44,495 nucleotides of DNA from an uncultured Desulfobulbaceae bacterium (GTDB lineage: Bacteria > Desulfobacterota > Desulfobulbia > Desulfobulbales > CALZHT01), in contig CALZHT010000014.1 in the NCBI GenBank assembly GCA_945787445.1, positions 1-44,495 of the forward strand, written 5' to 3'. Under the pieces are notes generated by a model. The model was not told the origin of the DNA, did no database searches, and saw nothing but the letters and a program-made list of their open reading frames with translations. Shown in pieces: positions 1 to 44,495 of the stretch (within the stretch, counting starts at the first letter, position 1; each line of letters opens with the position of its first letter). The translations under genes and the position numbers were made by a program.

Positions 1-137
1 CCTGAAAATAGTTGTTCCTCTGCCATTCTTCCTCCCGGTTTCATATGGGGACTTCTCAGGGAGAACTCTCCTGCTACGGATATTTGCACGAAAATAACGC
101 TGCAACCCAGGATAAACGTGCCAATCAGTTTTTTCAT
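1..137 (-). CDS. PEBP (YbhB/YbcL) family secreted protein, N-terminal part only
   Basis: This is a gene entering from the right of its own reading direction and leaving at the left edge; 45 codons are visible. The start is the ATG at 137-135, placed about 5 nt after a strong AAGGAGGG ribosome site. Its first four bases form an ATGA overlap with the leuB stop, so it is probably translationally coupled to leuB. The product begins [17 protein letters not shown], a lysine-led hydrophobic signal peptide ending near VAG, followed by [14 protein letters not shown]. That matches the start of the phosphatidylethanolamine-binding / Raf-kinase-inhibitor-like fold (F-x-L-x-S-P-x-x-x-x-G). Bacterial members with a signal peptide are periplasmic and of unknown ligand. 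The family assignment rests only on this short N-terminus. Confidence 0.6.
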
Positions 138-1234
138 GATGCCCTCCTTAAAGTACATTGATGCAAAGCGGAAACAACTTTGTCTCCCATTTCATCGGTG
201 CCGACTTCAGTAGTCCCTTCTATAAATATATCTGCGGTGCGATAGCCATTCTGTAAAACCCTGTCCACGGCGTATTCGACAATTTCAGCAAGTTTTGTTT
301 CGTGCAATGAGTAACGCAGCATCATTGCCACGGAGAGAATGCTTGCCAGAGGATTGGCGATGCCCCTGCATGCAATATCAGGGGCCGATCCATGGATCGG
401 TTCATACAACCCTTTGCCGGCAGCATCTAAAGACGCAGAGGGCAGCATGCCGATGGAGCCCGTAGCCACGGATACACAATCCGAAAGAATATCGCCGAAC
501 ATGTTGGTGGTGACCATCACATCGAACTGCTTGGGGGCTCTGACCAGCTGCATGGCGGCATTGTCCACATACATATGCTGCAGCGTTACATCCGGATAAT
601 CCTTGGAAATCTCGCTCATGACATCCCGCCACAATTCCGTGCATTCCAGGACATTGGCCTTATCAACCGAAACAAGCTGCCCCTTTCGTGTTCCGGCGAT
701 TGCAAAGGCCAAGCGGCCAATGCGCTCGATTTCCGATTCATTGTAAACCAGGGTATTTATCCCTTGGCGTTCGCCATTTTCGAGAGTCCGGATTCCTCTT
801 GGAGTGCCGAAATAGATGCCGCCGGTCAGCTCCCGGACCATCATGATATCAAGTCCCTTGACAAGCTCGGCATTCAAGGGTGATTTATCGGCAAGGGCTG
901 GATAGCACACCGCAGGCCGAAGGTTTGCAAAGAGACCAAGGTCGGAGCGCAGCCCTAGAAGTCCTTTTTCAGGACGTCTGGAAATATCAAGATGCTCCCA
1001 TTGCGGCCCGCCCACCGCTCCGAGAAGGATGGCGTCTGCTTCCTGAGCGAGATGCATGGTTTCATCCGGCAAAGGCTTACCACAGGCATCATAGGCACAG
1101 CCCCCAATCATCGCCCCTTGGATTTCCACAGCCAAACCGAATTTTTCCTCCAGGCATTGCATCACTTTCAAGGCCTCGGCAACTACCTCCGGGCCGATTC
1201 CATCTCCGGGCAGGAGAAGTATTTTATGCGACAT
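134..1234 (-). CDS. leuB: 3-isopropylmalate dehydrogenase
   Basis: LeuB oxidatively decarboxylates (2R,3S)-3-isopropylmalate to 2-oxoisocaproate with NAD+, the third step of leucine synthesis in the cytoplasm. The 366-residue product has the family's normal length. It starts [17 protein letters not shown], the nucleotide-site start of the isocitrate/isopropylmalate dehydrogenase fold. It carries [10 protein letters not shown], the VDKANVL segment, a metal-binding D-rich stretch (NMFGDILSD) and the cofactor loop [12 protein letters not shown] chose the ATG at 1234 because GGAGG lies about 6 nt upstream; an in-frame ATG eight codons earlier lacks this. It is divergent from a LysR regulator, with 155 nt between the start codons, and its stop overlaps the downstream PEBP gene by ATGA. 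One oddity is IACRG where most homologues have IAGKG or IAGRG. Confidence 0.96.
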
Positions 1235-1274
1235 ATCAAACCTCCACACTGTTTTCAATTCGTCATGATAATCC

Positions 1275-1315
1275 GGGTGGCGCGCCCCACCCTCAGCATT
1301 TCATCCCTGGGATGA
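1275..1315. promoter_or_regulatory. Two palindromes between leuB and the LysR gene
   Basis: The divergent intergenic region holds GGGTGG-N6-CCACCC at 1275-1292 and a perfect 7-bp inverted repeat TCATCCC-T-GGGATGA at 1301-1315. LysR regulators typically bind interrupted dyads in the shared region next to their own gene, so these are candidate operators for leuB and/or the regulator. No binding consensus was tested. Confidence 0.35.
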
Positions 1316-1331
1316 TTTTCATAATAAAGCC

Positions 1332-1361
1332 TTGCTTTACATAACTCAAATTCATTATATT
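1332..1361 (+). promoter_or_regulatory. Possible sigma70 promoter for the LysR gene
   Basis: TTGCTT at 1332-1337 and TATATT at 1356-1361, spaced 18 nt, lie about 28 nt before the proposed start codon. The surrounding DNA is AT-rich, so a chance match is possible. Confidence 0.35.
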
Positions 1362-1389
1362 TATATTATGCATTACAATGAGGAATGAT

Positions 1390-2271
1390 ATGGATACTCT
1401 TTCGATCCGCACTTTTGTTACCGTCACCGACGCACGTAGTTTTTCAAAAGCAGCTGATCTCCTGTATCTGACCCAACCGGCAGTGAGCAAGCGCATTGCC
1501 GCCCTTGAGGATGAACTCGGATCTCGGCTTTTTGATCGGATCGGCAGGAAAATAGTATTGACCGAGGCAGGAAAAGAACTCTATCCCCGGGCAAAGCGGA
1601 TTTTACTTGAGTTGGATGACAGCCGCCGGGCGATTGTCAATTTGTCGGGAAATATTTCCGGACGCCTTTCTTTCGGCACGAGTCATCATATCGGCCTGCA
1701 CCGTCTGCCGCCGGTATTAAGCCGGTACAGCAAAGACTTTCCTGCAGTTGACCTCGACATCCGTTTTCTGGATTCTGAAACCGCCTGTTCCGCAGTGGAG
1801 CATGGTGAGCTTGAGATCGCCATCGTCACCATGCCCACCTCTGCCATGCAGAATCTGGTTATCATCCCGGTATGGAATGATCCTCTCTGTGTGGTTGTTG
1901 GTAGGGACCATCCGATCGCAGCTGATCCGGATAATACGGATCAGGGCATCTCACCGTCCGCTATCGCCCAATATCCGGTAATTCTTCCGGGCGCCAATAC
2001 CTTTACTCGGGAAATCATCGATGCTGAGTTTAGGAAATTCGGCATTTCTTTGAGAGTAAAACTCGCAACCAACTATCTTGAGACTATTAAGATGCTGGTG
2101 TCCATAGGTTTAGGATGGAGTGTGCTGCCGAAATCGATGTTGGGTGATCAGGATCTTATCCTGCTGCAGGTGGAGGGAATACAGCCGGAGCGTTCCTTGG
2201 GTGTTGTCCAACATGCGAACCGGACTCTTTCCAATGCAGCCAGGGAAATGATAGCGCTGCTGACCTCCTAA
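1390..2271 (+). CDS. LysR-family transcriptional regulator
   Basis: This is a 293-residue protein with the standard LysR layout. An N-terminal winged helix-turn-helix spans about residues 1-60 (TFVTVTDARSFSKAADLLYLTQPAVSKRIAALEDEL), followed by a linker helix and a type-2 periplasmic-binding-like effector domain from about residue 88 (GRLSFGTSHHIGLHRLPPVL). The ATG at 1390 was preferred over the one at 1378 because GAGG at 1380-1383 sits 6 nt before it. It is divergent from leuB and convergent with the broken carotenoid-oxygenase gene. By analogy it may control leuB and its own gene. The effector cannot be read from the sequence. Confidence 0.9.
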   Translation: MDTLSIRTFVTVTDARSFSKAADLLYLTQPAVSKRIAALEDELGSRLFDRIGRKIVLTEAGKELYPRAKRILLELDDSRRAIVNLSGNISGRLSFGTSHHIGLHRLPPVLSRYSKDFPAVDLDIRFLDSETACSAVEHGELEIAIVTMPTSAMQNLVIIPVWNDPLCVVVGRDHPIAADPDNTDQGISPSAIAQYPVILPGANTFTREIIDAEFRKFGISLRVKLATNYLETIKMLVSIGLGWSVLPKSMLGDQDLILLQVEGIQPERSLGVVQHANRTLSNAAREMIALLTS

Positions 2272-2322
2272 AATCACAGGGGTGAAAACGCTTCCGTCCG
2301 TTAAGCAGTTTGCGGCTACTCC

Positions 2323-3710
2323 TCAGGATTGCTTCCAAAAGCCGTGAAAGCTGAGCGGGGTATGATGATCAAGTTGGATTCTGGCAACCGGTCCATTTGG
2401 TATGTCCTCTGCGTCCAGTATCGCCAGGGTGCTTATGCCGATTTCTTCATTGTGTACGATGCTCAACAGCCATCCGGCTTGCTCGTTTGCAGGGGTGTCC
2501 GGTTTTTTCACAAATACCGGTTCTTCGACCTTTTCAGATGCGGAGAAAGCAAACTCGGAAGTTTCACCGGTCTCCACATAAAGGCGAGCCAGAGTATTGT
2601 AAGGATATCCGATCAGTTTCCCCTGTGATTTGACGAGATAGCAATAGCGGTATTCGTGGCACCAGTGGTCGCGGTTTATAAAGGGGAATTCATAATTTCC
2701 CTCAAAAAGGATTTCTCCTTTCACTGTATTCCTGCCCGGGTCGATAACATAGCGCCGCACCTTGCCCGGATAAAGGAACTCTATTTCTCTCCCTTCCATT
2801 ACCGCCCAGGTCGCCGGATCGTTGCCGATGAAATGGTCCGGGTATTCGTACCCGACAAAATCCGCGATAATTTCGTTGTTGCGTTCAAAGGCATTGATAC
2901 TGTGCCACATCCAGCAACTGTCCGTTTCAAGCCGGACCGGCTCTTCATGAAAGCGTTGTCCCCTGTTGAAGACAAGCAATAGGTTGCCTTTTTCCGCCGC
3001 CCATTTGAAGCACTTGGCAAAACTTCGTAAACCCAGAAGGAAAGGCAGGGCGTGGACCTCACAAGGATGCATGTTCATGATAATGTGATGGGCGGTTACA
3101 AAATAGTCATGGATAAACAGATTTTGATCCAGCTTAATGCGGCGGTGGTTCACTACCGCATCTGTTGCGTCAAGCTCGGTCAGGTGTAGGAAAAATGTAG
3201 GGCTCGGTTCAATGCCGAAATGGATCCATTCGCCGGTCTTGCCGTCAATCTTGGGATGGGCATTGTAAAACCCATTTTCAATCCCCAAACGATCCTCGCC
3301 TATGGTTTGCAGGCTCTCCGGTTCGAGAAGAAAGGGGTAGGATGCGTCTTCCAAAGCATAGAGTTTTTCATTTCTATGGAATACACTCACGCTGGCTGCA
3401 GGCTTGAGTTTTATTCGCCCGATGTTTTTTATAATTCCACCCGGTGCCCGGCTTGTCCACGAGGGATACAAAGATCTTCCTGCTTTTTCTTCGTTAACAT
3501 ACCTTGGGGTTCTGACAAATCGTGTCCGATAGCGGACAGGCCATCACCATCGAGGAGACACTTTTTCCTGTAACCGGCCCGGTCGAAAAGTCCGGCACCG
3601 TTACGATACAGTGTTCCTTCCAGCCCTTGCGGGATTTTTCCTTCTATTGCAGGAAGATAATCCTTTTCCTGGGGCAGAGATTCCGCGTATCCGATTGTAG
3701 TGCTACTCAT
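2323..3710 (-). pseudogene. Carotenoid oxygenase family protein, disrupted by a frameshifting deletion
   Basis: Two adjacent reading frames together make one member of the RPE65/carotenoid cleavage dioxygenase family (non-haem Fe(II), cleaves C=C bonds of carotenoids or stilbenes). The upstream part (3710 down to about 3540) gives PQGLEGTLYRNGAGLFDRAG and the DGDG motif. The downstream part resumes in another frame at about 3533 as RYRTRFVRTPRYV, then YPSWTSRAPGG. Between DGDG and RFVRT only 17 nt remain where intact relatives have about 48, so roughly 31 nt are lost and the frame shifts. The four expected iron-ligand histidine regions are still present downstream: NAHPK, FIHDYF, MWHSIN and the terminal FHGFW. 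The coding sequence is otherwise well kept, so the lesion may be recent. No strong ribosome site precedes the ATG at 3710. An assembly error is unlikely for a loss of this size but possible. Confidence 0.75.
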
Positions 3711-4095
3711 GGATTGTATTGTCTGCTCTTACCGTTCTGGGTGATGTGATGAGGTATTCTTCGGCTACACCTTCTGCAACTCCAGCCATAAAGAATTATT
3801 TGTATGTTTGTGATGACATTGTCAACAAATAAGTTAGGTTTGATATCTTGTAGCAAAAAAAAGTAACGAAAATTAATGGATTTTCTGGTGTGCCGTTATA
3901 GTCGCAGGTTGGGCCGCGGATGTCTTTTGCCAATGGCCATTGTCAAGCAGGTCAAGCAATGGTATAGTCAGTTTCCGAATTGGAAACAACTTGTTCCAGC
4001 ATACACAAAGTCAATTACTTTCCAGTTGGGAACTTGTTAACCTTTTTCTGGGGTTTTTTTATTGTGGATTTCAGCGATGAGGAGTTACTGGGGAC
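3711..4095. other. Intergenic region with paired TTTCC/GGAAAC palindromes
   Basis: This is a non-coding stretch between the divergent oxygenase pseudogene and the 133-aa gene. The right half holds a perfect palindrome GTTTCC-N5-GGAAAC at 3971-3987, and a second, diverged copy TTTCC-N4-GGGAAC at 4019-4033. Each is followed by a CTTGTT. The spacing, about 46 nt, and position 60-125 nt before the downstream start suggest a paired operator. No clear -35/-10 pair was found. Confidence 0.35.
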
Positions 4096-4497
4096 ATGGC
4101 ACCTGAGAGTTTGGGCACCTTATTTGGCGATGATGTTTTGAAGCGGCTTTTTCCTCCGACCAAGGCGGACGAATTTTTTGAAGCACTTTTAGGTGATGCA
4201 GAAGAGGGCTCATTCGATATTCACTTGGGATTTTCCGATTATTTATCCCAGGAAGGCAGGCTTATTTTTGAATTGAAGCTTTCCGAGCGGCCTGGAAAAT
4301 GCCTGGCCTGCAACCTGACCTACGGCCTTCCAGATGTTTTTTCCCGCCATCCAGTCATCAATATCAAGAGGATTGTTGATGAGATCGAGGGAGTGCTTGG
4401 CGGCAAAGCCAAATGCAAGGACTGGCGGCTGGGGCGAACACAGTCCGTTTCCAGAAGTCTGCATGTCATCCCTTTGATCGTGAACCTGGAAAACTGA
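4096..4497 (+). CDS. Conserved-looking hypothetical protein, 133 aa
   Basis: I do not assign a function. The product is a soluble acidic protein of 133 residues with no signal peptide or membrane segment. Features seen are an N-terminal helix-rich part (LGTLFGDDVLKRLFPPTKADEFFEAL), a beta-rich middle (FDIHLGFSDYL, GRLIFELKLSERPGKCLACNLTYGLP) with a CxxC pair, and VINIKRIVDEIEGVL near the end. The ATG at 4096 has only weak ribosome-site options: GGGG 2 nt upstream, or GAGGAG about 11 nt upstream. In-frame stops exclude a much longer start. It ends 51 nt before the L,D-transpeptidase, with no terminator between, so the two may share a transcript. Similar small proteins seem to occur in other Desulfobacterota, but this is from memory of sequence style. 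Confidence 0.6.
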   Translation: MAPESLGTLFGDDVLKRLFPPTKADEFFEALLGDAEEGSFDIHLGFSDYLSQEGRLIFELKLSERPGKCLACNLTYGLPDVFSRHPVINIKRIVDEIEGVLGGKAKCKDWRLGRTQSVSRSLHVIPLIVNLEN

Positions 4498-4548
4498 GGT
4501 TCCGCAAACCAATCAAAGCTCGCAACTGCTTACTTGAGGAAAGTCAGC

Positions 4549-5772
4549 TTGCAATATTCAGTCAAGAAAGTCTCTTTACTGCTCGTGTTTCTTTTCTCTT
4601 GCAGCACTCCGGCATGGACCGCTTCAGCCGCCACCTTTCTCCTGTCAAAGGATACCGAAGCATTTGGTGCTTTACAGAGCCATGTCATTGAAAGCGACGA
4701 GCAAACCTTAGTGGATGTAGCCTTTGAAAATAATCTCGGTTATAACGAGATTGAGGCCGCTAATCCTGGCATTGACCCCTGGTATCCAAAAAAAGAGACG
4801 AAAATCACCCTGCCCACTTTCTGGCTTTTGCCCGATACTGAAGAATGCTTTGCCAACCTGCCCGGGCCGTATCATACAATCCAGGTCGGCAGTTTCTCGG
4901 AGCCTGTCGGCGCTGCCAAGGTATATCAGAATTTTATCGGGGAAATTGATCCCCAAGACCAGGCGTATCTCAGGGTAGAAAAGCATAACCAATACTATAC
5001 TGTGCGGTCCGGCCTGTTTTCCGACATTGAAGAGGCCAAAAAATATCGTGACAAGATAAAAAAAATTTTCCCGGACGGGATTCTTTTTTCAACCCATATC
5101 AAAATGGAAAAAATCATTTATCCTGCTAACCTGCCTCCCTTGCCCGTCCTTGTCGAAAGACCGGAGCCCTCCTGTATTATCGTCAATCTGGCGGAACTCC
5201 GTCTATACCGTATTACCTGGAAAAAAGAAGGTCTGTCTCTAGACACCTTTCCCGTCGGCATCGGCAAATACGGCACGGAAACCATACGGGGCAGATTCAG
5301 TATTATGGAAAAGCTCACAGATCCGGTGTGGTTCATCCCCCCATCCCTGCAGCATAAATTTCCCGAACATAAAAAGACAGTGCCGCCTGGTCCTGACAAT
5401 CCACTCGGCAAGTATGCCTTGCGACTTTCCACCCCCGATTATCTTATTCATGGGACGAACAAGCCGCTTGGTATCGGCAGGAGGGTAAGCCATGGCTGCA
5501 TAAGAATGAATCCGGAAGATATTAAAGAACTCCACAGCATGACAAACATTGATGAGGAGGTAGTCATCCTCTATCAGCCGGTCAAGATTGGAGAGAAGGA
5601 TGGCAACCCCTACATTGAGGTGCATGAGGATTACTTGAAGACTGAGAACTCACCACAACGTGCCATTTCACTTCTCCAAAAGCACGACCTGCTGGATAAG
5701 GCAGATCTTTCCCTTATGTTTCAAGCTCTTAAGGAAAAAGGAGGGATTCCGGTAAGTTTAACGAATAAATGA
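4549..5772 (+). CDS. Secreted L,D-transpeptidase with LysM-like and SPOR domains
   Basis: YkuD-type L,D-transpeptidases cross-link or attach peptidoglycan stem peptides in the periplasm, using a cysteine. The 407-residue product has a signal peptide (about 1-27, KKVSLLLVFLFSC then TASAA). A LysM-like peptidoglycan-binding segment follows (about 45-100, HVIESDEQTLVDVAFENN and AANPGI). A SPOR repeat lies at about 108-185 (YHTIQVGSFSEP, YYTVRSGLFSD), and the catalytic domain at about 207-345 with HGT and SHGCIRM (His315, Cys317). The start is probably the TTG at 4549, which has GAGGA 8-9 nt upstream; another TTG at 4534 is less well placed. SPOR domains bind glycan strands denuded of stem peptides at division sites, so this enzyme may be recruited to the septum (inference). 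A strong terminator follows about 60 nt after the stop. Confidence 0.9.
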   Translation: MQYSVKKVSLLLVFLFSCSTPAWTASAATFLLSKDTEAFGALQSHVIESDEQTLVDVAFENNLGYNEIEAANPGIDPWYPKKETKITLPTFWLLPDTEECFANLPGPYHTIQVGSFSEPVGAAKVYQNFIGEIDPQDQAYLRVEKHNQYYTVRSGLFSDIEEAKKYRDKIKKIFPDGILFSTHIKMEKIIYPANLPPLPVLVERPEPSCIIVNLAELRLYRITWKKEGLSLDTFPVGIGKYGTETIRGRFSIMEKLTDPVWFIPPSLQHKFPEHKKTVPPGPDNPLGKYALRLSTPDYLIHGTNKPLGIGRRVSHGCIRMNPEDIKELHSMTNIDEEVVILYQPVKIGEKDGNPYIEVHEDYLKTENSPQRAISLLQKHDLLDKADLSLMFQALKEKGGIPVSLTNK

Positions 5773-5831
5773 GGGATTTCGTTGCAGGGTAAACCATTCA
5801 GTGATACCTGCTTTCCCCTGTTAATAGGCCC

Positions 5832-5869
5832 AAAAAAGCCCCCGCTCTGTGATGAGTGGGGGCTTTTTT
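5832..5869. terminator. Bidirectional rho-independent terminator
   Basis: AAAAAAGCCCCC..CTC, a short loop, GAG.GGGGGCTTTTTT: a GC-rich stem flanked by A and T runs. It serves both the rightward transpeptidase gene and the leftward lipoprotein gene, which converge here. Confidence 0.92.
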
Positions 5870-5873
5870 GATT

Positions 5874-6245
5874 TTACTTTGTGAGTCTTTTCTGCAAGGC
5901 AGCTTCAGCCTGTCTCATGGCCGATTCTGCTTTTTCAAGCGCTTCATCTGCTTTTTTGTCCGCATTTCCGGCAACATAGGAGGCATCCTGGGCCATGTTC
6001 CGGGCCTGTTCAGCCATGTTTCGCACTCGGTCTATGTCGGATTGAAAGCCGTCGGTTTTGCTATCAACCGCATTTATTCTTGACTGGAGATCAACCAAGT
6101 CCTGTTCAAGGGTGGTAAGCCTTTGATCCAGAGAAGTCACCTGTCCCTTGATAGGGGCGATTTGTTGATCAACATACTCCTTTTTAACGCCGCAGCCGCC
6201 AAGAATAAATGCCAATGCCATTAAGACCAATAATGCCTTTTTCAT
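5874..6245 (-). CDS. Alanine-zipper coiled-coil lipoprotein (Lpp-like)
   Basis: This is a 123-residue lipoprotein. The signal peptide MKKALLVLMALAFILGGC ends in a good lipobox (L-G-G-C, Cys18). Behind it come a heptad-rich region (VDQQIAPIKGQVTSLDQRL, LEQDLVDLQSRINAVDSK) and a C-terminal alanine-rich stretch with regular Ala spacing (AEQARNMAQDASYVAGNADKKADEALEKAESA). This is the architecture of Lpp and OprI-type proteins that trimerise in the periplasm and may tie the outer membrane to peptidoglycan. The C-terminal RLTK ends in lysine, as in Lpp, where that lysine is joined to peptidoglycan by an L,D-transpeptidase. The convergent L,D-transpeptidase gene next door makes that link attractive but unproven. 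GGAG lies 6 nt before the ATG. Confidence 0.85.
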   Translation of the reverse strand: MKKALLVLMALAFILGGCGVKKEYVDQQIAPIKGQVTSLDQRLTTLEQDLVDLQSRINAVDSKTDGFQSDIDRVRNMAEQARNMAQDASYVAGNADKKADEALEKAESAMRQAEAALQKRLTK

Positions 6246-6340
6246 AGTTCACTCCTTCTTTGTAAATGATTTATTGTAAAGCTGCTAACTTATGTTGCTT
6301 TATGGTACTGAAAAGACAAATGCCCTCTTTTAGTAATATA

Positions 6341-6369
6341 GCTATATTTTTGATAAAAAATATTGTCAA
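6341..6369 (-). promoter_or_regulatory. Sigma70-type promoter for the lipoprotein gene
   Basis: On the minus strand a perfect -35 TTGACA (6369-6364) is followed after 17 nt by TATAGC (6346-6341). It lies about 95 nt before the start codon of the Lpp-like lipoprotein gene. Confidence 0.6.
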
Positions 6370-6460
6370 GTTTTTCCGCAAGGTATTTTGACAGGGAATC
6401 AATTTTTTTACCGAAGTTCCTTTAACGGCTCTAAGAGAAAACAAGAACCTGGTGGATTTA

Positions 6461-7222
6461 TCATCTATTGCCCATGGCGAATGTCTCGCGCAGTTCATCG
6501 AGAAAAGCTTGCATGCGGTCGCGGTGGGAGCCGGGCCAATAGATTTTTTCGCATTTTTCACAGATATAAAAGGAAAAAAAATATTTTTTGGTGAGCGGCT
6601 CCAATCGGTGGATGATTTTTTCCTTTTCTATGGGGGCCAGCATACCATTGCAAGCGAGGCATCGACTGAAGGGCTTAACTTTTTTCTCGAGACCATACCA
6701 GCGGATAATTTCCACAGCCTGGTCCTTGGGCAAGGATGACCTGACCAACCTGCCGTGCATGACGTTTTTTCTTTTGAGCAGATTGCCGTCTCTAGTGAGC
6801 AGGATTCGCCCTTTCTGCTCCGATATCTCGGCAAGATCTTTATCGCCCGCGTTTTCAACAAATGCTGTGTCGAATCCCAACAAACGCAAAATTCTTGCCA
6901 ATTTGCCCACATTGATATCCACCACAAAGGAAATTTTTTCCAATGCTCTGGGGCGCAGAAGGGTAGGTGAGAAAACATCAACGGGCGGCATAGCCGGATA
7001 GACATCGATGGTATCGCTGGAATGGACCAGGTGTCCGAAATGAACATCTTTTCCCTGCACCGTAAGCCGTTCAATTTCGGTATGCGGCACCCCAAACGAT
7101 TCAACAACGTCTTTGATTGATGCAGTCCGGTCGAGGGCATGCTTTATAGTTCTGTTGCCCCTCCATCTGGGGGAAAGGAGTTCTGCAAGACTGCCATGAA
7201 ATGTCAAACTTGGGCTGCTCAT
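6461..7222 (-). CDS. Mut7-C RNase-like protein with N-terminal ubiquitin-like domain
   Basis: This is a 253-residue two-domain protein. Residues about 1-85 resemble the ubiquitin-fold domain found fused to Mut7-C (small beta-grasp, ending HSSDTIDVYPAMPP). Residues about 95-240 are Mut7-C, a PIN-like predicted ribonuclease domain: FVVDINVGKLARILRLLGFDT, then DKDLAEI and ILLTRDGNLLKR supply the acidic residues, followed by a zinc ribbon CLAC...CEKC. Bacterial Mut7-C proteins are uncharacterised; RNA cleavage is predicted from the fold. Its first codons overlap the stop of the upstream PHP phosphatase gene by ATGA, so the two are co-translated. No antitoxin-like partner is present. Confidence 0.85.
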   Translation of the reverse strand: MSSPSLTFHGSLAELLSPRWRGNRTIKHALDRTASIKDVVESFGVPHTEIERLTVQGKDVHFGHLVHSSDTIDVYPAMPPVDVFSPTLLRPRALEKISFVVDINVGKLARILRLLGFDTAFVENAGDKDLAEISEQKGRILLTRDGNLLKRKNVMHGRLVRSSLPKDQAVEIIRWYGLEKKVKPFSRCLACNGMLAPIEKEKIIHRLEPLTKKYFFSFYICEKCEKIYWPGSHRDRMQAFLDELRETFAMGNR

Positions 7223-8001
7223 GGCCTAAGTGATCGCATTAGGGAGGGCAAACGGTCAAAATAGCGGGCGACTTGCTCGGGATGGTGGGAGTCCGAGGCC
7301 GCCTCCAGCCTGATGCCTTGCTTGAGTGCTTCGGAAATAATCATTTTGGCAGGATAAGGACCATTCCGCAGCTTGTAGCCGGAGGTATTGATTTCAAGGG
7401 CCATATCTTTTTGTACCATAATGGCAAGTATTTCTCTGATCCAACCAAAATGCTGGTCTGTGAGGGTTATTTCCGGCAAGTTGCGCAGCACGGCATCAAT
7501 GTGACAAACCACATTGCCTGGTATGGTTTCAACCGCCTTTTTTAATCCTTCATAATAGGAGCGCACAACTTTTTCCGGGCCAAACGTGCGGGCAGCGTCA
7601 ATATTTCTCTGCTGACTGCTCACCATGTTCAGATGATACGTGTCGCCGGTATCCATAAAATGATAGGAAACCCCGATTCTGTCCCACTGGTGTTTGCTGA
7701 GAAAGGCAAGGATATCCTGGAGAGTATCGGGATTGTAGCCGACCTCGACTCCGATACCAATGTCAAGCTTTCCCTTGTATTTTTCTTTGAGCCGGTTCCC
7801 TTCATTAAAATAATAATTGAAAGCATCTCGGCTCAGCCATGTATCTTCAAAATAACGGATACCCAGTTCGAGATGTTCAAGGAAATTGATTTTAGTCAGG
7901 CCGCGGTCAATCGCCGCCTGCACGTATTCTTCCATCTCGCCGCTCGCGTGATGGCAGAGCTTGGTATGGATATGGTTATCTGCTTTGATATCAATCATCA
8001 C
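7219..8001 (-). CDS. PHP-domain phosphoesterase (histidinol-phosphatase-like)
   Basis: This is a 260-residue PHP-fold metallo-phosphatase. The N-terminal motif DNHIHTKLCHHASG provides the first metal-binding histidines, with EHLE, GVEVGY, the central HIDAVLR and the late ASDSHHPEQV completing the trinuclear site. Members of this size with this layout are annotated as histidinol-phosphatase (HisK/HisJ type), which makes histidinol in histidine synthesis. That role fits the hisB gene 30 kb away but is not proven, since PHP enzymes act on several phosphoesters. The first codon read here is GTG at 8001, directly followed by an ATG; neither has a clear ribosome site. It overlaps the Mut7-C gene by 4 nt. 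Confidence 0.82.
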   Translation of the reverse strand: MMIDIKADNHIHTKLCHHASGEMEEYVQAAIDRGLTKINFLEHLELGIRYFEDTWLSRDAFNYYFNEGNRLKEKYKGKLDIGIGVEVGYNPDTLQDILAFLSKHQWDRIGVSYHFMDTGDTYHLNMVSSQQRNIDAARTFGPEKVVRSYYEGLKKAVETIPGNVVCHIDAVLRNLPEITLTDQHFGWIREILAIMVQKDMALEINTSGYKLRNGPYPAKMIISEALKQGIRLEAASDSHHPEQVARYFDRLPSLMRSLRP

Positions 8002-8146
8002 GTTTTTTGTTGTCGTTACGTTGCGGTACCCTTGTCCACCATTTTTTACAAGAGGTATACCGTATTGTCAGCAGTCTTCGCAATAGGAGTAGTGAATTAT
8101 GTGCTGTTCAGATAAAAAAGTGGTGAGCAGGTATTTCTTGAATTTT

Positions 8147-8791
8147 TTACCGGGCAAGTTTCATTACGCAGGGATGAAGCATAGTGAGGCAAGCAGCCAA
8201 GGCAGCATAAAAATCATTATCAGTCGCTGCTCTGACACTCTCGGCAAAGGGCAGAAGCCAAATGCCTAAGAAGTTGTTAATGAATGTCTTCCTGATTTTT
8301 TTATAATCATGCGCGTTGCTTTCCTTGTTGTTACTGAGATATGCTGATATTTGATAGGAAAGAAAGGATATAAATTCAAATTCTATGGCTATATGGTCGG
8401 GCGGTTCCTTGCACTCTTCATCCAGGGCAAGACCTGCTTCTTGGTATAATTGTAAGGTTGCCATAGAGGTTTCCCCCATCACCCTTTGTTCATTTTCCAG
8501 ATATATTGAGCCGTAGGGGGGCGCCGGAACCTGAAAGGGTCCGATAAAAAGCCTGGCATATTCAACAGCCAATTCCTCAACAGAATATTGAGTGCTTGTC
8601 GATTGCAGCAGGGTGGCTTGCGGGGCAATCCCGGGGCAGATGCGATTCAGAAGGTTGCTTAGGTCCGTAAAGAAACGTTCTTCCAAGAAGGTCTCCTTGC
8701 GGGGTGCATAGAAACAAGCGGCCAGAAGCCTGAAACAGTCGGAATAATGCTGCTCGGCAATAACCTGATTTTTGATGTCCTCCATGTGCAT
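8147..8791 (-). CDS. TorD/DmsD-family molybdoenzyme chaperone
   Basis: TorD-type proteins bind the Tat signal peptide of a partner molybdoenzyme and hold it for cofactor insertion before export. The 214-residue all-helical product shows the family hallmarks YSVEELAVEYARLFIGPFQVPAPPYGSIYLE (E-Y-x-R-L-F-x-G-P, P-P-Y-x-S-x-Y) and EPPDHIAIEFEFISFL (P-D-H-x-x-x-E-x-x-F). The frame is open further upstream into the Fe-S gene, but the real start is probably ATG 8791 or 8785, downstream of that gene's stop. It is the last gene of the catalytic subunit / Fe-S subunit / chaperone order and so is the likely dedicated chaperone (ArrD-like). Confidence 0.88.
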   Translation of the reverse strand: MHMEDIKNQVIAEQHYSDCFRLLAACFYAPRKETFLEERFFTDLSNLLNRICPGIAPQATLLQSTSTQYSVEELAVEYARLFIGPFQVPAPPYGSIYLENEQRVMGETSMATLQLYQEAGLALDEECKEPPDHIAIEFEFISFLSYQISAYLSNNKESNAHDYKKIRKTFINNFLGIWLLPFAESVRAATDNDFYAALAACLTMLHPCVMKLAR

Positions 8792-8799
8792 GGCAAATG

Positions 8800-8845
8800 A
8801 AAGGGCTGGTCGACCATGTTGATCAACTGGATCTCCCAGCCCTTT
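8800..8845 (-). promoter_or_regulatory. Hairpin just before the chaperone start
   Basis: A perfect 10-bp inverted repeat (AAAGGGCTGG at 8845-8836 in transcript sense, CCAGCCCTTT at 8809-8800) encloses a 26-nt loop. It starts right after the Fe-S gene stop and ends about 9 nt before the chaperone ATG. The loop itself holds the small palindromes GTTGATCAAC and TGGTCGACCA. It could lower expression of the chaperone relative to the enzyme subunits, as a weak terminator or processing stem. There is no long U-run. Confidence 0.5.
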
Positions 8846-8852
8846 TATCACT

Positions 8853-9602
8853 TTAGACGGTATATTTTCTAATATAGAAGACGTTGGGCTTTGTACCTTC
8901 GTCAGGTTTGAGCACAATTGATGTATGCTCTTTCAGCAGTTGCGCCAGACGGCCACCTTTGTCATGCAGATCTCCGAATATTCTGGCCTCTGCCGGGCAG
9001 CACTCTACACACCAGGGGATATCCCCCTTTTTTATGCGGTGATCGCAGAAAGTGCATTTTTCGACCACACCGGGGCGGCGAACATCCTCATAGTCGGGAT
9101 GATCATATTTGGTGCGGTGCGGTGGCAGGGCCCGAGCCGCCCTGGCCGTATCGACCCCGGATGAAGTACTGCCTTTGATAATCTGTTTACCATCGTGATA
9201 CATGGGATGGACCTTTTTACCCGGCGGATTAAAGCTGATGACGCTGGTTTCTTCTCCCAAGACCTCTTTTTTACTGTATGGACAGGCTTCCTGACAGGCG
9301 CGGCAGCCGATGCAGCGTTCATGGTTGATCATGGTGATGCCGTCTTCCGTCTTGAACATGGCCTTGGGTTCGACAGGGCAAACCTCAATACAGGGGGCTT
9401 CTGTACAGTGGTTGCAGAGCATCGGCATTACCTCGTACCGTACCTGGGGAAATTTGCCTTTTGTGTGGTGGATGAAATCCGCCCAGTTGTAAGTTTGGCC
9501 GTTTGCCCTGTTTTGTGTATTGTTTTCCGTTTTGCAGGCCAAGGCACAGGAACCACAGCCAACACATTTTTGTAAATCTATTACCATCGCATATTGCGTC
9601 AT
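8853..9602 (-). CDS. Four-cluster ferredoxin subunit of a molybdoenzyme (ArrB/DmsB-like)
   Basis: This is the electron-transfer subunit of a DMSO-reductase-family complex, 249 residues, with four [4Fe-4S] binding groups: CVGCGSCALAC (residues 13-23), CNHCTEAPCIEVCP, CIGCRACQEACP, and the split CTFC...CVECCP. No signal peptide is seen, so it is expected to ride across the membrane with the Tat-targeted catalytic subunit. The start MTQYAMVIDLQKCVGCG resembles ArrB and related subunits. It follows the catalytic gene by 23 nt and precedes the chaperone gene. No NrfD-type membrane anchor gene is adjacent, so the quinol or cytochrome partner is encoded elsewhere. Confidence 0.9.
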   Translation of the reverse strand: MTQYAMVIDLQKCVGCGSCALACKTENNTQNRANGQTYNWADFIHHTKGKFPQVRYEVMPMLCNHCTEAPCIEVCPVEPKAMFKTEDGITMINHERCIGCRACQEACPYSKKEVLGEETSVISFNPPGKKVHPMYHDGKQIIKGSTSSGVDTARAARALPPHRTKYDHPDYEDVRRPGVVEKCTFCDHRIKKGDIPWCVECCPAEARIFGDLHDKGGRLAQLLKEHTSIVLKPDEGTKPNVFYIRKYTV

Positions 9603-9625
9603 TGTTCACACCTCTTTAAAGGAAT

Positions 9626-12163
9626 TTAAATCTTTTCAATCTTGACGCCGGTGAAACCGCCGTTCCTAGCCGTGCTGCCGCTTAAGCGTTCATAATCAAC
9701 AGGCATGAGGGTATTATTATTGGCACCGCGCGGTGTGGCACGTTGATAGTCCAGGGATGCATAGCGGCCGTATGCCCAATGTCCCTGACCGAAACATTTA
9801 GTCACTTCGCCGGGTCGCACCCCCTCCCAGAGTTTGACCATGCAGGTGATGCTCGCTGCGGATGAGGTGACGCGCACCATGTCGCCGTCTTTAATTCCCA
9901 GAGTTTTAGCATCTCGTGGATTAATTTTCAGCACATCTTCCCAGCCGACATCGCCGACGTCCAGATGTTTGAATTCATAATACCAGGGAGAATTCTGACT
10001 GCGTCCTTCACGGTTGAGCTTTGACTTGTAGTCAATAAAAAGGAATGGATATTCGGCTTGGCTGCCATGCCTGTAGGGTGGTTCATAATGCGGGACAAAG
10101 GCGAGTTCGCCCTTGGCCGTGTATTTGCAGGCCCGGAGTACTTCGTCCACCGAGGCTTTGTGCTTTTCGCCATGCTTGGTCAGCGCCTCTTTTAATGTCT
10201 CGCTGTAAAACTCGAATTTTTTTGTCTTGGTTTTAAATTTGCCGCCCCAATGCTGTTTAAACTTGTAGAAATCGGAATTCCAGATGCCACGCCGGCGGAA
10301 TTCCTGCCAACCCTTGATGGTATCTCCGCCGATGGCCTTTTTGCCGTCCCATAGTGGTGCGGTCTGGATTTTGAGGTTGTACTTGGTGAACTCAGCCGCG
10401 TTTTTCGGCTTTTTGCCGCTTTCCGGGTCCCTGAATTCATTACGGAAATAATCGTAAAGTTTGGAAAACCCACGATCTTTCAGTTTTTTGGATATGTGCC
10501 AGGGGATTTCGGTCTCATCCATCATAACGTCCCACAAGGGTTTCACCACCGGCTGAACCAAGGTGCAGGCGGCATAGCCGTTGGCCTTTACTTTTGTGTA
10601 GCCGAGTTTCTCGTATTTCGTTATAGCGCAGGGCAGGACTATGTCCGCATATTGGGTCATTTCGGAACTATTGGTGGTGAGGTGCACGAAAAACGGCAAC
10701 CGTTCCATGGCTTTTTCCCAACGTTCCGTGCCGGTGCATGAATAGGTGAAATTGTTCATATAACCGATGGCCATTTTTATTTCATAGGGGTCCTTATCAA
10801 GCATGGCCTGGGCAACATTGTTAGTCACCACGCCGCCCCCCGATTTTCCCTTCTTAAGGGCGGGAAACTGCAGATATCCACGCTGGTCAATCTTCTGCAT
10901 CTTGGCATGTTTTTGCGCAAGTTCATCCTGATAGGTATCGAATTTCGGGATCTTATTGACCGGAATCTTCATGAGCTGGATGGAACCGCCTTCGTTGTCA
11001 ACAGAGCCTAAAAGTCCATTTAACGCGTGGACGGCCATAGCGGAATAGCCGCCGCGCACGTGCATGGCGGCACCCGGTCCCAGCCATACGCAAACATTGG
11101 GTGCTGCTTGCCCCATACCTTTGGCCACCTCAATAATTTCATTTTTGGGGATTCCGGTTATGTCCTCAGCCCATTTTGGCGAGCGGTCCTTTAGTTCAAG
11201 ATTCCACCATTTGACCACACCATGGGTTTCCTTTTCTGCAAAGGTGCTCTCATCTACCTTCTTTCCAGCGGCAAAGCGATTTTTGCTGTCGGTGAAATCG
11301 CCGACAAATTTTTTGTGCCATAGTCCTTCGGTGAGGATGACATGGGCGATGGCACCGGCGAGGGCGCCATCGGTGCCGGGCCGCACCGGCAACCATTTGT
11401 GGGCTTTGGCCCCGGAGCTATTCAGTTTAGGGTCCACAACCGTAACGGTTGCACGATCCAGCAGGTCTCCAAACCTTTTGATTGTCGCAGGAATCAACCG
11501 GTTTGAACTCAAGGGATCACATCCCCAGATCAATAGATATTTGGTTCTGTCCAAATCATAGTCCCGGTAATCCCAGTAACCTTCAGTGAAATAGGAGCCG
11601 AACTTTTCAGCTTCGGCGCAGATGGCGCTGTGCGATATACCGTTGGGAGAGCCGAATATTTTGGGTAAAGCACTGTAAATGATATCACGCATGTAGGTGT
11701 ATCTGCCGCGCATTACCACAAATTTTTCAGGCTCGCCATTATTGCGCAATTCCATCATCTTATCGGCAATGGTGGTAAATGCTTCATCCCAGGAGATGGG
11801 AATGAACTTCGGATCAATACCCCTTCCTTTCTTGGGATTTGTTCTTTTCATCGGAGTTTTTAGGCGGTCAGGATCATAGAGCTGTTGAAGGGAAAGGTGG
11901 CTTTTGGGGCAAATTACTCCGTCATTTTGTTTGGAATATCTGTTGCCCTTCACTTTTACCGCCCGGCCGCCCTGGACAAAAATTTCCACCGGGCACCAAG
12001 TTGTGCAACCTTGGCAGGTGCTGGTCATCCATTTGCCGTGCCTTTCACCAATAATTCTTTTTTTTGCTTCCGTGGCAAAGGCGTTGAGGATCGGCCCGTT
12101 AAATGCAGCGGCAGTTCCTGTTGCAGCGCTCAGTTTGAGAAAGTCCCTCCTCTTGATTTTCAT
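9626..12163 (-). CDS. ArrA-like molybdopterin oxidoreductase, catalytic subunit (probable respiratory arsenate reductase)
   Basis: This is an 845-residue DMSO-reductase-family enzyme. A twin-arginine signal (RRDFLKLSAA, residues 5-14) directs folded export to the periplasm. One [4Fe-4S] site is C50-x2-C53-x3-C57-x27-C85. The molybdenum-ligand cysteine is probably Cys182 in HSAICAEAEK. The block around it (RGRY at 152-155, His178, Cys182, Lys187, Tyr199 in WDYRDYDL) has the same spacing as the residues I recall lining the arsenate site of Shewanella ArrA (R165, Y166, H189, C193, K198, Y210). Other ArrA-like stretches are PMKRTNPKKGRGIDPKF, WWNLELKDRSP and the C-terminal DYERLSGSTA. The related arsenite oxidase ArxA is not excluded, nor is another oxyanion. 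The ATG at 12163 has GAGGTGG upstream. The gene order (catalytic, Fe-S, TorD) is that of arrABD without arrC. Confidence 0.75.
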   Translation of the reverse strand: MKIKRRDFLKLSAATGTAAAFNGPILNAFATEAKKRIIGERHGKWMTSTCQGCTTWCPVEIFVQGGRAVKVKGNRYSKQNDGVICPKSHLSLQQLYDPDRLKTPMKRTNPKKGRGIDPKFIPISWDEAFTTIADKMMELRNNGEPEKFVVMRGRYTYMRDIIYSALPKIFGSPNGISHSAICAEAEKFGSYFTEGYWDYRDYDLDRTKYLLIWGCDPLSSNRLIPATIKRFGDLLDRATVTVVDPKLNSSGAKAHKWLPVRPGTDGALAGAIAHVILTEGLWHKKFVGDFTDSKNRFAAGKKVDESTFAEKETHGVVKWWNLELKDRSPKWAEDITGIPKNEIIEVAKGMGQAAPNVCVWLGPGAAMHVRGGYSAMAVHALNGLLGSVDNEGGSIQLMKIPVNKIPKFDTYQDELAQKHAKMQKIDQRGYLQFPALKKGKSGGGVVTNNVAQAMLDKDPYEIKMAIGYMNNFTYSCTGTERWEKAMERLPFFVHLTTNSSEMTQYADIVLPCAITKYEKLGYTKVKANGYAACTLVQPVVKPLWDVMMDETEIPWHISKKLKDRGFSKLYDYFRNEFRDPESGKKPKNAAEFTKYNLKIQTAPLWDGKKAIGGDTIKGWQEFRRRGIWNSDFYKFKQHWGGKFKTKTKKFEFYSETLKEALTKHGEKHKASVDEVLRACKYTAKGELAFVPHYEPPYRHGSQAEYPFLFIDYKSKLNREGRSQNSPWYYEFKHLDVGDVGWEDVLKINPRDAKTLGIKDGDMVRVTSSAASITCMVKLWEGVRPGEVTKCFGQGHWAYGRYASLDYQRATPRGANNNTLMPVDYERLSGSTARNGGFTGVKIEKI

Positions 12164-12775
12164 ACACCACCTCTTTATAGGATTGAAGTACAAGGATTGA
12201 GTATTTTTTATTCCCTAAACAAAGTGTTCTCAAAAGCGTACGTATAGGTCTAGTCGGTAGCAAAAGTTTATTGGTAATTCTTAATGTTGTTAATTTGACA
12301 TAGTAAGACACTAGAATTCCGCAAAAAACATGCAACCGCAATTTTAGTAAAAATGTTTATTGCAGCGAGATGGACGGGAGCCGTCCTGAACCTCTTTCCC
12401 CTCTTCCCAATTTAATGAATGTGCTTTAAAGACACAAGCAATATGTTATATATCACGTTTAGGTTTATGCAGTCAAGCAACTCCTTGTGGGTGTAAGGTG
12501 AAAAGTTGCCAATTTTCTGTATTTTTGATTAATTATATGAGGATATTTATTGTTCACAACAAAATAATTGACTAACTCCGACTGGGAATGCGCTCGCTAA
12601 TTGTGTTCAAGGAACGAAGATTATTCTGGAGGGTAAGGTATTAAAAAATAATCCTTGCTTGTTGAAGATGTTGTGCATCGGTAGATGCCCATATCGAGAG
12701 GGAATGGTGCAGCTGTCTAGCACCCATGCTAAGAGGCATGGGTAATTTTACTTGATTACTATTTTTACAACTCAT
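12164..12775. other. 612-nt non-coding region upstream of the ArrA-like gene
   Basis: This is an AT-rich stretch between the start of the molybdoenzyme gene and the stop of the chemoreceptor gene, both leftward. No credible gene was seen on either strand. It contains a candidate promoter (12447-12476) and a hairpin ACCCATGC-N6-GCATGGGT at 12722-12743. The hairpin lies 33 nt beyond the chemoreceptor stop but has a T-run only in the opposite sense. Its length leaves room for regulator sites. Confidence 0.5.
12447..12476 (-). promoter_or_regulatory. Possible sigma70 promoter for the respiratory operon
   Basis: On the minus strand TTGACT (12476-12471) and TATATA (12452-12447) are 18 nt apart. 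They lie about 280 nt upstream of the molybdoenzyme start, which would give a long leader. The region is AT-rich, so the match is only suggestive. Confidence 0.35.
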
Positions 12776-14317
12776 TTATTGTTTGTTCCAGGAAACCGGG
12801 CCCGGTAGCTTGAGTTGTTTGATCTTCTGAATTAAGCCTTCCTCTTTTGTTGCATATACTTGCTTGGAAGTTTCCATCTTGCCGCCTACCATGCTTGACA
12901 GTTCAGTTACTATCTCATTCAATTGCACGGCTTGGTCGTCAAGTTCGATGGCAGCGCTGTTCAATTCTTCGGCCTTGGCGGTATTTGATTGATTGACCTG
13001 ATCAATATCGGTGATGGCATTGTTTACCTGCGATATGCCGCTGGCTTCCTGCTTGGAAGATTCTGTTATCTCAACGGAAAGAGTGCGCGATTTTTCAACA
13101 CTTTCAGCTACTTCCACAAAGGCCTCATTGGTTTTATTTACCAGGCTTGAACCGTCCTTAACGCTTTTCACCGTCCCTTCGATAAGGATTGCTGTTTCCT
13201 TGGCAGAGTCAGCAGCACGCATGGCGAGATTTCTCACTTCGTCGGCAACAACCGCGAAACCGGCGCCGGCTTCCCCGGCCCGAGCTGCCTCAACCGCGGC
13301 ATTAAGCGCTAGCAGGTTTGTCTGGAATGCGATTTCATCTATTGTTTTAATAACCTTGGCAGTATCATCGCTTGCCTTGGAAATTTCACCCATGGATTTG
13401 ATTAACGCGCTCATGGAGATGTTTGCCTGCTGCACTACATTTGAGGTGTCTGACATTACCTGGCTCGACTGGTCAGCTCTATCGGCATTTTGGCTGCTGA
13501 GGTTCGCCATTTCTTCCATGGTCGCCGATGTTTCTTCAAGGCTGGCAGCTTGCTTCGAGGCGCCTTCGGCAAACGATTGACTATGTTCTGAGACATTTCC
13601 TGACGTATCTTTGATCCGGAAGGATGTTTCGCTTAAACGGTTAACAAGGGCCTTGACAGGCTTGTAAATATCGCTTTGGGCAGCTTGATAGAGCCAGATC
13701 ATGCCGATAATGATCAGGATGAGAGCAATCCCACCGACAATATAGAGAATTTTTTTAATGGCCTTGCTTTGGTCATTTACGGTGTTTGTCAGTGCTGCCA
13801 TTGAACTTTCGAAAGCAGCATTGGTTTGATTGCTGGCTTCGGTGAAAATCGGCGTAATTTTAATTGTTTCATGGTCCGAGGCATCAAGGACCTCGCCAAG
13901 GGCAAGAAGATCGTACGTACCGGTCGCGCTGTCAAAATAGGCAGTTACCTTTTCATCTAATGTTTGTAGTTTAATATTGGATTCACTGGAATCCGCTGCA
14001 TCGGATATAATTCCATCCAGTGATTTTTTGGTCTGCTCAATTTGTTTTTTCAGCTCTAGGGGATCAGGCGGGGCTCCGCCGGTATTGGCGATCAGCGCTG
14101 ATTCCAAGCCGAACATGCGGGATGAATTTACGGCCATCTGCAGACGGATCATGGACTCTGCTTGACTGCGAACATCGAGTATCTTGTCCATAACCATGTT
14201 GAATTGGGTAAGGGAGATTGAAACGATAGCGATAATGATACTCACGACAATCAAGTTGCTGATGAGTAATTTTACCCCAAAGGACACTTTTTTCCTTTTT
14301 GAATCAATCGCGGCCAT
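12776..14317 (-). CDS. Methyl-accepting chemotaxis protein
   Basis: This is a 513-residue transmembrane chemoreceptor. Membrane segment 1 is at about 14-37 ([22 protein letters not shown]). A periplasmic helical sensor domain of about 150 residues follows, then membrane segment 2 at about 190-210 ([21 protein letters not shown]). A full-length HAMP is not obvious after it. The cytoplasmic signalling coiled coil holds the highly conserved tip [20 protein letters not shown] and then [13 protein letters not shown], which contacts CheA and CheW. There is no C-terminal CheR-docking pentapeptide; the protein ends PVSWNKQ. GGGAG precedes the ATG by 7 nt. It lies between the molybdoenzyme operon and a PstS-like binding protein gene, all leftward, so it might sense the same substrate (inference). 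Confidence 0.95.
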
Positions 14318-14434
14318 TTCTTTCTCCCGCTAAAAGTTTTGCTAGGACATATGTCATCAATTGGATTTGAGCGAAGGATTTTCAACCTCCTTCGCCCGGC
14401 TTGTTTTTGGGTTATTTGTACCAATCAATCTTAA

Positions 14435-15322
14435 TTAATCTATACGGACAAATCCTTTTGCTACCACGATTTTCTGGCCACCGGGGCTAAGGAGATAGTC
14501 GATGAATTTTTTCACATTGCCGCTTGGTTGACCATTGGTAACACAATGCAAAGGCCTGACAATAGGAAATGTGCCATTCTTGACGTTTTCAATGGAGGCT
14601 GCGACTCCATCCATGTCCGGAAGAATGATTTTCCCTGTTTTTTTGGCAAATACGACGGCATCACCCACTGAGACATAGCCGATGGCGCCCTTTTTGCCGG
14701 CAACCTGGGCCAAAGCCTGCTGGTTGGCGCCAATGATACGCGCTTCAACGGTGGACCAGGCGTCGTTGCTTTTTTTGATCCGATGTTTCATGTGTTTCCC
14801 TTGTTCTTCCCCTTCAAGTCCGGCGTATTTCAGGAAAAGCTCCAGGGTGGAACGGCCGTGTTCCTTGCTGACCAGATAAATAGGCATGTCCGGACCGCCA
14901 ACTTCTTTCCAGTTGGTGACTTTACCCAGGTACATGTCCTGGATTTGTTTTTTGGTCAAAGAGGTGACTCCAACGCTTTTATTGAGAATGATTGCCACTC
15001 CGTCTGTTCCGATTAAATGCGGGACAAGGTTTGGATATGCGGCTTTTTCTTTATCCTTTAAATACCGGGATGCGTCACCGATATCCGCGGCGCCGGTGCC
15101 AACGGATTTAACGCCATGGCTCGATCCGCCGCCTTCAATTTTAAATGTCACATTGTTTGCTTTGCCAAAAGGGATGGAGGCGGCAGAGACCACAGGACGA
15201 ATCGTGCTCGAGCCAGCCAAGGAAATAGTATCCTGCGCGCAAAGGATAGTGACATTTGTAAAGATTAAAGCAAGACTTGCCAGCACCATTACACACCAGA
15301 TTGATAATCCTTTTTTTGCCAT
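14435..15322 (-). CDS. Orphan PstS-like periplasmic phosphate/oxyanion-binding protein
   Basis: This is a 295-residue secreted solute-binding protein of the PstS-like family. The signal peptide is about residues 1-29 (IWCVMVLASLALIFTNV, ending CAQD). Ligand-loop motifs are SLAGSSTIRPV at the mature N-terminus, then GGGSSHGVKSVGTGAADIGDASR and LGKVTNWKEVGG. The usual R-x-x-G-S-G-T loop is replaced by KEHGRSTLELF, so the anion specificity may differ from classic PstS. No pstC, pstA or pstB permease gene is adjacent. It stands alone upstream of the chemoreceptor and the ArrA-like operon, which raises the option of a sensory protein for phosphate or arsenate. GGAG lies 6-7 nt before the ATG. Confidence 0.85.
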   Translation of the reverse strand: MAKKGLSIWCVMVLASLALIFTNVTILCAQDTISLAGSSTIRPVVSAASIPFGKANNVTFKIEGGGSSHGVKSVGTGAADIGDASRYLKDKEKAAYPNLVPHLIGTDGVAIILNKSVGVTSLTKKQIQDMYLGKVTNWKEVGGPDMPIYLVSKEHGRSTLELFLKYAGLEGEEQGKHMKHRIKKSNDAWSTVEARIIGANQQALAQVAGKKGAIGYVSVGDAVVFAKKTGKIILPDMDGVAASIENVKNGTFPIVRPLHCVTNGQPSGNVKKFIDYLLSPGGQKIVVAKGFVRID

Positions 15323-16183
15323 AATTTTCTCCTTCTTGTGGTTTTTACGTGTGGGGCCCGGTTGGAATTATTAAGGTTTCAATCAACATTTCTTCTTTTT
15401 GAGGAAAAGGCTATAAGAGACGAGAATATCTGTTTTTTGGTTATATTTTTTGTATTTTGGAATTTTTTAGATGATGAACTGGATGTTTTTCCAGGAAAAA
15501 TTGATAATATTCATCAATATAATGGGTTAACGATTGGCAGTAGTATTTGGTAGTAATTTTGCCAAGTTTTTAATTTATGGAAATATTTTCGCAAGTTGAA
15601 CTATATAAGTCAAGATTATAAATGTCCTAAAAGCAGACAGTTTTAATTGTTAATATTATCGTAATTTAAAATTATAAGTCAAAATTGATGGAATCGTAAA
15701 AAATACGATTTGTCTACTACGCGGACGCGTTGACCGCCTTGATTCCTTGCGATGAAACGGGCGATAAGCGCAACCGTGATTTTTTGAAAAGCTATTGCCA
15801 ACCCATCGTTGATGGCCATGTAACACATTGATATCACATGGTAAGTTAACCTCTTTTCCGACTTTTTGCGAGTATGTCAAAATTGAAACTGCACAAATAC
15901 CAGCTGATGATGCTTCCCTCCTGTTGTCTATTTAGCACAATTGTGATTGGTAAGATTTTGTGTGTGATATATAAATTATATTTTGAGGGGCGTAGTGCAT
16001 GGTGAAGTAGGTTGGCAGAATTACAATTTAATTGAAAATGGAGATATTTTATTTTGGCTTTTAAAACAACCGACATTACTGTATATATGTTGGCGTAAAT
16101 GAAAGCAGGGCCTTATGGTCCGGTTAATAGTGAGCTGCATTGGCAGCAATTTATATTTATGAAGAGAATTTTGGAGGAAAATC
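15323..16183. other. 861-nt intergenic region with a possible gene remnant
   Basis: The region is mostly very AT-rich and without a real gene. Two things stand out. A small hairpin AATCGTA-N5-TACGATT lies at 15692-15710. A GC-richer island follows at about 15704-15834, open on the plus strand without a start codon and reading VYYADALTALIPCDETGD, then KRNRDFLKSYCQPIVDGHV before a TGA. It looks like the end of a decayed coding sequence, but I recognise no family. A perfect palindrome CACAATTGTG is at 15936-15945. The right end carries the mrp leader. Confidence 0.4.
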
Positions 16184-17137
16184 GTGTCAAATTCATGTGA
16201 GTCAAAAGGCAGTTGCCCAAGCAGTAAAGGCGGTTCCTGCGGTACCCCTGATGCGGCAATCGCCATGCAGAATATGGTGATCAAATCATCGTTGGATAAG
16301 ATAAAGAACAAAATCCTGGTCATGAGCGGCAAGGGCGGAGTAGGGAAGAGCACGGTGTCAGTGAACCTTGCCCTGGGACTTGCCAATAAAGGCTACAAGG
16401 TAGGGCTTATTGATGTGGACCTGCACGGCCCCGATATCTGCAGGATGCTCGACTTGCGCCAGAATCTGGCGGAGGTCGGTACCAATAACGGCCTGATTCC
16501 GCCCATGCAATATGGCGACAACCTCAAGGTTATTTCTCTCGAATACATGATGGAGAACAGGGACGATCCCATTATCTGGCGCGGACCGCTGAAAATCCAG
16601 GCAATCCGGCAGTTCATTGCTGATATTGAATGGGGTGAGCTGGATTATCTGGTTTTTGATGCCCCTCCCGGCACCGGAGACGAACCCCTCACTGTTGCCA
16701 ATACCATCAAAGATGCTCAAGCCCTGGTAGTTACAACTCCCCAGGAAGTGGCTTTGGCGGATGTACGAAAATCCATTAATTTCTGCAAGCATGTCAAGAT
16801 GAAGGTTTTAGGGCTTGTTGAAAACATGAGCGGTTTTGTCTGCCCGCATTGTGAAGGTGAAGTGGAGATATTCAAGACCGGCGGCGGTGAGAAGACGGCA
16901 AGGGATTTCGCCATCCGTTTTCTTGGCAGAATTCCCATGGATCCCAAGGTTGTGATGGCCGGCGATGACGGCAAACCCTATCTTTCTTCAGCGGCAGACA
17001 GCCCCGCCACCAAAGCTTTTGACAATATAATCAACCAGGTTTTTGAGGCCATGCCGGTTGCGTCCATGCCCATGCCGGAAGCGGCAGCCTGTAACCTTGA
17101 TCTTGCAAGCCAGTGTGGTTGTGGCTGTTCAAAATAA
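16184..17137 (+). CDS. mrp: Mrp/NBP35-family P-loop ATPase, Fe-S cluster carrier
   Basis: This is a 317-residue cytoplasmic ATPase that holds and passes on [4Fe-4S] clusters to apoproteins. It has a cysteine-containing N-terminus (SNSCESKGSCPSSKGGSCG), the deviant Walker A motif MSGKGGVGKST (about residues 46-56), DVDLHGPDI and the DAPPGTGDE switch. The C-terminal half has the cluster-binding CPHC pair (GFVCPHCEG) and ends in a cysteine tail QCGCGCSK. The start is GTG at 16184 with TTGGAGGA 6 nt upstream. It begins a rightward run continuing with a metallo-hydrolase 30 nt later and then selB. Confidence 0.92.
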   Translation: MSNSCESKGSCPSSKGGSCGTPDAAIAMQNMVIKSSLDKIKNKILVMSGKGGVGKSTVSVNLALGLANKGYKVGLIDVDLHGPDICRMLDLRQNLAEVGTNNGLIPPMQYGDNLKVISLEYMMENRDDPIIWRGPLKIQAIRQFIADIEWGELDYLVFDAPPGTGDEPLTVANTIKDAQALVVTTPQEVALADVRKSINFCKHVKMKVLGLVENMSGFVCPHCEGEVEIFKTGGGEKTARDFAIRFLGRIPMDPKVVMAGDDGKPYLSSAADSPATKAFDNIINQVFEAMPVASMPMPEAAACNLDLASQCGCGCSK

Positions 17138-17167
17138 ATTAAGTTTGAGAAATGGAGAGCCATTGCT

Positions 17168-17806
17168 ATGCAGATTAAACAGATTACTGTCGGATTTATG
17201 AGCGTCTGCTGCTACATTGTTTCCTGTGAGGAGAAACGTAAAGCGCTGATCATTGATCCGGGTGGTGATGAAAAGGATATCCTGTCATATTGTCAGCAGG
17301 AAAAACTCACGGTGGAAGGCATTGTCAACACCCACGGCCACCCTGACCATGTCTGCGGAAACGGCATGATCAAGGCTTCAACCAAAGCACCCATCATTAT
17401 GCATGAGAAAGATGACTCCTTTTTTTCCCAGCCTGAGGCAGAACAATATTTTGCCATGCTTGGCCTGCCGGCTTCACCGCCAGTTGATCGTACCGTAAAA
17501 CACGGCGATGTCATCACTGCCGGCAATATTACCCTCGAGGTCATCCACACCCCGGGTCATACTCCTGGTGGTATATGTCTCTACAGTGCCCCACATCTTT
17601 TTACCGGTGACACGTTATTCGTCGGTGGTGTGGGCCGGACTGACTTCCCCGGTGGTGATATGCATCTGTTGCTTGATTCTATCAAGGACAAGCTGCTGGT
17701 CCTGCCGGATGAGACAAATGTATGGCCGGGCCATGGTTACGGCGGTGCTAAATCAACCATCGGCGCAGAGAAGGCCTCCAATCCCTATGTCAACGGGGAG
17801 TTCTAG
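17168..17806 (+). CDS. Metallo-beta-lactamase-fold hydrolase (glyoxalase II-like)
   Basis: This is a 212-residue metal-dependent hydrolase. It carries THGHPDH (H-x-H-x-D-H, about residues 55-61), HTPGHTPGG with the third histidine, TGDTLFVGGVGRTDFPGG with the bridging aspartate, and WPGHGYGG with the last histidine. This is the small bacterial glyoxalase-II-like type; the substrate is often a thioester such as S-lactoylglutathione but is not proven for these short forms. The ATG has GGAGAG about 9 nt upstream. The stop lies 3 nt before the selB start, so the two are tightly coupled. Confidence 0.9.
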   Translation: MQIKQITVGFMSVCCYIVSCEEKRKALIIDPGGDEKDILSYCQQEKLTVEGIVNTHGHPDHVCGNGMIKASTKAPIIMHEKDDSFFSQPEAEQYFAMLGLPASPPVDRTVKHGDVITAGNITLEVIHTPGHTPGGICLYSAPHLFTGDTLFVGGVGRTDFPGGDMHLLLDSIKDKLLVLPDETNVWPGHGYGGAKSTIGAEKASNPYVNGEF

Positions 17807-17809
17807 AGA

Positions 17810-19729
17810 ATGCGCGAGGTCGTCTTAGGTACTGCCGGGCATGTGGATCATGGCAAGACCAGCCTGGTTAAGGCACTCACCGGCATTGATACCGATAGAC
17901 TTAAGGAAGAGAAAAATCGCGGTATTACCATAGTACTAGGTTTTGCCTATCTGGACCTGCCATGCGGCCATCGCATGGGGATCGTTGATGTTCCGGGCCA
18001 TGAGCGGTTTGTCAAAAACATGGTGGCAGGAGCGACAGGGATCGATCTGGTCGCTTTTATTGTTGCCGCTGATGAAGGAATAATGCCCCAAACCAGAGAG
18101 CATTTTGAGATCTGCAAGCTTCTGGGCATTAAACGGGGACTTGTTGTTATCACCAAAAAGGATATGGTGGAGCCGGACTGGCTCGACCTTGTTACGGAAG
18201 AGGTAGGAGAATTCTTTTCTGAAAGCTTCCTTGCCGATGCTCCCATCCTGACCGTATCTTCAACTACTGGTGAAGGTATTGCAGAAGTCCGCGCTGTCCT
18301 GGACACGCTGGTCAAAGAAAGCGATTTTTCCGAAGCATTTGGCCCATTCCGATTACCTGTTGACCGGGTTTTTTCCATGAAAGGGTTTGGCGTTGTGGTC
18401 ACAGGCACTGCCATATCCGGACGTATCCGGGTGGGAGATGATGTTACATTTTACCCGAGGATGGTGACCGGGAAGATCAGGGGCATACAGGTACATGGCC
18501 AAGATTTAGAGGAAGGGGAGGCAGGTCACCGGACAGCCATTAATATTCAGGGCCTGGATTTGGATGAGGTTAAGCGTGGTGATATGCTCGCCAATTCCGG
18601 ATGTCTGCAACCCGCCTATATGCTTGATGCGGATTTTATGTATCTTGCCGGAAATAAAAAGCCGTTGAAAAACAGGACCCGGGTAAGGGTTCATTTGGGG
18701 ACGGCTGAGATTATGGGCCGCATAGTTCTGCTGGAGGACGAAGAACTGGCGCCGGGTACTGAAACAAACATCCAGCTTCTCCTTGAAAACCCTGTGGGGG
18801 TCTGGCCGGGGGACCGTTATGTGGTCAGAAGCTATTCGCCCATCTTCACCATAGGTGGTGGAGTGATCCACAATGGCTCCCCATCAAAAAGGAGGCGTTT
18901 TAAGGAAATAAACAAAGAGATTTTTGACACCTATCACAATGGCACCCCGGAAGATAAAATTCTTCTCAATCTTCGGGAAAGAGGGCTTGACGGATTGACT
19001 CTGGATGAGATCGGCATCAGGGCAGGCCTATTCGGCAAGCGGCTCGAAAAAATTCTCAAGCCCCTGGTTTCATCCCAGAAAATCCTTGTCATTGATTCTG
19101 ACCAAAAAAGAATGATGGAACCCAGTATATATAATGAAATCTGCACCAAAGTTAATGAAATTCTTTCAGCCTTTCATGAACAAAATCCCTTAAAGCAGGG
19201 AATCCCCAAAGAGGAACTCCGGTCCAGGCTTTACAAAGGACTCGATCCCAAGTTGTTCCAATATCTCCAGAAGGATTTGATCAAAAGGAACATTATTGTC
19301 AGGGACGAAGCGACAATACGTCTCGCTTCCCATCGGGTGGCTATGAAGGATGACGTCAAAACCTTGAAGCACGAAATGCTGAACCTATACCGTGGTGCCG
19401 TCTTGAGTCCGCCAACTGTGAAAGAAGTGTTCACCAGATTTGACAGGCATCCTCAGAAGCTTTTACGGGAGGTTCTTGACCTTCTCGTCCGTGACGAAGA
19501 ATTGGTCAAGGTAAATGAAGATTTATTTTTCCATACTGGTGCTCTCGATACACTTCAAAGCGATCTCGTTTCTTTCCTGCAGAAAGAAAAGGAGATTGAC
19601 GCCCCCCGGTTCAAACAGCTTACCGGCCTGACAAGAAAATTTTTTATCCCGCTGCTTGAGTATTTTGATAAAGAAAAGGTTACAATAAGGCTGGGAGACA
19701 AGAGAATCCTTCGGGATCATCGTAGTTAG
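17810..19729 (+). CDS. selB: Selenocysteine-specific translation elongation factor
   Basis: SelB brings selenocysteyl-tRNA to UGA codons that are followed by a SECIS hairpin. The 639-residue GTPase has the family's usual length. The G domain has GHVDHGKT (residues 10-17), [17 protein letters not shown] and TKKD. EF-Tu-like beta-barrel domains come next, and the C-terminal third is a set of winged helices (from about residue 375; [37 protein letters not shown]) that bind the SECIS RNA. The ATG lies 3 nt after the metallo-hydrolase stop with GGGGAG in the preceding gene's end. Its presence implies selenoproteins in the organism. selA, selC and selD are not in the window. Confidence 0.97.
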
Positions 19730-19731
19730 TC

Positions 19732-19860
19732 GGATACTAAATAAAGTGCCTAAAGTGAGCTAAAGTGCGAAGTGCCTAAAGTTAAAGGATTTATTTGACA
19801 AGTTAGGTGCCATAACTTTAGCCACTTCGAACTTTAGGCACTTCGGTAAATAAGTATCAA
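19732..19860. repeat. Inverted repeat of iterated AAGTGCCTAAAGT units (copy 1)
   Basis: Just after the selB stop, the left arm holds AAGTGCCTAAAGTGAGCTA then AAGTGCGAAGTGCCTAAAGT. The right arm (19813-19845) holds the complementary ACTTTAGGCACTT and a GCCACTTCG variant. The arms can fold into a long imperfect hairpin. Nine-to-ten-base units beginning AAGTG recur within each arm. The same unit set occurs at about 42930-43085. Confidence 0.8.
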
Positions 19861-19879
19861 CGTAAAATCTACCGAGAGC

Positions 19880-21592
19880 ATGTTATCGGAATTTTTGCGA
19901 CGCCATCAATTTTTGGAGGATGCAATCGCTACTGTTGTCGGAAACACCGGCGGTTTAAAGACAAACCAGCTCAGGCGTCTTGATCGCATCGCCAAAAAAA
20001 AGGTGCCGGTTGCTCTGATCATCAGCCCGGAAATGGCCCGCGATCTTTGCCAGATTTCCTATGAAACGGGCCGCCAAATGGGCGTGCTTATCTCAAGGGC
20101 CGGTTATGTAGAATGCGTCATAGTTGGTGACTACAAGGGAATCGTCATTCCGCACCTTTCGCAGTTTCGGGTTGCCGGCGGCCGTTTAAAAGGATTGCGT
20201 TGTGTGCATACCCACCTATCAGGCGAGGATCTTACCGAAGACGATCTGATGGATCTTCTCTTCTTGCGGTTGGACCTGATGGCCGCAATCAAGACCATGG
20301 ACAATGGTCTTCCGGAAAAAATATATGGTGTCCATCTGGTGCCCACTCCCATTGCCGGAAAAAACTGGGTATTTTTACCGCCAATGGTGCCAACCCAGCA
20401 ACCCCAGACACTTGATAAACTTATCATCGCGCTGGAGAATGAGTTTTCGAAATTCCGGCCTGTGGTTGATGTTGCATCCGGCCAGGACCGGGCCATCCTG
20501 ATAAGTGTCACTACTACTCATAAAGGACTTGCCCAGGAATCCATGGATGAACTCGCGGAATTGGCCGGTTCCGATGACGTGGCGGTTTTAGATAGGGTCA
20601 TTCAGAGACGCGAAAAAATCAATCCGAAATGGATACTTGGCAAAGGCAAGTTAAGCGAGATCATGCTTAATGCCCTTCGCGTTAATGCCAATCTTCTGAT
20701 CTTTGATCAGGAACTCAATCCTTCGCAGATACGATCCATTACGGATCATACCGAGCTCCGGGTCATTGACCGCACCCAGCTTATCCTGGATATTTTTGCC
20801 CGCCGGGCCTTGAGCAGAGAAGGAAAACTGCAGATCGAAATGGCCCAGCTTAAATACATGCTGCCCAGGCTCACCAAAAGGGATGACGCCCTTTCCCGTC
20901 TGACAGGCGGTATCGGCGGCAGGGGGCCAGGGGAGACAAAGCTTGAGGTTGATCGGCGCAGAATTCATAACCGGCTGGCAAAGCTGACAGGCAAGCTTAA
21001 GCAGGTGAGCAGAGAACGCCATCACCGCCGGGCGCGGCGCCGCAAAAAAGAGCTGCCGGTTCTTTCTTTGGTCGGCTATACAAATGCCGGCAAGTCGACC
21101 TTGTTGAACTCATTGACCAATAGCGAGATTTTAACGGGAGACAAGTTGTTTGCCACTCTCGATCCCACCAGTCGACGGCTCCGTTTCCCAAAGGATATCG
21201 AGGTTATTATTACTGATACGGTTGGATTTATTAGAAACCTTCCGAAGGAGCTCCTGCAGGCGTTCGCGTCCACCCTTGAAGAGCTCCATGAAGCTGATGT
21301 TCTGGTGCATGTTGTTGACGTGAGCAATCCCAGATTTGAGGAACAGATAAAGGTGGTGGAACACGTATTGAAAGAACTAGAACTTGATACACTTCCATGT
21401 TTGCGAGTTTTCAACAAGGTTGATAAGGTTGAAAAAGATTTCGCACAACACCATGCAAAAGAGTACAATGCGGTTTGTCTTTGTGCTCTTGAACCGAACA
21501 CCTTCGGGCCCTTTCTTGATGCAGCTCGGAATATGGTATGGAAGGAATGGGGAAGGTCAAGAGGACGAAATGTAGTATCTATTACCGGCTGA
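19880..21592 (+). CDS. hflX: HflX GTPase, long form
   Basis: HflX is a ribosome-binding GTPase that splits stalled or hibernating 70S ribosomes. The product is 570 residues, longer than E. coli HflX (about 426) because of an N-terminal extension of roughly 170-190 residues (RRLDRIAKKKVPVALIISPEMAR), as in many Desulfobacterota. The HflX N-terminal domain follows (AGSDDVAVLDRVIQRREKIN, LLIFDQELNPSQIRSI, DRTQLILDIFARRA), then GGRGPGETKLEVDRRRI. The G domain has GYTNAGKST at about 397-405, DTVGFIRNLP and NKVDKVE. The ATG at 19880 has only a weak GAGAG ribosome site. It is separated from selB by the hairpin repeat. Confidence 0.95.
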   Translation: MLSEFLRRHQFLEDAIATVVGNTGGLKTNQLRRLDRIAKKKVPVALIISPEMARDLCQISYETGRQMGVLISRAGYVECVIVGDYKGIVIPHLSQFRVAGGRLKGLRCVHTHLSGEDLTEDDLMDLLFLRLDLMAAIKTMDNGLPEKIYGVHLVPTPIAGKNWVFLPPMVPTQQPQTLDKLIIALENEFSKFRPVVDVASGQDRAILISVTTTHKGLAQESMDELAELAGSDDVAVLDRVIQRREKINPKWILGKGKLSEIMLNALRVNANLLIFDQELNPSQIRSITDHTELRVIDRTQLILDIFARRALSREGKLQIEMAQLKYMLPRLTKRDDALSRLTGGIGGRGPGETKLEVDRRRIHNRLAKLTGKLKQVSRERHHRRARRRKKELPVLSLVGYTNAGKSTLLNSLTNSEILTGDKLFATLDPTSRRLRFPKDIEVIITDTVGFIRNLPKELLQAFASTLEELHEADVLVHVVDVSNPRFEEQIKVVEHVLKELELDTLPCLRVFNKVDKVEKDFAQHHAKEYNAVCLCALEPNTFGPFLDAARNMVWKEWGRSRGRNVVSITG

Positions 21593-21643
21593 TATTATTG
21601 TTCTTGAGCCGTCACGAAATGGTATATGTTGTCAGCGGAAAGC

Positions 21644-22228
21644 ATGAGAAAAATGTTTCAATTACCTCTTAAGGGGCTCTTTTTTTTGTGGTTTGTCCTG
21701 TTCGGCCTTTTGGTCATGCCCCTCGAACTGCAAGCAAAAGATGCTATTATCAAAGATATTGTTATCACTAATTCAACCAGCCATGTTCTGGCCTATTTCA
21801 AAGTAATGTACGCCTTTACCCCCCAAATGGAAGAGGGTGTAGTAAACGGCATACCAGCAACCTTTTCATTTTCCATGGATCTGCTCATGCGCCGGAAAGG
21901 CTGGCCGGATAAGGAAATAGCCTCCTTCAACTTTGATCATACCTTGACCTACGATAACCTGAAAGAGATTTACCGCGTGACCTTTTCGGAAAAGGGCGGC
22001 AAGGCCATTGCCACGGAAAAAATTGAAGAATCAAAGAGCTTGATGTCCGCTGTGCATGATTTTAAGGTGTGCAGATTGCAAGATATGATTCCCGGTAGGG
22101 AATATATCTTGCGGGTTAAAGCAAGTCTTGAAAGAAAGAAACTACCGCTTAATTTTCATTATCTGATCCCATTTTGGCGATTCTGGGATTTTGATACTGA
22201 TTATTACAGTGTACATTTCAAATATTGA
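21644..22228 (+). CDS. DUF4390 domain protein with signal peptide
   Basis: This is a 194-residue predicted periplasmic or membrane-anchored protein. The N-terminal MRKMFQLPLKGLFFLWFV and following hydrophobic run end with ELQAKD, a likely signal peptidase site. The rest is beta-rich (IKDIVITNSTSHVLAYFKV, FSFSMDLLMRRKGWPDKEI) and ends FRFWDFDTDYYSVHF-like, the terminal motif pattern I associate with DUF4390. The ATG at 21644 was preferred over 21626 because of GGAAAGC upstream and a better signal peptide. DUF4390 genes are commonly found directly before NtrY-type kinase genes, as here (51 nt apart), so a role in that signalling path is plausible but unknown. Confidence 0.75.
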   Translation: MRKMFQLPLKGLFFLWFVLFGLLVMPLELQAKDAIIKDIVITNSTSHVLAYFKVMYAFTPQMEEGVVNGIPATFSFSMDLLMRRKGWPDKEIASFNFDHTLTYDNLKEIYRVTFSEKGGKAIATEKIEESKSLMSAVHDFKVCRLQDMIPGREYILRVKASLERKKLPLNFHYLIPFWRFWDFDTDYYSVHFKY

Positions 22229-22279
22229 TCCCGATCCCGAAGTTGATGAAAAAGGCATTATACTGTAGCAGAAAAAATT

Positions 22280-24532
22280 ATGTATCCGACGGAAGTTGAA
22301 AATCATTCATATGCCTACCTTGTTGAGAGAGACAAGAAAAAACGGCGGCGGATCTGGTTGACCATTCTGTCCTGTCTTTGTCTCCTGCCATTATTAACCT
22401 ACCTGGAGGCACGTTTTTTTCAGGTAGGCGCTGTGCCTTTTCCGGTGAGCGGCAACGTTCTGGTGTTCATACTCATCAATATTAACGTGCTTCTCCTGCT
22501 GCTCATGGTTTTTTTGGTTCTAAGGAATCTCGTGCAGCTGGTTTTTGAAAGACGCCGCCGTTTCCTGGGTACTAAACTCCGCACAAAACTGGTCATTTCA
22601 TTTGTCTCATTATCCCTTATCCCAACCGGGCTCCTTTTTTTTATTGCCTTGCAGTTCGTGTCGACCAGTATGGACTACTGGTTCAATATTAATGTTGAGC
22701 AGTCTCTCCTTGAATCTCTCAACATTGCAAAAAATGTATACCAGGACTACCGGGCCGAGGTAATCAGACAGTCCGAATCCATAGGTGCGGGACTTGAAGA
22801 GCAAACGTATTGGCAACTGACAGATGAAAATCTCGACTTCTTCTTGAAGGATACCCTGCAAAGCACGGGGCTTAGTGGCCTTGAAGTCATTTCAGGAGAG
22901 AAAGTCACCCAATTTAAAGTATTTCATACAGATATAGAGCCTGATGCGGTTCCTGATATACCTGTTGAGGTCTTGCGAAAAGCACTTGCCGGTGAAAGCG
23001 GACTCGTTACCATCCAACCCCTTCCGGCCGGAGAATTGGTACGGGGATTAACTCCGGTGCAGATAGGAACCGAAGGGTCCATCTCTCCCTATGTACTTAT
23101 TGCATCCAAGCTGATTCCTAATGTGCGCCTTGAGCGTATGACGCTAATTTCTAAGGGCCTTGAGGGATACAGACAACTTATGCTCTTGAAAACACCCATC
23201 AAGACAAGTCTTTTGGTGATGCTGCTCATCGTCACTCTGCTCATTGTTTTTTCTGCCATTTGGTTTGGATTTTATGTGGCCAGAGGCCTTACAATTCCTA
23301 TACGCAGGCTGGCGGAGGCCACCAGGCGAGTAGCGGAGGGGAAACTAGACTTTGTCATTGAAAAGAGTTCCGCCGACGAGATGGGCACTCTTGTTGATTC
23401 TTTCAACCAGATGACCAGAGACTTGCTGGTAAGCAAACAGGAATTGGAAAAAACAAACATCGCCTTGGGAAAAACGGTCCAGGAGCTTGATAACAGGAGG
23501 CGTTACACAGAGACAGTTTTGCAGAATGTTGCCGCCGGGGTAATTTCTATTGACGAAAAGGGTAAAATTACAACCATCAACCGTTTTGCTGAAGAACTCC
23601 TGCACATCGACAAAAATAATATCATTGGGCACCACTACAGATCGGTCATGCATCCCAATCACCTTGCCATATTTGAAAATTTCATGGCCGAACTGCGCAG
23701 CTCGGGCCAGGTAGTGGTCCAACGTCCGGTGCGGTTGACCGTCAGAGACGAATCGTTTTATCTGCGCATTAATTTTACAAAGCTAGAGGATGAAAATAAA
23801 AAACCATTGGGCTCGGTGTTGGTGTTTGATAATCTCACAGAGCTGGAGAAGGCACAGCGTATGGCGGCCTGGCGGGAAGTGGCCAGAAGAATTGCCCATG
23901 AGGTAAAAAATCCATTGACCCCCATACAGCTTTCCGCCCAACGCTTACGGAAAAAATATCTGGAACGTCTCGACTCTGAGGGGGAGGTTTTTGATCTTTG
24001 CACCCGCACCATAATAAATCAGGTAGATGAACTGAAGCGACTTGTTAGTGAGTTCTCGAGTTTCGCCCGTATGCCGGCGGTACAGAAAACAAAAAACAAC
24101 CTGTTGGATATGGTTCGGGAAGTACTGATCCTCTATGAAGAAGCTCACAAGAACCTACAATTCACTATACAGGGCGGGGAGGACATTCAGTCCTTTTTAT
24201 TTGATCTCAAGCAGATGAAGAGAGTTTTGATCAACCTCCTTGATAATGCGATCGCTGCTCTGCCTGAAGACGGCATAGTTGAGATTGTCCTTTGCGAAGA
24301 CCAAGAAAAGAAAATGGCTGTGATGGAAGTACGCGATAATGGCCAGGGCATTAAGGACGAAGATAAACCACGTCTTTTCGAGCCATATTTTTCAACAAAG
24401 AAATCAGGTACCGGATTGGGGCTGGCAATTGCCGGCACTGTGGTGTCCGATCATGGCGGCTATATTAAAGTAAAGGACAATAAACCGACAGGGGCCAAAT
24501 TTATCGTAGAGTTGCCGATTGTCATACTATAG
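22280..24532 (+). CDS. ntrY: NtrY-type membrane histidine kinase
   Basis: This is a 750-residue sensor kinase. Three membrane segments lie in the first 130 residues (about 25-47, 55-80, 105-130) and a fourth at about 310-335, enclosing a periplasmic sensor part of about 180 residues. A HAMP linker follows (about 336-390, PIRRLAEATRRVAEGKLDF), then a PAS domain (about 405-520, TVLQNVAAGVISIDEKGKI). The dimerisation/phosphoacceptor helix has RRIAHEVKNPLTP (His540), and the ATP-binding domain has NLLDNAIAAL, DNGQGI and GTGLGLAIA. This is the NtrY layout. The partner is the NtrX-like regulator 170 nt downstream. The signal sensed is unknown; despite the name, links to nitrogen control outside alphaproteobacteria are weak. 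Confidence 0.93.
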   Translation: MYPTEVENHSYAYLVERDKKKRRRIWLTILSCLCLLPLLTYLEARFFQVGAVPFPVSGNVLVFILININVLLLLLMVFLVLRNLVQLVFERRRRFLGTKLRTKLVISFVSLSLIPTGLLFFIALQFVSTSMDYWFNINVEQSLLESLNIAKNVYQDYRAEVIRQSESIGAGLEEQTYWQLTDENLDFFLKDTLQSTGLSGLEVISGEKVTQFKVFHTDIEPDAVPDIPVEVLRKALAGESGLVTIQPLPAGELVRGLTPVQIGTEGSISPYVLIASKLIPNVRLERMTLISKGLEGYRQLMLLKTPIKTSLLVMLLIVTLLIVFSAIWFGFYVARGLTIPIRRLAEATRRVAEGKLDFVIEKSSADEMGTLVDSFNQMTRDLLVSKQELEKTNIALGKTVQELDNRRRYTETVLQNVAAGVISIDEKGKITTINRFAEELLHIDKNNIIGHHYRSVMHPNHLAIFENFMAELRSSGQVVVQRPVRLTVRDESFYLRINFTKLEDENKKPLGSVLVFDNLTELEKAQRMAAWREVARRIAHEVKNPLTPIQLSAQRLRKKYLERLDSEGEVFDLCTRTIINQVDELKRLVSEFSSFARMPAVQKTKNNLLDMVREVLILYEEAHKNLQFTIQGGEDIQSFLFDLKQMKRVLINLLDNAIAALPEDGIVEIVLCEDQEKKMAVMEVRDNGQGIKDEDKPRLFEPYFSTKKSGTGLGLAIAGTVVSDHGGYIKVKDNKPTGAKFIVELPIVIL

Positions 24533-24587
24533 GCTGCAAAGTACCTGTTACGTTGAGGTTGACAGGGAAATGTCAGGGCAGGAATAT

Positions 24588-24605
24588 AATTTTTCGTGAA
24601 AAATT
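24588..24605. promoter_or_regulatory. Perfect palindrome between ntrY and ntrX
   Basis: AATTTTTC-GT-GAAAAATT is a perfect 8-bp inverted repeat in the 171-nt gap upstream of the response regulator. It could be an operator or a weak hairpin. A TTGACA at 24559 lies to its left but is badly spaced from TATAAT. Confidence 0.35.
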
Positions 24606-24703
24606 GGTATGGTACGTATTAAAATGAAAAATTCTCCGTGCAGCAGACAAAGCGTATTTTTATGCGATTTCATCAAATTTTAACGAGTAAGAATTAAAGA
24701 AAA

Positions 24704-26071
24704 ATGTCACAGAAGATTTTGATTATTGATGATGAAAAGAGCATTCGTTTATCCCTGGCAGGGATATTGTCCGACGAAGGATTTGAGGCAATTTGCGTTG
24801 AATCCGCAGAAGAAGGGTTGGCCAAGATCGATGAAGAACGCATTTCTCTCGCACTGCTCGATATATGGATGCCCGGTATGGATGGCATGGAAGCCTTGAA
24901 GCATATTAAGGAGTCAAATCCCCATCTCCCGGTGATAATGATATCAGGACACGGCACTATTGAGACAGCTGTGCAGGCGACAAAAATGGGCGCCTATGAT
25001 TTTATTGAAAAGCCTCCTTCCTATGAAAAGATCGTCCTTTCGGTGAACAATGCATTGCATCTTGCCCAGCTTGAAAAAGAAAATTTGATATTGAAACAAA
25101 AAACAACCTCAAAACCCGGTTTAACCGGCAATTCACAGGTCATTCGGGAAGTTCTCGGACAGATTGAAAGAGTGGCGCCCACTGATGCCTGGGTGCTTAT
25201 TCGGGGCGAACACGGTACGGGCAAAGAAGTTGTAGCCCAGTCCATTCACCGCTTATCTAACTGCAGCAATAGACCGATGATCGAGATTAATTGCGCAGCT
25301 ATTCCTGAAGAGTTGATCGAGAGCGAGCTTTTTGGCCATGAAAAAGGCGCCTTCACTGGTGCCGCCAACAGCAGAAAGGGAAAATTTGATCTCGCCGATG
25401 GCGGCATGCTGTTCCTTGATGAAATAGGGGATATGAGCCTTAAAACTCAGGCCAAGATTCTCCGTATTTTACAGGAGCAAAAATTTGAACGGGTGGGCGG
25501 CGGCAAGACCATTTCTGTTTCGGTAAGGGTTTTGGCTGCAACCAACAAAGATCTTGAAAAGGAAATCGAACTGGGCAGTTTCAGGGCGGACCTGTTCTGG
25601 CGGCTTAATGTGGTGCCTATCCATGTTCCTCCTTTACGGGAAAGACTCGAGGATATTCCTGACCTGGTGACTTTTTTTCTCAAGGAATTCAATAAGAAAG
25701 GTTTTGGGGAAAAGGAGTTTTCCCCAGAGGCGTTAGGGACCATGCAGAACCATTCCTGGCCCGGAAACGTTAGGGAATTGCGGAATTTTATCGAACGGGC
25801 CGTTATTATGTCGTCAGAGCCTGTTATCTCTGAAGGAGTTGTTTCTTCCTTACTGCATCCGACAATGCATGTTTCTGCAGGTCTGGGTGGGGGAAAATCA
25901 ATTGATAAATTCAAGCTGATGAATTTCAAGGATGCTAAAAAACAGTTTGAACGTGAATACCTTGAGGCACGCTTACAGGAAAACAAAGGAAACATCTCCC
26001 AGACCGCTGAACAGATAGGCCTTGAACGCAGCCATCTGCACAAAAAATTGAAGACATACGAGATTGATTAG
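24704..26071 (+). CDS. ntrX: NtrX/NtrC-family sigma54-dependent response regulator
   Basis: This is a 455-residue activator with the three classic domains. The receiver spans about 1-120 ([14 protein letters not shown], phospho-acceptor Asp53 in [11 protein letters not shown], conserved Lys in DFIEKP). The AAA+ sigma54 activation domain spans about 140-370 (GEHGTGKE Walker [14 protein letters not shown] loop that touches sigma54, [11 protein letters not shown] Walker [15 protein letters not shown]). The C-terminal Fis-type helix-turn-helix spans about 415-455 ([20 protein letters not shown]). It activates sigma54 promoters when phosphorylated, most likely by the adjacent NtrY-like kinase. Only a weak AAAGAAAA ribosome site precedes the ATG. 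Confidence 0.94.
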
Positions 26072-26302
26072 TAGTGGCCTCAGGAAAATTTGAGAGTGCT
26101 GATCCCGGGCTTTTTGTGATTGGGAAGCGGAATGAGACCTGCCAACTTGCCTCGAGGAACTTTAATACTTACCGTTATTCTCAGAAACACGCATGATGAA
26201 TTGCTGCTCTATTATTGAATATAGAGACAAGGTTTATTGAGTGCGAGGTCCTATGTGGCAATAACGGGATAGAGTAGTATAATTTTATATGGATAAGACA
26301 CA

Positions 26303-28054
26303 ATGACTGATGGTACAGGCTTTCCAAGCCAGAAAGAACTTGAAAAGGAAATCAGCGATTACCTGACCCGTAAATATGGTGAACGGGTAAAGATTGTCTC
26401 AACCGGTCTCTTTCCTTTACCCGAAAAAGGTGAAACTGAATCCAAGCCCACAGAGAAGAAAAAGGAAAAGACTTTTCAGTTCAGTTTAACTCCCGAAGAA
26501 TTGGTGAATTATTTGGATGATTATGTGGTCAAACAGGATGAGGCCAAGGCTGTCCTTGCCACAAAAATTTGTACCCACTTCAACAGGATTCGATATACCC
26601 GTGACCGACCCCATTTGGAAAAGCGCAGTGTAGGAAGGATCAAAAGTAATGTATTGCTCATCGGTCCCACAGGGGTCGGCAAGACTTTTTTGATAAAATT
26701 GATTGCCCAGCGCATCGGGGTTCCTTTTGTAAAAGGTGATGCTACCAAGTTCAGTGAAACCGGATATGTTGGCGGCGATGTTGAGGATCTGGTGCGTGAT
26801 CTCGTCCGGCAGGCTGACGGCGATGTAGATCAAGCCCAGTACGGTATTATATATGTTGATGAAATTGATAAAATCTCATCAAGTCAGAACAGATGGGGGG
26901 CTGATGTTTCACGTACGGGCGTACAGCGTGCTTTGCTCAAACCCATGGAGGAAACCGAAGTCGACCTCAAGGTGCCGCATGATCCCATTTCCCAACTTGA
27001 AGCCATTGAACACTATAGATCTACAGGTAAGCGGACCAAGAGAGTCATCAATACCAAAAACATTCTATTCATAGTCAGTGGCGCATTTTCAGAGCTTGTT
27101 GAGATCATCAGAAAGAGGGTGCAGAAACAGAGCATTGGATTTGAAAGCTCTATTCCTTCCAAGCACTCAAACCGAAATTTTTTCAATGAAGTCCGGGCCG
27201 AAGATCTTATCCAGTATGGCTTTGAAAGCGAGTTTGTCGGACGCCTCCCGGTAATTGCAGTCCTTGATGAACTTTCAGAAGAAGACCTTTATGAAATTCT
27301 TCTCAATCCGAACAGCTCTGTTGTTGTTGGAAAAAAGCAGGATTTCCATTCCTACGGCATCAACATTCTCTTTGAAGATGAGGCCCTGCGAGAAGTAGCT
27401 GTCATGGCAGCGCAGGAAAAGACGGGCGCGCGCGGTTTAGTGTCTGTTTTGGAAAAGGTTTTGCTGCCCTTTGAAAAGAAACTGCCATCCACAGACATAC
27501 AATATCTGGTCATTACAAAAGATATGATCCGCAATCCTCATCAAGAGCTTGATAAGATGCTGGATAAGCCTGACATAAAAAAGTATCTTCAGGACCGTTA
27601 TGAAAAATTGGCTGAAGAGGAACGCAAACACCTCATTGATTTTATTCTGCGGACCAGAGGCGATTACCTTGAAGTTCATAATGTGCTCCCAACCCCTTCA
27701 AGGCTCGCTCTTATCGCCAAACAATGTCAGGAAGAAAATATGGACTCTCGAGATGTGTGTGATATCTTTATAGATCTTGTCAGACAAATCCGCCGTTGTG
27801 CCGTATCAATTTCTGAAAAGACAGGTTTAGAAATTGCATTCAGTGAAGAGGCAATTGATCACATTCTTGAAATAGAACCTCGCAACGAACAGTCAATAAA
27901 CACCATCTGTGATTATTTGATGAATACCTATGAGTATGGTCTACGTCTTCTCAGCCACAAACATAAAAAAAATCGAGTCGTTATCACTGGTGAAGGGGTG
28001 GATGCTCCTGACAAATTTATCAATTCGCTTGTCGGCGAGAGTTTTAAAGAGTAA
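26303..28054 (+). CDS. ClpX-like AAA+ protein lacking the zinc domain, with C-terminal extension
   Basis: This is a 583-residue AAA+ unfoldase related to ClpX (usually about 420 residues). The core (about 60-410) holds GPTGVGKT (121-128), pore loop GYVG (154-157), IIYVDEID (182-189), an IGF tripeptide (278-280) where ClpX docks on ClpP, EFVGRLPV, and sensor-2 GARGL (375-379). Two things differ from ClpX. The N-terminal four-cysteine zinc domain that recruits adaptors is absent and replaced by about 60 charged residues. A C-terminal extension of about 170 residues is added; its last part (LEIAFSEEAIDHILEI then YEYGLRLL and VDAPDKFINSLV) resembles a second AAA+ small-domain helix bundle. It probably unfolds proteins for ClpP or acts alone; substrates are unknown. 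It stands 231 nt after ntrX and before hemB. Confidence 0.85.
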   Translation: MTDGTGFPSQKELEKEISDYLTRKYGERVKIVSTGLFPLPEKGETESKPTEKKKEKTFQFSLTPEELVNYLDDYVVKQDEAKAVLATKICTHFNRIRYTRDRPHLEKRSVGRIKSNVLLIGPTGVGKTFLIKLIAQRIGVPFVKGDATKFSETGYVGGDVEDLVRDLVRQADGDVDQAQYGIIYVDEIDKISSSQNRWGADVSRTGVQRALLKPMEETEVDLKVPHDPISQLEAIEHYRSTGKRTKRVINTKNILFIVSGAFSELVEIIRKRVQKQSIGFESSIPSKHSNRNFFNEVRAEDLIQYGFESEFVGRLPVIAVLDELSEEDLYEILLNPNSSVVVGKKQDFHSYGINILFEDEALREVAVMAAQEKTGARGLVSVLEKVLLPFEKKLPSTDIQYLVITKDMIRNPHQELDKMLDKPDIKKYLQDRYEKLAEEERKHLIDFILRTRGDYLEVHNVLPTPSRLALIAKQCQEENMDSRDVCDIFIDLVRQIRRCAVSISEKTGLEIAFSEEAIDHILEIEPRNEQSINTICDYLMNTYEYGLRLLSHKHKKNRVVITGEGVDAPDKFINSLVGESFKE

Positions 28055-28120
28055 ATACACGTAGCGCGTGGTAATCGACTTATGCTTCGCGGTCTAATCC
28101 ATTGAAAAGGAGAAAATAAT

Positions 28121-29095
28121 ATGATTTTTCCGGAATATCGTCCACGGCGGTTGCGAAGAAATGAAGTTTTGCGCTCCCTTATCAGGGAAACGCAGCTGTC
28201 CCCTGATCATTTAATTTATCCTCTTTTTGTTCAACCTGGAAAAGGCCGTCGCGATGCTATCACTTCCATGCCCGGTGTTTTTAGGCTGTCAGTTGATGAG
28301 CTTGCTAAAGAGGCAAAGGAATGTATGGGCCTGGGGATCAAGAACGTTATCCTTTTCGGTTTGCCGGAGGACAAGGATCCGGTTGGGTCGGGCGCCCACG
28401 CCAATGACGGCATCATTCAACGGGCCATAAGGGAACTGAAAAACAAAGTGCCTGAAATGATGGTTTCCACTGATGTCTGTCTGTGTGAGTATACTGATCA
28501 TGGCCATTGCGGCGTGATTATTAATCAACAGGTGGATAACGATACAACCTTGGAAATCCTGGCACGCACTGCCTTGTCTCATGCCCAGGCTGGCGCGGAT
28601 ATGGTGGCTCCCTCTGATATGATGGACGGCCGGGTGGCGGAAATCAGGCAGATTCTTGATGAAAACGATTTTCAGAATATCCCGATAATGTCCTATGCAG
28701 TTAAATATGCCTCTGCCTTCTATGGACCTTTCCGCGATGCAGCAGATTGTGCACCACAGGAAGGCGATCGCCGCGGCTATCAGATGGACCCTGCCAATGC
28801 CCGCGAAGCCTTACGTGAGGCTACCCTTGATGTGGACGAGGGTGCAGACATTTTGATGGTGAAGCCTGCGGTGGCCTATCTTGATATCATATCACGTCTT
28901 CATGACGAGTTTGACCTGCCGGTGGCCGCCTATCATGTGAGCGGGGAATATGCCATGATCAAAGCTGCCGCCGCAAACGGCTGGCTGGACGAAGCCCGGG
29001 TCATGCAGGAGACCCTGCTCAGTATCCGTCGTGCTGGAGCTGATATCATTCTTACCTATTTCGCCAAAGATTATGCCAAACTTTTTGCTGGATAA
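28121..29095 (+). CDS. hemB: Porphobilinogen synthase (delta-aminolevulinate dehydratase)
   Basis: HemB condenses two 5-aminolevulinate molecules to porphobilinogen in tetrapyrrole synthesis. The 324-residue product has the normal length and starts [21 protein letters not shown]. Catalytic lysines lie in [18 protein letters not shown] and ILMVKPA. The metal site [16 protein letters not shown] has three cysteines (C-x-C-x6-GHC), so this is a zinc-type enzyme. AAGGAG lies 8 nt before the ATG. Haem and sirohaem are needed for cytochromes and sulfite reductase in such anaerobes. Confidence 0.98.
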
Positions 29096-29103
29096 CATCT
29101 ACG

Positions 29104-29150
29104 CAAAATTGCGAACTACAGCAATTTTGTGTTAAACGCGACTTCGTCGC
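29104..29150 (+). terminator. Hairpins after hemB
   Basis: Two stems follow the hemB stop: CAAAATTGC-N8-GCAATTTTG at 29104-29129 and GCGAC-TTC-GTCGC at 29138-29150. Neither has a clear T-run, so termination may be partial. Confidence 0.4.
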
Positions 29151-29205
29151 TATAAAGTTTCAACTCTCCAGAAATCCATCAACCATTCAAAGGTATGGAG
29201 GTGTT

Positions 29206-30036
29206 GTGCATCCTGTTCTTTTTGAAATCACCATATTGGGAAAAACAATTGCGTTCTATTCCTATGGTGCCCTGCTGGGAATTTCTATTTTTTTCGGGTG
29301 GCATCTTACAACCAGCCTGTGCAAGAAGGCGGCAATCGATGAAACGGTTGTCGGTTACGTTACTATCTTAGTTGTCGTGACCGCCGTTGTCGGAGCAAGA
29401 CTATTAGAAATTGCGGTAAATTATGATAGCTACCAAGGAAGGTTTTTTTCAGCTCTCTTTTCTACCAAACAAGAAGGCCTTGCTTTTTATGGCGGATTTA
29501 TCCCAGCCGTACTGGTCGGCGCATTATATATACGCAGCAAAAAATATAATGTTTGGCAGTTTGCCGACTGCGCGTCGCCCGCTGTGGGATTCGGTCTCTT
29601 TTTTACCCGGATAGGTTGCTTTTTGGCCGGGTGCTGTTTTGGCAGCGTAACAGAATCATATCCTGCGGTTACCTTTCCTTCTGGCAGCCCGGCTTTTACA
29701 TTCCAGGTCCGGCAGTATCTGCTCGAAAATACAGCAGCATCTTCACTCCCCGTGCATCCCACCCAGCTCTATTCCTCTATTGCCGGCCTGGCACTTGGCA
29801 TAACGTCCCTTTATCTCCTGCTCCGAAAAAAGAGATATCATGGCCAGATATTCTGGACATTTGTTTTGCTTTATGCCATTTTCCGCTTCATGATAGAATT
29901 TATCAGATCAGATCCCAGCAGGGGGCAACTTATCGGACTTTCGACATCACAGTGGGTCAGTATGGCAGGGTTTGGATTGGCCCTATTTTTTTTAAAAAGA
30001 CTACAGGGAGTTGCTTCTCGAAAAGCGCGCGGCTGA
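29206..30036 (+). CDS. lgt: Prolipoprotein diacylglyceryl transferase
   Basis: Lgt transfers a diacylglyceryl group from phosphatidylglycerol to the lipobox cysteine of prolipoproteins in the inner membrane. The 276-residue product has about seven hydrophobic segments. It carries the family motifs FYSYGALLG near the start, VVGARLLEI, EGLAFYGGFI, RIGCFLAGCCFG, VHPTQLYSS and FMIEFIRSD. The start is GTG at 29206, with GGAGG about 6 nt upstream. Substrates in this window would include the Lpp-like lipoprotein and possibly the lipoprotein at 36.5 kb. It ends convergently with the giant activase gene. Confidence 0.96.
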   Translation: MHPVLFEITILGKTIAFYSYGALLGISIFFGWHLTTSLCKKAAIDETVVGYVTILVVVTAVVGARLLEIAVNYDSYQGRFFSALFSTKQEGLAFYGGFIPAVLVGALYIRSKKYNVWQFADCASPAVGFGLFFTRIGCFLAGCCFGSVTESYPAVTFPSGSPAFTFQVRQYLLENTAASSLPVHPTQLYSSIAGLALGITSLYLLLRKKRYHGQIFWTFVLLYAIFRFMIEFIRSDPSRGQLIGLSTSQWVSMAGFGLALFFLKRLQGVASRKARG

Positions 30037-30104
30037 CGTAGATTCCAAGGAGCTGTTCATTTTAAGTTTTGTCATTCTCCTTTTAAAGACTTCTAATAGC
30101 ACCA

Positions 30105-33100
30105 TCAATTCCGATACAGTTTGTTCAATGACCTTTGGGCACCATCTTCCTGTCCCGGACCGGATAGTAACATAGTATTGACCCTCCTGGCCTGCAGGCA
30201 GAAAGCCTCCAGCCTGGCCTCGATGATTTGGGGAAATGAATTGCCGTCTGTCTCAATTGCCATGAAAGGAAGCTTATTGTCTTTGGCAAGAATATGACGC
30301 CAGCGGCCATTGCCGTTATCTTCTCCCAACTCCCTCTTGGATGCGGTGGTAAACTTTTCATTCAGGATAGCTTCTGCTACCCGGGAGGGCATGCAACCGA
30401 AGGGACCGATTGAGATGATGCCGCAGGCCGGATGCAGGATCTCATGCAAGGCTGAACCCACAGTCAGAATCGACTCACAAGTGAAGTGGGGCGAGATATA
30501 TTTTTGACCGGCCTTAATTATCGGCTCTATACCGGCATCTTCTTCATAGTGAAAGAGTCCGGCCGGGGCGAGTCTTTTTCTGATCTGGCGGTCGAAAAAC
30601 CGTTTTATCTGATGCCGAACCAGGAATCCCAGGGTGGGCTTCCCTTCAATTCGGTTTTTAATAAGCCAGTCAACATACTTGATCCATTCGCTGTTTTGGG
30701 CAGTACGGACGCTAAAGCCTTTTTCCGCCATGCTTTCGATAAGGCCCTGGAGAGAAATGGGATCATGACGGACATAGATCTCGCCAATAAGGGAAATTTT
30801 AGGAATTTCTCCATAGGCGGTTTTGAGAGGAATCCTGCTAAGGGCTTTAGCGCTTCTGCTTAGCTGCGCAGCAATGGTAGCCCAGTCTTTATCGATTACG
30901 TTACGTATTTCCTGATACTGGTGTTCAAATATTTTCAAGCCTTTTGCCTTGTTTTCAACTCCGGCTAAAATGGTGGAATACATTTCATCAAAGAGATCGC
31001 CGATAACCAGGGCCCGCCAGGCTGCAATCATGAAACGGTTGCCGAGACCGCCATATCCGTTTACTGAAGAAGGTGACAATACAACGGCATCCGGGATCAT
31101 ATGCTTTGCAAGAACCCTTTTGGAAAAGACATGATACTGTCCGAAGCGGCAGGGCCCTTCAGCGCTGGGGATGAAATAGGCGGTAACCTCACCCGCCCGC
31201 CGTTGCTTCATATAGTGTAGCAAAGAGCCCACCGTGGTCTGGAGCGGCAGACATTCCTTGCAGGTGGAATTGCCGCGCCCCAATTTCAGGACTTCTTCAT
31301 CGGCAGGCGGCAGCGGTTCAGCGCGGATACCGATACGTTCAAATGCCCCGGCCAGCAATGGCGTGCCATATCGCCCCATGGAGGGCACCACAACCTTGAC
31401 CCTTTCATCGGTAAGGGGAAGCAGGCCGGCCGTTGTGGTGTGGACTAGCGGCTGACCGCCATTTACTTTCAGCGAGGCCGGGGTAAATTTTTTTTGTTTC
31501 CTGTGGGGCAGGCTTTTTCTGTCATTGAGCTGCCGATAATACCTGACGATGTCCAGAAAGGCTTCAATACGAGTCTCCAGGCCGGCATCGGCAGTATGGC
31601 TGTCTAATTCAAGGGTGAGCGAAGGCTTGTGGCCCATGATATCACGAAAATACCCAATAATGAAGGAATCCGGGCCGCAGGAAAAATTTGTTATGTAGGT
31701 GGCGAACAACTGTGGATTTTTTTTAAGTAAATGGGCGGATTTGAGAATCATACTTCCGGTGGCCCAATACATATTATGATCCGCTTCAATTTTTTCTTCG
31801 CCATAGGGCAGCATGTCAAAGGGAATGATCCGGATGCCCCGGGATGCAAGTTTGGCGGGAATCCCTTTGTTGGCATCATTGGTGAAGCTGTTGTATGGCC
31901 GGCCGAATAAAACAACGGCAAAACGTTCCGGTGCGGTTTGTAACTCAGCCAGTGCTTCACCACCCATTTGTTGAATATCTGCAAAAAATGCTTCCTGGGC
32001 GCCTATTCCTGCAGCTAGAGCATCTTTAATCCGACTCCGCTTTACACCGAGCGATTGTGCCATTTCCTGAAAAGCTCTGAGGTTTGTTTCTATGCCATGG
32101 GCAAAGTTCAGGGTCGGGGACAGGACCTTTTTGTCAGCCAGGGATGGAAAAGCAGTACGAAGATAGAAAGGCTCTCCTTGCACAAAAACGCATGTACATG
32201 ACAAATTGCCCTTTTTGCCGCTGGGAATACCTTTTAAGTGAGGAAGGAAGATAATATCCGGATTCAAGGCAAGCAGACTGGCAGCATACCCGTGAGCTAG
32301 TTCTCCAGGGTAACAGAAAGGGGCTCCCTTCTGGTCTACGCCGGCCGGATCGATTGACTCAGACAAGATTACTCGGAATCCCAGTTCGGCAAAAAACGCA
32401 TTGAAAAAAGGGAAATAGGTATGGACCAGAAAGGAGCGGTTCATGCCCACAGTGGGCCGGTTGTCGAAATTGTCGGCAGAAATCAGGTCCTGAAACACTC
32501 GCTGTTCCCTTCTGATAACTAGGTTCAGGCCGGTGCTGTCGATCTTGCGCTGGTGGACAATGTTGTCGTAACGGTTACATATACCCCCGAAAGGAAATAC
32601 CCGGTCTTTGATGCGAATTCTGGAAATTTCGCAGCCCCGGTCGCATTCTTTGCCGCCGCCGCATCGAAAAGGCTTGGCATAACTGACTTGCCTCTCCATG
32701 AGTTCGGCAAGATCGAAGTTTTTTAAGGAAAGGAGCCCGTTTTCCAGCCGCCGTTCCAGTTCCAAGGCCACGCCAAAGGCGCCCATCAACCCTGGATCAG
32801 GCGGCACCACTATGGGTTTGCCGGTGAGGGCGGCCATGGCAATGGGCACGGCCCGGTTGTAGCAGACACCACCCTGCATGAAGACCTTACGGCCAACCGG
32901 CCTATTGCCCTTGACCCGATTTGCGTAATTCATACAGATGGAATACACCAAACCGGCAACAATGTCGGCCATTGGGATATTTTCCTGCGCAGCGCTTTTT
33001 ATGTCCGAGCCGATGAATGCGGCACACTGATCATTGAAATTCGGCGGCTTCTTCCCGGCCATGGCCGTGGTCCCAATCTCGGTAACGTCCAGACCCAGAC

Positions 33101-34421
33101 TTTCCTTAGCCACTTCTTCGAGAAATGATCCGGTCCCGGCACTGCATGCTTCGTTCATGGCATAGTCACTGGGCACCCTGTTGGCGATATATGTATATTT
33201 TGCATCTTGGCCGCCTATCTCAAAAATGGTATCAACCTGCGGATCAAAAAATACAGCGGCAGCAGCGTGGGCAATGATCTCATTAATCACTCCATTGGTC
33301 ATGGCATGGAGGCCTGCTATCTGCCGACCGGAACCAGTCACGCCCAAACCTTCAATGGTGATGGGAACCGAAACCTGGTTGGCCAAACTCTTGTAAACCC
33401 GGCGTGCGGCTTCGACGGGATCACCGTTTGTGCGCAGATAATCGGCGGCCAGAATTGCCTTATCCCGCCTCCGCATGATAATTCCTTTGGTGGTGGTAGA
33501 GCCTACATCCAGTCCAAGAATAGTATGATCGCCCGGTTCTGGAGGAGCGTGCGCTTGTTTCTTGAAGTCCACCATATCTTCAAATTGCCGCAGGGTCTTG
33601 TGAAAGGAGAGGCGGGTATGTTGCTTTACAAAAACGGTTTCAAGGTTCTCAACCGGTAGGACCTCTTTTTTAAGAGCCCAAAGTGCTGCGCCGAGGGCCT
33701 CCATCCAATCTGCTTCCGCGGGAATGAACAGATCTTCGATTTCTTTCTGCAGATAGTGGACCATGGCCCGGTTTTGAACACAGCCGCCGATGAGCATGAC
33801 CGATTTTTTCGGCAACTTTTTTAAGAGTTCAAGAATTTTACCGGTCATCATGAAGGAGAGACCGGCAACAACCCTATTCTTAGGGATCCCCTTGTTCAAG
33901 GCATGGGTGCAGTCACTTTTACAAAACACCGAGCAGCGGCCTGACACCTGGTACATGGATTCCGGCATTTTCATTCCGGTAACTTCCTTCAGGCTGATGG
34001 ACATTCGGCCAAGTTGCTGAAGAAAAAATTCACCTGTGCCGGCGGCGCATTTATTCCCGGTATGGATATCCTGAACCTTTCCTTTATCGTCAAGGTGATA
34101 TACCATAATGGTTTCACCACCGGCGCTCACCACTACCCGATATGGATGGTCGGGAGGCAGGATGTGGGCACAGGCAAATTCCAGCGCCTCGGCTTCGGTT
34201 ATGGCGGAAAGATTGAGATAGTTCTTGAATTTACGGCCGGTCACCCCTATGCGCACATGCGGCAAGTCCGGTTCACCGGTCAGCATATCCCGGAGGGCCT
34301 GGCGCGGATTGCCTTCGTGTTCACGGCGCTGGGTGTGGAGAACCTCCGTATCATGTCTGTCACTGGAAAGACGTACCAGACTGATGGTAGATGCTCCAAG
34401 ACAAATTCCTAATGACTCCAT
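30105..34421 (-). CDS. Double acyl-CoA dehydratase activase-like protein (BcrAD/BadFG plus DUF2229), about 1438 aa
   Basis: This is a very large fused protein. Two ASKHA-fold ATPase modules of the 2-hydroxyacyl-CoA dehydratase activator type lie at about 1-260 and 300-570. Each keeps the cysteines for a dimer-bridging [4Fe-4S] cluster: NKCAAGTG with CSVFCKSDC, and NEACSAGTG with NDQCAAFIGSDI. A cysteine-rich linker follows (RCGGGKECDRGCE), then a DUF2229-like region (from about 640, FLVHTYFPFFNAFFAELGF) and a C-terminal HgdB-like part (LGRGNSTCKECLPLQT, GPCRFGQYHVFSK, GPFGCMPSRV). Archetypal activators inject one ATP-driven low-potential electron into dehydratases or benzoyl-CoA reductase. 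The all-in-one form is widespread in anaerobes but its reaction is unknown. No dehydratase subunit genes are adjacent. The start is ATG 34421 or 34427. Confidence 0.88.
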   Translation of the reverse strand: MESLGICLGASTISLVRLSSDRHDTEVLHTQRREHEGNPRQALRDMLTGEPDLPHVRIGVTGRKFKNYLNLSAITEAEALEFACAHILPPDHPYRVVVSAGGETIMVYHLDDKGKVQDIHTGNKCAAGTGEFFLQQLGRMSISLKEVTGMKMPESMYQVSGRCSVFCKSDCTHALNKGIPKNRVVAGLSFMMTGKILELLKKLPKKSVMLIGGCVQNRAMVHYLQKEIEDLFIPAEADWMEALGAALWALKKEVLPVENLETVFVKQHTRLSFHKTLRQFEDMVDFKKQAHAPPEPGDHTILGLDVGSTTTKGIIMRRRDKAILAADYLRTNGDPVEAARRVYKSLANQVSVPITIEGLGVTGSGRQIAGLHAMTNGVINEIIAHAAAAVFFDPQVDTIFEIGGQDAKYTYIANRVPSDYAMNEACSAGTGSFLEEVAKESLGLDVTEIGTTAMAGKKPPNFNDQCAAFIGSDIKSAAQENIPMADIVAGLVYSICMNYANRVKGNRPVGRKVFMQGGVCYNRAVPIAMAALTGKPIVVPPDPGLMGAFGVALELERRLENGLLSLKNFDLAELMERQVSYAKPFRCGGGKECDRGCEISRIRIKDRVFPFGGICNRYDNIVHQRKIDSTGLNLVIRREQRVFQDLISADNFDNRPTVGMNRSFLVHTYFPFFNAFFAELGFRVILSESIDPAGVDQKGAPFCYPGELAHGYAASLLALNPDIIFLPHLKGIPSGKKGNLSCTCVFVQGEPFYLRTAFPSLADKKVLSPTLNFAHGIETNLRAFQEMAQSLGVKRSRIKDALAAGIGAQEAFFADIQQMGGEALAELQTAPERFAVVLFGRPYNSFTNDANKGIPAKLASRGIRIIPFDMLPYGEEKIEADHNMYWATGSMILKSAHLLKKNPQLFATYITNFSCGPDSFIIGYFRDIMGHKPSLTLELDSHTADAGLETRIEAFLDIVRYYRQLNDRKSLPHRKQKKFTPASLKVNGGQPLVHTTTAGLLPLTDERVKVVVPSMGRYGTPLLAGAFERIGIRAEPLPPADEEVLKLGRGNSTCKECLPLQTTVGSLLHYMKQRRAGEVTAYFIPSAEGPCRFGQYHVFSKRVLAKHMIPDAVVLSPSSVNGYGGLGNRFMIAAWRALVIGDLFDEMYSTILAGVENKAKGLKIFEHQYQEIRNVIDKDWATIAAQLSRSAKALSRIPLKTAYGEIPKISLIGEIYVRHDPISLQGLIESMAEKGFSVRTAQNSEWIKYVDWLIKNRIEGKPTLGFLVRHQIKRFFDRQIRKRLAPAGLFHYEEDAGIEPIIKAGQKYISPHFTCESILTVGSALHEILHPACGIISIGPFGCMPSRVAEAILNEKFTTASKRELGEDNGNGRWRHILAKDNKLPFMAIETDGNSFPQIIEARLEAFCLQARRVNTMLLSGPGQEDGAQRSLNKLYRN

Positions 34422-34712
34422 ACACATTACTCTACGTAAATAACCAGGTTTAAATCCAGCTTAATAACTTATCCTGCTTTTAGATATAAGTGAAAGCCAA
34501 TTTTACTTTCTGAAGGCGAATGCTTCGAATTATTTGATTTCAAAGGGTTTGTGCTATCGCTTTGGTAAATCTTACACTCTTTACAGATGATTGGGGAGTA
34601 TTTTATGAAAACGTGGTTTTGAACTATTTTTTTCAGATAAAAATGATGTGTTACATTGGGACGAACAGCGCATTCATATTACTCACCACCCCGTTGCCAT
34701 CTCCCACTGGCT

Positions 34713-35585
34713 TTATCTTGCTCGCATCAAGATTGTGTCACCAATTTTAAACTTTTTAGCAGGGGCGCCGGTTTTTTCGGCAATATGACCGCATACCACT
34801 TGACATTTCACAGTGAGCAGAAAAAAGACAGGCGCCTTGGTCTCAGAGAGCGTTTCAAAGTTTCCCTGTCCTTTACTGATGATGAGATCGGCATTATGGA
34901 ACGCTTCCTGAAACTGGGCGGAACAATTTTCAAGCGGGGTGCCCGGACAGCCGGTGCCATTTGAAATGACCTTGCTGAAACGGTCAATTCCGCTTGTAAA
35001 GGCATCTGCAATTGTTGCATCGTTAATTATCGGCCTCTCTTTAACGGCAACGATTATTTTCTTTTCCGCTAATTTTTCGCAAACGAGACAATCAAAAACG
35101 ATTTCACCGCAGTTGTCGACAAGATACAAAATAGTATGGGCTTGGGTGAGTTCCTGTTTTAATAATTTATAATCATCTATTACCGGATCCTTTGCCAGAA
35201 ATTCTTCGAGGAATAGGTGGACGTCCAATTCATGGTGGGCGCCATAATCAATGACGTTTCCGGCAATGGCAAATTTAAGAGCGGCACGGAATGGATCAGG
35301 CGAAAGGTCTATTTTCTCTTTGGCTTGTTGCACAAGGTTTAAGGCAAGCTGGTTACTTTCTTTCTTAAGGGTGAAAAACGGATCATCATTTCCTGATATT
35401 TCCGAGATCATGGTGTAGAGTTCCACGGCATTTACCGGGGGACTCATTGACAGGTCAAATTTTTTAAAAAGGGCGAAGGCGTGGTCCATTATTGTTCGTT
35501 GCACGGCGGTTGATGAAGTGGATAGCCGTGCAGTGTAGAGGCTCTGCTTCGCAAAGCAGGGGAAACAGTCAAGCGTGGTTTGCAT
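34713..35585 (-). CDS. DUF89 / ARMT1-like metal-dependent phosphatase
   Basis: This is a 290-residue member of the DUF89 family, damage-control phosphatases that hydrolyse abnormal or over-abundant phosphometabolites using a divalent metal. It has the prokaryotic form's N-terminal LDCFPCF (C-x-x-C). The active site follows: LYLVDNCGEIVFDCL (D-N-x-G-E), VKERPIINDATIADA, and ISKGQGNFETLSE (K-G-x-x-N-x-E). A CxVxCG segment lies near the C-terminus. The preferred substrate of this subgroup is not known. It is leftward, about 290 nt upstream-adjacent to the activase gene, and followed upstream by a 129-bp repeat. Confidence 0.85.
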   Translation of the reverse strand: MQTTLDCFPCFAKQSLYTARLSTSSTAVQRTIMDHAFALFKKFDLSMSPPVNAVELYTMISEISGNDDPFFTLKKESNQLALNLVQQAKEKIDLSPDPFRAALKFAIAGNVIDYGAHHELDVHLFLEEFLAKDPVIDDYKLLKQELTQAHTILYLVDNCGEIVFDCLVCEKLAEKKIIVAVKERPIINDATIADAFTSGIDRFSKVISNGTGCPGTPLENCSAQFQEAFHNADLIISKGQGNFETLSETKAPVFFLLTVKCQVVCGHIAEKTGAPAKKFKIGDTILMRAR

Positions 35586-35600
35586 CAGTTATCTCCATTT

Positions 35601-35729
35601 GTAAACGCTTACAGGGCACGGCATCTGCTTTGTCATCGGCCTGTTCACATACCGATGTATAGCGGACAGGCCTCTTTCAAGTTTATGCCCCCTTGCGGGG
35701 TACATCTGCCGCACCCTGTAATCGTTTAC
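35601..35729. repeat. 129-bp MITE-like palindromic element, copy A
   Basis: Its ends are terminal inverted repeats of about 22 nt with a few mismatches (GTAAACGCTTACAGGGC... and its partner ...ACCCTGTAATCGTTTAC). Inside are a second palindrome (GGCCTGTTCACATAC / GTATAGCGGACAGGCC, 35639-35672) and CCCC-TTGC-GGGG (35689-35700). It has the same length and near-identical core as copy B at 39511-39639. Its right 47 nt lie inside the PP-loop gene and encode that protein's last 14-15 residues and stop. Confidence 0.92.
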
Positions 35730-36462
35730 CTCTGGAAGCAGATCGGAATGGGTTGAGCAGATATTCCGGTCGTATATTTGCTAGACCTGCAAAAACGTTG
35801 GCCTTGATGCGGCTGTTTTTTTCAAAAAACGGCTCGAGTATGCCCCGAATTTCTTGTCGCTTTGTGTCACCTGATATGGGACAGGGGTTGGCGACAGGGG
35901 CGATTCCCAATGATTCTCCCTGTGCCTTTATCTGCGCTTTCTGGAGATAAGCAAGTGGCCTGATGATGGAAAGGCTTCCTGCAAACAACTCCTGCTTCGG
36001 CACCATGGTACTCATGTTGCCGCTATAAAAAAGATTGAGAAAAAACGTTTCAATAATGTCTTCCTGGTGGTGGCCAAAACCGATTTTGGAAAATCCTTTC
36101 TGCCGGGCAATTTCGAAAAGCCGGTTGCGGCGCATACGGGCGCAATGGTAACAACCACTTTTCCCATCTTCAGCAATAAGCGCTTCTTTGCCAATATGTG
36201 TTTTTTCGATTATGTAAGGCGCCTCAAGATACCGAAGCTGTTCTTCAACCAGAATGTATTCCTCCCCTCCGAATCCCATATCAAGATGGACTGCAAGCAG
36301 ATCATAATCAATGGGCGCTTTTTTCCGCCAGTGCTGCAGGAGCCATGTCAGGACCAGACTGTCAATGCCGCCTGACACAGCAACCAGGACACGGTCTCCG
36401 TTGGTCAGCATGTCATAATCATGCATGGCACGGCCAATAAGGTGGTTGATCTTTTTCTTCAT
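35683..36462 (-). CDS. TtcA-like PP-loop ATPase (tRNA thiolation type)
   Basis: This is a 259-residue PP-loop enzyme. Its motif AVSGGIDSL (S-G-G-x-D-S) adenylates a target base. The C-x-x-C in SGCYHCARMRR and the GFGHHQEDIIETFFLNLF segment are typical of the TtcA/TtuA class, which put sulfur on tRNA (2-thiocytidine-32 for TtcA). A late cysteine in VANPCPISGDTKRQ fits the Fe-S-binding version. I favour the ATG at 36462 (MKKKINHLIGRAMHDY), which aligns with TtcA; a further ATG lies 15 codons upstream, and neither has a clear ribosome site. The last residues RGKRLQGAADVPRKGA come from the 129-bp repeat that begins inside the gene. Confidence 0.85.
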   Translation of the reverse strand: MKKKINHLIGRAMHDYDMLTNGDRVLVAVSGGIDSLVLTWLLQHWRKKAPIDYDLLAVHLDMGFGGEEYILVEEQLRYLEAPYIIEKTHIGKEALIAEDGKSGCYHCARMRRNRLFEIARQKGFSKIGFGHHQEDIIETFFLNLFYSGNMSTMVPKQELFAGSLSIIRPLAYLQKAQIKAQGESLGIAPVANPCPISGDTKRQEIRGILEPFFEKNSRIKANVFAGLANIRPEYLLNPFRSASRGKRLQGAADVPRKGA

Positions 36463-36531
36463 GGAATTATAAAAAACCAATGGAGTAGAAAAGGTAATGG
36501 TCAGCATTGATTATTTTTGCAGAGAAAATAA

Positions 36532-37167
36532 TCATTCCAGTTTTTGCAGGGAAGTGCATTGGCCTAATGTTTTGATAATGCCTTCCCGTGCCAACTCTTC
36601 AGCAGTAATCCATTTAAACCCTCTTTGCTTGGCATTTTTGTAGGTTAAGATGTTATCGAAAAGCGCCTGTTGGGTTTCATTGAATTCTCCAAAGCAAAGT
36701 ACTGTACCGTTGGTGCTTTGGATCACTTGATATTTGAAGGCAACAGATGCAGGTTGCGCAATGGAATATTTGCCTCCTTGCCTTTGGTTAAAGCGATGCA
36801 GTGAGCAAATGAGTATGGCATCTGTTTTCATCTGTTGAGCGAGAGAAAGATATTGCGCCAATTGGTCTTCGGGATGTTCTTGAAATGCTATCTGTTGCTG
36901 TTCTTTTGCGATGAAACGGGCGTTTTTTTTCCCGGAAAAATATTCAGCGAACAGGGTATCCATAACATGGATGTTTTGATCAAGGTGACTGACGCCTTGA
37001 TCAATTTCGTATTTACTTTCGGTTGCAGCTTCGACAGGACTGATTGCCAGCGATTGCACAAAATACTGCTCTTCTGGGAGAGGCTTTACCTTTTGTTGCA
37101 TGCAACCCTGAAAAAAAGCTGCTGCCGGCAGAAGCAACATGACATATATGAAAAAAGGCTTTTTCAT
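36532..37167 (-). CDS. Putative lipoprotein of unknown function, 211 aa
   Basis: The N-terminus MKKPFFIYVMLLLPAAAFF is followed by QGC, a loose lipobox. The mature part holds YFVQSLAISPVEA, then a region TDAILICSLHRFNQRQGGKY, VAFKYQVIQSTNGTVL, FGEFNETQQALFDNI and RGFKWITAEELAREGI. I associate this pattern (one-strand-rich domain with ETQQ...L and WITAEELA) with a conserved but unnamed lipoprotein family of Desulfobacterota and Geobacter relatives. No function is known to me. The start is uncertain: ATG 37167 gives the best signal peptide, while ATG 37179 has GAGG only 2 nt away. It is leftward, upstream of the PP-loop gene. Confidence 0.7.
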   Translation of the reverse strand: MKKPFFIYVMLLLPAAAFFQGCMQQKVKPLPEEQYFVQSLAISPVEAATESKYEIDQGVSHLDQNIHVMDTLFAEYFSGKKNARFIAKEQQQIAFQEHPEDQLAQYLSLAQQMKTDAILICSLHRFNQRQGGKYSIAQPASVAFKYQVIQSTNGTVLCFGEFNETQQALFDNILTYKNAKQRGFKWITAEELAREGIIKTLGQCTSLQKLE

Positions 37168-37216
37168 GAGCAGAAACATGTCCTCACGCAAATGGTTTGT
37201 GTAGCAGAACTATTTC

Positions 37217-37361
37217 TATACACAGCGCTATAAGTTCGATACATCCCATCATGCTTTGTCACTCACTGCGGTGCCTGCTCACAGCACTATCAGGATGCTC
37301 CGCCGGCTCCTCGCTCGTTCCTCGCCTGGCTGGGTGCCTCGAACTTATAGCGCCGTGTATA
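37217..37361. repeat. 145-bp element with 23-bp terminal inverted repeats
   Basis: The left end 37217-37239 and right end 37339-37361 are inverted copies with one mismatch (core GCGCTATAAGTTCGA). The inside is GC-rich and non-coding (TGCTTTGTCACTCACTGCGG... GCTCCTCGCTCGTTCCTCGCC). The right end abuts the hisB stop codon (37362-37364). It shares the motif TGCTTTGTCA with the 129-bp elements at a comparable distance from the end, hinting at a related family. Confidence 0.85.
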
Positions 37362-37961
37362 TTAAAGGGAGCCTTTGGAGGACAGGGGCCCTTTTGTTCG
37401 CGGTTCAATGGTTGTTGCCATATCCAAAGCCTTGCCAAATGCCTTGAAAATAGCCTCGAGTATATGATGAGCATTTTCACCATGGACCAACTCCACATGC
37501 AGAGTGATACCACCATTTAAGGCCAAGGCCCATAAAAATTCCCTCACAAGTGCTACATCGAATTCACCTACCTTCTGGTCTGTGAGGGTAACGCCGTAAT
37601 GCAGGTAGGGCCTGTTTGACAGGTCGCAGGTAACTCTTACGAGAGTTTCGTCCATGGGAACAGAACTGAAACCATATCTGCGGATTTCTTTGAAATCGTT
37701 GAGAGAAGTTTTCAGCGCCTGGCCAAGACAGATGCCGATGTCCTCAACTGTATGGTGATCATCAACTTCAGTATCACCGGATGCTGATATAGTCAGGTCA
37801 AAAAAACCGTGGACAGTAAAAAGTGTCAGCATATGATCCATAAACGGCACACCGGTTTTAATGGTAGGTTTTCCCTGACCGTCAATGGATAGTATCAGAT
37901 TAATATTTGTTTCTTTAGTCTTACGGCTAATTTCGCCTTTTCTTTGCATGGCAGGATTCAT
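37362..37961 (-). CDS. hisB: Imidazoleglycerol-phosphate dehydratase
   Basis: HisB dehydrates imidazole-glycerol phosphate to imidazole-acetol phosphate, step six of histidine synthesis. The 199-residue monofunctional enzyme has the manganese-binding histidine motifs MDHMLTLFTVHG, DDHHTVEDIGICLGQAL and NAHHILEAIFKAFGKAL. It ends in TKGPLSSKGSL, the family's usual C-terminus. AGGAG lies 6-7 nt before the ATG at 37961. It stands alone rather than in a his operon. The stop codon touches the right terminal repeat of the 145-bp element. Confidence 0.97.
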   Translation of the reverse strand: MNPAMQRKGEISRKTKETNINLILSIDGQGKPTIKTGVPFMDHMLTLFTVHGFFDLTISASGDTEVDDHHTVEDIGICLGQALKTSLNDFKEIRRYGFSSVPMDETLVRVTCDLSNRPYLHYGVTLTDQKVGEFDVALVREFLWALALNGGITLHVELVHGENAHHILEAIFKAFGKALDMATTIEPRTKGPLSSKGSL

Positions 37962-38277
37962 CGATAGCTCCTGTTCAGTTAATAAGAGAGAAAATGTATC
38001 GGCCTTTCTGAAATATAAACGATTGAGGAGAAATTTTCATTTTCCATAAAAATTTCTCCTTTTAGGATGATAACTAATGATAATAAATTTATCTATACCA
38101 CAGAATGTATGAGTGGCAATACCCTTTTGCTTCTTGAAAAAATATAGTATATATTAATTTTACTGCATAGGGGTGTACTATAACCGTTTGATTATCAGAG
38201 GCAAAAAATAAGAAGGCAACGGAGTTCCTAACAACTTCTTTTTTGTCCGTTTTTCCATTGCCATAGATGCTTTTTTA
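37962..38277. other. Intergenic region between hisB and tRNA-Gly with a long hairpin
   Basis: No gene was seen. A perfect 12-bp inverted repeat (38026-38037, AGGAGAAATTTT, and 38049-38060) with an 11-nt loop lies 65-100 nt upstream of hisB, and its plus-strand side is followed by TTTT. It may be a hisB leader hairpin. The rest is AT-rich with no recognised motif. Confidence 0.5.
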
Positions 38278-38306
38278 TTGACATCAATGGTCCTCTTGGT
38301 TATATA
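38278..38306 (+). promoter_or_regulatory. Sigma70 promoter for tRNA-Gly
   Basis: A perfect TTGACA (38278-38283), a 17-nt spacer and TATATA (38301-38306) lie 41 nt before the tRNA. Confidence 0.75.
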
Positions 38307-38347
38307 ACGGCACAATTTTTTTGGCGATAAAGCTGAAAGAATCAAGA

Positions 38348-38422
<75 letters not shown>

Positions 38423-38431
38423 TTTGATTTT

Positions 38432-38463
38432 AAAAGGTTCGGTTTTGATTCGAACCTTTTTTT
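38432..38463 (+). terminator. Terminator after tRNA-Gly
   Basis: AAAAGGTTCG (38432-38441), a 9-nt loop, then CGAACCTTTT and further Ts: a perfect 10-bp stem with a T-run. It separates the tRNA from rplM. Confidence 0.9.
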
Positions 38464-38552
38464 CATTAGTTCATAAACCTGTTAAGTATTTAGCACCAAA
38501 AAACGAAGTTTACGGCTCTTCCGGGCCATTAAAACTTACCGAGGATCAGAGA

Positions 38553-38981
38553 ATGAAAACCTATCTCACACCAGTCAATGAAATTGAGCGAAACTGGTAC
38601 GTGGTGGATGCGCAAGGGAAAGTGCTGGGTAGATTGGCATCTGAGATTGCCATGCGGCTGCGTGGCAAGCATAAACCCAATTTTTCCACCTTTATGGATG
38701 TCGGCGATTTCGTTGTCGTGGTTAATGCCGACAAGGTACGGCTGACTGGGAAAAAATGGGATGACAAGATCTATTATCATCATACCGGATATATTGGCGG
38801 CATAAAGCAACGGACCGCCAAAGAGCTGCTGGAAAGAAAGCCTGAAGAACTGTTAAGAAAGGCTGTCAAGGGTATGCTTCCCAAAAATCCCCTGGGACGG
38901 GCCCAGCTCAAGAAGCTCAAAGTTTATGCCGGCGAAGAGCATCCCCATGAAGCTCAACAGCCCCAACCACTTGAATTGTAA
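38553..38981 (+). CDS. rplM: 50S ribosomal protein L13
   Basis: The 142-residue product [20 protein letters not shown] has the typical start, [37 protein letters not shown], and [21 protein letters not shown] of L13, a 23S-rRNA-binding early-assembly protein. The ATG at 38553 is set by homology and GAGG about 9 nt upstream; the frame is open further upstream only by chance. It pairs with rpsI 39 nt downstream, the near-universal rplM-rpsI operon. The 90-nt leader after the tRNA terminator should hold the promoter; none is clear. Confidence 0.98.
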
Positions 38982-39020
38982 TATCATTTATGGGTTTAAC
39001 CAGGAATAATGGAGTTTAGA

Positions 39021-39416
39021 ATGGCCGAAGACCAATATTATGCCACAGGAAAAAGAAAAAGCGCCATTGCCAGGGTCTGGCTCAGACCAGGAAAAGGCAA
39101 TGTTGTGGTAAACAAGAAAAATCTGGAAGAATATTTCGGCGGCGGTGACGATTTCAAGAAAAAGATTGAAAAGCCTTTTGCTTTGACTGACACTGCAGCA
39201 AAATATGACGTGTATGCCACCCTGCGTGGCGGCGGTAAGTCTGCCCAATCTGAGGCCTTGCGGCATGGGATCTCAAGGGCACTGCTCGAAGTCGACGCGG
39301 AATTCAGGCTGACTTTGAAAAAAGCCGGCTTTTTGACTCGGGACCCGAGAGTAAAAGAGAGAAAAAAATATGGAAAAAAAGGGGCGCGGGCCAGCTTCCA
39401 GTTCTCAAAACGCTGA
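39021..39416 (+). CDS. rpsI: 30S ribosomal protein S9
   Basis: The 131-residue product starts [20 protein letters not shown] and ends [17 protein letters not shown], the basic tail that reaches the P-site tRNA. The internal [20 protein letters not shown] is standard. The ATG at 39021 has GGAG 6 nt upstream; an in-frame ATG four codons earlier lacks a site. Confidence 0.98.
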
Positions 39417-39468
39417 TTTGTCTCAAAAAGCGGCTTTACAGCTTGCCGAGATCAATTGAGATTTTTGC

Positions 39469-39510
39469 CAGGGGAAAAACGATGTATTGTCGTTTTTCCC
39501 CTGTTTTGTT
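39469..39510 (+). terminator. Terminator of the rplM-rpsI operon
   Basis: CAGGGGAAAAACGA (39469-39482), a 7-nt loop and the exact complement to 39503, followed by TTTTGTT. A 129-bp repeat starts at the next base. Confidence 0.93.
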
Positions 39511-39639
39511 ATAAGCGATTACAGGGTGGCACATCTGCTTTGTCATCGGCCTGCCACATACCTGATGTATAGTGGACAGGCCTCTTTCAAGTTTATGCCC
39601 CCTTGCGGGGTACATCTGCACCACCCTGTAATCGCTTAT
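39511..39639. repeat. 129-bp MITE-like palindromic element, copy B
   Basis: The terminal inverted repeats are perfect over 19 nt (ATAAGCGATTACAGGGTGG and its complement). An internal palindrome (GGCCTGCCACATAC / GTATAGTGGACAGGCC) and CCCC-TTGC-GGGG match copy A at 35601-35729 position for position. Copies differ at compensating places in the stems, which suggests that the fold is kept. There is no coding capacity. Confidence 0.93.
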
Positions 39640-39702
39640 GAATACAAGTGGTTGCAGGTTTCAATATTGCCTGTTTGCTCGTCTTTTTGAATGGGGTAAG
39701 AG

Positions 39703-40740
39703 ATGTTACGAGTAGGAATTATAGGCGCTTCCGGGTATACCGGCGCGGAACTCACCAGAATTTTATGTAATCATCCTGAGGTGGAGCTGGCTGTTGCTAC
39801 CTCAAGGCAATATGCAGGGAAACCCCTAACTCAAGTATATCCGAGTTTAAAGGGAAAAACCGACCTGGTTTGTGAAGATACTGCTGCAGAAAATCTGACC
39901 GGCCGTGCTGACCTTTTTTTTACCGCAGTGCCCCACCAAACTGCCATGTCTGTGGTTCCTCATTTACTTGCTAATGGAAGCAAGGTTGTGGACTTGAGTG
40001 CCGATTTCCGTATTGCTGATGCCAGCGTCTATGAAAAATGGTACCAACCGCATTCAGCAAAAGAATATCTGGACGAAGCTGTTTACGGCCTTCCCGAACT
40101 CCACCGTGCTGCAATTATAACATCAAGATTGGTAGCCAACCCCGGCTGCTATCCGACAAGTATCATTCTGGGCGTAGCCCCATTATTGAAAGCAGGGTTA
40201 ATCAATCCGTCTACCCTAATTGCCGACTCCAAATCGGGAGCTTCCGGTGCAGGCCGAGGCGCCCAGACAGGAACCCTGTTCTGCGAGGTCACTGGAGGCT
40301 TTCGCGCCTATAAGGTAGCCGAACATCGTCATACTCCGGAGATAGAACAGGAAATAAGCCTGTTATGCAATAAGCAGGTGACACTCAGTTTTACTCCCCA
40401 TCTTGTGCCAATGTCCCGCGGCATTTTCAGCACTATATACGCATCCGTATCCCAGAAGGTAACCCAAAAAGAACTGCAAGGTATCTATAATGATTTTTGT
40501 GGCAATGAACCTTTTATCCGTGTGTGTGATCCTGGAACGCTGCCGACCACCCAGTATGTGCGAGGGAGTAATTTCTGTGACATTGCGTGCAGGCTTGATG
40601 AACGAACTGGAAGGGTAATAGTCCTTTCAGTCATAGATAATCTGGTTAAAGGAGCAAGCGGCCAGGCCATCCAGAACATGAATTTGCTGGGGGGCTTCCC
40701 AGAGGATATGGGGCTTGCTGCGCCGCCATTATTTCCGTGA
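39703..40740 (+). CDS. argC: N-acetyl-gamma-glutamyl-phosphate reductase
   Basis: ArgC reduces N-acetylglutamyl phosphate to the semialdehyde with NADPH in arginine synthesis. The 345-residue product has the nucleotide-binding start VGIIGASGYTGAELTRIL, the catalytic cysteine in ANPGCYPTS (about residue 150), and the SKSGASGAGRGA and EHRHTPEIEQE segments of the family. The ATG at 39703 follows a GGGGTAAGAG stretch. It stands without other arg genes. Confidence 0.97.
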   Translation: MLRVGIIGASGYTGAELTRILCNHPEVELAVATSRQYAGKPLTQVYPSLKGKTDLVCEDTAAENLTGRADLFFTAVPHQTAMSVVPHLLANGSKVVDLSADFRIADASVYEKWYQPHSAKEYLDEAVYGLPELHRAAIITSRLVANPGCYPTSIILGVAPLLKAGLINPSTLIADSKSGASGAGRGAQTGTLFCEVTGGFRAYKVAEHRHTPEIEQEISLLCNKQVTLSFTPHLVPMSRGIFSTIYASVSQKVTQKELQGIYNDFCGNEPFIRVCDPGTLPTTQYVRGSNFCDIACRLDERTGRVIVLSVIDNLVKGASGQAIQNMNLLGGFPEDMGLAAPPLFP

Positions 40741-40782
40741 CATCTGGTAAAGAGGAATGTTTGGGAACTTGTGTGATTTGTT

Positions 40783-41544
40783 GTGCGGAATATTAAACTA
40801 CTCCTTGCTTATGACGGGACAAATTACGCTGGGTGGCAGCGCCAGAAAAATGCACTAACAATCCAGGGGATGATTGAGGAAAAAATCTCTATCATGACTG
40901 GGAGCAAAATCCAACTGCATGGCGCCGGTAGGACGGATGCAGGGGTCCATGCCCTTGGCATGGTGGCAAATTTTCCTACTAATTCTACAATACCTGTTCT
41001 TGGCTTCCATGATGGTTTAAACAGTTTGTTGCCGGAAGATATCCGGATTTTCGGTGTTGAAGATGTTGACCCGGCATTTCATGCAAGGAACAGCGCTAAA
41101 GGCAAAGTGTATTCTTATAACATAACTACCATTCCGGTGCCGCTGCCTACAGAGAGGCTTTATTATACGCATGTGCGTGGCCCCCTTGATATCAGGGCCA
41201 TGCGGGACTGCTTGGACCACATTGTTGGCAGTCATGATTTCAGTAGCTTTGAGGCCACTGGATCTCGGGATAGCAAAAATAAAAAAGGTAAAGGCGCCCT
41301 CCGCACAATTTTTTCAGCAGAACTCATGGCGCATCATCAATCCATTGAAAGCTTTCGTGTTGTCATTTCGGGTGATGGATTTCTACGCCATATGGTACGC
41401 AACATTGTCGGCACCTTAATCGAAGCAGGGCAGGGCAAACGAACAGCGCAATCATTTAATGAGGTGCTTGCGGCTAAGGACCGCAAGATGGCTGGGCCAA
41501 CCGCCCCCTCAAAAGGGTTGTTCCTTGAGAAGGTTTTATATTAA
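40783..41544 (+). CDS. truA: tRNA pseudouridine(38-40) synthase
   Basis: TruA makes pseudouridine at positions 38-40 of the tRNA anticodon arm. The 253-residue product starts RNIKLLLAYDGTNYAGWQRQ and has the catalytic GAGRTDAGVHALG, YYTHVRGPLD and GDGFLRHMVRNIVGTLIEAG motifs. The start is GTG at 40783; the ribosome site is weak. It lies 42 nt after argC and 55 nt before the aminotransferase, probably one transcript. Confidence 0.96.
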   Translation: MRNIKLLLAYDGTNYAGWQRQKNALTIQGMIEEKISIMTGSKIQLHGAGRTDAGVHALGMVANFPTNSTIPVLGFHDGLNSLLPEDIRIFGVEDVDPAFHARNSAKGKVYSYNITTIPVPLPTERLYYTHVRGPLDIRAMRDCLDHIVGSHDFSSFEATGSRDSKNKKGKGALRTIFSAELMAHHQSIESFRVVISGDGFLRHMVRNIVGTLIEAGQGKRTAQSFNEVLAAKDRKMAGPTAPSKGLFLEKVLY

Positions 41545-41599
41545 AAGAGTATTGGATTACATTTTTCCAGAATATTAAAAAAATCTATGGGGAAGGATC

Positions 41600-42808
41600 A
41601 TGGAGTCGCAGATTATATCGGTTGCTGAACGAGTGCAGGAAATTAAACCCTCACCTACTTTGGCAGTAAATGCGAAGGCAAAGGCATTGAGAGCCGCTGG
41701 TGCTGATGTTCTCAACTTCAGCGTGGGCGAACCTGATTTTGATACACCTGAACATGTGTGCCAGGGTGGTAGAGAGGCAATTGACCAGCGCTTTACCCGG
41801 TATACTCCTGTTCCGGGTATTCTTGAATTGCGGGAGGCAATTGCCAAACGGTTTGCCGAGGATAAAGGATGGCACTACGAACCGGACCAAATCCAAGTGT
41901 CCTGTGGGGGTAAGCACGGCCTGTATAATATGGCCCAGGCCCTGTTCAATCACGGTGATGAGGTGTTGATTCCCACCCCGTATTGGGTTTCCTATCCCCC
42001 AATTGTGCAACTTGCCGGAGCCACCCCGGTATCTGTTCCTCTTTCGGAAAACAAAGATTTTGATCTTGATCCGCATGTGCTTGAAAGCTATGTCACCGAT
42101 AGGACCCGAGGGATAATTCTGAATAGTCCCTCCAATCCGATCGGTTCAATTTTTTCACGAACTGCACTCGAAGCTGTAGGCAGAATGGCATTGGATAAGG
42201 GTTGGGTCATAATATCGGATGATATTTACGACACCATAGTCTATGGCCAGGATACAATTCCCCATATTCTTGATGTTGACGATAAACTCAAGGAACAGAC
42301 CTTAATTTTAAACGGAGTTTCAAAATCATTCGCCATGACCGGCTGGCGGATCGGGTATTCATTGGGACCAAAACATATACTCGCTGCCATGAACAAAATA
42401 CAGAGCCAGAGCACATCCAATCCATCATCCGTTGCCCAAAAGGCTGCTCTAGCTGCTGTTGCCGGTCCCCAGGATTTTGCTGAAATGATGACCGAGGCTT
42501 TTCTGCCCCGCCGTGATTTTATCATCAATGCGCTTATCTCTAATGAAGGAATAACCTGTGTTGTTCCCAAGGGTGCTTTTTACGTTTTTCCGAATTTTTC
42601 AGCCTATTACGGCAGATCATTTAATGATAAAAAGATCGGCAATTCTTTGGAAATGGCGGATTATTTGCTCGATAAAGCCTTGTTGGCTATAGTTCCCGGC
42701 GCTGCATTCGGCGCCGATGATTTTATCCGTTTTTCTTTTGCCACGTCTATGGAGGTGATTACTGAGGGAATGAAGCGCTTGAAAGATGCGCTGGCCAAGC
42801 TAACTTGA
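41600..42808 (+). CDS. Class I PLP aminotransferase (aspartate aminotransferase type)
   Basis: This is a 402-residue fold-type-I transaminase of the AspC/AAT Ib group. It shows FSVGEPDFDTPEH, RYTPVPGILELREAIA, NSPSNPIGS (where most relatives have NPxNPTG), ISDDIYDTIVYG and the PLP-lysine motif NGVSKSFAMTGWRIGY. It most likely interconverts aspartate and glutamate; some relatives also accept prephenate. GGAAGG lies about 5 nt before the ATG. A terminator follows. Confidence 0.93.
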   Translation: MESQIISVAERVQEIKPSPTLAVNAKAKALRAAGADVLNFSVGEPDFDTPEHVCQGGREAIDQRFTRYTPVPGILELREAIAKRFAEDKGWHYEPDQIQVSCGGKHGLYNMAQALFNHGDEVLIPTPYWVSYPPIVQLAGATPVSVPLSENKDFDLDPHVLESYVTDRTRGIILNSPSNPIGSIFSRTALEAVGRMALDKGWVIISDDIYDTIVYGQDTIPHILDVDDKLKEQTLILNGVSKSFAMTGWRIGYSLGPKHILAAMNKIQSQSTSNPSSVAQKAALAAVAGPQDFAEMMTEAFLPRRDFIINALISNEGITCVVPKGAFYVFPNFSAYYGRSFNDKKIGNSLEMADYLLDKALLAIVPGAAFGADDFIRFSFATSMEVITEGMKRLKDALAKLT

Positions 42809-42830
42809 AAGGTTAGAGGATATTTCTTTA

Positions 42831-42869
42831 AAAACGGGAAGCGATTCAACTGCTGCTTCCCGTTTTTTT
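42831..42869 (+). terminator. Terminator after the aminotransferase gene
   Basis: AAAACGGGAAGC (42831-42842), a 12-nt loop, GCTTCCCGTTTT plus further Ts: a perfect 12-bp stem and T-run. Confidence 0.95.
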
Positions 42870-42929
42870 GATAATACTAATTCAGATAACCTGATCTCGG
42901 CAGATTTTTAGTTGATACCAAAAATACTA

Positions 42930-43085
42930 GCATAAAAGAAGTGCCTAAAGTTTGAAGTGCCTAAAGTGCCTAAAGTTATGGTACTTTTCTGATCAGACTA
43001 TTTTCAGTGCCCCCTTGAGGGGTATAAATTCTTTAACTTTAGGCACTTCAAACTTTAGTTCACTTTAGGCACTTTATTAGGCATC
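42930..43085. repeat. Inverted repeat of iterated AAGTGCCTAAAGT units (copy 2)
   Basis: A 23-bp perfect inverted pair joins 42945-42967 to 43036-43058, flanked by further units (AAGTGCCTAAAGT, AAGTGAACTAAAGT read from the right). The loop region contains TGCCCCC-TTGA-GGGGTA. The same unit set flanks the loop at 19732-19860, including AAAGTTATGG next to the loop in both copies. The gap between the aminotransferase gene and the small 62-aa gene contains nothing else. Confidence 0.85.
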
Positions 43086-43150
43086 ATTGCAAAATCCGAG
43101 AACGTTTTGTAACTCCTTGAAATTACGTTTCGAGCTCAGGAGTTCTGTAA

Positions 43151-43339
43151 TTAAAGTTCTTCATTGGATTCGCTGAGCGCCCATGTCCACTGATCCAGTG
43201 GGCGTTCCATGGAAAGCGCCTTGGCGCCGCTATTTGAATAGCATTGATAAACCCACTCCCCCCTTTTCTCACTCAAGAAAATTTTTATTAATCCATGATT
43301 TGGGTGATTAAACCATCCTTCTTGATATTTGCCGTCCAT
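43151..43339 (-). CDS. Small hypothetical protein, 62 aa
   Basis: I do not recognise this. The product MDGKYQEGWFNHPNHGLIKI continues with a short basic and aromatic-rich part (GEWVYQCYSNSGAKALSM) and ends SNEEL. It has one cysteine, four tryptophans and no membrane segment. A good ribosome site (GGAAAGG, about 5-7 nt before the ATG) and a protein-like composition support a real gene. It stands alone between two repeat-rich gaps. Confidence 0.5.
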   Translation of the reverse strand: MDGKYQEGWFNHPNHGLIKIFLSEKRGEWVYQCYSNSGAKALSMERPLDQWTWALSESNEEL

Positions 43340-43755
43340 TTGACCTTTCCTGAATGTTCACTGGTTACTGATAATTACTCCCTGTTTTGGAGGTATTTAT
43401 GAAACCTGTCAATAATTTTAGGATACCTATTTGTAATAATAATAGCAAGATAAATGCTTAGGCTAGGCTTTGATTCGCCAGTGTAACTCTTTTCTGATTA
43501 CCACTAGAATTCAGCTATTTTTTATACACGTTTTAAAACCCTTTGTCTTTTCGAGCACAGCGAGAAATCTCATTGTCCCAGAAAAAGATTTCTCATGATT
43601 GTTCGAAATGACAGACATATCAAAAGGTAACAGGTTATGCTGTGTATCTTTAAGGTAACGAAGAAATTAGGGTAATCAGAATCTTTTTTATATTGTCCTT
43701 ATCTTTGGTCAACTGAAGGAGACTGCAGTTAGTAATCGTATTTTATATGATTTCA
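43340..43755. other. Non-coding gap with an imperfect palindromic repeat
   Basis: No gene was seen. An imperfect inverted repeat lies at about 43544-43612. The outer arms GTCTTTTCGA / TCGAAATGAC are partly matched, and the inner arms GAGAAATCT (43562-43570) / AGATTTCTC (43586-43594) are perfect. Sequences of this type (TTCGAGC.CAGCGAGAAATCTC) are common intergenic repeats in many bacterial genomes. Confidence 0.5.
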
Positions 43756-44217
43756 TCACTCCTTGATTTTTCGTGTCTTGCAGAATTTGTTGAAATTATT
43801 AAGTAAGTCTGAAGATCCTCCAGGAAGATTTTCGATGTATTCAATAAAGTAAGTCAATCGATCTATAATTTCCCTGGGTGCCGCATGTTCTATCTTGCAC
43901 GCCCCTTTTTCCGCCAGTTTTTCATCAACTGCTAATATTTTGACAAAAAAACTTTTCAAGGCATCATGCCTGCGGATGATATCTTGGGCAACCAATTGCC
44001 CTTTTGGTGTTAATGTGATCACCTCATATGGAGCATAATTAATAAGTCCTTTTTTTGCCAAGGCCCGAAACGCCTCAGTCACCGAGGACCGGCTCACCTT
44101 TAGCCGGCTTGAAATTTCCTTGGCGCGGGCAACTTTTTTTTCAGCGACTATGTGTGAAATCACTTCAAGATAATCTTCAAGGCTTGCGCTCAGCTGCATG
44201 GCAGCATCCCTTTTCAT
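43756..44217 (-). CDS. DtxR/MntR-family metal-dependent transcriptional regulator
   Basis: The product has about 153 residues from the preferred start. An N-terminal winged helix (LSASLEDYLEVISHIVAEKKVARAKEISSRLKVSRSSVTEAFRAL split over about residues 9-52) and the metal-binding dimerisation helix (ITLTPKGQLVAQDIIRRHDALKSFF, ACKIEHAAPREIIDRL) match DtxR/MntR. Ligands expected here are Glu, Cys and His in GACKIEHA, the pattern seen in iron- or manganese-sensing members. It would repress metal uptake genes when Fe(II) or Mn(II) is bound. There is no SH3-like third domain, so it is the short MntR-like form. An operator-like palindrome lies 20 nt upstream. The start could also be ATG 44199. Confidence 0.85.
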   Translation of the reverse strand: MKRDAAMQLSASLEDYLEVISHIVAEKKVARAKEISSRLKVSRSSVTEAFRALAKKGLINYAPYEVITLTPKGQLVAQDIIRRHDALKSFFVKILAVDEKLAEKGACKIEHAAPREIIDRLTYFIEYIENLPGGSSDLLNNFNKFCKTRKIKE

Positions 44218-44236
44218 GATTTTATTCCGAAAAAAA

Positions 44237-44250
44237 TTAGATAAACCTAA
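44237..44250. promoter_or_regulatory. DtxR-type operator-like palindrome
   Basis: TTAGATAAACCTAA, on the minus strand TTAGGTTTATCTAA, lies 20-33 nt upstream of the proposed start of the DtxR/MntR-type gene. It resembles the TTAGG..CCTAA core of DtxR/IdeR boxes, so autoregulation by metal is likely. Confidence 0.55.
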
Positions 44251-44463
44251 AATAGTTTGGATGAAAAAGAAAGTCAAGTTCCTTGTCTGTACATAATTTT
44301 TTATGGGCACTTTATATGACAGGCCCTCATAATCGTTGAAAAAAACAACATCTTTTCTTTACTTTGACGGTTCAGAAATGATAAAATTATAAGGAAACAG
44401 TCAACCGGCTTGGACGCACTAAGTCGTTAATTGATCATTAAAACTTGTTGGAGGCGAAAAGTA

Positions 44464-44495
44464 ATGGGCAATCAAAAAGGTTTTACTTTGATTGA
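44464..44495 (+). CDS. Type IV prepilin or pseudopilin, first 10 codons
   Basis: The gene runs off the right edge. ATG 44464, 10 nt after a strong GGAGG, opens a frame reading MGNQKGFTLIE. This is a short basic leader, then the G|FTLIE prepilin peptidase cleavage and N-methylation motif with Glu+5 (the last codon is cut after GA). Either a major pilin or a type II secretion pseudopilin is possible; the visible part cannot tell them apart. Confidence 0.8.
   Translation, partial: MGNQKGFTLI

What the first reader, a model, noticed from the sequence alone, without database searches (positions are those of the whole stretch)
39511..39639. Two equal-length 129-bp elements with perfect or compensated terminal repeats
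Copies A and B are 4 kb apart and the same length. They share a core of near identity, and differ mainly in stem positions with matching changes on both arms, which points to selection on the folded form. Neither encodes a protein, so they must move or spread with a transposase from elsewhere, such as a RAYT/Y1 type or a DDE element.
Basis: seen in the sequence. Interest (0 to 1): 0.6.

Follow-up and report, generated by a model that had tools for sequence, protein, structure and literature searches.

The report
Mobile mini-transposon carrying conserved folded hairpin
The two 129-base repeats belong to a family of tiny hitch-hiking transposons, very probably moved by IS66-type transposases, and they carry a hairpin whose fold and internal loops recur in transposon-like repeats of distant bacterial phyla, which points to an undescribed structured RNA that helps such elements spread.

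Summary
Copies A (35601-35729) and B (39511-39639) are both 129 bp, share no flanking DNA, and 7 of their 8 differing stem positions stay paired in both. They belong to a family with about 50 loci in this genome and up to 85 in relatives. In one relative, 23 of 29 copies are flanked by 8-bp target duplications, and interrupted and intact target repeats coexist. Ends (GTAA...TTAC), 8-bp duplication and an autonomous element with the same ends in a relative identify the mobiliser as a single-ORF (ISBst12-type) IS66 transposase. A DDE transposase in trans is therefore supported; RAYT/Y1 is not.

The larger finding is the core. A 106-nt hairpin with conserved internal loops (CAGAUGCGCGAAA / UGACAAAGCAGAUG, tandem G.A) recurs as dispersed repeats in Gammaproteobacteria, Clostridia, Negativicutes and other Desulfobacterota, inside elements with different ends. 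36 of 43 pairs covary, and G.U greatly outnumbers A.C on one strand, so one strand's fold is selected. Orthologous copies lose pairing, so the fold seems kept by copies that spread. No Rfam or literature match was found. Best reading: an IS66-type MITE carrying an undescribed structured module, probably RNA; its exact job is inferred.

The parts
39511..39639 (-). Copy B, 129-bp element; sense strand is the minus strand
   Evidence: Exact 19-bp inverted ends; strand from G.U/A.C bias and folding z
35601..35729 (-). Copy A, 129-bp element of the same subfamily; overlaps the 3' end of ORF 35683-36507 (TtcA-like)
39511..39531 (.). Copy B outer-stem arm and terminal repeat (ATAAGCGATTACAGGGTGGCA)
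   Evidence: ends compared with other copies
39620..39639 (.). Copy B other outer-stem arm and terminal repeat
39532..39545 (-). Conserved strand UGACAAAGCAGAUG of the internal-loop core (reads CATCTGCTTTGTCA on +)
39546..39584 (-). Apical hairpin, 39 nt
39585..39619 (-). Other strand of the core (CAGATG...GAAA) interrupted by a 24-nt extra hairpin at 39589-39612 (TACCCCGCAAGGGGGCATAAACTT on -)
   Evidence: Absent from base-form copies
39640..39670 (.). Degraded remnant of the roughly 50-bp extension seen in other copies (GAATACAAGTGGTTGCAGGTTTC)
   Evidence: By eye, compared with copy C41 (L002): GAATAAAGTGGTTGCAGGTTGC

Best explanation
The repeats are non-autonomous mini-transposons (MITEs) of the IS66 family, ISBst12 (single-ORF) type. 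An IS66-type DDE transposase acting in trans recognises the GTAA-ended terminal repeats and inserts the element with an 8-bp target duplication. Between the ends sits a 106-nt hairpin module (outer stem, tandem G.A, GCGAA/GACAAA internal loop, apical hairpin) that was not found in the autonomous IS. It works as a folded strand, most likely as RNA read from the sense (window minus) strand, and serves as a specific protein-binding or processing signal that favours the spread of copies that keep it. After insertion each copy decays. Shown: many copies, 8-bp duplications, empty sites, an autonomous partner in relatives, covariation, one-strand selection, cross-phylum recurrence. Inferred: IS66 as mobiliser in this genome itself, RNA rather than single-stranded DNA, and the role of the hairpin.
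For: About 50 loci in the genome and up to 85 in relatives. 23 of 29 copies in G029 with 8-bp duplications against 2 of 812 control pairs, plus intact and interrupted target repeats; own genome 6 of 10 against 2%. Autonomous IS66 elements with the same ends and exact 8-bp duplications, L361 and L372; MITE in the same assembly shares 19 terminal bases. ISDge4 precedent: end GTAACTGCTCAGCA, single ORF, 8-bp repeat (PMC12898284). Covariation 36 of 43 pairs, 203 cells against 58 shuffled. G.U 341 against A.C 23; Oscillospiraceae 62 against 9. Cross-phylum copies. Orthologues 29 kept and 24 broken against paralogues 256 and 40. No hairpin in the IS66 loci.
Against: The one intact IS66 of this genome has different inner ends, and several copy-rich relatives have no IS66 gene. 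A and B show no target duplication themselves. No expression data; the promoter-like signal is weak and only in Oscillospiraceae. Three columns hold most of the G.U excess, and in GH18 the bias is small. Shared ancestry inflates the paralogue counts.
Confidence: 0.62

Rival explanations
1. An ordinary palindromic IS66 MITE. The arms match because the transposase needs equal ends and because palindromes are homogenised during replication; the core has no function of its own.
For: Ends, 8-bp duplications and autonomous partner explain the mobility fully; copies decay in place.
Against: Homogenisation makes perfect matches, not G.U pairs on one strand. The internal loops recur with the same letters in unrelated elements of other phyla, and inner and apical stems covary too.
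Confidence: 0.15
2. A structured non-coding RNA or RNA control element that serves the host at each insertion site.
For: Strong fold and conserved loops; copy A lies in sense between two minus-strand genes; promoter-like boxes in Oscillospiraceae.
Against: Orthologous copies show near-neutral changes, 29 kept and 24 broken. B lies antisense to its neighbours. Presence is patchy.
Confidence: 0.07
3. A single-stranded DNA hairpin recognised by a Y1/HUH transposase (REPIN/RAYT-like), at least in lineages without visible target duplications such as Oscillospiraceae.
For: One-strand fold with a bulge, dispersed palindromic units; no obvious duplication around Oscillospiraceae copies by eye.
Against: 8-bp duplications in Desulfobulbales. 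Oscillospiraceae HAN072 (G039) has 46 copies and no Y1 match. Only 2 distinct hairpins near 30 Y1 loci, both in genomes full of copies.
Confidence: 0.06
4. The hairpin is a self-cleaving ribozyme carried by the MITEs.
For: Invariant internal loops in arbitrary stems, in mobile elements of distant phyla with patchy distribution, resemble small ribozymes (own knowledge).
Against: Very long outer stem and near-fixed hairpin length; no match to any Rfam model.
Confidence: 0.08
5. Two products of a local duplication.
For: The copies are only 4 kb apart.
Against: Unrelated flanks; about 50 loci elsewhere in the genome.
Confidence: 0.01

Closest known systems
ISBst12 group of the IS66 family (e.g. 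ISDge4)
   Same: GTAA-type ends, closely similar terminal repeat (GTAACTGCTCAGCA against GTAACTGTTCAGCA), 8-bp target duplication, single-ORF IS66 transposase in the autonomous partner (PMC12898284)
   Different: The elements have no ORF and contain a hairpin not found in the autonomous IS
Bacterial MITEs (e.g. MITEPsy1, 100 nt, Pseudomonas syringae)
   Same: Short, non-coding, inverted ends, target duplication, trans mobilisation (PMC3189936)
   Different: MITEs are thought to be internal deletions of an IS; here the interior is a conserved module shared by elements with different ends
ERIC, RUP and Correia/NEMIS repeats (from memory)
   Same: 100-160 bp palindromic dispersed repeats, with short and long forms
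   Different: TA duplication in those; 8 bp here; different sequence
REPIN/RAYT
   Same: Dispersed hairpin units, one-strand fold
   Different: 8-bp duplications, no Y1 gene in one copy-rich genome, different architecture

Membership tests
IS66-family MITE (Desulfobulbales copies) | Terminal inverted repeats starting GTAA | tested here: met
   GTAACTATCC...GGATAGTTAC in G029; GTAAGCG...CGCTTAC in most own copies; copy B has A/T in place of the terminal G/C
IS66-family MITE (Desulfobulbales copies) | 8-bp target duplication | tested here: met
   23 of 29 in G029; own genome 6 of 10; not visible at A and B
IS66-family MITE (Desulfobulbales copies) | Autonomous IS66 element with the same ends | tested here: met
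   L361 and L372 in relatives; not found in the own genome, whose IS66 has other inner ends
IS66-family MITE (Desulfobulbales copies) | Transposition in trans by IS66 transposase | not testable with these tools
   Needs a transposition assay
REPIN/RAYT | Y1 (RAYT) gene in the genome, linked to the repeats | tested here: not met
   G039 has no Y1 match; no consistent linkage elsewhere
REPIN/RAYT | No target duplication | tested here: not met
   8-bp duplications
ERIC/RUP/Correia type (TA duplication) | TA target duplication | tested here: not met
   Duplication is 8 bp, outside the terminal G/C
Known Rfam structured RNA or ribozyme | Match to a covariance model | tested here: not met
   No match over the elements at relaxed thresholds
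Structured RNA (any) | Covariation of paired positions beyond chance | tested here: met
   strand bias
Structured RNA (any) | Transcribed | not testable with these tools
   No RNA-seq; weak promoter-like signal in Oscillospiraceae only

The most novel reading that the evidence does not exclude
The hairpin is a new cross-phylum class of mobile structured RNA that rides on unrelated transposon ends and promotes its own spread by binding a conserved protein or by self-processing, a bacterial counterpart of structured RNAs in SINE-like parasites.
Probability: 0.4. Interest if true: 0.88.

Novelty: new variant of a known kind. Interest (0 to 1): 0.7.

Why it matters
MITEs are usually seen as shrunken copies of an IS with no content of their own. 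Here a fold with conserved internal loops is kept in elements with at least four different kinds of ends in Desulfobacterota, Gammaproteobacteria, Clostridia and Negativicutes, while single copies seem to decay once inserted. If confirmed, it is an RNA (or strand-specific) function that non-autonomous elements share whichever transposase moves them, and it can be tested directly in laboratory strains.

Tried and rejected
A TA target duplication (IS630/ERIC/Correia-like) was my first guess from the TAAG...CTTA ends; the G029 copies showed G...C ends and 8-bp duplications instead. Local duplication: flanks of A and B are unrelated. RAYT/Y1: no linkage, absent in G039. The IS66 remnant in G029 (L155) has the right end but is broken and is not a full partner. 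Kink-turn: considered from the sequence, dropped because the second helix does not fit the consensus. RNAalifold on the first MAFFT alignment misplaced the hairpin, so the structure was given by hand from single-sequence folds. Viral contigs: no hit to the exact core. Plasmids: no hit to the Endozoicomonas and Marinobacterium elements. Literature: no paper with the core sequence in this context.

Full report
Observation. Copies A (35601-35729) and B (39511-39639) are 129 nt each. They differ in 16 of 130 aligned columns; of 8 differing pairs in the outer 27, 7 stay paired in both copies and 4 changed on both sides. Both fold far better than shuffled sequence, on the minus strand most of all. 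Their flanks are unrelated. A overlaps the last codons of a TtcA-like ORF and lies 15 bp before a damage-control phosphatase ORF, all on the minus strand; B lies between rpsI and argC, which run on the plus strand (rpsI and argC named from the translations).

Family in this genome. BLAST, a terminal-repeat pattern (54 hits against 7 for the reversed control) and a covariance model (R1) find about 50 loci. The base form is about 107 bp. A and B belong to a subfamily of five copies (among those aligned) with an extra 24-nt hairpin in the internal loop. Many copies carry an extension of about 50 bp that ends in a third terminal repeat; in two copies (L012, L018) the core is flipped relative to it.

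Mobility. Of 38 genomes of the same family and order (own included), 31 have matches, up to 85 copies. A separate repeat of that genome is present uninterrupted at several loci and interrupted twice, at two different 8-mers, CCGATGGC and GGCGCGGG. In the own genome 6 of 10 extended copies have matching 8-mers at 6 or more bases against 2% in control; copy C41 (L002) has an exact CCTGCAAT repeat one base off the scripted boundary. A 49-bp form with only ends and extension also shows an exact 8-bp duplication (L163).

Mobiliser. L361 (G024) is a 1,729-bp IS with ends GTAACTATCCAGCTTGCGCT and GTAACTATCCAGCTCAAAAA, an exact 8-bp duplication GAATATTT and a single 475-aa IS66 transposase. L372 is a second IS of this kind, with GTAACTGTTCAGG ends and a further ORF. 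ISDge4, an ISBst12-group IS66 element that moves in Deinococcus geothermalis, has the end GTAACTGCTCAGCA, a 449-aa ORF and an 8-bp repeat (PMC12898284). MITE ends such as GTAACTGTTCAGCA match it at 13 of 14 bases. In the own genome the one IS66 found has other inner ends, and several copy-rich relatives have no IS66 gene, so there the mobiliser is inferred.

The hairpin module. An exact scan for GATGCGCGAAAN{28,50}TGACAAAGCAGAT in GTDB contigs gave at least 117 stretches, mostly Desulfobulbaceae and Deltaproteobacteria MAGs, but also Marinobacterium, Neptuniibacter, Endozoicomonas, Oscillospiraceae and Phascolarctobacterium. All share the core inside different outer stems and hairpins, usually with a 39- to 41-nt apical hairpin. 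The core letters are identical there by construction of the pattern; the stems are not. On 24 diverse sequences 36 of 43 pairs have two-sided changes, 203 cells against 58 in shuffles and at most 53 when slid. A cross-phylum model (R2) finds many copies per genome: 49 and 46 in two Oscillospiraceae, 17 in Phascolarctobacterium, 132 in Deltaproteobacteria GH18, 82 in UBA2273. At E 1e-5 it finds 1 of 148 genomes of the Oscillospiraceae class, 3 of 274 of the Endozoicomonas class and 14 of 148 of the own phylum, so the distribution is patchy and false matches are rare.

Different ends. In Desulfobulbales the outer stem itself ends in IS66-type repeats. In GH18 the hairpin sits between AGTTCCCATCCC repeats, with flanking repeats of about 4 bp in several copies by eye; in Endozoicomonas between AGGGCCTGTTGACG repeats with a second hairpin; in Marinobacterium between GGGAACCTG repeats, also with a second hairpin, and in Neptuniibacter after a similar left end; in G323 after CCTAAATTGAGCG and in G220/G256 after CCCGGATTATGC.

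Which strand, which level. In 130 exact-core copies the outer stem has 341 G.U and 23 A.C pairs on the sense strand. Three columns hold most of the G.U, including a tandem U.G/G.U, but an excess remains without them. Oscillospiraceae alone give 62 against 9; GH18 gives 38 against 24. So one strand's fold is selected, which fits RNA best. In 13 orthologous pairs between the two Oscillospiraceae (flanks 87-96% identical) pair changes are 29 kept and 24 broken, against 256 and 40 between paralogues and their consensus (Fisher p 6e-7). Shared ancestry inflates the paralogue counts, so this is indicative only. It suggests that the fold is kept by copies that spread and decays after insertion.

Known or not. 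No Rfam model matched own or foreign copies at relaxed thresholds. No held paper mentions the core in this context. Subscription papers are mostly not held, so an earlier description cannot be excluded.

Verdict. The repeats are IS66-type (ISBst12-like) MITEs, a new member of a known kind in their mobility, with an apparently undescribed, cross-phylum structured module. What the module does is inferred: most likely an RNA signal that aids spread. A ribozyme or a single-stranded DNA role is not excluded.

Noticed in passing
L372 2689-3576 (minus): An IS66-type element with exact 8-bp duplication carries, upstream of and overlapping its transposase ORF, an ORF matching DruA of the Druantia defence system (PF14236, E 1.4e-31).
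   Followed up: partly
L133 7923-8191: Two copies of the element stand in tandem in G029, separated and flanked by the same 8-mer CTGATTTT.
   Followed up: partly
L162 710-758, L163 708-756: 49-bp mini-elements made only of the terminal repeats and the extension, one with an exact 8-bp duplication.
   Followed up: partly
L012 and L018: In these own-genome copies the core is inverted relative to the extension, so the extension lies on the other side.
   Followed up: no
window 39589-39612 and 35679-35702: The 24-nt extra hairpin of A and B resembles a separate dispersed repeat in the genome (AAGTTTATGCCCCCTTGCGGGGT; C28, C56, C68, C70 and others), sometimes in pairs about 58 bp apart.
   Followed up: partly
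window 37217-37361: Another palindromic repeat-like unit with 30-nt arms (87% complementary) 85 nt apart, just downstream (in plus coordinates upstream) of the HisB-like ORF.
   Followed up: no
window 19733-19844 and 42938-43085: Long inverted copies (62 nt at 89%, 30 nt at 93%) 23 kb apart with repeated AAGTGCCTAAAGTT motifs, possibly IS ends.
   Followed up: no
Endozoicomonas L329-L333 and Marinobacterium L219 3429-3692: These elements hold a second hairpin with a shared motif around CAACCAG..CCTG.AAT downstream of the first.
   Followed up: no
L335-L354: In Oscillospiraceae TATAAT-like hexamers are frequent within 10 nt upstream of the hairpin (9 hits in 20 copies, background about 1 per 5-nt bin), hinting at an own promoter; the region is AT-rich.
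   Followed up: partly
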